Shown: positions 1-64,000 of the stretch, piece by piece
Numbering within the stretch: the first letter of the stretch is position 1
How the letters are laid out: every line of letters starts with the position of its first letter
From: Amphibalanus amphitrite
Lineage: Eukaryota; Arthropoda; Thecostraca; Balanomorpha; Balanidae
Length of the DNA stretch: 64,000 nt
Assembly: GCF_019059575.1 (NCBI RefSeq)
Contig: NW_024881626.1
Location: forward strand, 953,220 to 1,017,219
Direction: 5' to 3'
Position numbers and translations under genes: made by a program
Notes under the pieces: model-generated
Databases searched by the model: none
What the model saw: only the letters and a program-made list of their open reading frames with translations
Told to the model about the DNA's origin: nothing

Positions 1-394
1 CATCAGTTTTTTCATTGAATTTGGAACTACAAGTTGATTCATAAACTGACGAATCTTGGAATTTTGTTTGGCTACATGGTAAAGTAGGCCATCTGTACCT
101 AAGAAAAAATTGGAAAGAGATTCATTCAGCTTCAGATCAGGGCCTTTAGCTTTCGGTTTCACGAGGCGATCAATGATTGGCATCAAATCTGGGTCTTTTC
201 TCTGTTCAGCTTTGATTTTCTCTTTTGTCCATCCTGCGGTTTCTGCACAGACATGGCCAAGAAAGTCTGCTTTGTTTTGTGTATCTAATTCGGCACTAGA
301 CGAATGATCAGTTGTAACATTCAAAATACCTGGTAGATAAGTGACATCAAAATCATACTCTGATAGTTTCACTAACCATTTCTTTAAACGACCG

Positions 395-2770
395 CTAAGA
401 TGAGGACTTGAAAATACATTTTAATGGTGAATGATCTGTCATGACATGAGTGACATGACCTAAAAGATAAGATCGCAAATGATCAAAAGACCATGAAATT
501 GCGAGGCATTTCTTTTCTGAAGTAGAATAATTTCTTTCAGCTTTGCTAAGCTGTCGACTAATAAAAGCGATTGGGTGAAATTCATCACCATATTTTTGTT
601 CAAGTACGCCACTAATGGCGAAATCACTTGTATGTGTAAATAGGTAGAAGTCTTTTTCGAAATTTGGAAATTTTAATAAAGTGCATTTTCGTAGTGACCT
701 TTTTATCGATGAGAATGCTCTTTCGCACTCTTTTGACCAAATAAAATCAACATTTTTCTTTGTCAAATGAATTAACGGAGCAGTAAGCTCAGCCAGTTTT
801 GGAATGTGTCTGCGATAATAGTTCGCAAACCGAAGGAAAATACGAACATCTTTCGCTGTTTCTGGTACAGGAAAATCTTGTACCGCTTGTAATTTGGATG
901 CATCTGGACGAATTCCATGTTTGTCAAGTATGAAACCCAGATACTTTACCTGAGATTTCATAAATTCACACTTTTCGGGGTTGATCACAAGATGAATTTC
1001 TTCTAAACGAGAACATATATTGTCGAGTTTTTCTAAATGCTCGTCGTATGTTTTGCTAGCGATAAGAATATTGTCAATATATAGAAATGGATCTATGCCT
1101 TGAAGACTACTGAGTGCAATTTGCAAACCTCTGTTGAGAACGGAGGAACTTGAACGAAGGCCCATTGGTTTATCGTTCATATGATATTTGTCGTCATCAT
1201 TTGTAAAATCAGTAGAATGACTTGAAGCTTCATTCAAAGAAATTTTGTAGAATGAACTAAGCAAATCCAAGGTAGAGAAAACTTCACAGTCAGAAAGTTG
1301 ATCTTTGACCTGTGATGTAAATGAACGAGAAAACTTGTCATCCTTGATTTTGGAGTTGAGAAGTCGCAAATCTGAAACGAGGCGATATTGACCATTTGAT
1401 TTCTTGATAAGAATGATTGGAGAGTTATATGGTGAAACTAATTGTTTGATAACTCTGGCTGTTACCATGCGTTTTATATCTTCCTTAGTTATCTCCCGAT
1501 TAGCAAATGGGGGACTTGTTCGTTGATCAGCCGGAGTGTGGTCTGTGAATCCATTGTGATTTTTGTAGACATCTGTCTGTTGTATGTCAGAAATATCGTT
1601 TCCAAAGACATGTCGATGTTTGTCTAAGAGTTCACGGAGTTTAAAACGAAAGTGTATTGGGATGTGTTTCAAATCAATGTCACTGACAGACCTGTGCCCT
1701 GACGTCCTCGGGATAGAGGTCGTCGGGTTGTTTATCTCTGTTCTGCGTCCGGTGTCTGACGCAGCCAAGTCCGGCCCAGCGACCGTTTTTTGTTCTGGCG
1801 AGACGCTGGCGGAATTGGGAACAGACGGCGCTGTTTGACAGTTGGCACTGACTGACCCATGGTACTGAGCAAGGTCAGCGTTCTGTCTGGTGGGATGGGG
1901 TCGGTCTGTGACCTGACTGATGGGGTACTTTTTGGTCGGATGGGCTTGTGCGATTCTCTGATTTCTTCTCAAAATGATTGGGTTACTTGAAGCATTAATC
2001 ACGCGTACAAGCGTGCCTGAATTTTCCAAGAAATTGATAGAACGGGCCACCTGAATGTCTCGAATACTTTGATCACAATGCGTTTGAATTAGGTATGGAA
2101 AATCATTTGGTTGTAGAAAATGTGGTAATTTTACGCGTACAAATTTTTCGCTGTAACCAGAAATTTCTACTGTTTGTTTCACGAATAATGGATATGACTT
2201 TTCGTCATCAATAGTCAATGCATGTTTTTCTGCAGTTGTGAACATGTCTACCGTTTTATCAGGATAAACGATTTGATCTACAGATTTTTCATTGTCCTTT
2301 GTTGATAAAAGAAAACGTACTCTTTTACGTCTTTTGGGACTCAGACGTTTTGAGCGTCTTTCGACTACATTGGAAGAAAGAATTGGTTTTAGAAAGTGCA
2401 CCGTACGACTCGATGGATTGTAAATCAATTTGTGAGCAATGATAAAATCGATTCCGAGAATGATATCGCATTTGAATGGCAAACTTTTTGCTGAAATGAA
2501 AAATTTGTGTTGAACCGTTTGACCAAGAATGCTAATGTTCAGATTGATTTCACCTACAACGTCAATAGGATTTCCAGTAACATCAAGAATAGAGACACTG
2601 GGAGGTTCGTAAGCTACTTTTAAACCAGATTTTTGCAGACATTTTTCTGAAACTAAAGAGACACTACTTCCACTATCATAAAGAGCTGAACAAGTTTGAC
2701 CCGAAATTTTGACGTCACGTAAAACCGGGGGATGTGCTGAACGGTCCCTGTCATCTGAAGCGACGCTCAC
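395..2770 (-). CDS. Gypsy-type pol polyprotein (protease-RT-RNase H), C-terminus lost by frame change
   Basis: A 791-codon open frame. Residues 32-34 are the retropepsin-type DSG and residues about 104-110 (ILGIDF) the second protease hallmark. Reverse transcriptase spans roughly 430-610: a KKSNGQYRLVSDLR block, FSTLDL with the first catalytic Asp, and the YxDD box at 564-567, which reads YIDN. RNase H follows, with an Asp in FTHTSDFA (about 716), a Glu in YSTSEKK (about 751) and an Asp in VMTDHS (about 778). The usual PFGL-NAPATFQ block after motif A is eroded (PMGL, then a serine run). The reading frame is otherwise unbroken for 2.4 kb but stops at 395, where the homologous reading shifts to another frame. 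The altered YxDD box and the frame break suggest the copy is inactive although young enough to stay open. The start codon is uncertain, since pol in this family is often made by frameshift from gag. Confidence 0.85.
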   Translation of the reverse strand: MSVASDDRDRSAHPPVLRDVKISGQTCSALYDSGSSVSLVSEKCLQKSGLKVAYEPPSVSILDVTGNPIDVVGEINLNISILGQTVQHKFFISAKSLPFKCDIILGIDFIIAHKLIYNPSSRTVHFLKPILSSNVVERRSKRLSPKRRKRVRFLLSTKDNEKSVDQIVYPDKTVDMFTTAEKHALTIDDEKSYPLFVKQTVEISGYSEKFVRVKLPHFLQPNDFPYLIQTHCDQSIRDIQVARSINFLENSGTLVRVINASSNPIILRRNQRIAQAHPTKKYPISQVTDRPHPTRQNADLAQYHGSVSANCQTAPSVPNSASVSPEQKTVAGPDLAASDTGRRTEINNPTTSIPRTSGHRSVSDIDLKHIPIHFRFKLRELLDKHRHVFGNDISDIQQTDVYKNHNGFTDHTPADQRTSPPFANREITKEDIKRMVTARVIKQLVSPYNSPIILIKKSNGQYRLVSDLRLLNSKIKDDKFSRSFTSQVKDQLSDCEVFSTLDLLSSFYKISLNEASSHSTDFTNDDDKYHMNDKPMGLRSSSSVLNRGLQIALSSLQGIDPFLYIDNILIASKTYDEHLEKLDNICSRLEEIHLVINPEKCEFMKSQVKYLGFILDKHGIRPDASKLQAVQDFPVPETAKDVRIFLRFANYYRRHIPKLAELTAPLIHLTKKNVDFIWSKECERAFSSIKRSLRKCTLLKFPNFEKDFYLFTHTSDFAISGVLEQKYGDEFHPIAFISRQLSKAERNYSTSEKKCLAISWSFDHLRSYLLGHVTHVMTDHSPLKCIFKSSS

Positions 2771-2781
2771 GCACTCATCCC

Positions 2782-3132
2782 CTAGTGCAGTGAGCGGAAC
2801 CCGTTTGGGCTCAGAGAACGACAGTTTCGACGCGGTGAAAAGTTTCGGTGAGAGCTAGAAAATTCATGGTGATAAGAATTTGAAAAATAATGACTAGTTT
2901 CTTGACAGCAATGATGCGAAGAGTGAAGTGATTTCGAGCGAACAGGTGGATAACGGTATTTTTGCTGACGAGATTGACGATCACGTCCTCGGCTCTGAGA
3001 TTGTGATGGATTTTGATTTTGTTGAGCAACAAGCTCTTCCGCTACAGCTAATTCTAAATGAGCAATTCGCCTTAAAATATCGTTCATCTGGGTATTGTAC
3101 TCAACACTAAAATTCCTGGTAGCATCTTCCAT
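2782..3132 (-). CDS. Short gag-like ORF upstream of gypsy pol
   Basis: A 116-codon frame just upstream of pol on the same strand; pol begins 11 bases after this frame's stop. The N-terminus (MEDATRNFSVEYNTQMNDIL) leads into a heptad-like helix and then an Arg/Ser/Gln-rich basic stretch like the nucleic-acid-binding end of a gag protein. No intact CCHC zinc knuckle is visible. It is far shorter than a usual gypsy gag (several hundred residues), so either most of gag has been deleted or only a remnant is left. Its identity rests on position rather than clear homology. Confidence 0.45.
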   Translation of the reverse strand: MEDATRNFSVEYNTQMNDILRRIAHLELAVAEELVAQQNQNPSQSQSRGRDRQSRQQKYRYPPVRSKSLHSSHHCCQETSHYFSNSYHHEFSSSHRNFSPRRNCRSLSPNGFRSLH

Positions 3133-3298
3133 GGTTAGCCTACTAAATAATGGAAAAATAACATAGATAAATGAGTGAAACTAAATATAAATCTCAAATT
3201 TCAAACATTACAAATAGCAAATGAAATTGATTTAAAGAGAACTCACCTGAAGCCAAAAGTCCTCCACCGACAACCAACCACCACCGCTGGCACCAATT

Positions 3299-3860
3299 GT
3301 GGGCCGGCCATTTCGGCCGCCCTCGTCGGAGCCGGGGTCCGCGGATGGTGTTGGCGTCACAGTCGGTAGAGGAGAAGTGAGAGAGTGTATTTCCGAAGAA
3401 CATGGTTTTATGGTGGGTGTCGGGACGCAAGCACGTGACCGGACGGGCAGCCGGCCAGCGAGCCGGCGGTCCCGTGTCGCTATGCGCCCCAGACACCCAG
3501 ACAGATACAAAAAAGGGGGGTCCGACATTTGGGGCCTCCATCGGGAGTGGGAGGCATGATTTCCTTCTCCACACCAGTCCGGACGGGTAGGGATGGACGC
3601 AGGTCGGGAGGGCAGACCGGCGCGGCGGCCGGGGCGGCGCGGGCGACTCCGAAGCCGCCCTGGATGGGTCTGTTTGGACGTATTGATGTCTTCGGAGGCC
3701 GGGCCGGACCGAGTTTGGAAGCCGGGCGGTGGCGGAGGGCGGTGTGAGGCGGTGAAGGGCGGTACCAGAGTGGCTCAGACGGCTATCTGATAGCTGAGGT
3801 GGCTTTCTCCACACCATCTGTTTGCGCTTCCCGAGTGAAAGAGAAGACAGCAGCACGCCT
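3299..3860 (-). repeat. Possible 5' LTR of the gypsy element (outer end not defined)
   Basis: On the minus strand the sequence just before the putative primer-binding site ends in GGCCCACA, a plausible LTR ..CA terminus. The GC-rich block from there to about 3860 differs from the pol region. The partner LTR lies outside the window, so the outer end and a target-site duplication cannot be determined. A plus-strand A-box-like GTGGCTCAGACGG near 3772 has no B box and is not called a tRNA. Confidence 0.3.
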
Positions 3861-4375
3861 GAGTGGAGGCGTCACCGTATCCCCAGCAGCGGGCGAGTAA
3901 CAGCCCTCCACCCTCGGCAGACGAAAGCAGTCACACGCGGGCACTCACGCAGCTCAACATGTTGGCTGGTCTATCGAACACTGTTTGTAAATTCTTCGCT
4001 ACAGATTGGGCTGAAACGAGTCCAATGATTATCTGTTGTAAGCTCGTACAATGCTAATTGTTCTACGGGTTTTCAGAACGGACATGTAGGCGGCTTTATC
4101 CGGGTTTGCCTCCTTTGATCTTCTGTGTTCGTCGGCTCATTCCGATCCATTTGACCCAGCCGAACCCATTATTTCCCATTATTTCCGTCCCACGCCGCTG
4201 AAGCCATTTCCATCTTTACTGGCTCCCACGGCACCCAGCCGGTTGAATCTTCTCCACTCGACCACCCTCTTTCGTGTACCGCGGCCTCGTCCGCTGTGCT
4301 AACTGCTGTCCTGTCCAGTGTCCTGTGTCCACTGCTCCGTACATACAGCTGCGCCCGCCGTCCTGTCTAACGCAC

Positions 4376-4543
4376 CGTACTGTCCTGTCCAGTGTCCGCC
4401 ATACTGTCCTGTCCTGTGTCCGCCGTACTGTCCTGTCCTGTGTCCGCCATACTGTCCTGTCCAGTGTCCGCCATACTGTCCTGTCCTGTGTCCGCCATAC
4501 TGTCCTGTCCTGTGTCCGCCATACTGTCCTGTCCTCCGTACTG
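4376..4543. repeat. 24-bp minisatellite, about 7 copies
   Basis: Tandem unit CATACTGTCCTGTCCTGTGT plus CCGC, repeated about seven times with a few G/A and A/T changes. Because 24 is a multiple of three it makes periodic ORFs in several frames (for example a repeating YGGHRTGQ on the minus strand). These are products of the repeat, not genes. Confidence 0.9.
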
Positions 4544-4883
4544 CTTTATCCCCCGCACCTGCTGTCCACCGCACCGTCCTCTCCGCTGCGCCGTCCTGCC
4601 GTGACAGACCGGTCATTAGTGCCCCGCCGATTAATCAGCCGCCGCGGTCGGCCGCGGACGGACGGCCCCCACTCTGACGCTCGGCACACCGCCGCCGCCG
4701 CCGGCTGTTTTTCAAACGGGCGACACGGCGGCCGCCGGACGGCGCTGCCAGGCTCAGAGTGAACTGATAATGAGCGGTGTCGCGTCCGAGGACAAACAGA
4801 GACGGACTGGGGAGCGCGGCGTCGGCCCGACCCCTGACCGCCGCCGGCCGGCCGGCCGACCTCTGGGCACCGCAGCGACCACC

Positions 4884-4919
4884 CGGACGGACCGACGGAC
4901 GGACGGACGGACGGACGGC
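4884..4919. repeat. (GGAC)n microsatellite
   Basis: Tandem GGAC/GACG tetranucleotides in a GC-rich intron block; a second short run lies at about 5003-5023. The same motif forms a longer array at 21686-21779. Confidence 0.85.
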
Positions 4920-7900
4920 TCCCACGATCGGCCGGCGCGACCGCAGCACGACAGCCGCCCTCGTCCGGTGTCACCGGTACCGGCAGAGGAAACGGTGACA
5001 GACGGATGGACGGACGGACGGACAAAGAACTAAAGGCGGTCACATCCAAACTGTGCCGCAGCAGCCGAGCGTGTTGGGCTGTGATGACACCGCTCAATGT
5101 GGCACATATTGCACGTTACGATTATGTTGGGCGCAACTAAACACACTAATAAAACAGGGTCCGATGGCATGACACACGCAAAAGTGCGGCTGGTATGGTA
5201 ATTTTGCAGGCGGCGCATTCTAAGCAGCTGAATTGGTTTTTGAACAACTCAGCCAAAAGTTTTTAGGCGAAGACATTTCTGCCTGTCTGAATTGTCGAGG
5301 TACTCTTGCTATTTATTATTCTACTTGTTATTTTATCGTTAGCAGTTCACAGAGCTGCGGTAAAATTTTGAAATGTCATGGTAAGGTCAAATGCAAATTT
5401 TGAGCATCCGTTCTGCTCTGTCATTCGACTAATAACTTTTGTTTTCGGTTTCAAATGAAACCCGCAATTTACTGATGCCTCGTTTCCTGTGGGAAACGAA
5501 ACCTACACTTCTGACTGGGCATCGCAGTCTTTGATCCCGGGTAATTCTATGTAATTAAAGCGCAGATTTGTCTGTAATTGTAGCGGCAAATGACAGTGTT
5601 TGACAAAGTTCCTTTGGTCATCCGTCCGAGCTCCTCTCATTTACCGGCGGGATTCCTGGTCCAATGGCCGGGATCCGGTATGAGAAGAGCGTGGGGCCGG
5701 CCAGGAGGCGCCTGTCCGCCGACCTTTGGCCGACAGCGTGATTCGGCCGTCGATACGGCCCGGCCGTCCGGGCGCCGCTCAGCTGCGGACGCCGGCCCGA
5801 CAGGCTCTCATGCTCGAGCGGCATTCTTTGGCGGCGCCGAGCAGGGCCCATTGATCCCCTTTTCCAGTTGGACGGAGAGGCCGGTGCGCCTGGCCGAGCG
5901 GCTGGATCGTCACACGGCTGTCTGGCCGCGGTGGCCGGCCGGCCGGAGCTGCTGGTCTCCGGCCCCGGCTCCGGGTCCCGGGCGTCTGCGCGCGGCCGGC
6001 GCACGCAGCCCCGTCGGTGACGTCAGCCGCGCCGGCTGGTGTTTTGTTGCGGCGCCCGTTTCCCCGACGTGCGGCGCGCTGGCAGCTTAATCACCGGCTA
6101 GAAGCTGAATAACTGCCAGAGCCGGCGGCCTGCCCGCGCTCACAGCGCTTGTTAGAGAACCCACGGGCGAAAGCGGAGAATAACAAGACAGATGCGTTTG
6201 TTAGCCGCCTCTTTTTCTCTGTCTCTGGCCGTGTCTCCCGACATCATGAGGACTGACTTCTCTCCCCAGGCGTCGGCTCCCGCTCATTCGGATGCCGACT
6301 CTCTCCTACATTTTTCACGCTGAGCTGGGCGTGATCGTCCCACATGTCATCCCTGCATAGCGCCGGGGCTTAGTACTGCTGGAGCATTGGCTACATTTGT
6401 ACACAATATGATAGACACTCATGTCAGCAAAATAACCAACGAAAAAGAATCACCGCTACTGGTTTTGATTCTACTCGTTTGGCGCTGGCAAATGGTATAG
6501 CTGTGGGCGGTTCAGTGTTCTGGACTTCCCTTGGGGCTGGTGGCGGCCGTGGGTAGCGTAGCCCCTTAGCGCTGCCGGCCCCTATGGCCGCTCCTCCTCG
6601 GCTCGAAGGTCTCCGCGCCCCGCTCCGGCGCTCCGACGGGAACGGTGTCACTGACCGAGGCCGGCGGCCGTGATGACGACTGTGACCGGCCGAGACACTC
6701 ACTCTGTGGTTAGCGGTCGGCGGCGCCGGCGCCGGCCCGGCTAATGATGCGCCGCGCCCGGCTGGGCGGCACAGCGCCGCCGAACGCTCTTTGTCGGCCG
6801 AGCGGCGCGGCTCAGGGGAGGGCCGTGGGCGGCGCGCGGCGGCCGGCGTCGGCGCGTGCACCGGCCGCCGGCACTGCCCGCCGCCCGCTGATTATAGGCC
6901 TCTCCCTCTCTCTCTGGGAGGGAGGCGGCGGCGGACGCCGGACGGGGAGGCTGCAGCGCCCGCGCCCGCCGGCCGCCCTCCGCCCGCCGCCCGATGGAGC
7001 CCGGCTCTCTCCGTCGACCAGTCCCGGCAGCGTCCGCTCCCAGCCTCCGACAGCGCGGCTACCGCATCGCTGCCGCCGCCTCTGGCCGGCATCCCAGGAA
7101 TGTGTCGGCCAGATGGAACCGGACCCTCTTGAGCCAGAGTGGGGCGGACAGCTGTGATCGTCAGTTTCAAATCTGACACCTCGTCACTGTCCGACCCGAC
7201 GGGAGGCCGTCCCTGCCGCTGGCCTGCTCTCTGGAGGGACTGTGCCAGGTCCCGTCCCTGGCGACCGGAGACGGTTCAGTGAGCGAGTCGTGCTGCTGGC
7301 CGGACTGTAGCAGCCGATTGGAGGTCCAAACAGGTTCGGCAGCGGCTCGGCCGGCCCGGATCGGCCGTGGGTCGTCGGCGGCGGTGGTGCGGTGCTGGTC
7401 GGCACGGCCATCTCTCGCGGGACGCTCTGGGAGGCGGGCGGCACGCTCCCGACAGCGGCCGGCGGTGTCAGCTCCGTTCTGGGCCACCGGCGCGGCCGCT
7501 GCCCGGCCGGGAATGCGGGACAGGGAAGTCTCGTCGGTGAAGCCGCCGGACAAGGTCGTCAGCGCCAGGAATGTCGCTGGTTTCAGTCGGAGCCCGCGGG
7601 CCGCTCGTGCTCTCGTGCTGTAACCGGCGCGCCAGAGTGAGCCCGATGGAATGTGAGCTGCTTATGATCAGACCAATGCATATATTCGAGAGGAGGCGGG
7701 GAGCGGTGCGGATGCATCTTTTTGCTGACGGGACGCGTCTAGCCAACTGACAGCCGACGGTGTTACGGCGGCCGCGTGCATGGCCGATGTGGCTCCAGGG
7801 CCGCTTTCCAGTAGAAAGCGAGGCTCGTCTCAGTCAGGCCGTCGGCCAGACTGGCAGCGGAGACGGAGGCGCAGCGCTGACACCTGCCGGCCGGACAGAG

Positions 7901-9390
7901 CGGGGAGCAGGGCAGAGTGGCGGAGCACAGCACGACTCACCGTGCACCCACCGGCCGGCCGCGGTGGGCCCAGCTCTAATGGCGCATTCCTGGCCTACAG
8001 CGCTCCTCTCCATACAGAAGCAATCGACCCTGAAATTATTAAACATCCAGACAGGCAAATGGCCGCCCGCTCGGCCAGGCCGGCAATTTAAACCTGAGCT
8101 TGGCGCCCCTGCCCCGGCCGGGCTGCTCTGCTCTCGACAATGAGCCTGCAGAGCGGTGAGGGAGGACGAGCGCAGGCTGCACGGGCCGCCCGGACTGCGA
8201 CTGGCCGCCGGCGCTCCGATGAGCCCTGCACCGCCAGCTTCCTGCCCAACACGAGTAGGGAAAGTTACACCCCAACGGTCATTCAGCATTCTCCAATCAA
8301 CTCATAGTTTTACGGAATCATTATTGACTACCGGTGCACGCACGCAAGGCAGTTACCTGTACGAATTGCCGAATTACGGTGAGGGGCGGCGCCGGTCGGT
8401 GGCACCGATGCGCCGCGGTCCGTGCCGCCGTTTGTGTGTCAGTCTGCCGGCGGCACCATTGGGTTATCTGCCGCGATGGGACCGGCTTTCTCGGCGGCGC
8501 CGGGCGGCGGCCGGCGATCCATCAAAGGTGCAGCTTCCGTGACCGGACGCCGGACAGCGACTGCGGGACGGACGCGATTGTCACGCCAACGGCCGCCGGA
8601 AAACGGACAGTCCTCGGCCGGAGCCGGGTCCGAACGGGGCCGGGCAGGGTGGACCGGCCGTGCGGGGCCGACGAGCGAGCCCAGCAGGGGCTCCTGGGCT
8701 GCCGTCATCGTCCTGGGCGGGGTGAACTCAGCCAACGGGATGTTCGAGCACCATCTAAAAATTAGTGGCTCGTGGCGACACTGCTGTCGTGGCGTGCGGT
8801 GGCGGTTTTTGCTTTGAAGTCCGCTCTGGACACGGACGCTGTTTGCATATCAGTGAGCGGGCAACAAAAAGTGTTCAGCATTCGTAGCGGCTTACGCTCC
8901 TTTCTACTGGGCGCTCGTTTGTCATACTAGGCTGTCGCCTGTCGCCGGATGGCTTTCCACCTGTCCCAAAAAGGTTGTCATCGGTCATTTATCATACTTT
9001 TTCGAATATGCTGATCACATGGTGGTGGCTCGCAAAGGGGTGCTGCTACCGACTTGCGCAATCATTACCATGGAGGCATTCATCATCGCGGTGTCATTGA
9101 GGCTCTTACGCTCTCTGGCATGGAAAAGAACGTACCATGCGTTTACCATGCTCAGACTGAACAATGGTTGGAGAAGATGACGGGGTGCACGCAGCCAAGT
9201 TGTCTCCGATCGCCGTTGGACAATTTCACCGTTAGAGAAAATTGTGCAAACCGAACCAAGGTGTCCCGCCAGCTAGTCCCGACAAGGCCCGCATGTATCT
9301 ATACCCTTCTGTACCCTTTGAAGATGTTCTGCATTGCCCTGAGTCGATAGCTGACATGTCCCACTGACCCGAACCTCCCCTGTTTTTCAG

Positions 9391-9538
9391 GCGTACTACC
9401 GACAAGGCGTGGCGCTCCAGTGCATGGGTCGCCATGGCGAGGCGCTGGCGGCCTTCAGCCAGGGCCTGGCGCAGGACCCCAAGTCGATGCAGCTGCTCTC
9501 CGGCCTGGTGGAGGCCGCCATGAAATCGCCACTTAGAG
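9391..9538 (+). CDS. TTC28: TTC28 exon a: second half of N-terminal TPR unit
   Basis: Acceptor TGTTTTTCAG, donor AGAG|GTGAGT. It encodes residues 1-49 of the visible protein plus one base: AYYRQGVALQCMGRHGEALA, then a QGLAQDPKSMQLL helix and AAMKSP. This is a co-chaperone-type TPR helix pair, distinct from the later GNLG-type repeats. The upstream TPR helices (LYSNRSAA-like in the family) are not in the window. Confidence 0.93.
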
Positions 9539-12500
9539 GTGAGTCCGACAGCGGGTGAGGACAGATCGCGAAACCTGAATAGAGGCTCGAATGTGTCTGT
9601 GAGTCGCGAGCCTTAATCTTTAAAGTCTTGCATTTGTAACAGAACCACAGTCCATGCTACCTAAACGTTATTTCGGACTCCTTGGCTGCCTCGCCCGTGG
9701 CCAGCCGAAAGTCTTTTCGGTACAGTAAAGGACAAGTGAGGGGTCGCTCGGTGGACACTCACTGTGGGTCGCTCACCTCACTGTACCTTACAACAGTGTA
9801 AGGCACGGCAGAGGGGATAGTATCGTCGCTAAGCTCACTTCAAACCAATCTCCGGTCGGCATCGCCAAGGCGGAGCCGCTGGCCGTCCGGAGCCCTGTTT
9901 GTCGATGGGCGCCGGCACCGCCACAGGCCCCGTAGCTGTTTTCGGGCGGCTCCATCACAGGGACGTCGGTGTCGGCCGGCTCAATCACAGGGCGCCGCCG
10001 GCCGGCCGACTCAAGCCAGACGCCGCCGTGAGCCGACCTGCTCCGTGGCAGACGCCGCTGCGAGCCGTTCGCCAGTCGGTCCGGCCCCGCTCGGCTCAGC
10101 GCGGCCAGCCGGCCGGTCGGGCAGCGTCGGCTGGTGCTCGTGACACGGTAGCGTGCCGTGCGCGGTCCTTTGGCAGGCCGCCGAGGACGGACCGGGCCGA
10201 GCCGCCGCCCAAAGCTGCATGGACAGGCCGCCATGCCGCTCACGACCGCCTGGTAGCGGTTAGGCTGTCACATCAAGGAAGTTGTTGATCGCGAAAGGTA
10301 TTTGGGAAATTTAATCCCTGGAAGTCCCAAAACATGTAAATTTTAAATCGCGTGTTTTTGTTGAAGTAAGCTGAGTGGACTCGCTTCAGCCGGAGCTGCT
10401 AAAATTACCCTCGGAATCGGGAAGTGTCCTGTTCGGCCGGCCCACTGAGCCGTCCTTTGAGGAGCGGCCCGTCGCTGATCGCCTGCCCGGAGCCGTTCAG
10501 TGGCGTTCCGTGACTGTCGGACCGTGGGCGCCGCGTGCTCCGCCGACATGGCCGGTCCCGGGTGCTGTCACTGGCGCCGTGGGCAGGACACGTCGGCTCG
10601 GCGGCCGTCCTCGCCGCCGCTGCGGCACCCCCGAGCGCCGTCGCGGCACTGACGGCCCATCCGCGGCGGCCATTTACATATGAACGCGCCTGCCTGCAGC
10701 GGCGCGACCGGCGGCCGACGGCCATTATCGCCGTGCTGACACAACACCCATCAAAAGAGCATTACCCGTTTTTCTCGAGCGGGTAATTGCATTGTATGCG
10801 ATGACAATGCTCGGGCGCCGGCGGCCGGGAGACTGGGAAGGCCGCGCGGGAGATGACGGGCGTGGCGATGTCCGGGAGTGCGTGTGAAGGGGACGCCACG
10901 GGAGTCCACCTGGGCTGGGACGCTCGCGGACGCATGCTCAAATGTTTGTATTCAACTATAGTTTTGCGATATAACATATCACTAGCTACGATCACGATAA
11001 ATAGATGATCGGTTGCTGCGTTGAGGACAGAGGGGATGTATACTCGACTGAAGTTCCTGTAACGTCATTGTTGTGCAAGTGTGCCCGGTTTGAACGAGGG
11101 GTGGGTTCGAGGACGGGATATGACGCCATAGTGGTTCGCATCAGATCAGATAATCGTTGAAGGCCCGTCTCCATGGTGCACAATTCTGCAGGGGTACGAC
11201 GAAGCAGGTGATCTGGTGACCTTCACACACCACTTACACTGCAATGGATTCATACACCCAGACACAAGGAGGAACGACGTCAAAGCGTTTTTTTTCTCGT
11301 ATTTGCTCTGTTACTGGCAATATCGAAGAAGAATGAAGTGGGACCCGACCGTCATTACATTGCCATCAGTCAGTAAAACTAGTAGAAATGCAGACTGTTC
11401 TCACTTTGTCACTCCTACCTCATACGTGAGTGATCACGATGTCCGCCAAAATACGATTATGCCAAGCGTTCTGTCTTTTTTATTTTACAAAGAACGAATA
11501 TCCTCGGCGGCCGTCGTGCCAGCCTTGTCGTCCTACCCCTGAGTCGGCACTCCGGGTGACTCTCCCTTTCTCCAGACATGCCGACGCTGCCACTTACTGC
11601 GGACCACCTTGTTCTCGTTGGCTGCGCTTGTCAACCGTCATTTTACAGGCCAAAAGGCCGCCCATTACGTGAAAGTGCCCGTAGCCGCCTTATCTCCTTG
11701 TGAGAAACCGACAAGCTTGGCCTCTGATGGGATTTTAATGACCCATTTTCGAAATTTACACCTCGTCCTTGCTAGTGGGCCTGCTTCCAGGTCGATTGGC
11801 GCACATGGCTTGAATCGATCACGGTAAATCACACATCAGTTGTGTAAATCATGGCGCGGCTGGGACGCCCGATGGAGGGCGATCACTTAAAATTACATCG
11901 GTCACAGCACAGTGCCGTATAGGGAAATTCATCGAGGCAGCTGCGGACGCCGGCTGGCCTTGCCTCTAAAAGCTGTTCATCCAGAAGTATCTGACACATG
12001 TGACGGGCTAATTAATGCCTTGACCCTGTCGAACGGAAGATAAAGTGATTGACCTGACATTCCTTTCAAGCTCTAACTTTCGTAAAAGCTATGTATCAGG
12101 AACGTTAAACCTGCCAATATCGCACCATTGCGTTTCACCTACAGTCATGCATCAATCGTGTTTCTTGATCATTTCTTTCGGAAAACATTCATTTGTATTT
12201 CTACATATATGGCCTCGCTTTAACTGCTTTTCTCATGGCTGCAGTTGTGAGCGTACGACTACCAGCCGAGCCTGACCCTGTCCTCCTCTGTGACCAACAG
12301 CGACCCTGGAGCCGACCTACCGGCAGCTGCAGGCAATGCGGCTCGACATGTCGCCGTTCGTCATCATCTCCGTCATCGGCCAGGAGCTGCTGGCCGCCGG
12401 CAAGTACAGCGCCGCCGTGGTGGTGCTCGAGTCGGCGCTCAAGATCGGCACCTGCAGTCTGAAGCTGCGGGGGAGCGTCTTCTCGGCTCTGTCGTCCGCC

Positions 12501-15500
12501 TACTGGGCGATGAACTCGCTGGACAAGGTAGGTCGTAGGTGCCGGCGCACACACACCCGTCCAAATGTCACCGCTCGTCAGCGCCCGGCCTGATTCGGTG
12601 CCTGCTGATCAGCTTCAGGAATCAGGGGCCATCGCACTATCGGGACAGGATCGTCAGGGAAGGACGGAAGGCTAACACTAGGCTAGTCGATTTTGTCGGC
12701 TTAAAAGTGCCACCCGGTGGTATTTTCCACTCCACCCAGTTTCCGATTCATGCATATTCCTAAAGCACTGAGCAATGAGCATGCAGCGACCCGCTGCCGC
12801 TGCCAGGTGCCGCGCGATCAGCTGATTCCGAAACTGCCTTGCCGCAAAGGTCATTTCGGACAATTAAGACGTGAAACGCTGTGCCAATCGGTGAAAGTGC
12901 TGAGCGATGTTTGCGGTTTGGATGGCTTTTGTCTGACTAGAAATCGTAACCACTAAATGGTGTTTAATGGAAGCCAATGATGCATCCAATCGAACATAAT
13001 AATACAGAAACAATCAGCCGTGTCTTTTACCCAAAAATTACTCTTTTGCTGACTGCACACTATATGGAAGCGTCTCTTTGTGCATCGGGACTTCTCATTA
13101 GTTATCCAAATGCTACTTCTTTATTAGCAAACCCTGACCTTCAATATTAGCATATATATCTAACCCCAAAGTGCAGGTCCCGATAGCATGATAACGTTAC
13201 AGCAAAACTCTTTTACCGCCGCTTTTTGCTGAAGCGGTCATCTGACGCCGATCGAAGCGCACTGAGGTCTTTGGCGCACTCACAGCTTCAGGTGGCGTGA
13301 GGTCCATCAATGCTGCTCAGAGTGGCTGCGATAGGCGCCGGATAGTAGTGTCGGGCTAATAGCTTTGTTTTATCAGTTTTTTATTTTTGTTACCCAATCG
13401 TGTTCAATCATTTCCCTTCATATACCCAGAATCGTTGTTTATGAATGTCAGATACAGGTTCGAGTATCTATTGAACGAATGCATCATATGCTAAACGACC
13501 GATAAATGTACCTATCATTTTGAGAGCTTCAAAATATGTCGCTTCTATACATACGTATAAATAGGCATAAGCGTATCATAAATTATGAAGATGTAGATTG
13601 TAGGTATTGTTATAGCCTAAGGATTTTGAATGCAGCAATGTATGGTAGGTTTTATTCGAGGAGGTAGTCGTGTGCACACTTCTGTGAACTCACTTTTTGA
13701 AATTTCATTCTTGTTCTATTGAATTTCATACACCGCCAGTAAAACTCCGACAAACAAGACCAAATAGAGTCAGTTACTAATTTCCCTTCACTTTCACTTG
13801 GAATTGCTATAACTCGTGATCGTCCCAGTCCTGTTAAGGGAGTACTAAATAGTGCCCTATTTGCCTCAACTGCTTGTATTAGGGAGGGGTCACGCATCTA
13901 AAGCGACCAGTACCAACCAAGCTAACCCCGGCTCTGCCCGATCTGTGCCGCAGGCTATCAGCTACATGCAGCAGGACCTGAGCGTGGCCAAGTCGCTGGG
14001 CGACATTGCCGGAGAGTGTCGGGCGCACGGCAACCTCGGCTCGGCCTACTTCAGCAAAGGCAACTTCAAGGAGGCCCTAACGTCGCACCGCTACCAGCTG
14101 GTGCTGGCCATGAAGTGCAAGGACACGCAGGCGGCGGCGGCGGCGCTCACCAGTCTCGGTACGTACCGCCGCTACCGGCGCCCGCGCCATTAGAGACCCG
14201 CTGGCCGAGGCCAGAGTCCGCAGTTGGAAGCCCGGGGTTCAGAGTCTGAATCCCGGCTTACGGCGCATTTGTGCATTCTTCTTTGTGGTGTTTTTCGTCG
14301 CGACCGCTCGTCTCCGCCTCCTGTCACGGGAGGTGGTGTCCCGTCCGCGGTGTCCCGTTTCGCCGGCCCGCCTACCGTCTCTTGTTTGCATCCCACTCCC
14401 GTGCCTCTCTCCGGCGCTCAGCTCCTCTCCTTCTCCTCTGCAGAGGCCGAGTGCGCGGGACACGCCCTCCCGCCGAGCGGGCGGGCCGCGCCGTCCCGCC
14501 GGAAATTAGCCGGTGGCGCGGAAACGGTCCAGTTTTTGGTGGCGGCCGCCGGCGCCGGGCCGTCGCCGCCCGTGTGCGCCGCTGTGCGGCCCCGATGGCT
14601 GATAGGCAGCCCCTAATGCCCTGCCGGCATAAATTAGCGGCGAGGATAGGCAAAAACGGGCCGCTTTGCCGCGCTGAGTTTGGAGCGGTGGCGGCGACTG
14701 CCGGCAAGACTGACCTGGCCGTGGTCAGTTCGACCAGCAACCCCAGGCTGCTCCTCACGGCCAATCTGACCCTCCAACGGCTCTCCAGGTCCTTCCGATC
14801 GATCCACGGTAACATCCTAGGTCCTACCCACTCCAAGCAACTGTGAGAACGCATGCCTAAAAGATATGCTCTTAAGAAGCAACAGTTCGTAATTATGAAT
14901 GTTTGCGAGTTGTTCAAGTGGTCCGACACTAAGCACTCATCAAACGATACAAATTCTCTGAGCCGGGATATGAACATAGTGGCTCACTCGTGGCTCGCAG
15001 CCAACTCGCGGCTGGGCTTCCTCGGCTTTTCTCCGCGGTGCCGGCCGACCAGATGGCGTCGGCCGGCCAGCGGCGTTTTTGTTTTAGTTTTTGGTCTCGT
15101 CTGGGCTGCTGGGTTTCTTCCGTGGTCCGTTAGACCGGATTAATTGAGGGCTGCTTCTGGTGCGCCGAGCCGCGCCGGAGTCGAGATGCGCCGGGTCATT
15201 ACCTCCGGTAAAGCTCTCCATTATCTTTTCAATCGAGTGATTCCTAATTTGAAATTAGCTTCTTTTGTCGGATAAAGTTCCCCGCGGTGACAGGAATGTG
15301 GCTGTTTGCCGATTTATGCAGCAGCGCGCCGCTGTGAATCCGGCTGGCTGGTGGCCGGGCCGTCCAAATACGGAACGGTCGATGGAGCGCCATTGTCCGC
15401 TCCAATCGCGACATATATCGAACGGTGGCGGAAACACGGCAATGTAATTCAAATGCCATGTCGTCTGGACTGCCAATGAACAATGGGAATTCGTACCGGA

Positions 15501-18500
15501 AAATATTATTGAAAGGATTCGCCCATTTCCTGTGAAACCAGTCTTGAAGCCCATTTTGCTTTAATCTATGCATATTCATTGTTTTCGGTTACACACGAAT
15601 GAATTTAGTTCGTGTTCAAAAGGGAAACCAGGTCAATTCTAAGTATTGTCGTTGTGCTGAATTTTCAACTTCCACTTATCATAATCGTCCTTCATTATGC
15701 CAGTAAACATGACATAATTGTCCATGGTAATTTCTGGCTGTTGGACGAGTCCTATTTTGAGCCATTGATTATTCAGCTTGCGTGCGAAGCTGTGGCGCAC
15801 ACGGTCAGGGAGGCTGGTCGGGGCTGATGTCGGTGCCGATAGGAGCGGCGCCGGCTCCGTGTCCGCCCCCGGCCTGGCCCGGCCCGGTCCTCCGCGCCGC
15901 GCCTCCGCCGGCGGCCGCCGCTCGCCTGACCTCACCGCTATCGCCGCGGGTGTCCCACCGGACAGCCGCACACCGACTCGAGTGTTGCGTGATCGACTCC
16001 GCACCTCCGTCTCTGACCCCGCAGCCCGGTGACCGGCCGCTCCCTCCCCGTCCGCAGGCCACGTGTACACCGCCATCAGCGACTACCCGAACGCGCTGGC
16101 CTCGCACAAACAGTGCGTCCAGCTGGTGCGACAGCTGGGTGACCAGCTGCAGGAGGCACGTGAGATTGGCAACGTGGGCGCCGTCTACCTGGCCATGGGC
16201 GACTTCGACAACGCCGTGGACTGTCACATGGAGCACCTGCGCATCTCCAAACAGCTGGGCAACAAGGTGGAGGAGGCGCGCGCATTCAGCAACCTGGGCA
16301 GCTCGCACCACTACCGGCGCAGCTTCGACCAGGCCATCACCTTCCACCAGCAGGTGTTGCGTATCGCCCAGCAGCTGCGCGACCGCACCATCGAGGCGCG
16401 CGCCTACGCCGGCCTCGGGCACGCGGCGCGCTGCCTGGCCGACTACTCGCAGGCCAAGAAGTGGCACGAGAAGCAGCTGGACATGGCGCTCAGCACCAAG
16501 GACCGCACGGCCGAGGGCCGCGCCTGCTCCAACCTGGGCATCGTGTACCAGCTGCTGGGCGACCATGACGCCGCGCTGAAGCTGCACCAGGCACACCTGA
16601 ACATCGCGCGCCTGCTGCAGGACCGGGCCGGTATGGGCCGCGCCTACGGCAACATCGGTAACGCCTACAGCTCCATGGGCTACTACGAGCAGGCCATCAA
16701 GTACCACAAGCAGGAGCTGACCATCAGCAAGGAGGTGAACGACCGCAGCAGTGAGGCGTCCACCCACGGCAATCTGGCGGTGGCCTACCAGGCGCTGGGC
16801 ATGCACGAGATGGCACTGCTCCACTACCTGAGCCACCTGAACATCGCCAGGGAGCTCAAGGACACGGCCGGGGAGGCGTGCGCGCTCTGCAACCTGGGCA
16901 ACTGCCACAGCTCGCGCGGCGAGTTCGCGCTGGCCGTGCCCTATTACGAGCAGTACCTGATGCTCTCCCAGGAGCTGCAGGACGTCGAGGGCGAGGCGAA
17001 GGCGTGCCACTTCCTCGGCTACGCCCACTACTGCCTGGCCAACTACAGCGAGGCGGTGCGCTACTACGACCAGGACCTGGCACTCGCCAAGGACCTGCAG
17101 GACAAGATGAGCATGGGACGCGCCTACTGCAACCTGGGCCTGGCGCACGCCGCGCTCGGAAACTACGAGAAGGCCCTCGAGTGCCAAAAGTTCTTCCACG
17201 GTAAGTGACCTGAGATAATTTTCAGGAGCTTCGACGTTTGAACGACGAACTAAGCAACAATCGTGCATGTTCTAGCTGCTATTGCTCCTGGCTTCAAAAG
17301 CCCCTGGCATGTTTGCATTCGCTGAACCGCATACTTTATAAGCCATTTACATTTGTAGATGATTTATTGAGGAGAGGTACATGGAAACTGCTTGGTGAGT
17401 TTATTCGAACTAGAAATAAAGATATTATAAGCGTTGCGCTTGTGCCGGTATGGTTTATGTCTTTTCTCGGTTCACAGTAATCTCGTTAGCATTCTGCACC
17501 GTCTGCAGCATCCTGACCGAGCCGACGGTCACCCTGCAGCTCGCTGTCGGTCTATCATTCCCGCAGTACGTGACGGTAACTGTCCTCCTTCGCCAGCGAT
17601 CGCGCACATGATGAAGCACACGCAGGGCACGTTCCGCGCTCTGGGCAACATGGGCGACGCGCTGATGAAGATGGCCCAGTTTGACGAGGCGGTGCCCTAC
17701 TACCACAAGCAGCTGGCGGCGGCCAAGCAGAGCCGCGACCGGCCCCTGGAGGCGTGCGCGTACGGCGCGCTCGGCATGGCGCACCGCGTGCTCCGCCAGT
17801 TCGACAAGGCGCTCGGCTTCCACACTCAGGTGGGTGACGCGCGCGTCGTGTGCCGTGTGCGGGGTGGGGGCGGGGGAGGGGGCAGCGCGTCTGGCAGCGC
17901 GGCGGGGAGGAAACTGGTGCCGGACGCCGGACGGGTTTGTGGCGCCTCGGCCCGGCTACCGCCGATCTGTCGATGCTCGGCTAATCCCTCGTAGTATCAC
18001 CTGTCAGCCAATTATGTCACCTGGGTATAGGCTGATTGCATCTCTGTAAATGCCGTGCATTGTTCTTGCAGAGGGCCTTGACTGGCGATTGCGTAACGCC
18101 GGAGGCCCGGCTCGCCGCCAAATGTGATCAGTGTTCACGCACTGCGCGCAGCAATCGGCCCATCCGGTCGGCTGCACAGCTCGCTCGGGGGATAATCTGC
18201 TACCAGATAATGACCGCTGGTGATGGTCGTCATTTTTGCTGCCTCCGCTCAACGGTGATTATCGAAATTGCGGGCGGGCGTGACCTTGAATGCTTCATTT
18301 GCTTCGCCTGTGCGTTGCCGCATCATTTTTGTTGCCGAGGTTAGGTTATGCTGCCGTTGGGGCTGCTGCTCCCAGCGGCGGCTGCAGCTCGTAGCTCTCG
18401 CCTGGGAGGGCTCACGCGCCGCCAACATCTGTGAACCTACGCCTCCGTCGGTCGTTTTCACCCCGCTGAACGAGCGTCTGAACTTGGGCGCTATTTGAGC

Positions 18501-21500
18501 GCCGCTAATCGGCCTGTTGATCTTGCGTGCGTGTGTTTTCCGACGGTGTTTGTCGACGCTTACGAGCGCCGAACGGTCGGCTAATTAGTATTCGGGGCGC
18601 CGCGGGGCGGGCTGCAGCTCCACGGCGGCTGCGGCCGGCCCGGGCCGAGCTGCGGTGGCTCACCGCGGCGTGGTGGGACGGCTTATGAGCGCCCGAGCTG
18701 CGTGCCAGGCGGGCCCGCCGCGGTGGAGGGCAGAGGGACGCTGTGCTCTCACGTGTCACCGGATCCAGGGCCCAGTGCCAGTCTACGGCCGGCGTGCAGA
18801 CTCCTGCAGCCGGGGACGGAGCCGCCGGAACTGCCGACGCACGCTGATGAATGGTTGCCGGCCGGTGGGCACTGAATGGCAGCGTACGCGCCCCGAGCGC
18901 CGTCTCCCCTCCGCGGCCGCCGGACGCGCCGAGACGGGCCGCCCTCCGCCAGCGCCGGCTAATGGCATTAACAGCACCGGCCGGTCGGCATAATGGCAGA
19001 TAATGAAACGTATCAGGCCCGTTACAGCGCGGCCGGCAGCCGCCGCCGGCGCCCGACGCCAGCTTCATTAAAGGGACCCTCCCACCTTCAAAAAAGTTAA
19101 TGAATTGGCACGAAAGTGATGTCGCTCGGTTCAGAAAGAGCGAAAACGAATATGTACCAAATTTCATCGAAAAATATTCACCGGTTTTCAAGATATTAGA
19201 CTTTTACTTTTGTTTACTTTTTGGGATATCCGCTGTTCCTAGCGACTTTATTTGAAAGTGCGGCATTTGTTGCGCGCAAAGCAGCATATACCACCGCGTG
19301 CTACCAAACGTTTTAGTAAAAGATTTAAAAATCGTTAGATCTCCGCTGACGTCACAAATTCTAAGGGGGCATACCAATGCACTAGCCCCTTAGAATCCGA
19401 AAACTGCAAGTTTGAAATTCCATATCTCCGAATTAAGGCATTTGTCGATGTTGTGAGTGCCCAAACCGGTATTTGCAGGCCATGGCCACCAATTTGGCTA
19501 TCTCAACTCAAAACTAATGTTAAGGTGGGAGGGTCCCTTTAAACAAAGTTGTGCAATCCGCCACCGGGAGGCTGCTCCGCCGCGGCTGACCATGCACAGC
19601 AGGGCCGGCATTGGAGCTCAGATGCTTGCGAAACGCGCCAGTTAACCGTAGCAGGCGCCTGAAGCTGGTCATGGCGTGCCTAAGCGTTCCAGAGTATGAT
19701 CAAGTAATTTGTCAAGGCTATTTCCAACGCCCGACCAAAAATAGCCGCTACTGTTTGTTGGAAGATTCCCTACGCCCCACTGACCCTGTAGCGTCTTACA
19801 GCGAGCTGCAGTTTTGTTCGTAAATTGCGAAGGCATGTAGCACGTCGTTGCAGTGAAGCTTTAGAATGTTGGTTTAAGGTGTCGCCACGTTTAGACACAC
19901 ATCCGTTCCGTGTAACGTTTTAGATCGGAATGCAGTCGTACCTCCGTCCCCGTGGACTTGGTCATTGTTAGCGGATTAGATTCCGTGCCAGATTTCGTGA
20001 TAATCTGATAATATCAGGTAGCCAGATCTGAGCTTTACGAGGCTGAGCATGGACTCGGGCTGTTGTGAAGACCATAAGAAGGCTCTGTTCGGAAGGGGTG
20101 TCTGAGAAGGCTAGGGGGCTCGAAAGCCCTATTATCTACCTCCTCAGAGCGGTCTCTTCGACCCGAGAGTACCTGGAGAGAGCGGGACTGAGCGCGGCCG
20201 CCGCCGGCAGAGCGGCAGAGAGGTGAGAAATCGCCGGCCCACGGATCCAGCGCTGCTGAGCTGCCGCGCAATTACAGAGCGGACCGGGAGGCGGCCGACC
20301 GACCGACCGACCGCTCTGCTGCAGCGCGGCCGGGGCGGCGGCGCTGGCGAGTTACCCCGTAATGACAGGCCAGAGCGGTAACTAGAACAACGGGCAGCCT
20401 GCACTGGCCGACTCCTGAACTGGATACTCGTGTCGAACCTCGACCCGGCTGGGATTTCAGCGAATTGGCCACGGCGACTGCAACGCCACACAACAGAGGG
20501 CCTCGCGTCGGAGACTGCAGTGTGCGATAGAAAGATATCCCTGTAGCGGAATGTCGTGGGCCGGCCGGTGACTGCGACGCTGGCACAAAACTAACACGAC
20601 ACCGCGATAACTACAGATACAGCGGTATCGCCCGAAACACCAACATGAGCCCAAGTGATGCAGTGACGCATCGCACGTCAACCGCCGGACATTCTTTATT
20701 GAAGCGAACGGTGGAGAGCTGCAAAAAAATGCATCACAAGGCGGCTGCTTCATCAGGATTACGAAACCATGACGAAGCAGGAGCCGGCGGAATGCGAACA
20801 GTCGCTGCAGCGGCCCACCTGAAACCAAAGTGGCCCGGTGGGTAATGTATGCAGCCGATGGGCGCCCAGCACGATTCGCTGCAGTATTTTTCCACGCCAT
20901 TGGAGCCCGACATGGGCTGGTTTTGCCGGTTGGCCGGCGATGCTGCGGCGGCACTGTGACACTCTGTCAGTCAGTCTGTCGAGCCGGCGCCCGATCTGTC
21001 TGTCTGTCTGTCTGTCTGTCTGTCAGTCTGTCGGGCGGTCGGGGCTTGGTCTGTGTGACAGTCTGTCAGTCACTAGTCAGTCTGTCGAAGCGGTGCCCGA
21101 TACGTTTCCCGCTCTACCAGTCGGTCGAACTGGCGCCAGCACCGTGCCTGTCTGTCCGTCTGTCCCTCTGTCAGTCCGTCCGCCCGTCAGTCAGTCCGTC
21201 TGTCCTGTCCACCTGCCCGTCCTTCCGTTTGTCTGTCCTTCTGCTCGTCCGCTCGTCCACCCGTCCGTCCGTTCACCCGTCCGCGCCTGCTAACAAAGCC
21301 GTCAGCAGGACGGACCATGGACCTCTGGTGCTCCGCTGACCGACCGCGTTCGGTCACGCACCGGACACCGGTCCACTGCCACCGAGCTGCCGCCCCGTAA
21401 ACGCCGCGAACAAATGCCGCAAATAGACCGAGCCGAAACGATGGCAGAGTGCTTCCGCGAAAACGACGCAGCACTGAAGAGGTTTGAAATGATGGCTGAA

Positions 21501-24500
21501 GCTGGTGCCTGTGAAATTTAAACTGGCGTGGGGTTGAAACATGCAGCGCGACACCGTTCGAATGGGGCTCTGCAGGGGTGTTGTGAGGCGGTTCTGTCTA
21601 TGCCGTGACGCTCGCGCCGCTCGGGCTGGGGCGGTGAGGCGGCGGCGGCCATGCCAGTTGGATGACGTCATCGCCCGATACGGCCGGACGGACGGACGGA
21701 CGGACGGCCGGACGGACGGACGGACGGACGGACGGACGGACGGACGGACGGACGGACGGACGGACGGACGGACGGACGGGCCCGGGTGAACCCCAGCATC
21801 TGGACGGCGTCCAATCGGCGATAATCTGACATCTCGATACTGCAGCCGCTGCTATGTGACGACACAAGAACAAGGTATTGGTGGAATGTTCTGCTAGTGT
21901 AAAAATACCGTCTCCGACTAAGCGAAGGTTTCGCCGGTGGCCCGGCTGTAGCCGCTGATTTGGAATTTCTGTTCATCTGCGGCGGTAGACCGCAGCCTGG
22001 CCGCTGACGGCATGTCGCGGTGTCGCTACTCTCTGCACTGTGGAAGGCTCGACACCGCTTCGACCGGCCAGACAGCTGCAGAAACAGGCTGGAGGCATTG
22101 TGGATACTGTGCCCTTTGTGTTCCCGATGCTGTAGCAATTTGCAAACATATTTTAAGAAAAATCGGAGGCATTCAGTCACACGGAGTCGTGCAAGAGAGA
22201 GTCACGTATGACCACCTGGTTATCATTTGAAGGTCCTTTTTAAAATAAACATGATGAGTTATTAGGTACCTATGTAGAGCCAAGGTTAGGTTCATAGAGA
22301 AGCTCTTGTCGTTCCCTTTGTCGCTGCTCCTCTGTAATGCCTAGCTTAGGATATGCCGATGACCAGGTGGGGCTGCACACTGCTCAGCCGTCTCCGGCCA
22401 GGGACTAGCGATGTGATTCCGCAAGCAGTTGAAAGCTCGATTGGAGTCCAGTCAGACGGGTGTTGGTATTTTAAACACTTTTTACGGCACCATTGGGCAT
22501 GAAAGGGTGACTAATGGAAAAGATGTCTTTCGGTACCAAGAAGCTCGGGAAAGCCTCGACTTTATATATGCACTGAACATAGTAAAAGGTGCGAGGGGAT
22601 TTTCACATCAGGACATGAAGCGAAACGTCTAAAAAAAGCGATATATTTATAGTTTAATCCCCGCTTTTTGTTCCTCGAATTGTAATTGGTGTTGTGGAGC
22701 GAGCCATATTTCATCGTTTCTTCTGTTGATTTTCCGGGAAAGTGTGTCGGGTAAATGGGTGCGAAGATGATATAGTTGTGCGTTGACGGTACGGTTCTCA
22801 GAAGCGCCAAGCAGCCCACGTTGTGCGTCAGATCGGGCGATATCCCTAGCCTTGAGCTCGAGTACATGTGAGCAATGAGCTCGGTAGGAAATGGCGTCCC
22901 GTTCAAGGATGTCACACACGCAAACTGCAGGATCGATGCATTGGAAAAATATTGTTAGCCTCATTTCCAGAAGTTAACGTTTTCGCGGCTTGTCCTGATT
23001 GCTCAGATTAGTAATAACCCAGCCAGTTTGGGCTTTCCTAGTTTTGTATGCATGCGGTTAACAAAACCAGAACTCTCAAGGGTTATGTGGTGTAAAGCCC
23101 CTTACCCCCCCCCCCCCCCCCCCCCCCCGCCCTGCGACAGTGCTCCGACGGCTCCATGACCGTCTAAAAGGCGACTGCCAGTGTCATCTCACCCTGCCCA
23201 ACAGTGCCGTGACCAGGCTGCCTGGGCCTCGTCCGCAGGAGCTAGTAATTCGCCAGGAGACGCCCAACCTGACATGAAGCCAGCCCTGTGACAGTACCCT
23301 TACTGTTCCATCCTTCTGTCACAGTAGCTGACTATTCGCCAGGAGATGGCCGTAACCCTCCTCCCCTGCTCAGCCCTGTGACAGTACCCTTACTGCTCCC
23401 CTTCTTCTGTCGCAGGAGCTGACGATTCGCCAGGAGATGGCCGTAACCCTCCTCCCCTGCTCAGCCCTGTGACAGTACCCTTACTGCTCCCCTTCTTCTG
23501 TCGCAGGAGCTGACGATTCGCCAGGAGATGGCCGTAACCCTCCTCCCCTGCTCAGCCCTGTGACAGTACCCTGACTGCTCCCATCCTTCTGTCGCAGGAG
23601 CTAACGATTCGCCAGGAGATGGCCGACCTGCGCGGCGAGTGCAAGGCGCACGGACACCTGGGCGCCGTGCACATGTCACTGGCCAACTACACAAACGCCA
23701 TCAAGTGCTACGAGGAGCAGCTGGACAGGTACGTGACTGCCGGCGGCCCGGCCGGCAGACATCTGCGACTGTCAGTGGGGTACATTAGATCAATGGAGCT
23801 GCCAATGCATGTTGTCTTCAATGGCCCCGTGTCGCTCCCGACAACAGGGAACTTTTTTTTCGGTTCACCCGACAACCACAAACAAGTGGGCATTACGACG
23901 GGATACAATCTATGCTGAGTGACCCACTCTACCATCTAACAAGCGAGTCTCCATGTTTTTAGCTTGCGAGCTACCTTGCATCGCATTCCAAAAGTTAGCT
24001 TTGAGTAAACTTTCGATTTTCCTCGCTGCGAGGTCTGTGAGTTCTGCGAGGTCTGCGAGTTTTCTTTGGAGTCTAATTTTGGCTCGTTGTGCTGGTATTG
24101 CGACCATATGTAATTTTCTGAAGGTTTACCGGCTTCACTGCATTCGTGGAGTTACCATAAGGGAACGGTCTAATCACTCATGAATTAGTATTACGCCCGC
24201 AACTCAAAACTCGTAAAATCGCAACCCGCATGCGAGGTCCAGTGTGGGGCGGCCTTAAGGGCATTGAGCAATGTCATTTTGTAGTGAACACTACATGTAG
24301 GAGGTGGGTATGCCTAATTGTTAAAAAGACACCCAGACTGATTGCATAATATGATGTCCTCTGACAGGGCGAAGGATCTCCGGGACGCCATTATGGAGGC
24401 CCAGGCGTTCGGCAACCTGGGTATCGCGCGACTCAACATGTCCCACTTCGAGGACGCCATCGGCTACTTTGAGCAGCAGCTGGCCACCCTGGAGCAGATC

Positions 24501-27500
24501 CCCACGGGCGCCGCCCTCATGGACAAGGCGCGCTCCTTCGGAAACCTGGGCGACTGCTACGACGCCATCGGCGACTACGAGGAGGCCATCAAGTGCCACG
24601 AGCAGTTCCTCAGCATCGCGCTGAAGCTGAAGTCGACCAAGGACCAGGAGCGGGCGTACCGTGGTCTGGGCGGCAGTCACAAGAGCCTCGGCAACCTCCA
24701 GCAGGCGCTGGTCTGCTACGAGAAGCGACTAGTCGTCTCGCACGAGGTGCACAACCCGCAGGCCAAGGCAAGCGCCTACGGGGAGCTCGGGGACATCCAC
24801 GGCAAACTGGGTAACTTCGAGCAGGCCATCTCGTGTCTCGATCATCAGCTCAACATCGCCAGGTGAGCAGACGGGTCGGGAGGGTTAACTGCGGTATTTG
24901 TGTACGGGACATGCACATATTCATTGTATGTTGGAGTGAACTATGATTATTTGCATTGAACATGGGTACTGGCATGTCTGCTTATACACACTTATGAAAC
25001 GTCGCTTGTTTGGAAGTTCATGGATTGTTTGGAAATGCAGAAAACCATATTCATTTTAGCAGTAAAAGTGCCCGCCCCTCTGCGCTCCCCAACTCTGTGC
25101 TGACCTTTTCTACCCCGCTCGCCGCTTCTCAGAGAGCTGGAGGACGCCGTGATGGAGGCCGAGGCCGCCAGCGGTCTGGGCTGCGTCCACCAGCAGATGG
25201 GCGACTTCCAGGCGGCGCTCGAGTTCCACCAGCTGGACGCGGCCATCTCGGGACGCTCGGGACACGCGGCCGGCCAGGCGCGGGCGCACGGTAACCTGGG
25301 CGCCGCGCACGAATCGCTCGGCAGTTTCGAGCAGGCCGTCACCCACCTGGAGCAGCAGCTGAGCGTAGCCGCCCAGATCAACGACAAGGCGGCCAAGACG
25401 GCGGCCTACGCCAGCCTGGGCCGCATTCACCACGCTCTGGGTAACACCACGCAGGCGATCGCCTACCTGCAGCAGGGTCTGCAGATCGCCGAGCAGCTGA
25501 GCCGGCGTGAGGAGGAGGCCCGCCTGCGACACCGGCTCGGCCTGGCGCTCTGGGGCCACGGCGACCTGTCTGGCGCGCAGACCCAGCTGGAGCGGGCCGC
25601 CTTCCTGCTGGAGGGTGTGCGCCGCGAGGCCCGCGGCACCAGCCAGCACCGACTGGGGCTGTACGATCTCCAGACGGCCGCCTTCCAGGCACTCCAGGTG
25701 GGTAAACAATCTGCGATCTCGTAAACATTTCCTAACTGTACGAATGTAGGATCAGGAATAAGTGATGTTTAGAGGGCATCGCTGAAATGCTTTTGATACG
25801 ACCTTGAACAGCTTTTTAGCAACTCGAAAATGCTACTTAAGGGTAATGGTAGCCCGCAGGTAAAATGTCAGCCATGCTATGACACATTTGTCGCTGTTTG
25901 ACGATGCCCTTGATTGCCTTCGCAGCGAGTACTGGTCTCCCTGGGCTGCCACGACGAGGCGCTGGTGGTTGCCGAGCGGAGTCGGACGCGGGCCTTCGCC
26001 GACCTGCTGCTGGAGCGCTCCAACAGCGGCTTCAGCAGCAGCCGCTTCACGCGCGTCGACGACAACACGCCCACCTCTGTGGAGCAGATCGTGGAGGCGG
26101 TCGGCCGCCAAAAGGCCACCGTTCTCTACTACAGCCTGGCGGCCGGCTTCCTCTACAGCTGGCTCATCGTGCCCGGCCGCGGCATCGTCAAGTTCCACCA
26201 GATCAACGTCAGTGAGACTGAGGCGCAGCGCGACGACGGCGGCACCTCTGCGGACAGCTCGGGCACCTCTGGCACGCTGCTCGAGTCCTACATCCGATCG
26301 GTGCGCGAGGCGCTGGGCGTCGAACTGCAGACGGCCGGCATGGCGAGATCGGAAGACACCGACGCGGGAGACATGTGGCAGCAGCACCTGGAGGAGCTCG
26401 GCGACCGGCTCAACCAGGAGGGCGACAAGACCGGCTTCCTGCGCATGGTCAACCGCAACCACGTGTGCAACTCGTCCAACTACAGCCTGAGCAGCATGTT
26501 CAGCGCCTTCTCGTGCAGCCTGGGCAGCGTCACGGGCTCGATGGCCAGCGGCTCCCAGAGTCGCGCTGGATCGGTCCGCTCGCGTCGCGCCGCCTGGCAG
26601 GGCCCGCAATGTCTGCGCTCTCTGTACGAGCTGCTGATCGCGCCCATGGAAGAGCACCTGCCGTCCAGCGCTTACCCGCGCGACCTGATGCTGGTGCTGG
26701 AGGGCGACCTGTACCTGGTGCCGTTCCCGGTACTCAAGGGTCCCGACAGCAGTGAGTTCCTCTGCGAGCGCTACAACCTTATCCTGGTGCCTTCCATCAG
26801 CACGCTGCGTACCAACGGGCGCTCGTCGCGCGCCGCCAAGACGAGCGGCGAGCATACCTCGGCGCTGGTGGTGGGCAACCCGCGCCTGCCGTCGGCGCTC
26901 AGCGAGCAGTGGGGATGGACCGACATCCCGTACGCCGAACAGGAGGCCAACATCGTGGCCGAGATGCTGCAGACGGAGCCGGTGACGGGCGCGGCCGCCT
27001 CCAAGGAGGCGCTCCTCCAGCAGCTGGCCCAGATGGAGTGCATCCACTTCGCCACGCACGTGTCGTGGAAGCTGTCGGCGGTGGTGCTATCGCCCGGCGA
27101 GTTCGTGGACGCGCGCCACTCGAAGCGGCCGCCGTCGCTGCACGGCTCTCAGGCGGACTCGCTGCAGGAGGACGACCAGTCGGAGGCGGCCTCCACCAGC
27201 GACCTGCCGCCGCTCTCCGAGTTCCTGCTCACCGCCGCCGACATCCTCAGCCTGAAGCTGACCGCCAAACTGGTGGTGGTGAGCTCGTGCCACACGCGCG
27301 ACCACCACGGCCGCGCCAGCTCGGACGGCGTGGTCGGTCTGACGCGCGCGCTGCTCGCCGCCGGGGCTCAGTGCGTGCTCGTCTCGCTGTGGCCGGTCAC
27401 AGACACTGCCGTCAAGATCCTCTACCGCACCTTCTACTCATCGCTGCTCCAGGTCAGTTACACTTTGTGTGCATTGATTACGGTGCAGACGTGGCTCGTA

Positions 27501-30500
27501 ACCCAAGTCTTTTCGTAGAGCCATGCTTATTGCCTTATTGAGTGGCATATTGAGCAACGCTTACGTTTTTGTTGTTAAGCGTTCATTGTAGTACGAAACA
27601 TTGTGAATGTTGTGGTAGCGTTCTGAAACAATGAAATTGGGACATGTGCCACAGTATGCTAATTGTCCTTTGTTTTACTCGGTTGCGTGTCAGTTCGCCA
27701 TTGAGACGTCTCTGACCTTTTCACCTTTTTCAGGGGGCCCGAGTCAGTCGCGCGCTTAACGACGCCATGCAGACTGTGCAGAACACGAAGCACTTCGCGC
27801 ACCCGGCCAACTGGGCGGGCTACCTGCTGGTGGGCACCGACGTCAAGCTCACCAACAAGGTGGCGCTGATGGGGCAGGCGCTGTGCGAGCTGCTGCAGCA
27901 GCCGGACAAGTGCCGCGACGCGCTGCGCGTCACACTCCACCTTATGGAGAAGTCGCTGCAGCGCATCCACCGCGGCCACAAGAACGCCATGTACACCACC
28001 CAGAAGTCGATCGAGAGCAAGGTGAACGGTCTGAGCGGCTGGAAGGAGCTGCTCATCTCGGTGGGCTTCCGGTTCGAGCCGGCCGCCAACGGGATCCCGA
28101 GCTCTGTGTTTTTCCCGCAGTCGGACCCGGGCCAGCGGCTGACCCAGTGCTCAGCCAGTCTGCAGGCGCTGCTCGGCCTGTCGCCCGCCTCTCTGTCGGC
28201 GCTGTGTAAGCTGCTGGCGCACCGCGACCAGGCCGAGGAGGTGATCGGCGTGATCCGCGGCCTGCTCGGCCAGCCGGCCGCCGCCGCAGACACCGACTCG
28301 GACACCATCGAGACCACCGTCAGCGTACGGCTGTGGAGGGTCAGCGGCTGCCACGAGCTGCTCGCCTCGCTCGGTGAGTAGGCGACACAGGCCCACAGCG
28401 GCATTCGTCTCTCAGTCTCGAGTATATGGAGTGTGCACTGTCAGCACACTGTCGCAAAAGAATCAAAGCCATTGAATGTCTGGCATGTGGTTCAATTGAC
28501 AACAGTATGTCTGATTTCTGTCGTACATTGTGCTGCATTGTTATTCAATTATCGAGGAATACTGGGCGCCCAGCCAGGCACCTGTTTCGGTGTACTGTAT
28601 TTTCCCTGTACCTGACGACTTATTGCATGCGTCGCTGCCACCGACGCTCAGCAAAGATTCGTGATTAAGTAGGCCATGCTATAGAAACAAAGTCGGAATT
28701 ACCGCCATAAACGCATGGTCTTGTTACTAACAGCAATGTACTTCTACAGGGTTTGATTTAATGGAAGTCGGAAGAGACGAAGTTCACCTCAGGACCGGCA
28801 AGAATGCCAACAAGCGCCATATCCAGTTCGCCCTACAGGCCCTGCTAGCTTTATTTGGTAAGCGTCTGAATAATGCATGGCAATAGCACGTGCATGACTC
28901 AGGAATCACGTGACTGCATCGATAAGGAAACATCTTTGCAGTAGTGCAAAACAATGTTGGTAACATGTCGTGTCCACATTTCAGTGGTAAAAGTCAATTT
29001 ATCATCGTGGTTGAAATGACACTTGTAACTTATGTTGGACTTTACGAAGATACGCCTATTTTGCTATTTTTCCGCTAGTATAAAGAATCAGCTTGTTGTT
29101 TTGCTCTGTTTTCCCAATTTTGGTGGCTAGCGATTCGATGTATCAAATCAGATCCATGGAATCGTGGTTCTTTGTCTTTGTGTAGGCCAGTTGGCAATGC
29201 TCCTGAATTGCTTTGTGTAACATTATACCTGACCAGGGCACTGCAAGCATTCGTATTTTGAGCTGTTCTCGCAAAGCAGCGAACAAGGGTTGTTCGTGTC
29301 CATTGTCATTCAACTGAGGCGTGGAATATGTGATTAGCATGCCATTCGCTGACTGGTGGCATATGGGTGCCTCAAGGTCGGAGCTCATGCCGGTATCGAA
29401 ATTGCACTGGCGATACTCGGCACAACTTGACCGTGGTTTACCAGATATAGTTCATCATAATGTCACCAGTGTAAAACAGTCGGCCTGATTTAGCACTTGA
29501 CTCTGTTTATTTCTCTACAGACACGCAAGAGGCACCGAAGAGTCTGGAGATTGAGTTCTCGTCGTCTGCCGACACAAGTGACGAGGAGAGCGACGACGAG
29601 CTGCCGCCGCCGCCGGCCGCCGACCCGTCCCCATTCGGCCCGGCGCCGCAGCGACCGCTCGTGCTCGGCTCGGGCGCGTTCAGCAGCTACGTGCGCCGCC
29701 GCGGCGAGCCAGACGGCGCGCGCAGCAGCACCCTCGACCACCCGCCGCACCCCAAGGGGCGCGAGAGTGACGCCGCGTTCACCCCCAGCCCGGTGGACGC
29801 CGTGCAGAAGGGGCTGCGGAGCGTGCGGAGCCAGCACCCCAGCCCGGCCGAGACGGGCTCGCCGCAGCCGAGCCCGCGGCTCAGTCTGACGCTGAGCCAC
29901 CAGAACAAGATCCGCTCGCTGTACAGCGGCGAGCGGCGGCCGGACAGTTCCAGCAGCGCCAGCAGTATGGCCGACTGGGAGAACGGACAGGCCACCACCC
30001 GGCGGCAGACGGTCGCCGCGCCGGCGCCGGCCGCGCCGCCGCCGCCGCCCCTCCTCAACCGCGCTGTGGCCGACGTCAGCGCCGGCCTGAACCGCGGCGC
30101 CCGGCTGCTCCAGAAGACGGGCTCGCACGCCAGCTCCGGGTTCGAGTCGCAGAGCTCCGACTCGGACCTGGGCCCACGGCGCGCGCCCGGCACCGTGCGG
30201 CCCGTGCGCAGCGTCTACAAGACAGCCGGCGCGTCCACCACGCTCAAGCTGAACCACGCGGCCGTTGGTGGGCAGCTGGACAAGCTGAGCGTGCGTACTG
30301 AGCTGCGGAGGCCGGCGCCCTCCAGCGCTGCCCCCGCGGCCGCCGGCGCCGCTGCTGCTGCGCCGACGGCGACGCAGCGCGCTAGGCGGGACCGCTCCAA
30401 CGAGCGGCAGCTGGCCGGCGGGCGGCAGCAGCGGCCGGCCGCCGGTCCCGTCGACGACCTGATGCGCGGCGCCGACGAGCTGGGCGGCGCAGGAAAGGGC

Positions 30501-31310
30501 CTCGGCCACAAGAGCATTCAGGACCACATCATCGCCACCCAGATGAGCCGTCTGCGAGAACTACCCATCACGGACGTCTACCACGAGCGCAGCATCGGCC
30601 TGGGCCTGGCGCCGCCGCTCTCCAAGCTGCTCATGTCGGCGCACGAGCGCGGAGTGGACGTGGACGCCGCCGGCGGCGCCTCGGACGAGTTCGGCGGCTT
30701 CGACAAGCTGTCCGTGTCGGGCGACAGTGTGGCCGCCGGCCCCACCAAGCCCGACTTCAAGCCAAAGGCGCCGCCCGTGCCGCCAAAGCGCGTCGGTCCC
30801 AAGCCGTGGTCGGGGCCGCACCCGCACCAGGGCTCGCTGCTCGAGCAGCTGGCGGCCGGCAGCTGCAAGTCGTCACCGTCTGGCAGCAGCGACCTCTCGC
30901 GGCGGGACGACGGCGACGGCCGCTCCATGACCGACTCCAACTACTCGAGCTACTCGCCGTCGCAGCCGCGTGGCGGCGAGCTCTCCTTCTACGCGGCCGC
31001 CGAGGTGCACCGCGACGCGGCCGCGCTCAGCCGCGTGGCCAGCAAGGAGCACCTGCTGGCGGCCGGCGCCGGCGGCGACGCGTTCGGCGTGTTTAACCCG
31101 TGCTTTGAGCCCGAGTCGCAGGGGATCTCTGTGAGCACGCGCCACCAAACGGACCAGATAGCCGAGTACATGGACCAGGTGCTGGGTGGCAAGGACGAGG
31201 CCGACCGGGCCAGGACACTGCGGCGGCCCGCCAAACTGGCCTGGGCCAAACAGAAGGCGGCTGGCCAGAAAGGTCTCACCCAGACGGGCCACCCGCCGGC
31301 CGAGTGCTAG
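9391..31310 (+). CDS. TTC28: TTC28-type TPR/CHAT protein, 12 exons, N-terminal exon outside window (gene-level entry)
   Basis: Joined exons: 9391-9538, 12301-12527, 13954-14158, 16058-17200, 17597-17829, 23598-23728, 24368-24862, 25133-25697, 25926-27452, 27734-28373, 28750-28857, 29521-31310. Every junction is GT-AG and all phases match, giving 2,403 codons and a TAG. Residues about 1-1050 are an unbroken series of roughly 40-residue LGN-like TPR repeats (AxGNLGxAY, then YxxAIxxHxxxLxIA). Residues about 1230-1600 form a CHAT domain; a low-complexity tail follows. Vertebrate TTC28 has the same order and nearly the same length (about 2,480) and is reported to act at the spindle midzone and midbody in cytokinesis. 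The first window exon (AYYRQGVALQ) matches the point about 130 residues into the vertebrate protein, so the start lies left of the window. Intron 1 is at least 9.4 kb. Confidence 0.95.
9539..12300 (+). other. TTC28 intron
   Basis: A 2.8-kb intron with GC-rich patches (about 9790-10260 and 10380-10720) separated by AT-rich sequence. No transposon or gene is recognised. Short ORFs in the GC patches have no recognisable content. Confidence 0.85.
12301..12527 (+). CDS. TTC28: TTC28 exon b
   Basis: Acceptor GTGACCAACAG, donor GACAAG|GTAGGT. Two bases complete the split codon from the previous exon and the exon ends in phase 0 (residues 50-125). It holds the conserved linker LEPTYRQLQAMRLDMSPFVV and ALKIGTCSLKLRGSVFSALS, almost residue-for-residue the family signature and the strongest single identifier of the gene. 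Confidence 0.96.
12528..13953 (+). other. TTC28 intron
   Basis: A 1.4-kb intron, AT-rich from about 12950 to 13900, without recognisable repeats or ORFs beyond chance. It ends in ATCTGTGCCGCAG. Confidence 0.85.
13954..14158 (+). CDS. TTC28: TTC28 exon c: first GNLG-type TPR repeats
   Basis: Residues 126-193 plus one base. It contains AISYMQQDLSVAKSLGDIAG, ECRAHGNLGSAYFSKGNF, then a second repeat beginning EALTSHRYQLVLAMK. Donor CTCG|GTACGT. A run of seven Ala (GCG/GCC codons) before LTSLG reflects the local GC bias. Confidence 0.95.
14159..16057 (+). other. TTC28 intron
   Basis: A 1.9-kb intron. GC-rich patches (about 14440-14720 and 15780-16050) flank an AT-richer middle. No gene or transposon is recognised. 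It ends in CCGTCCGCAG. Confidence 0.85.
16058..17200 (+). CDS. TTC28: TTC28 exon d: nine-plus consecutive TPR repeats
   Basis: The 1,143-base exon encodes residues 194-574 of the visible protein. Repeats of about 40 residues follow one another: GHVYTAISDYPNALASHKQC, then units opening EAREIGNVGAVYLAMGDF, EARAFSNLGSSHHYRRSF, EARAYAGLGHAARCLADY, EGRACSNLGIVYQLLGDH, GRAYGNIGNAYSSMGYY, HGNLAVAYQALGMHE, ALCNLGNCHSSRGEF and FLGYAHYCLANYSEA. The pattern matches the LGN/Pins-like array of TTC28. A 487-codon antisense ORF here is a by-product of the strong third-position GC bias. Donor CACG|GTAAGT. Confidence 0.97.
17201..17596 (+). other. TTC28 intron
   Basis: A 396-base intron, AT-rich, nothing recognised. 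It ends in TCCTTCGCCAG. Confidence 0.9.
17597..17829 (+). CDS. TTC28: TTC28 exon e
   Basis: Residues 575-652: FRALGNMGDALMKMAQFDEA, then a further repeat (ACAYGALGMAHRVLRQFDKA, LGFHTQ). Ends in phase 0 at CAG|GTGGGT. The phase-0 end matters because the next exon also starts in phase 0 and is preceded by duplicated acceptor sites. Confidence 0.95.
19072..19538. mobile_element. TTAA-flanked MITE, family A (copy 1)
   Basis: 467 bp bounded by inverted repeats AGGGACCCTCCCACCTT (left) and its complement (right), with TTAA immediately outside both ends (19068-19071, 19539-19542). TTAA target duplication is the piggyBac mark. A near-identical copy lies at 38615-39092; related longer copies lie at 55358-55854 and 32311-32941. 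There is no coding capacity. It sits in a TTC28 intron. Confidence 0.9.
20990..21290. repeat. GTCT/TCTG-rich simple-sequence region
   Basis: Runs of GTCTGTCTGTC with degenerate CAGTCTGTC and CGTCCGTC motifs over about 300 bases. Several chance ORFs cross it. Confidence 0.75.
21686..21779. repeat. (GGAC)n microsatellite, about 24 units
   Basis: A nearly perfect GGAC tandem array with one GGCC interruption near 21706. It encodes DGRT/PSVR ORFs by periodicity only. Confidence 0.95.
23105..23128. repeat. Poly-C tract
   Basis: An uninterrupted cytosine run of more than 20 bases in the intron just upstream of the duplicated-acceptor array. Its length in the assembly may be unreliable. Confidence 0.9.
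23232..23624 (+). repeat. 91-bp tandem repeat duplicating the 3' splice site and first 27 bases of TTC28 exon f
   Basis: Five copies of polypyrimidine tract + GTCGCAG + GAGCTGACGATTCGCCAGGA + GATGGCC. Exon-edge copies begin at 23239 (diverged), 23325 (acceptor CACAG, first codon TAG), 23416, 23507 and 23598 (the true exon). Spacings are 86, 91, 91 and 91. In copies 2-4 the 27 exonic bases run into GTAACC, where the true exon continues GACCTG. Each decoy is thus an acceptor plus 27 bases plus a GT. Confidence 0.95.
23598..23728 (+). CDS. TTC28: TTC28 exon f
   Basis: Residues 653-695: ELTIRQEMADLRGECKAHGH, LGAVHMSLANYTNAIKC, YEEQLD. Acceptor CTTCTGTCGCAG, donor GACAG|GTACGT (phase 2). This is the last of five tandem copies of its own 5' edge; only this copy continues into TPR sequence. 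Copies 3 and 4 carry the same acceptor and pyrimidine tract, so the choice among them cannot rest on the core acceptor alone. Confidence 0.93.
23729..24367 (+). other. TTC28 intron
   Basis: A 639-base intron, AT-rich, no feature recognised apart from a short GAGGTCTGCGAG repeat near 24030-24060. It ends in GATGTCCTCTGACAG. Confidence 0.88.
24368..24862 (+). CDS. TTC28: TTC28 exon g: TPR repeats
   Basis: Residues 696-860. Repeats open AQAFGNLGIARLNMSHFEDA, ARSFGNLGDCYDAIGDYEEA, RAYRGLGGSHKSLGNLQQA and ASAYGELGDIHGKLGNFEQA, ending LDHQLNIAR. The Arg at each end is a split codon (AG|G and AG|A), as expected from the phases. Confidence 0.96.
25133..25697 (+). CDS. TTC28: TTC28 exon h: final TPR repeats
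   Basis: Residues 861-1049. Contains SGLGCVHQQMGDFQAALEFH, AHGNLGAAHESLGSFEQAV, AYASLGRIHHALGNTTQAI and RLRHRLGLALWGHGDLSGA, then the linker YDLQTAAFQALQ. The acceptor CCGCTTCTCAG follows a short intron (24863-25132). Donor CTCCAG|GTGGGT. Confidence 0.96.
25926..27452 (+). CDS. TTC28: TTC28 exon i: linker and main part of CHAT domain
   Basis: Residues 1050-1558 of the visible protein. It opens RVLVSLGCHDEALVVAERSR, followed by FADLLLERS and VLYYSLAAGFLYSWLIVPGR. CHAT proper begins about LRSLYELLIAPMEEHLPSS. The caspase-like pair is present: His in IHFATH (codon 27057-27059, residue about 1427) and Cys in VVSSCHTRD (codon 27288-27290, residue about 1504), followed by GVVGLTRALLAAGAQCVLVS and LWPV. 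CHAT is a clan CD peptidase relative (separase/caspase type). As I remember it, human TTC28 has serine at the Cys position, so the retained Cys is notable. Acceptor TGCCTTCGCAG, donor CTCCAG|GTCAGT. Confidence 0.96.
27734..28373 (+). CDS. TTC28: TTC28 exon j: end of CHAT domain
   Basis: Residues 1559-1771. Starts GARVSRALNDAMQTVQNTKH, then HPANWAGYLLVGTDVKL, the usual end of a CHAT domain. Next comes a conserved TTC28-specific region: RDALRVTLHLMEKSLQRIHR, NAMYTTQKSIESKVNGLSGW, VFFPQSDPGQRLTQCSASLQ and WRVSGCHELLASL. Acceptor CCTTTTTCAG, donor CTCG|GTGAGT. The preceding intron (27453-27733) is plain. Confidence 0.96.
28374..28749 (+). other. TTC28 intron
   Basis: A 376-base intron, nothing recognised. 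It ends in TACTTCTACAG. Confidence 0.9.
28750..28857 (+). CDS. TTC28: TTC28 exon k
   Basis: A 108-base exon encoding FDLMEVGRDEVHLRTGKNAN and KRHIQFALQALLALF (residues 1772-1807), a block conserved in the family just after the CHAT-adjacent region. The split Gly codon joins it to the preceding exon. Donor TTTG|GTAAGC. Confidence 0.94.
28858..29520 (+). other. TTC28 intron
   Basis: A 663-base AT-rich intron. A short minus-strand ORF (29143-29388) has no recognisable content. It ends in TATTTCTCTACAG. Confidence 0.88.
29521..31310 (+). CDS. TTC28: TTC28 last exon: disordered C-terminal tail
   Basis: Residues 1808-2403 and TAG at 31308-31310. Low-complexity, rich in Ala, Pro, Ser, Gly and Arg, with an acidic patch (DTSDEESDDE) at its start and a possible SH3-binding stretch FKPKAPPVPPKRVGPKPW near the middle. 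It ends with the charged segment QIAEYMDQVLGGKDEADRAR. The tail is longer and more GC-driven than the vertebrate equivalent and is not obviously conserved in sequence. Two long antisense ORFs here are shadows. Confidence 0.92.
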
Positions 31311-31574
31311 CTGCCGTCGTGACATGTGCCTTGTGTGACGCTCGTTCGATGTTATATTCATGTGAGCTCAAGTGCCTATGCGATGTTTCTCGCGTGCGAT
31401 ATTTTATTTTGTTGTGATGAGTGTACGAAATATCGAGTTGCCAAATGCGTGGCTGGTCACCACCGTACTCACTTCATGCCCGCTGTTTGTGTCGTGATAT
31501 GTACGGCGGTTGTGCTGCCATCTATATGTTGAGATTGCTAACTTGCTGTATGATGTACAAATTCATGCCTGCCC

Positions 31575-31580
31575 AATAAA
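31575..31580 (+). terminator. Poly(A) signal of TTC28
   Basis: AATAAA about 265 bases after the TAG, followed by a G/T-rich stretch (GTGGGGTTTC, TTTTTGTTTGG). It is the first such hexamer downstream of the stop. Confidence 0.8.
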
Positions 31581-31794
31581 CCCTCGTGGGGTTTCACTTC
31601 CCTTTTTGTTTGGAGGAATGGTTCCTCGTGCAGAATATGGATGTGATGTCTTTTAATATTTCAACTGATATTTATTACCTGAAGTGGTATTGAACTCGTA
31701 TTGGTGCCCGCTTGTCATTTTTAGGTCAGGTTAAAGGTCAGGGCGGTGTTTCACGGACGCTGCCAGCACGCTGCCAGCGCATCTCGCGAGCTGA

Positions 31795-32100
31795 CGTCAC
31801 ACACGGAACGCCGCAAAAAATAAACCGCCCGCATCGCACGCACGCTAAACACCAACCGAAAACGCCTAAAAAATCGCCCGCCCGCTGCCAAACGCAAACA
31901 CCGCAAAAAGCGCCAGGCCGCCGGAAACCGAAAAAAAAAAACTTAACACCGAAAAACACGCAAAAAAACGCCCGCATCGCCCGTCCGCCCGCCGTCAAAC
32001 AAAAACCGCAAAAAAAAAACACAAAACACCCGCCCGCAGCAAAACGCAAACACCGCAAAACGCGCAAATCACACGCCCGAAACGCTAACGCAATTAAGAC
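31795..32100. repeat. Strand-skewed A/C-rich low-complexity segment
   Basis: About 300 bases in which the plus strand is almost all A and C (AAAAACCGC, CGCAAACACCGC, CCGCCCGC motifs) with few T. It gives a spurious F/C/G-rich minus-strand ORF. No coding or RNA feature is recognised. Confidence 0.7.
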
Positions 32101-32310
32101 CAAAGTGGCGCGAGACGTTACATGCATACCTCACAGTGATTTATTAATGCATGAAAATGATGAGATTCTTTAGTTTTAGCCACTTCAGGCAGTTAATGGC
32201 GCACCACAGCCTATTTTTGTCTCGCTTTATATGTGTCGCTGCCTGGTTTCGTGCACTACCGTTGCAAGTTTCGACGTAAACGTTTTGAGTAAATTACATT
32301 TTGACCTTAA

Positions 32311-32941
32311 AGGAAATAGTTCACTTTTAACATGGGGTTTTGAGCTGGAATAGCAGTTTCGTAGCTTGAGCTGAGACTAGCACAAATCAGGAGCTTTTAC
32401 GGCTCAACGATCACCCTAGACGAAGATATTCCATTTCTCGTTCCGAAAAGAGTGCCTTGTAGAGGAATGCGTGCCTTGCACAGGAATGCAGCCACGTCAT
32501 CGTCAGCCAATCAGCGTGCTGCTTACAGCTGTAGTGAGTTGAATATATTCGGAGACGGACGATATGTAGGCCGCGTGCACGGCATGTGAAAAATGAATGG
32601 AAATAACGAGAGATGATGAGAGATGAAAGGGGTTGTTGAAAAATACAGTGAACATGATGTGAAACTTGGTTATATTTGAGCCTGATATTAAGTATTAAGA
32701 GTGAACCTATTAAACAGCCAATGCAGTATGCGTGGGTTTGAGTTACGCAATATGATTGGTCAATGCGTAATAAGCTTCCGCGTCAAACATTATTTTACAT
32801 AGAATATAGTTCGACCTATATTAAAATATAGAAAATAATTGTTTTTACAACAAGGTTGTATTTTATTTCATGATTATTTTGAGCATAAAAAATCATAAAT
32901 CAATAGCAAAATACTGATTTCAGGAAAGTGGACTGTTTCCT
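32311..32941. mobile_element. TTAA-flanked MITE, family A relative (diverged)
   Basis: 631 bp; left end AGGAAATAGTTCACTTTTAA, right end complementary with mismatches (GTGGACTGTTTCCT). TTAA lies just outside both ends (32307-32310 and 32942-32945). Its first internal bases (AACATGGGGTTTTGAG) match those of the copy at 55358, which links the two. Confidence 0.75.
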
Positions 32942-33387
32942 TTAACCCGCACGTGCTGTGTGTTTTTACGCCCCTCCCCAGGTTTTCGCGAATTGCGCGC
33001 CACCGTTTTTGGTACACCTGTTCATTTAAGGTCAGGTCAATTTTGCGACCTCTCCATTATAATCCGCGCCCCGCTGGGGTACCTGGATTTCCACGCCCTG
33101 CTGAGGGCCGAGGGGTGGGGAGTGTTTGAACACCCCCTTCTAACTCGGCCCCTGGGCCACGTAGCGACTTACGCGGAAGGCGGCGTTCGAAAGAGACCCA
33201 AAATAATAGCGAAAACGCTTTGGTCACGTTTTTGTTCAGGTCAAAGGTCAGGTCACCAGAGGTCATTGAAGGCAAAATTTCGTCGATTTTCAGGTCGAAT
33301 GTGGACAATTTCCAAGAAGCCAATGCATAACTCGGGAACCCATAGAGCTACAGCGCCGCGGAAACGCGCATTCGATAGCCCTATTAA

Positions 33388-34553
33388 CCCGCGCCCCGTA
33401 GGGCTACCGGCGGACCCTACCACCCGTAGGGGGGGGGGGCCGTTTCGGCCCCCCCCTAAGATCTCGGAAAGTTACCGGCCGATTTTCAAAATTCAAACGG
33501 CGTTCGATAGCCCCACCCGGGAACTACCTTGTGACCAAATTTCATTGACCTAGGTCAAACCGATGACGTCACAGGTCAGGTCAAAGGTCAGATTTTCACC
33601 GTTCACAGGCAATTCAAGAAATGTGCTGTGAAAGCGAGTAAATTGGTAATTTATTGAAAACCATCGATGGTACATTGTTCGTCAAACACATACTTTGCTA
33701 TCTGAGGTCACTGATACCAGGTCAGGTCACAGCGAGGTCAGGTCACCGGGGGTCACAATATGAATGTGTCGTGTGATACATGTTTTATGGTCCATTTTAC
33801 ATGACAAATGCGATTATGTGGGTTAGGCAGCCTTTGGGGCCAGCCTAGGTCACGTTTTGGTGAAGGTCAGGTCAAGGTCAGGTCAAATTAGGTCAAATTT
33901 CAAAGTTGATATTTTTGCATAAAATGGGTATCGATTCGATGCAGCTCGTCACGGGGAGTCTAATGGTGGTCTTCGTTTTGCTCTACGAGTTCTAGAATTG
34001 CCAAAAAATGAGTTTGAAAATTTGACTTCATCATTTTTGAACAGTTTTTTCGCTATAACTTGGCCAAAAAACGAGGTATCGATCTGAAATTTGGTATGTG
34101 GATAGAAGACGGTAGGCACTATCACATATATTCCGGTTTTTTTGAAACTCAAAAAACTTTTTGGATTTTTTTGGCGAATATATCCAAAAAAATGCTTTTT
34201 TGATTTTTGGGGGTCAAAACTCAAAAATTTCAAAAATTCGAGATAGCAGTTTTGTAGCCCTGTCAATTCTACACCTTTTATGTTTTGATCATTTTTCTGT
34301 ATCTTCAAAGCTGTAGTCCTGACAGGTCTTCTCGCGAAGGTCTTTTTTCGGTCGAAAATGACAGAACATGACGTCACTCTGACGTCATTTGTGGCCAACC
34401 TATCATAGCCTCTGGAAAATTTTTTGGTCACAATGTGTAAAATTGATGCCCGGAAGGGTCCTGAAAGTTTGGTGGCGATATCTCCAGCCGTTTAGGAGAT
34501 ATCGACCGAAAAGGACAGGGGGGGCCGTTTCGGCCCCCCCTACGGGGCGCGGG
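33388..34553. mobile_element. TTAA-flanked inverted-repeat element, family B (inner, nested)
   Basis: 1,166 bp with 16-bp perfect inverted ends CCCGCGCCCCGTAGGG / CCCTACGGGGCGCGGG and TTAA on both sides (33384-33387, 34554-34557). Just inside each end is a G-run/C-run stem-loop (33429-33457 and 34518-34540) with the loop-side core CCGTTTCGG. Minus-strand ORF 33949-34431 (160 codons) matches no transposase I know; part of the same reading recurs at 39396-39746, so it is probably just repeat sequence. Ends beginning CCC and TTAA targets suggest mobilisation by a piggyBac-type transposase. Confidence 0.88.
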
Positions 34554-35315
34554 TTAACGGTCTTTCTGAGTTATGCCCTTAGCTTTGACCTAGCGTCAAC
34601 GGTTTGTCCTCCAGGGGGAAAAACTGCCAAAATAACCGATTTTTCGGAAAAAGTTTGACTGCAATAACTTTTGACTCAAGCCTTGCACGTGCTTGTTTTT
34701 ACCGGCATCATGTTCCTCTCGTCAGGGCACATCGAATGAATGAACTATAATTGAATGAACTATAATTTGACCTTTAAAGGTCAACTTCAAAATTTGACCT
34801 CAGGTCAAGGTCATGACCTGACCCAAAAGGGTCGTGTGGCATATCAGCCGATCCGAATCGTCGAGCCGAACACATCCAAGGCATTTTCATCGCTCTAGCG
34901 TGCCTCTATTAAAAGTTATTTGCGAAAAACTGATACCATTCGTGACCTGAGATGACCTCAGGGGCATAAACAGGAGTCACGGGTACATACCATTTTCATG
35001 TTCAGTGTGTCCAAGTTACTTATAATTCAGTGTTTGAGAGTGCTTATAATGGCTTCCGTCCAAAAGAGGCATCTTTTAATTTTCTCCCATTGACTTATAC
35101 CTACCTAATGCGGAGGTCGCAAAATTGACCTGACTTTAGGTCACCGATATAAAAATTCTGAGATATATTCATTTTGTACATACTACTGTTCTTATAAATC
35201 GCTGAAAGGTTCAAAGCAATCAGTCACTCGGTGTAGCTATGGCAGACATTGAAACTTTTAATGAGGTGAGATCACTTGAAGTGGCCCAGGAGCCGAGTTA
35301 GAGGGGAGGCGTGAA

Positions 35316-35340
35316 AACACCCCCCCCCCCCCCCCCCCCA
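35316..35340. repeat. Poly-C tract
   Basis: A run of about 20 cytosines at the right end of the outer TTAA element, equivalent to the C runs next to other element ends nearby. Confidence 0.85.
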
Positions 35341-35357
35341 GCACGGCAAGGATAACA

Positions 35358-36275
35358 CAGGCCACCAGCACGACGCGGGTCAAAAAGTTCAAAATTTGAC
35401 CTCAGGTCAAGGTCACTCATGATCTAATCGAAAAAGGTCGTGTTTCACATGGCCTCCAGTAGCATGTTGATGACGCTACTAGGTACAGCCCACCGCTAAA
35501 GTAATGTAGGGTTTTACCACAGATAACAGTAGTACTACTGTTATCTGTGGTTTTACCAATCTCAACGGTTGGCTTTGACTGGCGATTGTTTAATGCGGAG
35601 TGATAGAAAAGAAGATGTCAATAGCTAAAGTTGCAGCTGCAAGAGTGACGATACATATAAGCTACATTCAAAGTTTCATTGTAGTCTGGCTAATCGTTCC
35701 TAAGCTTCAGAAGCAGAACATACCCATGACTGAAACCACACATTACTTCTGCTGTGGACTGTACATGTAGGATCATAAGAGTTGTTCGTCAATAACTCCT
35801 AATCAAATTGAGCTAGTGAGACGAAAAGAACACCAATGAGCTCGAAAGATCTGCCAAATCGAATGATATGCGACATGACCTTCTTCGACCAAGTTCATGA
35901 CCTGGAAGGCTCTGACCTTACCTACCGTGACTCGAGGTCAACACCTCAAGTTGACCTCACCCAAACAAAAAGCATACAATTCGACGTGCCTGAGCAAGGC
36001 AAACACGATGCTGTCAAAATCGCGGATCTGCGGCCATTTTTTGCGAAGTTATTTGCCAAAAACCGAGCCCGTACCTTGGGCCACTTGAACTTGCAGGTCA
36101 CCAGCTGACCTAAGACCCTAAAGTCGGGTACCAATCGCTGCGTCTCGTAACGGCGCCCACGCTCGTTTTTTTTTTCTGCGACGCTCTAGCTCCATCAGGG
36201 GCGAAACGGCGAGGGGGTCGTACACTCCCCTTCCCCCTCGGCCGTCGCGTTTGTAGAAAACCAATAGGTCGAGAG
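35358..36275. mobile_element. Degraded TTAA-element sequence; right end of family B copy 0
   Basis: The first part resembles 34790-34860 (TTGACCTCAGGTCAAGGTCA and a GGTCGTGT block). The last about 150 bases (from CTCGTTTTTT to AACCAATAGGTCGAGAG) match the right ends of the two following copies and abut the TTAA at 36276-36279. The left end of this copy is not clear. Confidence 0.6.
35516..35551. repeat. Perfect 36-bp palindrome
   Basis: Two 18-base arms, ACCACAGATAACAGTAGT and its exact complement, with no spacer. It could extrude as a cruciform or be the relic of an element end. No other copy was noticed in the window. Confidence 0.95.
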
Positions 36276-36616
36276 TTAACCCTCGCCCGTATAGGGGGGG
36301 GGGTCGAACGGACCCCCCCCCATGGTTTTTCGCGAATAACTCGCGTAAAAAGCGGCCGATCGCGACGAAACTTTCAGTACCCTCGCGTTCATCAATTTCA
36401 CACCTACCCTGAAAATTTCATGACCCTGACCCAAATGACCTTTGACCTGTGACCTACTTTTCGAGACCATGTTTGGCTGGAATCGCGATTCGGCGTATGT
36501 CGGCTCGCATTAGCCGCGCGTTTGCAGTCTTTTCGTGGTTTCAAGCGTTCAAACATGTGATATGATGTTGCCCCCATGCATTAGAGTGGGTGTCAAGGTC
36601 ACCTGAAAGTCAGGTC

Positions 36617-36629
36617 AGGTCATTGACCT
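36617..36629. promoter_or_regulatory. Inverted nuclear-receptor site (IR1), ecdysone-receptor consensus
   Basis: AGGTCATTGACCT is a perfect AGGTCA-N1-TGACCT palindrome, the consensus for EcR/USP heterodimers. It lies inside a TTAA element with many single AGGTCA half-sites. The sequence match is certain; occupancy is inference. Confidence 0.45.
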
Positions 36630-36954
36630 TTGATGACCTCGGTTCACTTTTTCGAGTTTTACATGTTTCTAGGCCAGTTTTTTTAGCTGAATTCGAATTT
36701 AGCAACCATATGAACATTTACGAAGTAGTTTTGGTGCCTTCGTAACATGTTACGAAGCTGTCAGAGGCGGTTGCCACCTACTACGAATACCCTTACTGGT
36801 TGACCTGACCTGACCTGACCCGACCTGGCCTAAATACATGAATACATCATCTCTGATCAAAACTAACATGATATTCGTGATCAGCACCCCGAAAAAAAAC
36901 CTATAGCAGCCACACTTTACGACGTTCTAACAGGTCCCGATTTTCCCGCCTTTG

Positions 36955-36967
36955 GGGTCATTGACCT
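36955..36967. promoter_or_regulatory. Inverted nuclear-receptor site (IR1)
   Basis: GGGTCATTGACCT fits RGGTCA-N1-TGACCY. Same element as the site at 36617. Confidence 0.4.
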
Positions 36968-37168
36968 GACCTGCAAGGTCAACCAATGACCTAGGACCTT
37001 AAAATTGGGTATCATCGGCTTCCCCTCGTCACGGGCACGGGGCAACACGCTCGTTTTTTCCGCGAAGCTTTAGCTCGATCAGGGGCGAAACGGCAAGGGG
37101 GGGTCCAACGGACCCCCCCCCCCTTATACGTTCGCGGCTGGAAAAACACCAATACGGGCGAGGGTTAA

Positions 37169-38100
37169 CCCTCGCCGGCCGAGGGGGGCGGGTGCCGCCG
37201 CCCCCCCCCCCCATAGGTTTTTTTCGCGATAGCTCCGAACACGCTGGCGATAGAGAGCTGAAACTTGACATATCTGACCTTTGATTCAAGCCGGATCTTT
37301 TGACACCAACCGTATTTTCGGGTCAGGTCAGGTCACTGACCTATGACGTCATAAGTGAACCTCTGCATGGTCTTCAGATGTCGCAACTTCGCAACGCCCT
37401 CACTGCCAGAGGAGCTTTCACAGGAAATGAAACTTGCAGGATCTAGTATCCATTACGAGTCTCACGACTTGTACATCTCGGATTTTTCCTTAAGGTCATA
37501 TGAGGTCAGGTCATTTTCGTGACCTCACCATTATAAGTCAATGGGGAAAAATGAAAACTGCTATTCTGGCGCCGGGAACGATCTCCAACTATCTCAAGCA
37601 CACAGAATCGTGATTTGATGCACTCCTTGCAAGGTTAGATGCGTCACTTTTGCAATGCTGACCTTGCGTGACGTCATTTATGACGTCATCAAGGTCATAT
37701 TAGTTTTTCGTCAATAACTCCCGATCAAATTGAGTTAGCGAGTCGGGAAAGCCACCAATGGGCTCAGGAAGACCTGCCGAATCGAATGATATGCGACATG
37801 ACCTCCTTCGACCAACCGTGGCGAACACGATGCTGCCAAAATCGCGGCTATGCGACCGTTTTTGCGAAGTTATTCACCAAAAACGGAACCGTACCTTGGG
37901 GCACTTGACCTGACCTCAGAGGTCACCGGTTGACTTAGGACCTTAAAATCGGTTATCAATATCCGCGTCTCGTAACGGCGGACACGCTCGTTTTTTCCGC
38001 GACGCGCTAGCTCCACCAGGGGCGAAACGGCGAGGGGGTCGTACCCACCCACCCCCCCTAGGCCGGCGCGGATGTAGAAAACCAATAAGTCCGGCGAGGG
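37169..38100. mobile_element. TTAA-flanked element, family B variant, copy 2 of tandem
   Basis: 932 bp, ends CCCTCGCCGG / CCGGCGAGGG. Its left TTAA (37165-37168) is the same four bases as the right TTAA of the previous copy; the right TTAA is 38101-38104. Its right 130 bases match copies 0 and 1. It contains a perfect IR1 site (37330-37342) and a G-run/C-run block at about 37182-37213. Confidence 0.85.
37330..37342. promoter_or_regulatory. Inverted nuclear-receptor site (IR1), ecdysone-receptor consensus
   Basis: AGGTCACTGACCT, a perfect AGGTCA-N1-TGACCT, directly preceded by overlapping direct half-sites (GGTCAGGTCAGGTCA). Confidence 0.45.
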
Positions 38101-38203
38101 TTAAAAGACAAGTGTTTGCCTTCAGTATAAGTTCCCATCTCTTCAACCTCGTTTTGGAGGCATTATAAGCGTCGATGTGACGCAGCGGCCGCCCAGGCCT
38201 TAA

Positions 38204-39631
38204 CCCGCGGTGGGGTCTGCTTATAACGCGACCTGTTGGGGGCATATTCCCCCCTCGTATCTCCGAAACTACTGGACGAATCCGCAAATATTAAACGGCG
38301 TCCAAAAGCTCTGTTAAATTTGTTGAAGGATTTCCAATTTCATTGACCTCGGGGTCACCGATGACGTCACAGGTCAGGTCAAATATAAAATGTTTTGCCG
38401 TTCACGGGTCTTCTAGGGAATGCGCTATAACATCGAGTAAGACGCATTTTATCGAAAATCAGCAGTAGGGCATCAGTACATATATTGCTATTAGAGGTCA
38501 CTGATAATACCAGGTCAGGTCACAGGTCAGGTCACCAATTGTCAGCACATGAACCCAATTTTACTAGGGCTGTGTGATGCATGTTTAATGGCCATTTTTT
38601 CATTTCCAACTTAAAGGGACCCTCCCACCTTCAAAAAAGTTTATGAATCGGCATGAAAGTGATGTCGCTCGGTTCAGAAAGAGCGAAAACGAATATCTAC
38701 CAAATTTCACCGAAAAATATTCACCGGTTTTCAAGATATTAGACTTCTACTTTTGTTTACTTTTTTGGGATCTCCGCTGTTTCTAGCGACTTTGTTTTAG
38801 AAGTGCGGCGTTTGCGGCAGATGTTGCGCGCAAATAGCATATACCACCGCGTGCTACAAAACGTTTTAGTCAAACATTTAAAAATCGTTAGATATTTGCG
38901 CTGACGTCACACATTCAGAGGGGTATCCCTAAGCATTAGCCCCTCTGAATCAAAATGCTGCAATTTTGAAATTCAATATTTCCGATTTAAGGCATTTCTC
39001 GATGTTGTGAGTGCCGAAACCGGTAATTGTGAGCCAGGGACCCCATTTTGGCTATCTCAACTCAAATCTAATGTTAAGGTGGGAGGGTCCCTTTAATGGT
39101 GTTGGTTATAAGACCATCAGGAACGGTTTAGGTCACTTCCTGTTAAAGGTCAGGTCAATGTCAGGTCAAAAATAGAATTCGGTAGAGGCTATCACATATA
39201 TTCCGTTTTTTTTTTCGAAATTCGAAAAACTTTTGGATTTTTTGGCTACTGTATTCAAAAACTTTTTTTTCATTTTTAGGAGTCAAAATTCGAAAATTTC
39301 AAAATTTGGAGATAAAATTTTGATAGCCCTGGTAATTTTACACCTTTTTTGTCTTAAGGGTTTTTCTGTATCTTCAAAGTTATAGGCCTGACAGCTTATC
39401 CCGCGAAATCTTTTTTTGGGTCGAAAACGGCAGAACATGATATCACTCTGACGTCATTTGCGACCAACCTATCATAGCCTTTGGAATGATTTTCGGGCAC
39501 AATGTGTACTATTAATGTCCGGGAGGGTAATGAGACTTTGGTTACGATCGGTGCCGCGGTTCTGGAGATACATCGAAAAGTCTGGAGGGGGGAATAGCTC
39601 CCCCCCACACACACACACACCAGGGCGCGGG
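38204..39631. mobile_element. TTAA-flanked element, family B, carrying a nested family A MITE
   Basis: 1,428 bp between TTAA at 38200-38203 and 39632-39635, with imperfect inverted ends CCCGCGGTGGGG / CCAGGGCGCGGG. The right 450 bases match 34110-34550 of the inner family B element. A family A MITE (38615-39092) is inserted at an internal TTAA, so this element is the older of the two. A CA microsatellite lies at 39606-39621 near the right end. Confidence 0.8.
38615..39092. mobile_element. TTAA-flanked MITE, family A (copy 2), nested
   Basis: 478 bp, inverted ends AGGGACCCTCCCACCTT, TTAA at 38611-38614 and 39093-39096. Close match along its whole length to the copy at 19072-19538 (for example both contain AAAGAGCGAAAACGAATAT), so the family was active fairly recently. 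Confidence 0.92.
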
Positions 39632-40507
39632 TTAAATGGCTGCTTACGGGGCGACGGATACGGGGCGGCAAAGGAGGCGTCATCCCATAAGAAACTTTTG
39701 GAGGAGGGCAAACGTTTATTTTTGCCCCTTCATAATATGTGTCCAAAACATGGGAAAATTTCCATAACCTGATATTGTACCTATGTGCTCATACAGTTTG
39801 TTCAACGGTGCCTTGTGAACATTTTTAAATGCTAGCCCAGAGAACAATAGAACTGTTATCTATGGCTAGCTATTTCCGCTACACAGCAGTTTTTTGTATT
39901 TTCAGCTTTGATTTTGAGACATTTTAAGCGTGCAAGAGACGCGACTCCCACCTTCAGAAGTCGTTTGCCCCCATTTTGTAAATGCCAAATCGGAAGCGAG
40001 CGGAGATGGAAAGGATTCGTATGCGGGTAGTTAAGACTGATGAGTGTTCGTATAAGCCACTCCGCTGACTTTTTTCAGGCGCAACTGGCAACAGTTTCCA
40101 CTGTATAGGATGGTGAGCACCGCGGTCGTACACCGTGACCAACGCACGGTAGGCGGGTTTGGGGCTGAGCCGAGCTAAGGCATAAGGTATCTGAGTTTCA
40201 TTCGCGATCCCTTATGCGCATATACCGGGACCTGACACTTGTAGCCGGAAGCGGACTGATTGACAGCCCTATCCTTGTCTTCCTCCACACTGACATTGAG
40301 CAGCGCGTGCAGCGGCCTACCAGGAAACTTACGGACGAGCAGTGGTTGTCGCCCCGTGCCGGCGCCGCCGGCCGCCGCCGTCACCATGACAGGCCTTGGG
40401 GGCCGCCAGTGCCGGTCACATGATTCGATCGGCTATGCAGGCCGGCCGGTGCAGCTGCCAGTCGGCGCCGAGGGGTGTCGGGGCGCGCAGCGGCGCCGCC
40501 GGCCGTC

Positions 40508-41446
40508 ATGGCGCTCATCATCACTGTGCTGGCGTTCTGCCTGACCGTGGCCGGTGTGGTGCTGGTGTGCTTCTACGCGCCGTGTCTGCGCGACCACCTG
40601 GTGAGCGCCAAACGAGAGGCCAGGACTCGACGGCGGTGGGACGGAGCGGCCACCGAGCTGGCCACCGTGACGGCAGAAGCCGAGCAGCAGCGGGGCGTCG
40701 ATAACCCCATGGTTCCGCCGGACTATACTGAAGAGGAGGACCTGGCAGGCGGAACTTGCAGCCGAGATGGGGCCGCACCGGTAGTAGTTCCGACGCACCA
40801 GAGCCGCTGCGGCCGTCCGGCTCGCCCTCACTACTTAGCGACAGCGGGCCGGCTGAGGCTGGACGCCGCACCACCGACGGGCTACGGCGTGCCACAGTGG
40901 CGGCGGCCGCCCGCCCCGGGTCTCAGCGCATGGCAGCCGCTGGACCCGGCCCTGTGGCTGCTTCATCAGACCGGCTGGAGCCCGTCCGCTGCCGGCCCGG
41001 CAGCTCAGTGTGACCCGCCGCCCGAGTACTCCGAGGCCGGGCCGTCACTGGCGCCGACAGATACCGTCCCTCCGGCGACAGAGGCGTCCCTGAGCCGTCC
41101 GCCGAGATCGGAGCTCGGAGCTCCGCCGCCCGAGGAGGCCTGCGAGCCGCAGCCGCAGCCGCCGCCGGCCGGCGCAGCTGCTGACGGCGCCGGATTACCG
41201 CAGAGTGAGCCGGCGCTGCCGCAGCCGTTGACGCCGCGCCAGTTCCAGTGCCAGTGGGAGCGGCTGGGGGCGGTTATGGTGCCCGACGAACCGCCGCCGC
41301 CCTACTCGCCGGCTGACCCCCGCGGCAGTGAGGGGGGCTGGCAGGACACCGTCACTCTGTGCCCAGCTGGAGCAGCGGGGACGATCGCAGTGAAAAGCCA
41401 AGTAATGCGGGATAAGCTCCATTGGTCTGACCCTGCGCTGGACTGA
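40508..41446 (+). CDS. Small single-pass membrane protein with three PPxY motifs
   Basis: A 312-codon intronless frame; the ATG at 40508 begins the hydrophobic segment directly. Residues 2-24 (ALIITVLAFCLTVAGVVLVC, then FYA) are a strong transmembrane helix, followed by a basic RDHLVSAKREARTRRR, so the long C-terminal part should face the cytoplasm (type III). Three WW-domain ligand motifs are PPDY (70-73), PPEY (171-174) and PPPY (263-266). The rest is Pro/Ala-rich and probably unstructured. This architecture is that of Nedd4-type ubiquitin-ligase adaptors (commissureless, PRRG4, VOPP1/WBP1-type), but I see no specific homology, so no symbol is given. Codon use resembles the neighbouring genes. 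An upstream 5' exon is possible. Confidence 0.72.
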   Translation: MALIITVLAFCLTVAGVVLVCFYAPCLRDHLVSAKREARTRRRWDGAATELATVTAEAEQQRGVDNPMVPPDYTEEEDLAGGTCSRDGAAPVVVPTHQSRCGRPARPHYLATAGRLRLDAAPPTGYGVPQWRRPPAPGLSAWQPLDPALWLLHQTGWSPSAAGPAAQCDPPPEYSEAGPSLAPTDTVPPATEASLSRPPRSELGAPPPEEACEPQPQPPPAGAAADGAGLPQSEPALPQPLTPRQFQCQWERLGAVMVPDEPPPPYSPADPRGSEGGWQDTVTLCPAGAAGTIAVKSQVMRDKLHWSDPALD

Positions 41447-41591
41447 AGCGAAAAGCAAAACAACGTGCCGTGCAATGTTTATGGGTGCATATTAAATTGT
41501 TTATGTATACTTGTTCACTGACCAGCGCTGTGCCAGTACAATTCGAAGGAGCGCGTGGACACGCTCCTGTTTTATATAGTTCATGAGAAAC

Positions 41592-41597
41592 AATAAA
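41592..41597 (+). terminator. Poly(A) signal for the PPxY gene
   Basis: AATAAA about 145 bases after the stop. A short hairpin, GGAGCG-CGTGGACA-CGCTCC, lies just before it (41549-41568). A second AATAAA at about 41875 is a weaker alternative. Confidence 0.6.
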
Positions 41598-41599
41598 TC

Positions 41600-44240
41600 A
41601 TGTTGTTACTTTTATACATAGAATACGGGATAATGTGCGTAGATTTGTAGATATTGATGGATATGGTTAGGTGTTATGTCTTGTGCAGCAACGGTAAATG
41701 GACGCACGAAGCTAGGTGCATTGAAATCTCTGCAATAACAACATATTCGACTTGTGTTATTAATTCCTCTCACGTTGAATGTGTGTTATTGTTTTTAGCA
41801 TTAATGACAAATGGTATGTTTTTACCTTTTTATCTCTATAAAGTGTTACTTTTCGATCTCTTCGAATTTTTAACAATAAAACTGTTTTCATTTTTGCACT
41901 TCCAGGGAGCCTTGACAGTAAAGCGCCGCTTAAAGAATCGGATAGTTCCCTGAGCTTCATTTGTATGATAAGCGAGGGTCAGGTTAAAACGTCCATCAAA
42001 CTAACTGAGCTGCGAATATACGCTTGGATAGAATCAACAATCGCATGCGATCGAAGACATCCACACGGTGCACACCTGATATATCTGCCAGAACTTCGGC
42101 CCATCATATATGAACATTGGTTCATCGACAGGCGGCGTATCTTGCCCCGCACCGGGCAGTCTCGCTGGACATGCTGTCTGTCGAGGCCATCGTGCCCATT
42201 CGAGACACGACGATATGCAAATGGACGGCCCGCATGTGACCGGCGCTGTGCTGACTTAATGTCCGGACTGAGCTAGACGGACGCCTTTACCTGATAGGCA
42301 TGGTGTGCGACTTGCATTGGCGGCCGGGGGGACATGGGGGACATGGTCTAACTTTGGGACCCCTAATTAAGCATAATTTATGGAAATTCATGTTATGGCA
42401 GTATATAGAAATAACCCGAGCTCCCAAACATCAATGTAGACACTTGGCGCCTTCACCTCCCTCATGCTGCTCCAGTTAGGTCCTCAGTGACTCTTGATCA
42501 TCGCATGTAGGCAAATGCAGAGGTCCAAAAGGCAGCGGTCAACAAAATGCCGAAAATGGCTCCAGCTAGATCGCCGTGGACGTGGTAAACTTTTGCTCTC
42601 GACTCACAAAACCGGCTCACCGTAGGCAAAAAATCGAGAGTCGAATGCTTCAAAAGTTTTAGGGCAGGCATAACATAAGCCGGTTCTTACCTGCAATCAA
42701 GTGCAGCCATCACCTTCCACCACTTCCGATCCAAATGCGTTACGCCGTTTTATCTAACTTCATTGATCACTACGGGTTGTCCGGTATGGTATCTCTTGGA
42801 CATGCATCTTAACGTCTTATTCATTAGCAGTAAACCCCTCTCATGTATTGCAACTAATATTCATAATTAGGTACGAAAACAAATCTCAACTTAGAAACCA
42901 TCGCAGAGAGACCTTCCGCCCACCCTTGACTAACAGCCAAGCTAACAGCAGGAGCTGTTTTATCAGGTGATTCAATTCAGTCAGCTGTTGGAGGGCGTTG
43001 GTAAACTCGCAAAGTGATGTAAGCGTAGCATATTGTTGATTATTGTCATTTCTAATCAAATTCAAACGATAAAACGAAGCATCGAGTAAGGCGAGCTTGG
43101 AAGCTTGCTTCAATACCTAAATGCTCCAGGCGGAATGCTGAGGGTTATTTTATGTTATTTGACGGCGGGGAAAGTTTCCTTTCATACAGCTTTGAAGGAG
43201 AAATGAGAAATTTTGGCTATTGGCTTTTCTCTGAAACATGGCCATTATCGGCTCCACACCATGGTGTGGAGCCGCAAAAGTTTGCGCAAAAGCCGCAACT
43301 TTTGCAAAAGTTTGAGCTCTTGAACTTTTTGTTTACATCCGCAAAAAAGGTAACACAGCTACCTTCAATTTTACGTTCAATAAAATTTTACTTTTTAAGC
43401 CCCATGCTTTTCATGGTTTTTACTTTTAGCTTTAGTGTTTATTTTAGCTTTATATATGTGCCTATCTATTTACTGTATGACACTTGGACTGAAAAGCCGT
43501 GAGTGCATGGAGCTTCCAAACGAAATAAATGATGATGATGATGATGATAAACAACTAGCAGGCACGACTGTGTTTTTAGTTGTTCTCTTTACCGTCTTTT
43601 CACGTCACTGAATAGAACATGCATAAGCCAAACAAGAATGGGTATAGCCTTCTATTGTGTTCCTCTACAATGCGGCGCGTCAATTGACACACGGCCGACC
43701 ATTTGGCTATAGTTAGATCGGAAACGGTTCGGACCGATTCGGCGCCGACCCTTCGTGACCTCTGTGTGGTCTGTCCCTGGTCTGTTCAGTGTTTGTGAGT
43801 TGTGACGTAATCCGCTAACTTCGCCGCCCATTTTTTAATCGTATCGCTCCGAGCGGGAATTTCGCTGTGCAGTCGGTCGAGCTACCTGCTGCAGCCGGGC
43901 GGCCAGCGCGGCGTGTTATTCAGTTTGTCGAACTTCCCTGGTGTTACGGAGGCGGGCCAATAAGGTTCGAACGCGCACCAGTGTGCGTCAGCAGGTAACG
44001 AGCTCGTCTGTCGGTCAAAGACCTGACAGTCGACTGACCTGCACAGACCGCTGACTGAAGCTCTGGATGATAACGTGAAACGCGAGGGCCCACCACATTT
44101 GTAGCTTATATTTGTCTCTCGAGTGTATCTTCAAAGCATGGTAAAAGATATTGCAATTTTCTGTTCCGGATATTTTGAATAGGTATAGCCGTCATCGAAA
44201 AATAGTAATACGTTGAGTGAAGCTTCAGCTGGTTTTTGGC
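41600..44240. other. Intergenic, no gene recognised
   Basis: AT-rich to mixed sequence. Noted features are a (GAT)n run at about 43528-43548 and a 26-bp perfect palindrome (43249-43274). The short ORFs have no recognisable content. Confidence 0.75.
43249..43274. repeat. Perfect 26-bp palindrome with flanking short inverted repeats
   Basis: Arms CGGCTCCACACCA and its complement with no spacer. It is followed by GCAAAAGTTTGCGCAAAAG and AACTTTTGC, making a second imperfect inverted repeat. Confidence 0.92.
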
Positions 44241-44391
44241 AGTAGCGGCGGAACACCTTCAAGTACGGGGGGGGGGGGGCACTGCCGACTCGGTTCCAAT
44301 TCTTTCCATGCAACGTCCAATAGGGCTAATGTTAAAATGGCAGAAACAAGGGGGCACGGTGCCCCGGTGCCACCCCGCTCCGCCGACTATG
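44241..44391. mobile_element. Short MITE, family C (copy 1)
   Basis: About 150 bp starting AGTAGCGGCGGAACACCTTC and ending in the complementary GCTCCGCCGAC; it contains GGGGGCACGGTGCCCCGGTG. A second copy at 56155-56300 aligns over its whole length. The inverted ends are about 10 bp (GCGGCGGAAC). The target duplication is not clear. Confidence 0.75.
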
Positions 44392-45921
44392 GATTTTGGG
44401 TCAGTGCTCTCCTGTTGTTGCTTTCCTCTGTGACTCTGCGGCGGTGTCTGGATGGGTTAGTGTCGCGCTGCTTTATAGTACCCGTCAACACCCAGTGAAC
44501 TCGTTTCTCCCCGGCGACGCATTTGGTGAATGTCGCATGTCAATTAACAGCCACCAACCGCTCCTTGTCAGCTTTCCTTCACATTGCATAACTTCAAGAA
44601 GTTGTAAAAACCTAAGTGCTTCCGTGCGGAATGAGTTTCTAATTACAGCGGTAATTGCTTTGGTATTATATGTCCAACCGGAGCTTACACAAGGTTGAGG
44701 GTACAGCGAAGTGTAAAAAGCTGATGACGGTTACAGTATTGCTGGGTGAACCGTGTAAACCTCATTTTGAAGACCTTGGTGCCACCTTTGACCGTTATTC
44801 AGTCTCCATAATTGTATCATCATTGCATGCATTATCCACCACGGATCAATGTTGATTGGACGCCCTTCAATTCGTTCTGCTAGTCAAGTTTAACTTGTGA
44901 CATTATAGCTGAGTTGTAAAGAGGCAAACTAATTGAACTGCTCTGGATTTAGGTAAGGTCATCCATAGGTCATTCCGTGCGGCTTGTGTAAAGCACTATG
45001 ATGAAAAATTCGCTACCTGTAAATGGAAATATCCCCGCAAAGCCACATGAACCGTACAAAAAAAAAGAAAAATAGACGAGCAATTAGTATATCCCAAAAC
45101 TGAGCAATATCTGCTCTTATGCCTTCACGGGTCCTTTAAGACTAATTTATGTGGCTAATTTATGACTTAGATGAAAATACGAATGTTTGTTACTCTTTTC
45201 AAGGAAGCGATGACAGGGCTCAGCAAACTAAAACATGAAGACTGCTGACCTCATACGAAGGAAAATAAGATAATTGCAGTTGTCTCACCTCGCGGACAAA
45301 TAATCCGACGGAAGACGGTGGTTAGGTATATGTATTGGTATTTGGTAGCAATGCTATGCATTAGTTAGTCTACAGAAATTGATAAAATCGGAATCAGAGA
45401 AATGTGGGAAAAACTAAAAAGCAGCATCAGTGGATGGCAAAATGTGATTCACAATGACTGTGGTGTCACATGATATAAAATGCGTATTGTGTACCCCAAA
45501 ATACTCACAGTGCCATATGACATCTCGGATATATGATGCTATTGATCTATCCAATCATACACAATACACATACGGTATAGAGAGCGATGTTTTAGAACAC
45601 ATACCGAATGAAAGGGGCTTGTTTCAATAAGTGGATTCGAAAAGTGGCTCTATTTTTCTAACACTATCCCGCAAATTCAATCGTATGCAATTGTGCCGTT
45701 TCTTAATCGTATTTATTCGTAATACTTACATTTCTTTTGGATAAAGGTGCTAACCATGCTCAAAAATGTCTTACAAGATCAAATAGCATCGAGCCGTAGG
45801 CAGATCCGGAAAGAAGGCCCCTCGGACGCTTTGGAGAGGGCACAGTGCATACCTCCAGAACGTTTCTCTAAATTCCAAAAACTTCTGTGATTCCCATTCA
45901 TTGTGCACTGCTTTCAGTTAA
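44392..45921. other. Intergenic, no gene recognised
   Basis: Mostly AT-rich. No ORF, repeat or RNA gene recognised. Confidence 0.75.
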
Positions 45922-47300
45922 CCCGTGCCCCGCTGGGCTATTCAGCCATACGCGCCCTGCTGGGGGGAGCAGATTCTGCCCTTCCCCCCTCTAACTTCCG
46001 AACCGATGGTCGTAGAAAGACGGGGAAAACGGCAATCGAAAGCTCTTAACAAGGCGGATCTTAAGAGCCCAATGTTTTTGCTTAAGTAGGTAAACAGTAT
46101 GCGGCCCTGGTGGCGCAGTCGGTTATGGCGTCGACCCGCGGTGCGGGCGGTGCCGGGTTCGGGTTCGATTCCCGGTTCCGCCCGTTCCGCTGGCGTCGTC
46201 CCCGGCTGTGTCACCAGGTGTGGGGTAGGCTCCCACTTCAGCCGTAGCCTGGGGGTGGGGGAACAAGTGTCAGGAGGAGGAGAAGCCCTCCTGTAAATGG
46301 GAAATAAGTGCCCGTTGGAGGGTGGCCTGAATAAAAAAAAAGTATCGGTCTTGCACCGTAGTTGCCGAAGAATGGACTGAGACTGATTGCCCAAAACGTG
46401 TTCTTAGACTACCAAGACAATATTCGTTGCATACAATAGCATTCAAAGGTCAAGGTCAAGGTCAGGTCAGGTCAGGTCAGGTCACCAAAAACAAAATATG
46501 GAAAAGGGCATGTGCGACACATGTTTTATGGGTCATTTTATTCATAAAATTCAATAGGCACACTCAATAAGTGATATCGACCACCTATGGATGAATTTCA
46601 GGTCGAGGTCAGGTCAAGGTCAGGTCAAGTGAGGTCAAATTTTGAAGTTGGTTGTTACGACCTAAAAAGGTGTCTATCTGAAGCAGTTTTTACGGCGTAT
46701 CGAATGGTGCTATTTTTGTTTCCGTACGAGGTCTAGAATTTCCAAAAAAAAATTATTTTTCAAAAAATTTGTGTGTGGTGACGTAATACATTTTTTTTAA
46801 TAACTCCCACATTTTTAGACCGATTCTTCTAAAAATTGGTATGTGGGTTCACATAAAATACTTCTCTGACATATATTCCGTTTTTTGCGATACACTAAAA
46901 AATTTTGAATATTATAATTATTTTCCCAAAAAAGTCAGTTTTTTAACAAAAAAGGGGACAAAATCCAAAATTTTCAAAAACCGAGATAGTCATTAGATAG
47001 ACAAAGTAGAATCACTTATAATCTTTTTGTAACGTCTTGATTCCTTTAAAAATGAAGATGTTAGCGGCGTTTGAAATTTTGCCGTTTTTGAGGCGAAAAT
47101 GGGTGACATGACGTCACTTTAACGTCATTTTCTCAAAAATTGTTCGACGGATTTCGCTCAAATTTTCAGGAAACGTGTTAAATTGATGTTTAATAAGGTA
47201 CTAAAAGTTTGGCGTCGCTAGCATAACGCGTTTAGAAGTTATTGGCGAAAAACGGGAGGGGGCAGATTCTACGCCCCCCCCCCCCCCAGCGGGGCGCGGG
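45922..47300. mobile_element. TTAA-flanked element, family B, carrying a SINE
   Basis: 1,379 bp with inverted ends CCCGTGCCCCGCTGGG / CCCAGCGGGGCGCGGG and TTAA on both sides (45918-45921, 47301-47304). The interior is rich in AGGTCAGGTCA. A tRNA-derived SINE (46101-46340) is inserted in it. The right part resembles other family B copies in layout (T-rich, then a G/C-run hairpin near 47257-47295). Confidence 0.85.
46101..46340 (+). mobile_element. tRNA-derived SINE
   Basis: The head is tRNA-like with an RNA polymerase III A box TGGCGCAGTCGG (46111-46122) and B box GGTTCGATTCC (46162-46172), spaced as in a tRNA. The body ends in an A-rich tail (AATAAAAAAAA). AGTAT just before the head (46096-46100) recurs after the tail (46341-46345) as a possible short target duplication. 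It is not a functional tRNA gene, since the acceptor stem does not close cleanly. Confidence 0.88.
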
Positions 47301-47799
47301 TTAAAAGCTATTTTTCCAATAAAAGCTATTTACTTTTCATTCTATTAAAGAGAAACCATAAATTTTCATCGACATTGGGCGCTGCGAGGGGGCCCCTTGG
47401 ATCCGTCAGTGCAATGGTCTGTAATGTTTTTTTTTTTTTTTTTTGACACGCACACACCTACGCTAACGCATAGCGGACATCTCGGCATGCTTTAAAATCA
47501 TTAACATTTTCAAAATTTCAACTGCACCGTTTCCTTTTCTCATCATATCCTAATCCTCTCAGCCTAAGCGATGCATCTTTTCGTTCAGAAGCACGGCCAG
47601 GGTCGGGAAACGACGTTATTGTCACGCGAGTTGCCACTTCCTACCCAAAACGTAATTACGAGGCCCTCCCCGTGGCACGCCTGTCAGGGAATTGACCATC
47701 GGCAGGGCCAGATAACGAGGGGGCCATGTCCGGCTTCTCACAGCTGTCTCGCGCCGCCGGCTCGGCTGAGAGCGGTCAGCGGACCGGCTGGCTGGCGCC

Positions 47800-47951
47800 G
47801 TGGGGAGACCGCGGTGGCCGGGCGCCTGCGCTGGGGCGGCCGGGCGCTCCCCATATATCCGGGGCCGCCACCTCCGGCCGGAGACCAGCACAGAGCCCCG
47901 GGCAGACCACACCGCCATCGGACGTCCTCCGGCCGACACTACAGCACAGTT
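47800..47951 (+). promoter_or_regulatory. Possible Imp-L2 promoter and untranslated first exon
   Basis: A CpG-rich island of about 230 bases in AT-richer surroundings. It holds CCATATATCC (about 47849-47858), a weak TATA-like site, and ends in CACAGTTCAG|GTCAGT, a good donor at 47952. The coding start of Imp-L2 at 50126 is just after an acceptor (CTGTCCCGCAG), so an upstream untranslated exon is expected. This is the best candidate seen, but the link is inference. Confidence 0.3.
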
Positions 47952-48325
47952 CAGGTCAGTTCTCGGTGTTATCAGTGCCCTCAGTTCTGATTTTCAGGCT
48001 CTGACCGTTAGGCAGCATTGGTCGCCACAGTACTCGCTATTCATTTTTTTGCGTAGACCTTCGGGCGCGCGCATTGCTGCAGTATATTAGTCGGCTAACT
48101 TTGGTGAGGCGTGTTCACCATGTGCAGTGTCCAATGTTCAGCACCGTATACACCATAGGCACGTTAACAGTTGACCGATGTTGATAGGCTAAAAATACGC
48201 ACAAACTGTATTTAATAACCTCGCTAAGAAAGACACCTTGTTTTCTTCTCGATGATAGCACGAAGAAACAAAACATGCAAATAATTCACTTGTTTTAATG
48301 ACATCACAAAATCACTGTCTCATTA

Positions 48326-48988
48326 CGGAGCGAGCGAAGCGAGCGTAGTCTTTCCTTAGATTAACAGAAATTTCTGAGTATGAGCGGCCGGCCGGCCGGC
48401 CGGCCGGCCGTGCGGACGCTTTTGCGAGGCTTATATCTCAGCAACCACTTGACCGATTTACACGCGGTAATTTTTGTACGGTAGCTTCATTCCTTCTACC
48501 AAGTATTGGACTATTCCCGATGCATGTGGCTGACCCCTTATGCACGTGCCACGTGCAAAACGAAGAGGTGTCAGTTTTGTAATTGCTGCAATATCTTGGT
48601 AACTACTTGGCCGATTGCGCTGAAAGTTGGCATGTAGGTGGGCACCCACTAGGCACTGCATATCCATGTGCCAGGGTTGGGGTGCTGCTGCACGTGCGCA
48701 CGTGCAGGGGTCGTTTCCAGATCTCGAGAACGGCTGGACCGATGGCGCTCAAATTTGGCACACGGTTAGGGACCAGTTAGTAGGGTGCCGTGCAAAAGTC
48801 AGTTGGGACCCTTTCTGCACGTGCGCACGTGCAGGGTGCCGCTTCCAGATCTCGAGAACGGCTGGGCCGATTGTGCTCAAATTTGGCACATTGCTAGAGA
48901 CCGCTTAGTAGGGTGCCGTGCACAAGTCAGTTGGAGGTACCCCCTCGAAATTTCGCACGTGCAAGGCCCACCCTCTCGCTCGCTCCGT
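48326..48988. repeat. Inverted-repeat-bounded repeat with internal roughly 125-bp tandem units
   Basis: Bounded by ACGGAGCGAGCGA (48326-48338) and its exact complement (48976-48988). Inside, two similar units (about 48690-48815 and 48816-48935) share GCACGTGCGCACGTGCAGG, TCCAGATCTCGAGAACGGCT and a GCTCAAATTTGGCACA block. Related phrases (AACTACTTGGCCGATT, GCTGAAAGTTGGCA) lie just before them. A (GGCC)n run is included. No coding potential is recognised. Confidence 0.7.
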
Positions 48989-50125
48989 TAGTCGCCCCAA
49001 AAGGCGTTATACTGGTTTACTTATCTAGTGCTGCAAAATACTGTGAGGCCTTCCTGTTATCGGGCTATCGGGCTACGAAAATTTGAAGGATCTTAAGACC
49101 GTTTGGTAAGCATGGAATGACATCGACGCGATCAGACGGCAGCGCGCACCTAAACAGCTATAGAACGAAGAACAATCCCTTGCAACGATGACCTGGGGTC
49201 AAATCGTTCTTAGTCACCACAGGATTAAGGATACGTTTAGCGAGTTGGAACGTATAATTTACGTCTATATTTTCAATGGTCCTTGATTGACCTCTGGGGG
49301 TCTTAACTAGCAATGTATCGTTAAGGCGGGTCGTCCCTTTTAAAACTCACGGCTGGGCTGCACCTGAGAGCGCTGAGTTTCCCTGCAGGCAGCTAGTCAG
49401 CTCAGCATAATTTCAGTCCCCACTGGGCCTCCACCATCTGCTCACGGGAAGTACCCGTCCGTCGCCTCAGGTTCCTGGACTCCTCTCTATCTGTATTATG
49501 CAGTGTGCATCGACTTAGGCTATAGGCAGTCAGTAAGCTGTTCTCGCCCAGCCGTCACAAGCGGAGTGTAATGGTGATGCAGGAATCCGTCGAAATTCTT
49601 CACCCCATGCACCTACTGCGCATTGTATTTCTGGCCAATAATTATTTTATAGCCGTGGCATGAACCCCTTCATCTTAGCTTTCATGGAGCGCAGTGAGAG
49701 AAATACTTCGAATCAGGCCCAAAGCACCAACCCCTCGTGTCTATCTCGTGTTGAAAAAGAAAAGATGAACGGCGGCTTCATGGATTAGGGTTTGCACCAC
49801 TGCATAGTACGATACATTTGCATGAAGACGAGTGACCACAGTCGAACGGTATTGGGTGTTTGTCCAGCGTCGCGCGGACCCCAGCTATCATATACGAGCG
49901 CGGGGCCCGTCTAACACGACTTCACTCATCCATGGACACGTATATGTAGGGTAGCCATTTGAGGCGCCGATGTCACCGCCTAAATGCGTAGAAGGTCCGT
50001 GATGGCAGGGGCGGCCGAGGTGTCAGTATTCGGCGGCCGAGCGTACACGGGTGTCGCTGTATCTCGGCGGGCCTGTCCGAATGTTTAACGGTGTCTGGAT
50101 GACCGACGTGGCTCTGTCCCGCAGG

Positions 50126-50191
50126 ATGACCAGCTCCGTGGGACGATGGGCGGTGCGGCTGCTGCTCTGTCTCACAGCGATCACATCACAG
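50126..50191 (+). CDS. ImpL2: Imp-L2 exon 1: signal peptide
   Basis: MTSSVGRWAVRLLLCLTAIT plus SQ: a short n-region with Arg, a hydrophobic core and a small-residue cleavage region. An acceptor (CTCTGTCCCGCAG) precedes the ATG by one base; donor CACAG|GTATTC. Confidence 0.8.
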
Positions 50192-53100
50192 GTATTCGCC
50201 GCTATGTTGCACAGTCATGTTAAAGGAAATAACTGTGAAAAATTATTGCATAGTGCCAGGACAGCGGCCACCCATTGGCTTGACTCATTTGTTTTAACAC
50301 CTGACGTCACGGAACTAACTAAAAAGTATCTTCCCGAGGCATTCTTTCTATTTTCCGTCCCGAGTTTCCGTACCAATAGCGAATCGTAAATGAGGGAACT
50401 TATTGCAATATTTATTCAAGCCGAGGCAAATGTGCCTTCACTAACTACATTACTGACCATTTCCATATAGATCCTAGCGAGGGCACCGCCAGGTCGGATG
50501 AGCAGACGAGCTCCTGCATCTACCGAACTGGGTAAGTTCGCAATACCGACATCTTCTGCTGCACGAAACAGCCTCACTAAAACGCAATCGGATTATTTAG
50601 TACCGCAACTGAAGCAATTCAGAGTTGAGTATCGCATTACACAACGTATCTGAGGCGATGATGCTGGCATTAGGCGATTAGCACCCATGACGAATTCGCC
50701 TTCTATCAACAGACACTAACGGGTCCACTGAATGCTCGATGCCCCTCCCCCAGCGGAGCCGTGTCTGTATGTCCCCGTGCTGCCCCCAGGCGAGTTCCTA
50801 CAGCTGGGGGAGGCCACCGGCCCGCTGACCGTGTCTGTATGTCCCCGTGCTGCCCCCAGGCGAGTTCCTACAGCTGGGGGAGGCCACCGGCCCGCTGACC
50901 GTGTCTGTATGTCCCCGTGCTGCCCCCAGGCGAGCTCCTACAGCTGGGGGAGGCCACCGGCCCGCTGACCGTGTCTGTATGTCCCCGTGCTGCCCCCAGG
51001 CGAGTTCCTACAGCTGGGGGAGGCCACCGGCCCGCTGACCGTGTCTGTATGTCCCCGTGCTGCCCCCAGGCGAGTTCCTACAGCTGGGGGAGGCCACCGG
51101 CCCGCTGACCGTGTCTGTATGTCCCCGTGCTGCCCCCAGGCAAGTTCCTACAGCTGGGGGAGGCCACCGGCCCGCTGACCGTGTCTGTATGTCCCCGTGC
51201 TGCCCCCAGGCGAGTTCCTACAGCTGGGGGAGGCCACCGGCCCGCTGAAGACGACCCGCCAGTCGGGCTCAGTGATGATCGAGTGCGAGTTCATGGGCTC
51301 ACCGCCGCCTGTGGTCCAGTGGCTCAGGGGGAAGGCCGTCCATGCCCAGGTGAGACGCGAGGCCGGTGCCGCACGCAGTCGGTACCAATTTGTCGTCACT
51401 CCGCACTCGTCACTATACAGAATACCTGACAAAAGGACATCCTTGAGAATGACAATCGTCCAGCTAGTGAATGAAATGAACTTTTTTCTTCTCTTTTTCG
51501 AAGAACCTTGAAATGTTCATGTAACATGTCTTCAGGACCGGCCGAGTGACAAGCTCGCCGAGCTGCGGAGCGAGCTGTCGGGTATGGAGCCTCTGCCGCT
51601 GGACTCGGCCACAAGTATCGGGACGACCCGCGCCCGGCTGTACCTCGACTGTGTCAGTCCTGCCGACCAGGTCAGTCGCTAACCCCGCGGTATCGGGGCG
51701 ATCCGCGCCCGGCTGTACCCCGACTGTGTCAGCCCCGCCGACCAGGTCAGTCTGGCACCTCGACTGTGTCAGCCCCGCCCACCAGGTCAGTCTGGCACCT
51801 CGACTGTGTCAGCCCCTCCGATCAGGTCAGCCTTCGTGGCCGCCGCGCCGTGAGCACTGAGCAGTATCGGTATCAGATACCAATAATTACCCAATCTCCA
51901 GATCAGGGCACACCAGAAAATAACTAGCCGGGATTATGTGTGATTCGATTTATTCAGCATTCGAAAGTTAAATGAGGCCTTTGCAAAGGCGATATTGGTG
52001 CAGGCAAATTTGCGGTCAATATAATTGGGCTTCAGTATATCGAATGGCGCCAGACGGCCACTCCAATGGATTGCACGGCAACCTACAGGAATAATCAATC
52101 CATGTAATAGGGAAAGATCCAAGGAAACTTCTACACGTCTGTCTGTTACAAAGGCTTGCAATGCATCAGCCTCCTTGTCCACGGGCTCAGACAAATGGGC
52201 GTCCCCTGCTGGCTTAATAGAAACGGGCATTTCTATCGTGCCATCCAGAACAAAGCATCATCGCTGAAACCTAGCAATGTGTGGAGGGCTCACCAAATCG
52301 GTCCTATTTGGCATCTGGAAAAGGGAAAACGAATGGTGAAGCTTCAGGAATGCTTATCGGTACAAAATAAAGCCTTCGTTCATGTAAAGGCGTCTCACGA
52401 ATCAAGATACAGCCATCGAAACACATTGCCCTTGTAACCGGTGCCCTGGTAAAGGTATTCGTGTCGAGTATTACACGACTGTTCCCAAATACGGTGTCAA
52501 AAATTGATATCGGTAAAGCCGGTTTGCCGTTGGGTCTGCACCCACGACGAAATGTCGGGCCGGGGGCTGTCGCTGGCACCGTTACCGCTCAGGGTCAAAG
52601 AAAGGTGGAAAGGTACTGGCAAAACAACCGGTCAGCTGCCGTCTTACGTATTCGCTTGTTGTTAAATAATGCCCGGTAATACCAAACCAAATAGGTATCT
52701 GGTGGATAATAATGGAGACTGAACTAGTGTTTCAATAAAAATAGTTTCCATTTCAAAAGATGTGTACCGTAAAGGGGCTATTTGAGACAGTGGGGCTATT
52801 TGAGACAGTATTTAAAATCGCTATAAAATGGAGAGCGTTTGATTTTTATGTGATATTTTTGCTCAGGAAGGTGTGGAATCGAGCGGTAAATCGCCTATGC
52901 AAAAATTAAGCATAAATTTCGAACGGTTTTTATTTTATAACAATTTTAAATACTGTCTCAAATAGCCCCACTGTCTCAAATAGCCCCACCTTACGGTACA
53001 CAATCGGTCATCTGTTGAAAGTAAACCAACGATACCTACGTCTCAAGTCCAGTAGCAACAACTTAAGTCTGGAACGTTGCTTTCGGTTAGAACTTGCAAG

Positions 53101-55026
53101 CCGCATATTTTACACCTAACAATGAAACATAAAACAAGAGCGACCGACAACCCCTCCCCAACCCGAACCTATGGCAAACCCAGAAAGTTAGAAGCAATAG
53201 GTTATCCGTTATATCAGTAACATCTGCCTTTAATTCACTATTGGAAAAAATGACTGATTTTTTCAACAACCCTGTCTGTCGGCTAGGTCACAGAGAAACT
53301 TTTTTCTTTTAATTCCTTGGAAGCAGAACGGCCACGCTAATTCATGATTCCGCTTCACAGCTGGAATCTCCTCAGTTTCATCTCATGCACACTCTGCAAA
53401 ATAAGGCACAGCTGACCGAGCCAGGGTGTGCTCCGTATCGCCGCTTTTGTTTTGTCCGTACTGGCGACTGAACCTGCAGTCTCGCAGCCCATCACCCGTT
53501 TAGGTACATAAGACATTTGACCCGTTCATCTGTCTTCAGGGCGAGTATACGTGCCAAGGAAGAACGCCCAGTGAGGTCACCAGCTCCACAACCCAGCTCT
53601 ACGTTACAGGTAACCATAGAAATTAGCCAAAATAAGGACAAAACAGCATGACGTCTGTCTATGGAAGCAGTCAATACCTACAATTATTAATGCATTATTA
53701 TGAAGCAATGACAAAATTGATTTCTCTATGTTTTCTCCATGCTACAAACACTTAAAAATCTTTACATCTGATTTGGCAAAAATGCATTTCGGTTGGCATC
53801 CTTATGTATATTTAACTTTTTTTCAAAATATTACGATTAAATTTCACATATCGGTGTCTAAGCCGATGACTCCCGGCCGACTCCTTTTATGGCAGAGCCG
53901 CTGAGCGAGGAGTCCATCCTGGCCTGCGAGGAGGCCAAGGGCTCGCCGTTCCAGGCTGTGCGCGTCGTCCAGTGGCGACCAAAGATTCTCGCCATGTGAG
54001 TGAAACGAATCAGCCGCAACAATTATCTACTTAACCTAGCCGGCCTAATGAGCAAACGGTCACGATGCATACCTAGCTATTACGTGCCTTGCAATGATAT
54101 CCTAATGCATGCACATTTGTACCATGTCCAAGCCTTTGCTACTGCATGCCTTATTCGAATGCTGGATTACCTATCAAATCTATGGAAAGCATACATTTAG
54201 ATAAATAGAAGAGTACTGAGTAGCGCTTAAAACATTTCCAGGATGGGCACCCAGGCTCGCCTGGTTTGCATCACCAGCGGCTTCCCAGCGCCATCTATTA
54301 GCTGGACACGGAACTACCAGCCGCTGGAGACCGGATCGGGCAGAATCACGGTAGGTAGATGATATTCACGAAATCACGGAAATTCTGATGGTAGAAGCAC
54401 GTTTGGTCGACGTAGACAGGGAATCACGGAATGTTGACAAAAAATCGTTCGACGGTTACAGAGTCAAGGTCTGCCGATATTTTAATTTATCCGTTAATCA
54501 GCCCCTTATGATCAGTCAGTCAGGGGCTAAATATCTTATGCGGATTTGTTTTCTACCCAGTGTAGTGTGCCTGATGGGCGTCCTAGCCCGATGACTTCCA
54601 TGCCAGGCGTAACCTCTCTCCCGGTGTTTCAGGTGACCCCCAGCGGGGACTTGATCATCGACGACCTTCAGTGGTCCGACATGGGCCAGTACCAGTGTAT
54701 CGCCAGCAACGAGATCTCGTCCGACTCAGTGACGACCTTCCTCTACCCGTTCAAGGTCAGAGCTATGTCCCCTTCAAGGTCACAGCTATTAACCAATCGA
54801 GGTCAACGTTTAAGGTTAAAATCTAAAAAGGTCCGTTCAGGTTAAAATCTAATGACCCTCAACTGGTGTGTCACTGTGGGATCGTTCGAAATCAGAGCTC
54901 AGTTCAGTTCAGTTCAGGTTAACCCATTCGGTTCAGGGTCAGACCATCTTCCACTCATCTGCAGTCCATATGTGAGCCGAGTTTCGGTTGACCGGGACCG
55001 TCTGTTGTTTCCAGGCCGGTAAGTAG
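50126..55026 (+). CDS. ImpL2: Imp-L2: secreted two-Ig-domain insulin-binding protein, 9 coding exons (gene-level entry)
   Basis: Joined exons: 50126-50191, 50471-50531, 51210-51349, 51536-51670, 53540-53609, 53896-53995, 54242-54350, 54633-54755, 55015-55026. All junctions are GT-AG with consistent phases and give 271 codons, close to the 266 of fly Imp-L2. Signal peptide residues 1-21. Ig1 has Cys68, Trp80 and Cys139; Ig2 has Cys200, Trp212 and Cys249. Cys128 and Cys168 may form a further disulfide. The closing stretch VTPSGDLIIDDLQWSDMGQY, QCIASNE and TFLYPFK is the family hallmark. Imp-L2 binds insulin-like peptides outside the cell and dampens insulin signalling; in flies it is ecdysone-inducible. 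An in-frame ATG at 50099 would add nine residues if that segment is exonic. Two exon edges (exons 3 and 4) carry tandem duplications of their splice sites. Confidence 0.92.
50471..50531 (+). CDS. ImpL2: Imp-L2 exon 2: linker
   Basis: A 61-base exon encoding ILARAPPGRMSRRAPASTEL, a basic spacer between signal peptide and Ig1. Acceptor TTTCCATATAG, donor CTGG|GTAAGT. It is supported mainly by phase, splice signals and the need to connect exon 1 with exon 3, as the sequence itself is not conserved. Confidence 0.65.
50761..51249 (+). repeat. 70-bp tandem repeat x7 duplicating the 3' splice site and 5' edge of Imp-L2 exon 3
   Basis: Seven units of GTGTCTGTATGTCCCCGTGC + TGCCCCCAG + GCGAGTTCCTACAGCTGGGG + the GAGGCCACCGGCCCGCTGA edge, starting at 50761, 50831, 50901, 50971, 51041, 51111 and 51181, with only one or two differences (GAGCTCC in unit 3, CAAGTTCC in unit 6). 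Each has an intact acceptor; only the last runs into the Ig coding sequence. Because 70 is not a multiple of three, use of an earlier acceptor shifts or stops the frame. Confidence 0.97.
51210..51349 (+). CDS. ImpL2: Imp-L2 exon 3: first half of Ig1
   Basis: EFLQLGEATGPLKTTRQSGS then VMIECEFMGSPPPVVQWLRG and KAVHAQ: the Cys (C68) and Trp (W80) of an Ig fold with the Imp-L2-type CE-MGS-P--QW pattern. The acceptor is the seventh of seven identical copies (CTGCCCCCAG|G); donor CCCAG|GTGAGA. Confidence 0.9.
51536..51670 (+). CDS. ImpL2: Imp-L2 exon 4
   Basis: DRPSDKLAELRSELSGMEPL, then TRARLYLDCVSPADQ. Phase 0 at both ends. Acceptor CATGTCTTCAG, donor GACCAG|GTCAGT. The exon's 3' edge and donor are repeated three more times just downstream. 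Confidence 0.9.
51626..51831 (+). repeat. Tandem duplication of the 5' splice site and 3' edge of Imp-L2 exon 4
   Basis: The segment CGACTGTGTCAGCCCCGCC-GACCAG|GTCAGT recurs with donors at 51671 (true), 51746, 51786 and 51826 (spacings 75, 40, 40). The first extra copy also includes the upstream exon sequence ATCGGGGCGATCCGCGCCCG. A TAA at 51680-51682 closes the frame if the first donor is skipped. Confidence 0.92.
51832..53539 (+). other. Imp-L2 intron 4
   Basis: Contains an unassigned stretch (51930-52690) with two protein-like minus-strand open frames (51934-52230 and 52304-52579) and a foldback MITE (52767-52996). The frames could be remnants of one interrupted gene, but I recognise no family. 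The remainder is plain. It ends in TCATCTGTCTTCAG. Confidence 0.6.
52767..52996. mobile_element. Foldback MITE with TA target (family D)
   Basis: 230 bp flanked by TA (52765-52766, 52997-52998). The inverted arms are about 55 bp and each carries GGGGCTATTTGAGACAGT twice. TA targets suggest Tc1/mariner-type mobilisation. Confidence 0.85.
53540..53609 (+). CDS. ImpL2: Imp-L2 exon 5: end of Ig1
   Basis: GEYTCQGRTPSEVTSSTTQL and YVT: the second Ig1 cysteine in the usual G-Y-C context. Ends in phase 1 at TTACAG|GTAACC. Confidence 0.9.
53896..53995 (+). CDS. ImpL2: Imp-L2 exon 6: inter-domain linker
   Basis: EPLSEESILACEEAKGSPFQ, then VQWRPKILA. Begins with the split Glu codon and ends inside the Met codon (AT|G). 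Donor CAT|GTGAGT. Confidence 0.88.
54242..54350 (+). CDS. ImpL2: Imp-L2 exon 7: first half of Ig2
   Basis: MGTQARLVCITSGFPAPSIS, then WTRNYQPLETGSGRIT: Cys and Trp of Ig2. Acceptor AACATTTCCAG, donor CACG|GTAGGT, phase 0. Confidence 0.92.
54633..54755 (+). CDS. ImpL2: Imp-L2 exon 8: second half of Ig2
   Basis: VTPSGDLIIDDLQWSDMGQY, then QCIASNEISSDSVTTFLYPF and K. The NGDLLI--IKWEDMGNYKC-type pattern and the FVYP-like ending are diagnostic of Imp-L2. Acceptor GGTGTTTCAG, donor TTCAAG|GTCAGA. Confidence 0.95.
55015..55026 (+). CDS. ImpL2: Imp-L2 exon 9: last three codons
   Basis: After acceptor TGTTGTTTCCAG the phase-0 continuation is GCC GGT AAG TAG, giving a C-terminus ...FLYPFKAGK. Family members also end within a few residues of this point. 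Without splicing, the frame would read into intron sequence. Confidence 0.65.
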   Translation, partial: AGK

Positions 55027-55104
55027 ACGGCAGCTGCTGTGGCACACCGTTGGAGGCGTCTCATGGATTGACGAGAGCCGTGGACTGAACTGTCGTGTGA
55101 ACTC

Positions 55105-55290
55105 CGAGACGGTCCGAGCCAGGCCAGCCAGTCCTCGAGCCGGACCCAGAGTTGGATCCACCAGTCGGACCCCCGGGGTCCCGGAGGCGGACCCACCAGT
55201 CCACGAGGCGGGTCCGCCGGTCCCCAAGCCGGACCCGTCCGTTCCCGAGTCGGGTTCGCCAATCCGAGAGTCTGGTCCGCATCAGCCACC
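55105..55290. repeat. Imperfect minisatellite in the Imp-L2 3' UTR
   Basis: Loosely repeated units of about 25-30 bases built on GAGCCGGACCC, CAGTCGGACCC and GAGGCGGACCC. They make periodic Pro-rich (+) and Arg-rich (-) ORFs. These are not in frame with exon 9. Confidence 0.6.
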
Positions 55291-55357
55291 AGATGAGACA
55301 CCCGTTCCGACACAGTGATCACATACTGTGCTAGTCCACCCATTGTTATGATTTTAA

Positions 55358-55854
55358 AGGGACTATCCCACCTTTAACATGGGGTTTGAGTTGAGATAGC
55401 CAAGTTTGCGGCGAGGTTCAGAAACCACTATCTATCTAGGTTGCAACCCCCGCGCCCTCTTGGTGTTGAAGAAATTCGTTCCCTTCATTTGAAAATGGGC
55501 CTTGTACAAGGCCCTATCTTCAACATGGAGCGACCGTTAGTGTGACGTCACCTCGTTTAGTCATTCTGATTTAAATGGGTTTGTTCGTTGAAAAATCGCT
55601 TAAAACTTGGTCTGAACTTTGTTGTGGTGCCTACAGAGTAAAAAGAATCAGCTTTATGATAGTAATGTGGCCTGGGGAAGGAGGTAATTTTGGGCTGTGA
55701 CGTCACATATTTGAAAGTTTGTGTTTGGAATATGGGAAGCCTAAGATGTTTAATGAAAAATAAATGCCAGAACCGTGTTCCTGGTCATCCAATCTATAAA
55801 GTCGGGCACAATTTAACTGGTTTTAACAACATTTTAGAAGGTGGGATAGTCCCT
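55358..55854. mobile_element. TTAA-flanked MITE, family A relative (copy 3)
   Basis: 497 bp, inverted ends AGGGACTATCCCACCTT / complement, with TTAA at 55354-55357 and 55855-55858. The outer bases and TGACGTCA-containing interior are like the copies at 19072 and 38615, with a different middle. An AATAAA (55759-55764) within it is the first seen downstream of Imp-L2 and might serve that gene. Confidence 0.88.
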
Positions 55855-56154
55855 TTAAGGCCAGCGACTCAGAGTCGGCGGCAATCGCATACTGTGAAGA
55901 TACGTTGTGTTCTATGAATTGAATTCAGTGATGAAATACACAATCAATGTGCAATGTGTTCCCTGTTCTATAATGGCAGACGCCGTATAAAATATTCGTA
56001 CCTAGTGTAGGGCGGCAGTGCAAGTCGATACCATCACTGCTACATACGAGTATCACTGCTACATTTATAACATGTAGAACTCATTCCTAACCATTATTGT
56101 ACTAAACTAGACTTATTGCACTGGACTTACCTGCATGGCTACAAGCAACCACCA

Positions 56155-56300
56155 GTAGCGGCGGAACACCTTCAATTTAGGGGGCACTGCCGACTTTTGG
56201 TCCCATTCTTTCCATGCAACTCCCATAGGGCTACTGTTAAAATGCCAAAATCAAAGGGGGGCACGGTGCCCCGGTGCCCTCCCCGTTCCGCCGCCAATGG
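56155..56300. mobile_element. Short MITE, family C (copy 2)
   Basis: About 146 bp, starts GTAGCGGCGGAACACCTTC and ends CGTTCCGCCGCC. Matches 44241-44391 along its length (shared TTCTTTCCATGCAAC and GGGGGCACGGTGCCCCGGTG). Confidence 0.78.
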
Positions 56301-56340
56301 AAACCACCATGTAGTGAACCGCCACACGGCGGCGGAATAC

Positions 56341-58195
56341 GAATAGAGCTACAGCGCCGCGGAAAAATGCACTTTATAGCTCTTTTAACGTTTTTTCCAG
56401 CCTGCCCCCAAATTTGACCTACGGTAGGGTAAGGTGCCTAATTAGCGACCCTTTCCGATTTGCGACCTACCTCCCTACAGAAAAACTGGCAGGAGAAAAC
56501 GGGGTAAAAGCATCGTCAAAAGGTCAGCCATACTTTGGTTATCAAATTAAATTATTTTCCGGTCGTCGATGTTTCTGGTGGGACGTTTCAGGTCAGTTTA
56601 AATGAAAATGACGAATTTCTTATCCAAAACGTGTGTGTTTGGGCCCTCTCTGATGAAAAGCGATGCACATTAGGATGATGCACCTTTTTTATTCTGATTC
56701 GACATTCCTTTTTTAATTGATTGCCGTTTTCCCATAGTGTCTAGTGAATCGCTCAACTGTGCACAGCATGGCGGTTAAAAATGTGTCGCAACTCATATTT
56801 CCTATTTGCGCCTGACATGGTCGCAAATAGCTCAAGAAGGGAAAGAAAGGGGAAAAGAGAGAAATGAAAATGAGGTGTTGCTGAAGCTTGCAATGTGTGG
56901 CAGGGGATGCCAAATGTCGTCACCGACTGCAGGTGTGCCGAATTCAGGGCGGACCTCGAATACCTATCATACAAGATAGCCCGCAAAACGTGGGTTTCCG
57001 CCTTCTTTTCGCCTTCGGTGCATCACGTAATTAGTTTTTACTCACGTAAATGTGTTGGATAAACGTTCCTGTTCGAGTGATTGAGTGCTTTGCGTATAGG
57101 TTATCTTTTTGAGATCATATTTCATCTTTTCCGGCGTCGCATTTTTTGCCATTTTTAATATGGGGAAACCCATAGACTTATTAGTGACCCTCCCCGGTCG
57201 CTAATCGGGAAGAGTTCCCTATTAGCGTTTTTTGCAATGGTTTGCCAAAAATGCTCACTACAAATAAGTTAGTGAATACCTATTGGGGCAGAAAATGACT
57301 ATATTTTAATAGAAAAATGAACGATCTCTCCGAAAATCAAGCCAATAACACAGTGGCACCCACAGAGCGTGAGCAATGACGGTTCAAATTAAGGGGGTCG
57401 CTAATTAGGCACCTTACCCTACTCAGGGGCAAAAACAGTCAAAATAGACGTTTCTTGAACTAACAGTTTTGACTCAAAACTTGCGCGCGCTCACTTTTAC
57501 CACCACAGTGCTCCTCTCGACGGGACGCTTAGAATAAATTGTACCTTGACCTTGGAAGGTCAGCTTAAAAATTTGATGTTAGGTCAAACGGTCATGACCC
57601 GTGATCTGACCGGAAAAGGTCGTGTTGCATATCAGTCGATCCGTACCGTCATGATCCGTATCGTCACATATCTAAAGCGTTTTCATCGCTGTAGCGTTTT
57701 ACTATCAATCGATAGGTATGTACCTAGGCATTGGCGAAAAACTGTTGGACACCATTCGTGACCCGAGATGACCTCAGGGACATAGGTACGGAAGGGCCAC
57801 AGGTGTCATTTTCTGGTTCGACGTGTCATGGTCACTTATATTTCGGTGTTAGAATGACGTTCGTCTAAAAGGGGTTCTCCCATTGACTTAGGTATCCCTA
57901 ATCGACAGGGCGCAAAATTGACCTGACCATAGGTCACCGATATCACAATTCCGAGATAAACATTTTGAACATACTGTTGTTCTTATAATCGCTGAATGTT
58001 CAAGGGATCCTCACTCGGTGTAGCTGCATGGCAAGCATGACAACTTTTTTCTGAGGTGAGGTCACTTGACGTGACCTGCTGACCTGACCTTACTCTAAAA
58101 TTTCCACGATATGTGCAAAAAAAGATGCATGGTAAGGTGTGCCAAAAATCGCACGGGGTGTTCCAACCCCTTCCCTTCCCCCAGCAGGGCGCGGG
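56341..58195. mobile_element. TTAA-type element (family B outer form) interrupted by a TA-flanked MITE
   Basis: Starts with the GAGCTACAGCGCCGCGGAAA block also found at 33345, has an unoccupied TTAA at 56385-56388 where the 33-kb copy carries another element, and continues parallel to 34560-35340. The right end CAGCAGGGCGCGGG abuts TTAA (58196-58199). It is interrupted at 56427-57419. Confidence 0.72.
56427..57419. mobile_element. TA-flanked inverted-repeat element (family E)
   Basis: 993 bp with 25-bp perfect inverted ends starting GGGTAAGGTGCCTAATTAGC, with TA on both sides (56425-56426, 57420-57421). It has no transposase ORF. It lies inside a TTAA-type element, so it arrived later. Confidence 0.88.
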
Positions 58196-58199
58196 TTAA

Positions 58200-59168
58200 A
58201 ATGCCAGTAGCGTAAGGCGCAACCGCTCGATGAAATTCCCGGAAGTTCTCACGCGCATTTATGTAGAGATGAAGCATCAAGACACCATGCAAAAATAGGT
58301 ATTAGGTAGTTTGCGCAGTTTGTGTACCTACATAAACCAAACATTTTCACGGAAACAATCAATTGCCTGAACTGAGTAGCGAACTTCATCATGGGTGTTT
58401 CGGGTGCACGTCAGTCGTCACGCACTTTGACCTCGGTACTGCCTGGTTCGGGCAATTCACCGCGAAGACTGGCGATGCCTCATTGGGTGGGGGCCGTGGT
58501 TTCATTAGGGTCGCCACGGACGGAGCCGGGAACGGAGGGAACAATCAGCGATCGGTGGAGCCAGGGCTTCCCGAGCAGACTGGGTCAGCGCGACCCTGTT
58601 ACCACGGCGGCACCATCATTGGGGCAGGACGGCGGTTCTCCGGCGGCGAATCCTAAAAAAATCGACAGCGTCTTTGCTTTTGCTAGCTCTCGTGTGATTT
58701 TGCCTCTTTATTGGATCAGTGGATAGCCGACGAGAAAGAAGAAACTAGTAGAATATTAAATGTGACGTTCACGCTATACTCAGAACTCGAATCAATTCGA
58801 GTTCATTGATGCGGTCCTTTATTTGCCCCCTACGCTAGCGAGCCTTCGTGCGATGTTCCACAACTTACTTCATGTTCTGTTCCTTGCCCTGGTTCCGTTA
58901 AAAACAGCGAAAACGAAAAATGGTGCAGTAAAAAACAAAGAACATAAGTTTTGTTTATTATTGTTGGATTTCCTCGACTACAGCCAGTGACTTATATCAT
59001 CGGCAATAAAGCGTCTTAATGTTGCGTTCATTAAACAATAACAAGCAACAACGCTATTGACTGCTTAAAATGATCAGAATGTAACATTCTGATTAGGCCA
59101 TGTACAACAAAAATTCGTTGCATTCACATTTATCACAAACAGAAACTACAAAGCCAACCACACCGGGA
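58200..59168. other. Between repeats and COA7; COA7 3' UTR on the minus strand
   Basis: No other gene recognised. On the minus strand a possible poly(A) signal for COA7 (AATAAA read in reverse) lies at 58954-58959, with another at 58818-58823. Confidence 0.6.
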
Positions 59169-59764
59169 TCATGATCCCTCGGCACCCTGCTGGAAGCCGA
59201 CATTGAGCTGGCTCTTGACCTGCTCCTGCATGTCCAAAGCACGCTGTTTGAACTCGGCGCCCAGTTTTTCGTTCTTTTCCACGCCGTCGCCTTTCCGATA
59301 CATCTGGCTGACATTCGAGCACGCGTACATGTTGCCCAGCTCGCAGGCTTTGAGGGCATGCCGGAACGCCGTCTTCATGTCCTTCTCGTGGTGGCCCTTG
59401 ACGCCGCTGATGTAGAGGCCGGACAGGTAGTAGCAGCCCGTCGGGTTGTTGCCGGCACAGCTCTTCTCAATGAGCTCCAAGGCTCGTGGAACGTCCTTGG
59501 TCTGGCCGTTGGAGGTGGCGCCCGTCAGGTGCATCAGGCCCGCGTTCAGACACGACTGCATACCGCCGGCCTCGCAGCCGCGCGTGAAGTAGCGCATCGC
59601 ACCTTCCACGTCCTGTTTGCAGCCTTTGCCCGTGAACGCATATGAGGCATACTTGTGGCAGCTTTCAGCCAACCCATAGTCGTCGCATGTGCTCTTGTAG
59701 ACTATTGCTGCTCGCTCAAAGTCCTTCTTAATCCCCTCAAAGTAGTCGGCCAATAGGTGACAGC
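59169..59764 (-). CDS. COA7: COA7 last exon: mitochondrial Sel1-repeat assembly factor
   Basis: Encodes 197 residues and TGA, entered from a minus-strand acceptor (TGATGCCTCCCAG|GC). Opens CHLLADYFEGIKKDFERAAI, followed by about five Sel1-like repeats, each with a cysteine pair: CDDYGLAESCHKYASYAFTG, CEAGGMQSCLNAGLMHLTG, CAGNNPTGCYYLSGLYISG and CELGNMYACSNVSQMYRKG, then DGVEKNE. Human COA7 (231 residues) has the same layout. It is an intermembrane-space, disulfide-stabilised protein needed for cytochrome c oxidase assembly. The first about 35 residues must come from an exon at higher coordinates, not found up to 64000, so intron 1 may contain the TAGGG macro-repeat. The TTG at 59753 is not a true start. 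Confidence 0.92.
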
Positions 59765-60581
59765 CTGGGAGGCATCAGCTGGGTTATCCACTTAAAATGA
59801 CCAAATTGAACACAGATCACAAAATGCTTCCATGATGAGCAATAAGCATTGTTGATCTTTGTATTAACAAGAGCAATCATCAATCATGCATTTTGATTTG
59901 AATGCCAGCTCTAGGTCATCTGATATCTATGATGCTTTGTCTATCCATGCCCACAGCCCCACTCCCGCCCCAGTGGCAATTCTGCGTCAAGTAGGTACAC
60001 TTATCCATCAAACACAACCCCAATCACGCAACATATAAAAACTGATAAGAATGAACTAAAAAAAAAAGAAATAAAATTAACAAAACAAAAGTGAAATGGA
60101 CTTACTTCATTGTGCTAAAAGCAGACAGCAATAACACTAAGCTCTATGCATTTTTTAAACAAAATATAGTTACAGAGCAACACAGTACATTATACCAGGT
60201 GATTTAGCAGTAAGCAGAGGCACTAGTTATCTATATTATAAATCCTAGAAAATCCGCCCACGCCGTCGGGGTTACTCCCTAAAAGGCTTATTAAGGCGCC
60301 GTCGATTGACGCAGGAGGGTGAAATTTTCACGACTCGTGGGTCACGTCATTCAACAGGTCGTATTAGATTTTGGGCACGATTCGGCCGGGGGTGCGCCCG
60401 TGGCGCGTGCTCATGTGCGCCATAGGGTTAACATTAAAAACGGCAAAAACAGGCTATTGCTCGGGAACGGTAAGGGCTACGGGGCTGAAATTTTCACGCA
60501 AAGTCGAGCGCGTGCACTCATTTGTCGTATTAAATTTTCGACGGTGTGGGTTCAGCGGTGTGCACGTGGTGGGGCCGCGAC

Positions 60582-61015
60582 CAGTGCTGGAAATGAGGCC
60601 ACTTTCTGGTCCCGGCGTTTTATTCTCCTCGCGGGTTAATCCCGTCCAGCGTTTAGCCTTTCGGGACTCACTCAGGGTCGCGGTTGTTTTCGCCGCTCGC
60701 CCCAGTCGAGATGCAAAGTTGATAGTCACACGAAGCTTATTTAGGGCCAGCCAAAGCATTCTAGTCTGGAGTTACTGCTAAATGTATGCATATAGATGAA
60801 AGAAAAATGTTTTGTAGAATCGATTAATTTCGAAGTCGTATATTCAGAGGCCCCAAATAAACTTCGTACGACTATCAACTTTGCATCTCGAATGGGCCGA
60901 GCGGCGAAAACAACCGCGGCTCTGAAAGGGACCCGAAAGGCTAAGCGCTAGACGGGGCTAACTCACCCGGAGAATAAAACGCCGGGACCAGAAAGCGGCC
61001 TCATTTCCAGCACTG
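60582..61015. mobile_element. hAT-type foldback MITE with 8-bp target duplication
   Basis: 434 bp; ends CAGTGCTGGAAATGAGGCC / complement, with inverted arms of about 165 bp at high similarity. Target duplication GCCGCGAC at 60574-60581 and 61016-61023. The other two macro-repeat units have a single uninterrupted GCCGCGAC at the equivalent place (about 62483 and 63934), so the empty site is visible in the same window. The CAGTG ends and 8-bp duplication are hAT marks. Confidence 0.95.
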
Positions 61016-61240
61016 GCCGCGACCGGTGCCGAGCAGAAGGCACGTGCTTTAGGTTCAGTTGTTCGCTTAAAACTGAGTCAAAAGCATCAGAGCCGGGAGG
61101 TCGTTGACCTTTGACAACGAAGGCCGACACAAGGCACCGCTCGCCAAGGGGATTCGCCAGTAAATACATGCAATTAATTTGTTTTTGCAATATCTCAGCC
61201 GTTTCTCGGCCGATTTAGCTGAAACTTGGACGGTCGGTGG

Positions 61241-61920
61241 TAGTGTAGGGTAGGGTAGGGTAGGGTTGGGTAGGGTAGGGTAGGCTAGGGGTAGGGTAGG
61301 GTAGGGTAGTGTAGGGGTAGGGGTAGGGGTAGGGGTAGGGTAGGGGTAGGGTAGGGTAGGGGTAGGGTAGGGTAGTGTAAGGGTAGGGTAGCGGTAGGGT
61401 AGGGTAGGGTAGGGTAGGGTAGGGTAGGGTAGGTAGTGTAAGGGTAGGGTAGGGTAGGGTAGGGTAGTGTAGGGGTAGGGTAGGGTAGGGTAGTGTAGGG
61501 GTAGGGTAGGATAGGGGTGGGTAGGGTAGGGTAGGGTAGGTTAGGGTAGTGTAAGGGTAGTGTAGGGTAGGGTAGGTAGGGTAGGGTAGGGTAGGGTAGG
61601 GTAGGGTAGGGTAGAGTAGGGTAGGGTAGTGTAGGGGTAGGGTAGGGTAGGTAGGGTAGGGGTAGGGTAGGGTAGGGTAGGGTAGGGTAGGGTAGGGTAG
61701 AGTAGGGTAGTGTAGGGGTAGGGGTAGGGTAGGGTAGGGTAGGGGATTGTAGGGTAGGGTAGGGTAGGGTAGGGTAGCGTAGGTTAGGGTGGGGTTGGGG
61801 TAGGGTAGGGTAGGGTAGGGTAGTGTAAGGGTAGGGTAGGGTAGGGTAGGGGTAGGGTAGGGTAGGGCAGGGTTAGGGGTAGGGTATGGTATGGTATGGT
61901 AGGGTAGGGTAGGGTAGGGA
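61241..61920. repeat. (TAGGG)n array 1
   Basis: About 680 bases of TAGGG pentamers with common GTAGGGG, GTAGTGTAAGGG and GTAGGGATTG variants; higher-order blocks are suggested by the recurring TAGTGTAAGGG. G-rich on the plus strand. It is not the arthropod telomere repeat TTAGG nor TTAGGG. Confidence 0.95.
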
Positions 61921-62682
61921 AGGTTGAATTGAGTAACATCCTAACTTACGAAGGGCTCGAACAACTCGCATGCATCACCATCATACTTCACAGTTCAATT
62001 AAAAGCAGTTACCCAGTTCTTCACAAATAATACCAATAAAAATGCAAGTTTCTTCACCCAAACTAATGCATCCGTTAATCATACATATCAAAACATACAG
62101 TTATCGCGCAAACCTGTACCTCTAGTCTACTATTATAAATCTTAAAAAGTTCCACGCCGCCGTCGGGGTTACTCCCTAAAAGGCTTATTACGGCGCCGTC
62201 GATTGACGCAAGAGGGTGAAATTTTCACGACTCGTGGGTCACGTCATTCAACAGGTCTTATTAAATTTTGGGCACGATGCGGCCGGGGGTGCGCCCGTGG
62301 CGCGTGCTCATGTGCGCCATAGGGTTAGCATTAGAATCGGCATAAACACTTATTTAACAGGCTATTGCTCGGAAACGGTGAGGGCTACGGGGGTGAAATT
62401 TTCATGCCAAGTCGAGCGCGTGCACTCATTTGTCGTATTAAATTTTCGACGGTGTGGGTTCAGCGGTGTGCACGTGGTGGGGCCGCGACCGGTGCCGAGC
62501 AGAAGGCACGTGCTTTAGGCTCAGTTGTTCGCTTAGAAAACTGAGTGAAAAGCATCAGAGCCAACGAAGGCCGACACAAGGCACCGCTCGCCAAGGGGAT
62601 TCGCCAGTAAAAACAATTAATTTGTTTTTGCAATATCTCAGCCGTTTCTGGGCCGATTTAGCTGAAACTTGGACTGTCGGTG

Positions 62683-63390
62683 GTAGTGTAGTGTAGGGTA
62701 GGGTAGGGTAGGGTAGGGTAGGGTAGGGGATTGTAGGGTAGGGTTGGGTAGGGGATTGTAGGGTAGGGTAGGGTAGGGTAGGGGATTGTAGGGGATTGTA
62801 GGGTAGGGTAGGGTAGGGTAGGGTAGAGTTAGGTAGGGTAGAGTTAGGTAGGGTAGGGTAGGGTAGGGTAGGGTAAGGTAGGGTAGGGTAGGGTATAGTG
62901 TAAGGGTAGGGTATGGTAGGGTAGGGTAGGGTAGGGTAGGGTAGGGTAGGGTAGGGTAGGGTAGGATAGGGTAGGGTAGTGTAAGGGTAGGGTAGGGTAT
63001 GGTAGGGTAGGGTAGGGTAGGTTAGTGTAGGATTAGGGTAGGGTAGGAGTAGGGTAGGGTAGGGTAGGGTAGTGTAAGGGTAGGGTAGGGTATGGTAGGG
63101 TAGGGTAGGGTAGGGTAGGGTAGTGTAAGGGTAGGGTAGGGTAGGGTAGGGTAGGGTAGGGTAGTGTAAAGGTAGGGTAGGGTAGGGTATGGTATGGTAG
63201 GGTAGGGTAGGGTAGGGTAGGGTAGGGTAGGGTAGGGTAGGGTAGGGTAGGGTAAGGGTAGGGTAAGATAGGGTGGGGTAGGGTAGGGTAGGGTAGGAGT
63301 AGGGTAGGGTAGGGTAGGGTAGGGTAGGGTAGGTAGGGTAGGGTAGGGTAGGGGTAGGGTAGGGTAGGGTAGGGTAGGGTAGGGTAGGGT
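62683..63390. repeat. (TAGGG)n array 2
   Basis: About 700 bases, same pentamer and variants as array 1 and the same flanks, so it belongs to the second unit of the macro-repeat. The minus-strand LPYPT ORF across it is a periodicity product. Confidence 0.95.
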
Positions 63391-64000
63391 TGCGTTCAGT
63401 AACATCCTAACTTACAAAGGGCTCGAACAACTCGCATGCATCACCATCATACTTTACAGTTCAATTAAAAGCAGTTACCCAGTTCTACAAAAATCATACC
63501 AATAAAAATGCAAGTTTCTACACCCAAACTAATGCATCCGTTAATCATACATATCAAAACATACAGTTATCGCGTAAACCTGTACCTCTAGTCTATATTA
63601 TAAATCCTAAAAAGTCCGCCTCCGTCGGGGTTACGCCCAAAAACGCTTAATGCGGCGCCGTCGATTGACGCAGGAGGGTGAAATTTTCACGGCACGTGGA
63701 TCGCGTCATTCAACAGGTCGTATTAAATTTTGGGCACGATGCGGCGGGTGGGTGCGCCCGTGGCGCGTGCTCACGTGTGTGCCATAGGGTTAACACTAGA
63801 ATCGGCAACAGACTATTGCTCGGGAACGGTAAGGGCTACGGGGGGGTGAAATTTTCGCTGCAAGTCGGACGCGTGCACTCATTTGTCGTATTAAATTTTC
63901 GAGGGGGTGGGTTCAGCGGTGTGCACGTGGTGGGGCCGCGACCGGCGCCGAGCAGAAGGCACGTGCTTTAGGGTCAGTTGTTCGCTTAAAAAACTGAGTG

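Follow-up and report, generated by a model that had tools for sequence, protein, structure and literature searches.

In amphioxus, minisatellites with a repeat unit that spans an exon-intron boundary have been described as "mirage" minisatellites. According to the available text of PMC3087553, they lie on the acceptor as well as on the donor side of introns, have unit sizes of 10 to 160 bp, were found with 6 vs 3 units in two haplotypes, and display homogenisation, and RT-PCR suggests that splicing is left undisturbed. They are also covered, as far as its available text goes, in PMC3902484, and somatic instability is reported for Adh3. For human genes lying in segmental duplications, the accessible part of PMC2812944 describes variable internal tandem repeats at exon-intron boundaries. 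Within the open-licence PMC literature, arrays named mirage came up in amphioxus only, and splice-junction arrays of arthropods were looked for there and not found. Introns are said to be gained by tandem duplication of AGGT segments, and lectins of river prawns reportedly carry variable tandem repeats in their coding region.

The window, i.e., the whole stretch of 64,000 nucleotides analysed here, contains the TTC28 gene of the barnacle Amphibalanus amphitrite. The array of acceptor copies upstream of TTC28 exon f was confirmed to be real, and it is very probably a minisatellite of the mirage type, with a unit spanning the 3' splice site, a last copy that is spliced, and upstream copies that are intronic.

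The TTC28 gene and its acceptor array

The six TTC28 exons (Table 1) join into one open frame of 1364 residues, all of which (1364/1364) match the species' predicted protein. This protein, P0231, is a prediction annotated as "TTC28-like isoform X3" and is the one of its cluster's 10 member sequences that was compared. A Pollicipes protein showed 88% identity to the A. amphitrite model over 1355 aligned residues, and among the shorter proteins searched for A. amphitrite transcripts none was near-identical, the best listed identity being 84% over 18% of the query.

Table 1. Exons and array features in the window (a slash marks the boundary between exon and intron)
Feature	Position in window	Strand	Details	Basis
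TTC28 exon	16058-17200	+		gene model, predicted-protein match
TTC28 exon before exon f	17597-17829	+	ends in phase 0; CAG/GTGGGT	gene model, predicted-protein match
Intron-like diverged stretch, probable outlier of copy 1	23128-23155	+		local alignment
Decoy copy 1	23234-23266	+	CGCAG/ + 28 bases; ELVIRQETP; decayed	exon start 23239
Decoy copy 2	23281-23352	+	partial intron piece, CACAG/; exon part starts with TAG	exon start 23325
Decoy copy 3	23353-23443	+	63 bp of intron including the acceptor, then 28 bases of exon	exon start 23416
Decoy copy 4	23444-23534	+	identical to copy 3	exon start 23507
Intron part of the real unit	23535-23597	+	contains the gene-model acceptor	gene model
TTC28 exon f, real copy	23598-23728	+	131 bp; donor CAG/GTACGT	1364/1364 aa match; exon start 23598
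TTC28 exon after exon f	24368-24862	+		gene model, predicted-protein match
TTC28 exon	25133-25697	+		gene model, predicted-protein match
TTC28 exon	25926-27452	+		gene model, predicted-protein match
70-bp acceptor array	50759-51248	+	7 x 70 bp; 31 bp intron with acceptor + 39 exon bases	TRF
Real Ig-like exon of the 70-bp array	51210-51349
Donor-side array	51640-51830	+	exon end + CAG/GTCAG; unit 40 bp	TRF

Tandem Repeats Finder (TRF) reported the array at 23281-23625 with a period of 91, 3.8 copies, 95% matches, and a score of 613, whereas 50 dinucleotide shuffles of the whole window yielded six arrays with a period of at least 20 in all, with a top score of 56. Together with the mapped exon starts, this array bears out the four acceptor copies that an earlier note on this DNA had placed before exon f. 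Copies 3 and 4, in which the ELTIRQEMA codons are intact, are letter-identical over 91 bases, the number of such identical copies being that of the sequence as assembled; compared with them, the real unit has other letters at 4 of the 91 positions. Copy 1 has diverged strongly: in alignments of 99 to 103 columns with the other units, only 61 to 66 are identical. What seems to be the intron part belonging to copy 1 is found some way 5' of it, at about 23128-23155; this stretch resembles the intron part of the repeat unit (72% over 29 nt) with a score that was reached by none of 2000 shuffles, the poly-C run included in the alignment giving part of that score. The 79 bp directly 5' of copy 1 gave no significant alignment with the unit (19% of 2000 shuffles).

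Some details of the earlier note had to be revised. The copied exon part, given there as exactly 27 bases, actually comprises 28, base 28 being a G that is common to the real exon, and the 91-bp unit agrees with the TRF period but not with the spacing of copy 1 to copy 2, which is 86. The GT that was noted after codon nine is present; because copies 3 and 4 match the exon over 28 bases, apart from one base, it straddles the repeat junction, consisting of one exon base and the base with which the copied intron piece begins. The phase 0 assigned to both sides of the intron stands, as exon f and the exon before it join in the open frame of 1364 residues, and the decay of copy 1 as well as the TAG at the beginning of copy 2 were both seen in the unit alignments.

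The same note had considered copies 3 and 4 as 27-base micro-exons, which would add in-frame ELTIRQEMA repeats as an insert of variable length; TTC28 would then have a helix that varies in length. Both copies indeed have intact acceptors and an open frame in phase, with an AG before and a GT after it, but the micro-exon donor GCC/GTAACC reaches only -0.31 in a position weight matrix of vertebrate type, compared with 8.6 to 11.2 for six real TTC28 donors. This is the background level, since 41.5% of 337 GTs in the intron reach at least the same score, and the predicted U1 pairing of the same site is -1.6 kcal/mol, as against -8.3 to -13.3 kcal/mol for the six real donors. In addition, the GT depends on base 28 happening to be a G, and the second haplotype described below (B) has no upstream copy with intact ELTIRQEMA codons. 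At the protein level, none of 189 homologues, mostly predicted proteins, shows a gap between residues -12 and +14 relative to the junction; these are distinct proteins (P0001-P0120 and P0231-P0299) from the best 120 of 596 and the best 120 of 744 matches, all of which align across the junction, 110 shorter matches being excluded. The background donor, the state of the decoys in B, and the homologues without an insert together speak against a variable ELTIRQEMA insert, and we regard micro-exon use of the copies as very improbable, although copies 3 and 4 may be used at a low level.

A second haplotype and the choice of acceptor

Searching the 807.6-Mb assembly with the array returned two matching places, namely the window itself and contig C287 (654666-655020); a third match, as expected of a dispersed element, was not found in the 807.6 Mb by this search, which skips very common words. 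Judged from its sequence, C287 is the second haplotype (B) of the window region: from 3629 to 60230 of the window, the two run in collinear blocks that are about 92 to 99% identical and are interrupted by gaps and insertions, exon f is identical at 128 of 131 positions, and the adjacent intron at 721 of 764 aligned columns. Haplotype B also holds about 9.6 kb of extra sequence at window 9756-9784.

At the TTC28 array, B has four acceptors vs five in the window (three vs four upstream copies), its units reading, in order, ELVICQETP, ELTSRQEMA, stop-LTIRQEMA, and ELTIRQEMA of the real exon. The real acceptor of B is of the decoy type, showing 0/28 exon mismatches to window copies 3 and 4 and sharing with them the CTTAC branch region and the GAGCTG codons. 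The TAG unit of B, which adjoins the real exon, carries the CTGAC region found in the window's real unit. The tract of window copy 2 is similar to that of B unit 2 (CTGTTCCATCC vs CTGTTTCATCC), and from CACAG/TAGCTGACTATTC onward the copy is similar to B unit 3. Decoy-type sequence at the working acceptor of B shows that unit variants have moved between decoy and working positions, so that the units follow no simple age order; the left-to-right age series proposed earlier is contradicted by the position of the TAG unit in B. Few-percent differences between units need not be old either, since an average coding diversity of about 5% is given for the congener B. improvisus in the available text of PMC8270832. 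Stop or missense changes were found in the decoy codons of five of the seven decoys (A1, A2, B1, B2, and B3) and in neither of the two real copies.

The comparison of the two contigs also bears on the possibility of an assembly artefact, by which a single copy would have been falsely expanded. The identity of copies 3 and 4 over 91 bp would fit this reading, as would two contig pairs of the same assembly which are letter-identical over the fetched stretches and may be redundant. However, the array is present in two contigs several percent apart, in different copy numbers and with unit variants particular to each, which leaves an artefact with hardly any probability.

For every one of the seven TTC28 decoys, straight use of the acceptor would end at a stop 0 to 18 codons into the exon, in line with the earlier claim that plain use of the copies runs into a stop, which holds for 4/4 decoys in the window and also for 3/3 in B. 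Over 20 bases, decoys 3 and 4 have a tract no poorer in pyrimidines than that of the real acceptor (0.85 vs 0.80). The earlier note had offered, as an alternative to the variable insert, that the acceptors are told apart by downstream exon context; the part of this that gains support, from the decoy tracts, the real acceptor of B, and the 70-bp array treated below, is that near-identical acceptors may be distinguished by something outside the acceptor itself.

Silencing of the decoys by their branch site (CTTAC in copies 2 to 4 vs CTGAC in the real unit) was considered and rejected, as the real acceptor of B has CTTAC and a decoy of B, the TAG unit, carries CTGAC.

Further junction arrays in the window and at kinase loci

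Two more arrays lie at junctions of an Ig-like gene in the window, whose junctions were located through the arrays themselves. Its Ig-like exon and the next exon together gave a match to Ig_3 (E=1.8e-4), which is weak and below Pfam's curated cut-off. The 70-bp array has seven units in the window vs eight in B. Directly before the exon part, CCCCCAG stands in 7/7 units of the window and CCCGCAG in 8/8 units of B, and this constant C vs G across units shows the array to be homogenised within each haplotype. The 31-bp intron parts are identical in all seven window units, and B has two kinds of them (five and three). Use of a decoy of this array would reach a stop in the exon in five of six cases in the window, the sixth shifting the frame, and in 7/7 cases in B. 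In the donor-side array, the real donor lies after 51670 and the decoy donors after 51745, 51785, and 51825, which makes four donors in the window vs three in B; decoy use would result in a stop in 3/3 cases in the window, and in 2/2 cases in B the frame would shift with no stop following in the stretch. Every one of the three window arrays, with units of 91, 70, and 40 bp, differs in length between the haplotypes.

Other repeats in the window are a 128-bp unit at 48688-48934 (1.9 copies, 89% matches) and, close to the end of the contig, two arrays of (GGTAG)n that are about 700 bp long (61239-61923 and 62682-63390).

Outside the window, 55 partial-domain kinase loci were picked by eye from 140 PF00069 matches, with the aim of one per contig pair and with some omitted, before any repeats were looked at; the survey covers 20 of these 55. 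Counting merged arrays with a period of at least 20 and a score of at least 80, we obtained 10 arrays, all of which were inspected: four span a probable splice junction, and, apart from a second array of L046 and that of L052 described below, no junction was found on inspection in the remaining ones. For two of the four, L049 and L053, the exon is confirmed by Pfam. At L049, the array copies the acceptor and 17 bases of a kinase exon (PF07714, 1.2e-18), giving four acceptors including the real one; its unit ends in GAG/GTATCA with a donor score of 2.9, which is better than that of the TTC28 unit, though 17 is not a multiple of three. In a paralogue of this gene, located on C131 and C375, the site has just one acceptor and no array. 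At L053, the acceptor and 26 bases of a kinase exon are present in five copies including the real one, one of them weak, and the exon matches PF00069 positions 72-122 (4.2e-10), followed in the same locus by a match to positions 120-217. L050 carries an acceptor array of three copies including the real one, before an open exon with a good donor and a codon score of 0.48 but no Pfam match above the cut-off; one of its two decoys would yield an open in-frame insert. The donor-side array of L046, with a 22-bp unit, is the weakest case because its codon score is only 0.08 and it has no Pfam match; a second array at this locus looks like a degenerate continuation of the first.

An array of a different position, 45 bp x 5, covers the stop codon (CKQCTIL-stop) and the 3' end of a kinase-family gene (L052:2254-2481). 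The 30 best-match loci (L014-L043), mostly whole domains in one frame, revealed three arrays, none of which spans a junction; the 28 to 29 bp repeats at L025:1056-1182 and L039:160-235 stop 3 to 6 bases short of an apparent acceptor and are repeated pyrimidine tracts. The contig pairs L046/L064 and L050/L065 are letter-identical over 901 and 819 bases, respectively, and may be identical alleles or redundant contigs. As the arrays of L046 and L050 are the same in both contigs, a length difference between haplotypes is not general.

These further loci are also relevant to the idea that the TTC28 decoys are regulatory poison acceptors, the stop on their use lowering TTC28 output to a degree tuned by copy number. 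Such a role would agree with the stop after all seven decoys of the two haplotypes and with the intact state of decoys 3 and 4, but both copy number and sequence vary between haplotypes, the decoys decay, and similar arrays occur at unrelated genes, which suggests a mutational cause. We consider regulation of this kind improbable and favour a minisatellite that happens to span the splice site.

Proposed origin and comparison with known systems

For the TTC28 minisatellite, we propose that about 63 bp of the intron end were duplicated in tandem together with 28 bp of the exon start. This event would be nearly silent if the exon-attached copy was used, and the array would then evolve as a minisatellite, changing its length and shuffling its variants, for which unequal exchange or conversion is the most likely mechanism, whereby the haplotypes would come to differ in unit number and in the variant sitting at the exon. 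A normal mRNA would result from splicing to the last copy, which alone is continuous with the exon body; the upstream copies, being intron when the last copy is spliced, would be free to vary and their codons to decay. Most likely, the last acceptor would be chosen mainly via the strong donor 131 bp downstream, i.e., by exon definition, and the products of occasional decoy use would be removed by nonsense-mediated decay.

Taken more widely, splice-junction minisatellites of barnacles may form a recurrent and polymorphic class, in which decoys and working site exchange sequence by concerted evolution and acceptor choice rests on exon context or RNA decay; we see the chances for and against this generalisation as evenly balanced. 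Arrays of this kind at several genes of one crustacean suggest a general outcome of minisatellite turnover, which may be more readily noticed in genomes of high diversity. If the proposal is true, as many as seven acceptors with the same intron end compete in one animal as a natural series. Natural alleles with four vs five, or seven vs eight, near-identical acceptors, for which the site sequence can hardly be the cue, would allow exon definition to be tested directly against first-come choice, along with a hidden cost via RNA decay.

Compared with intron gain by duplication of AGGT segments, the barnacle array has in common that a tandem duplication yields extra splice signals; in that process, however, a new intron arises inside an exon, whereas the array lies at the edge of an existing intron. 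The human repeats, in the accessible part of their description, likewise show minisatellite expansion at an exon edge that changes gene structure, but there the differences are between paralogues, and many of them come with transcripts retaining the repeat (PMC2812944), whereas the barnacle copies are most likely intronic.

The amphioxus mirages, as far as their available descriptions go, share considerably more with the barnacle arrays, namely a junction-spanning unit, occurrence on acceptor and donor sides, unit-number differences between haplotypes, homogenisation within the array, and a real exon continuous with the outermost copy; the barnacle units of 91, 70, and 40 bp fall inside the amphioxus range. 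Differences concern the host, a cirripede crustacean instead of a cephalochordate, and the units at the cluster boundary, which in amphioxus BflGb6 are excluded from homogenisation according to the same texts, whereas the real-exon unit of the barnacle shares variants with the decoys. Undisturbed splicing is suggested by RT-PCR in amphioxus, while the barnacle arrays are known from sequence and from a predicted protein without an insert. In the sequence-level features that were tested, the barnacle arrays fit the description of mirage minisatellites.
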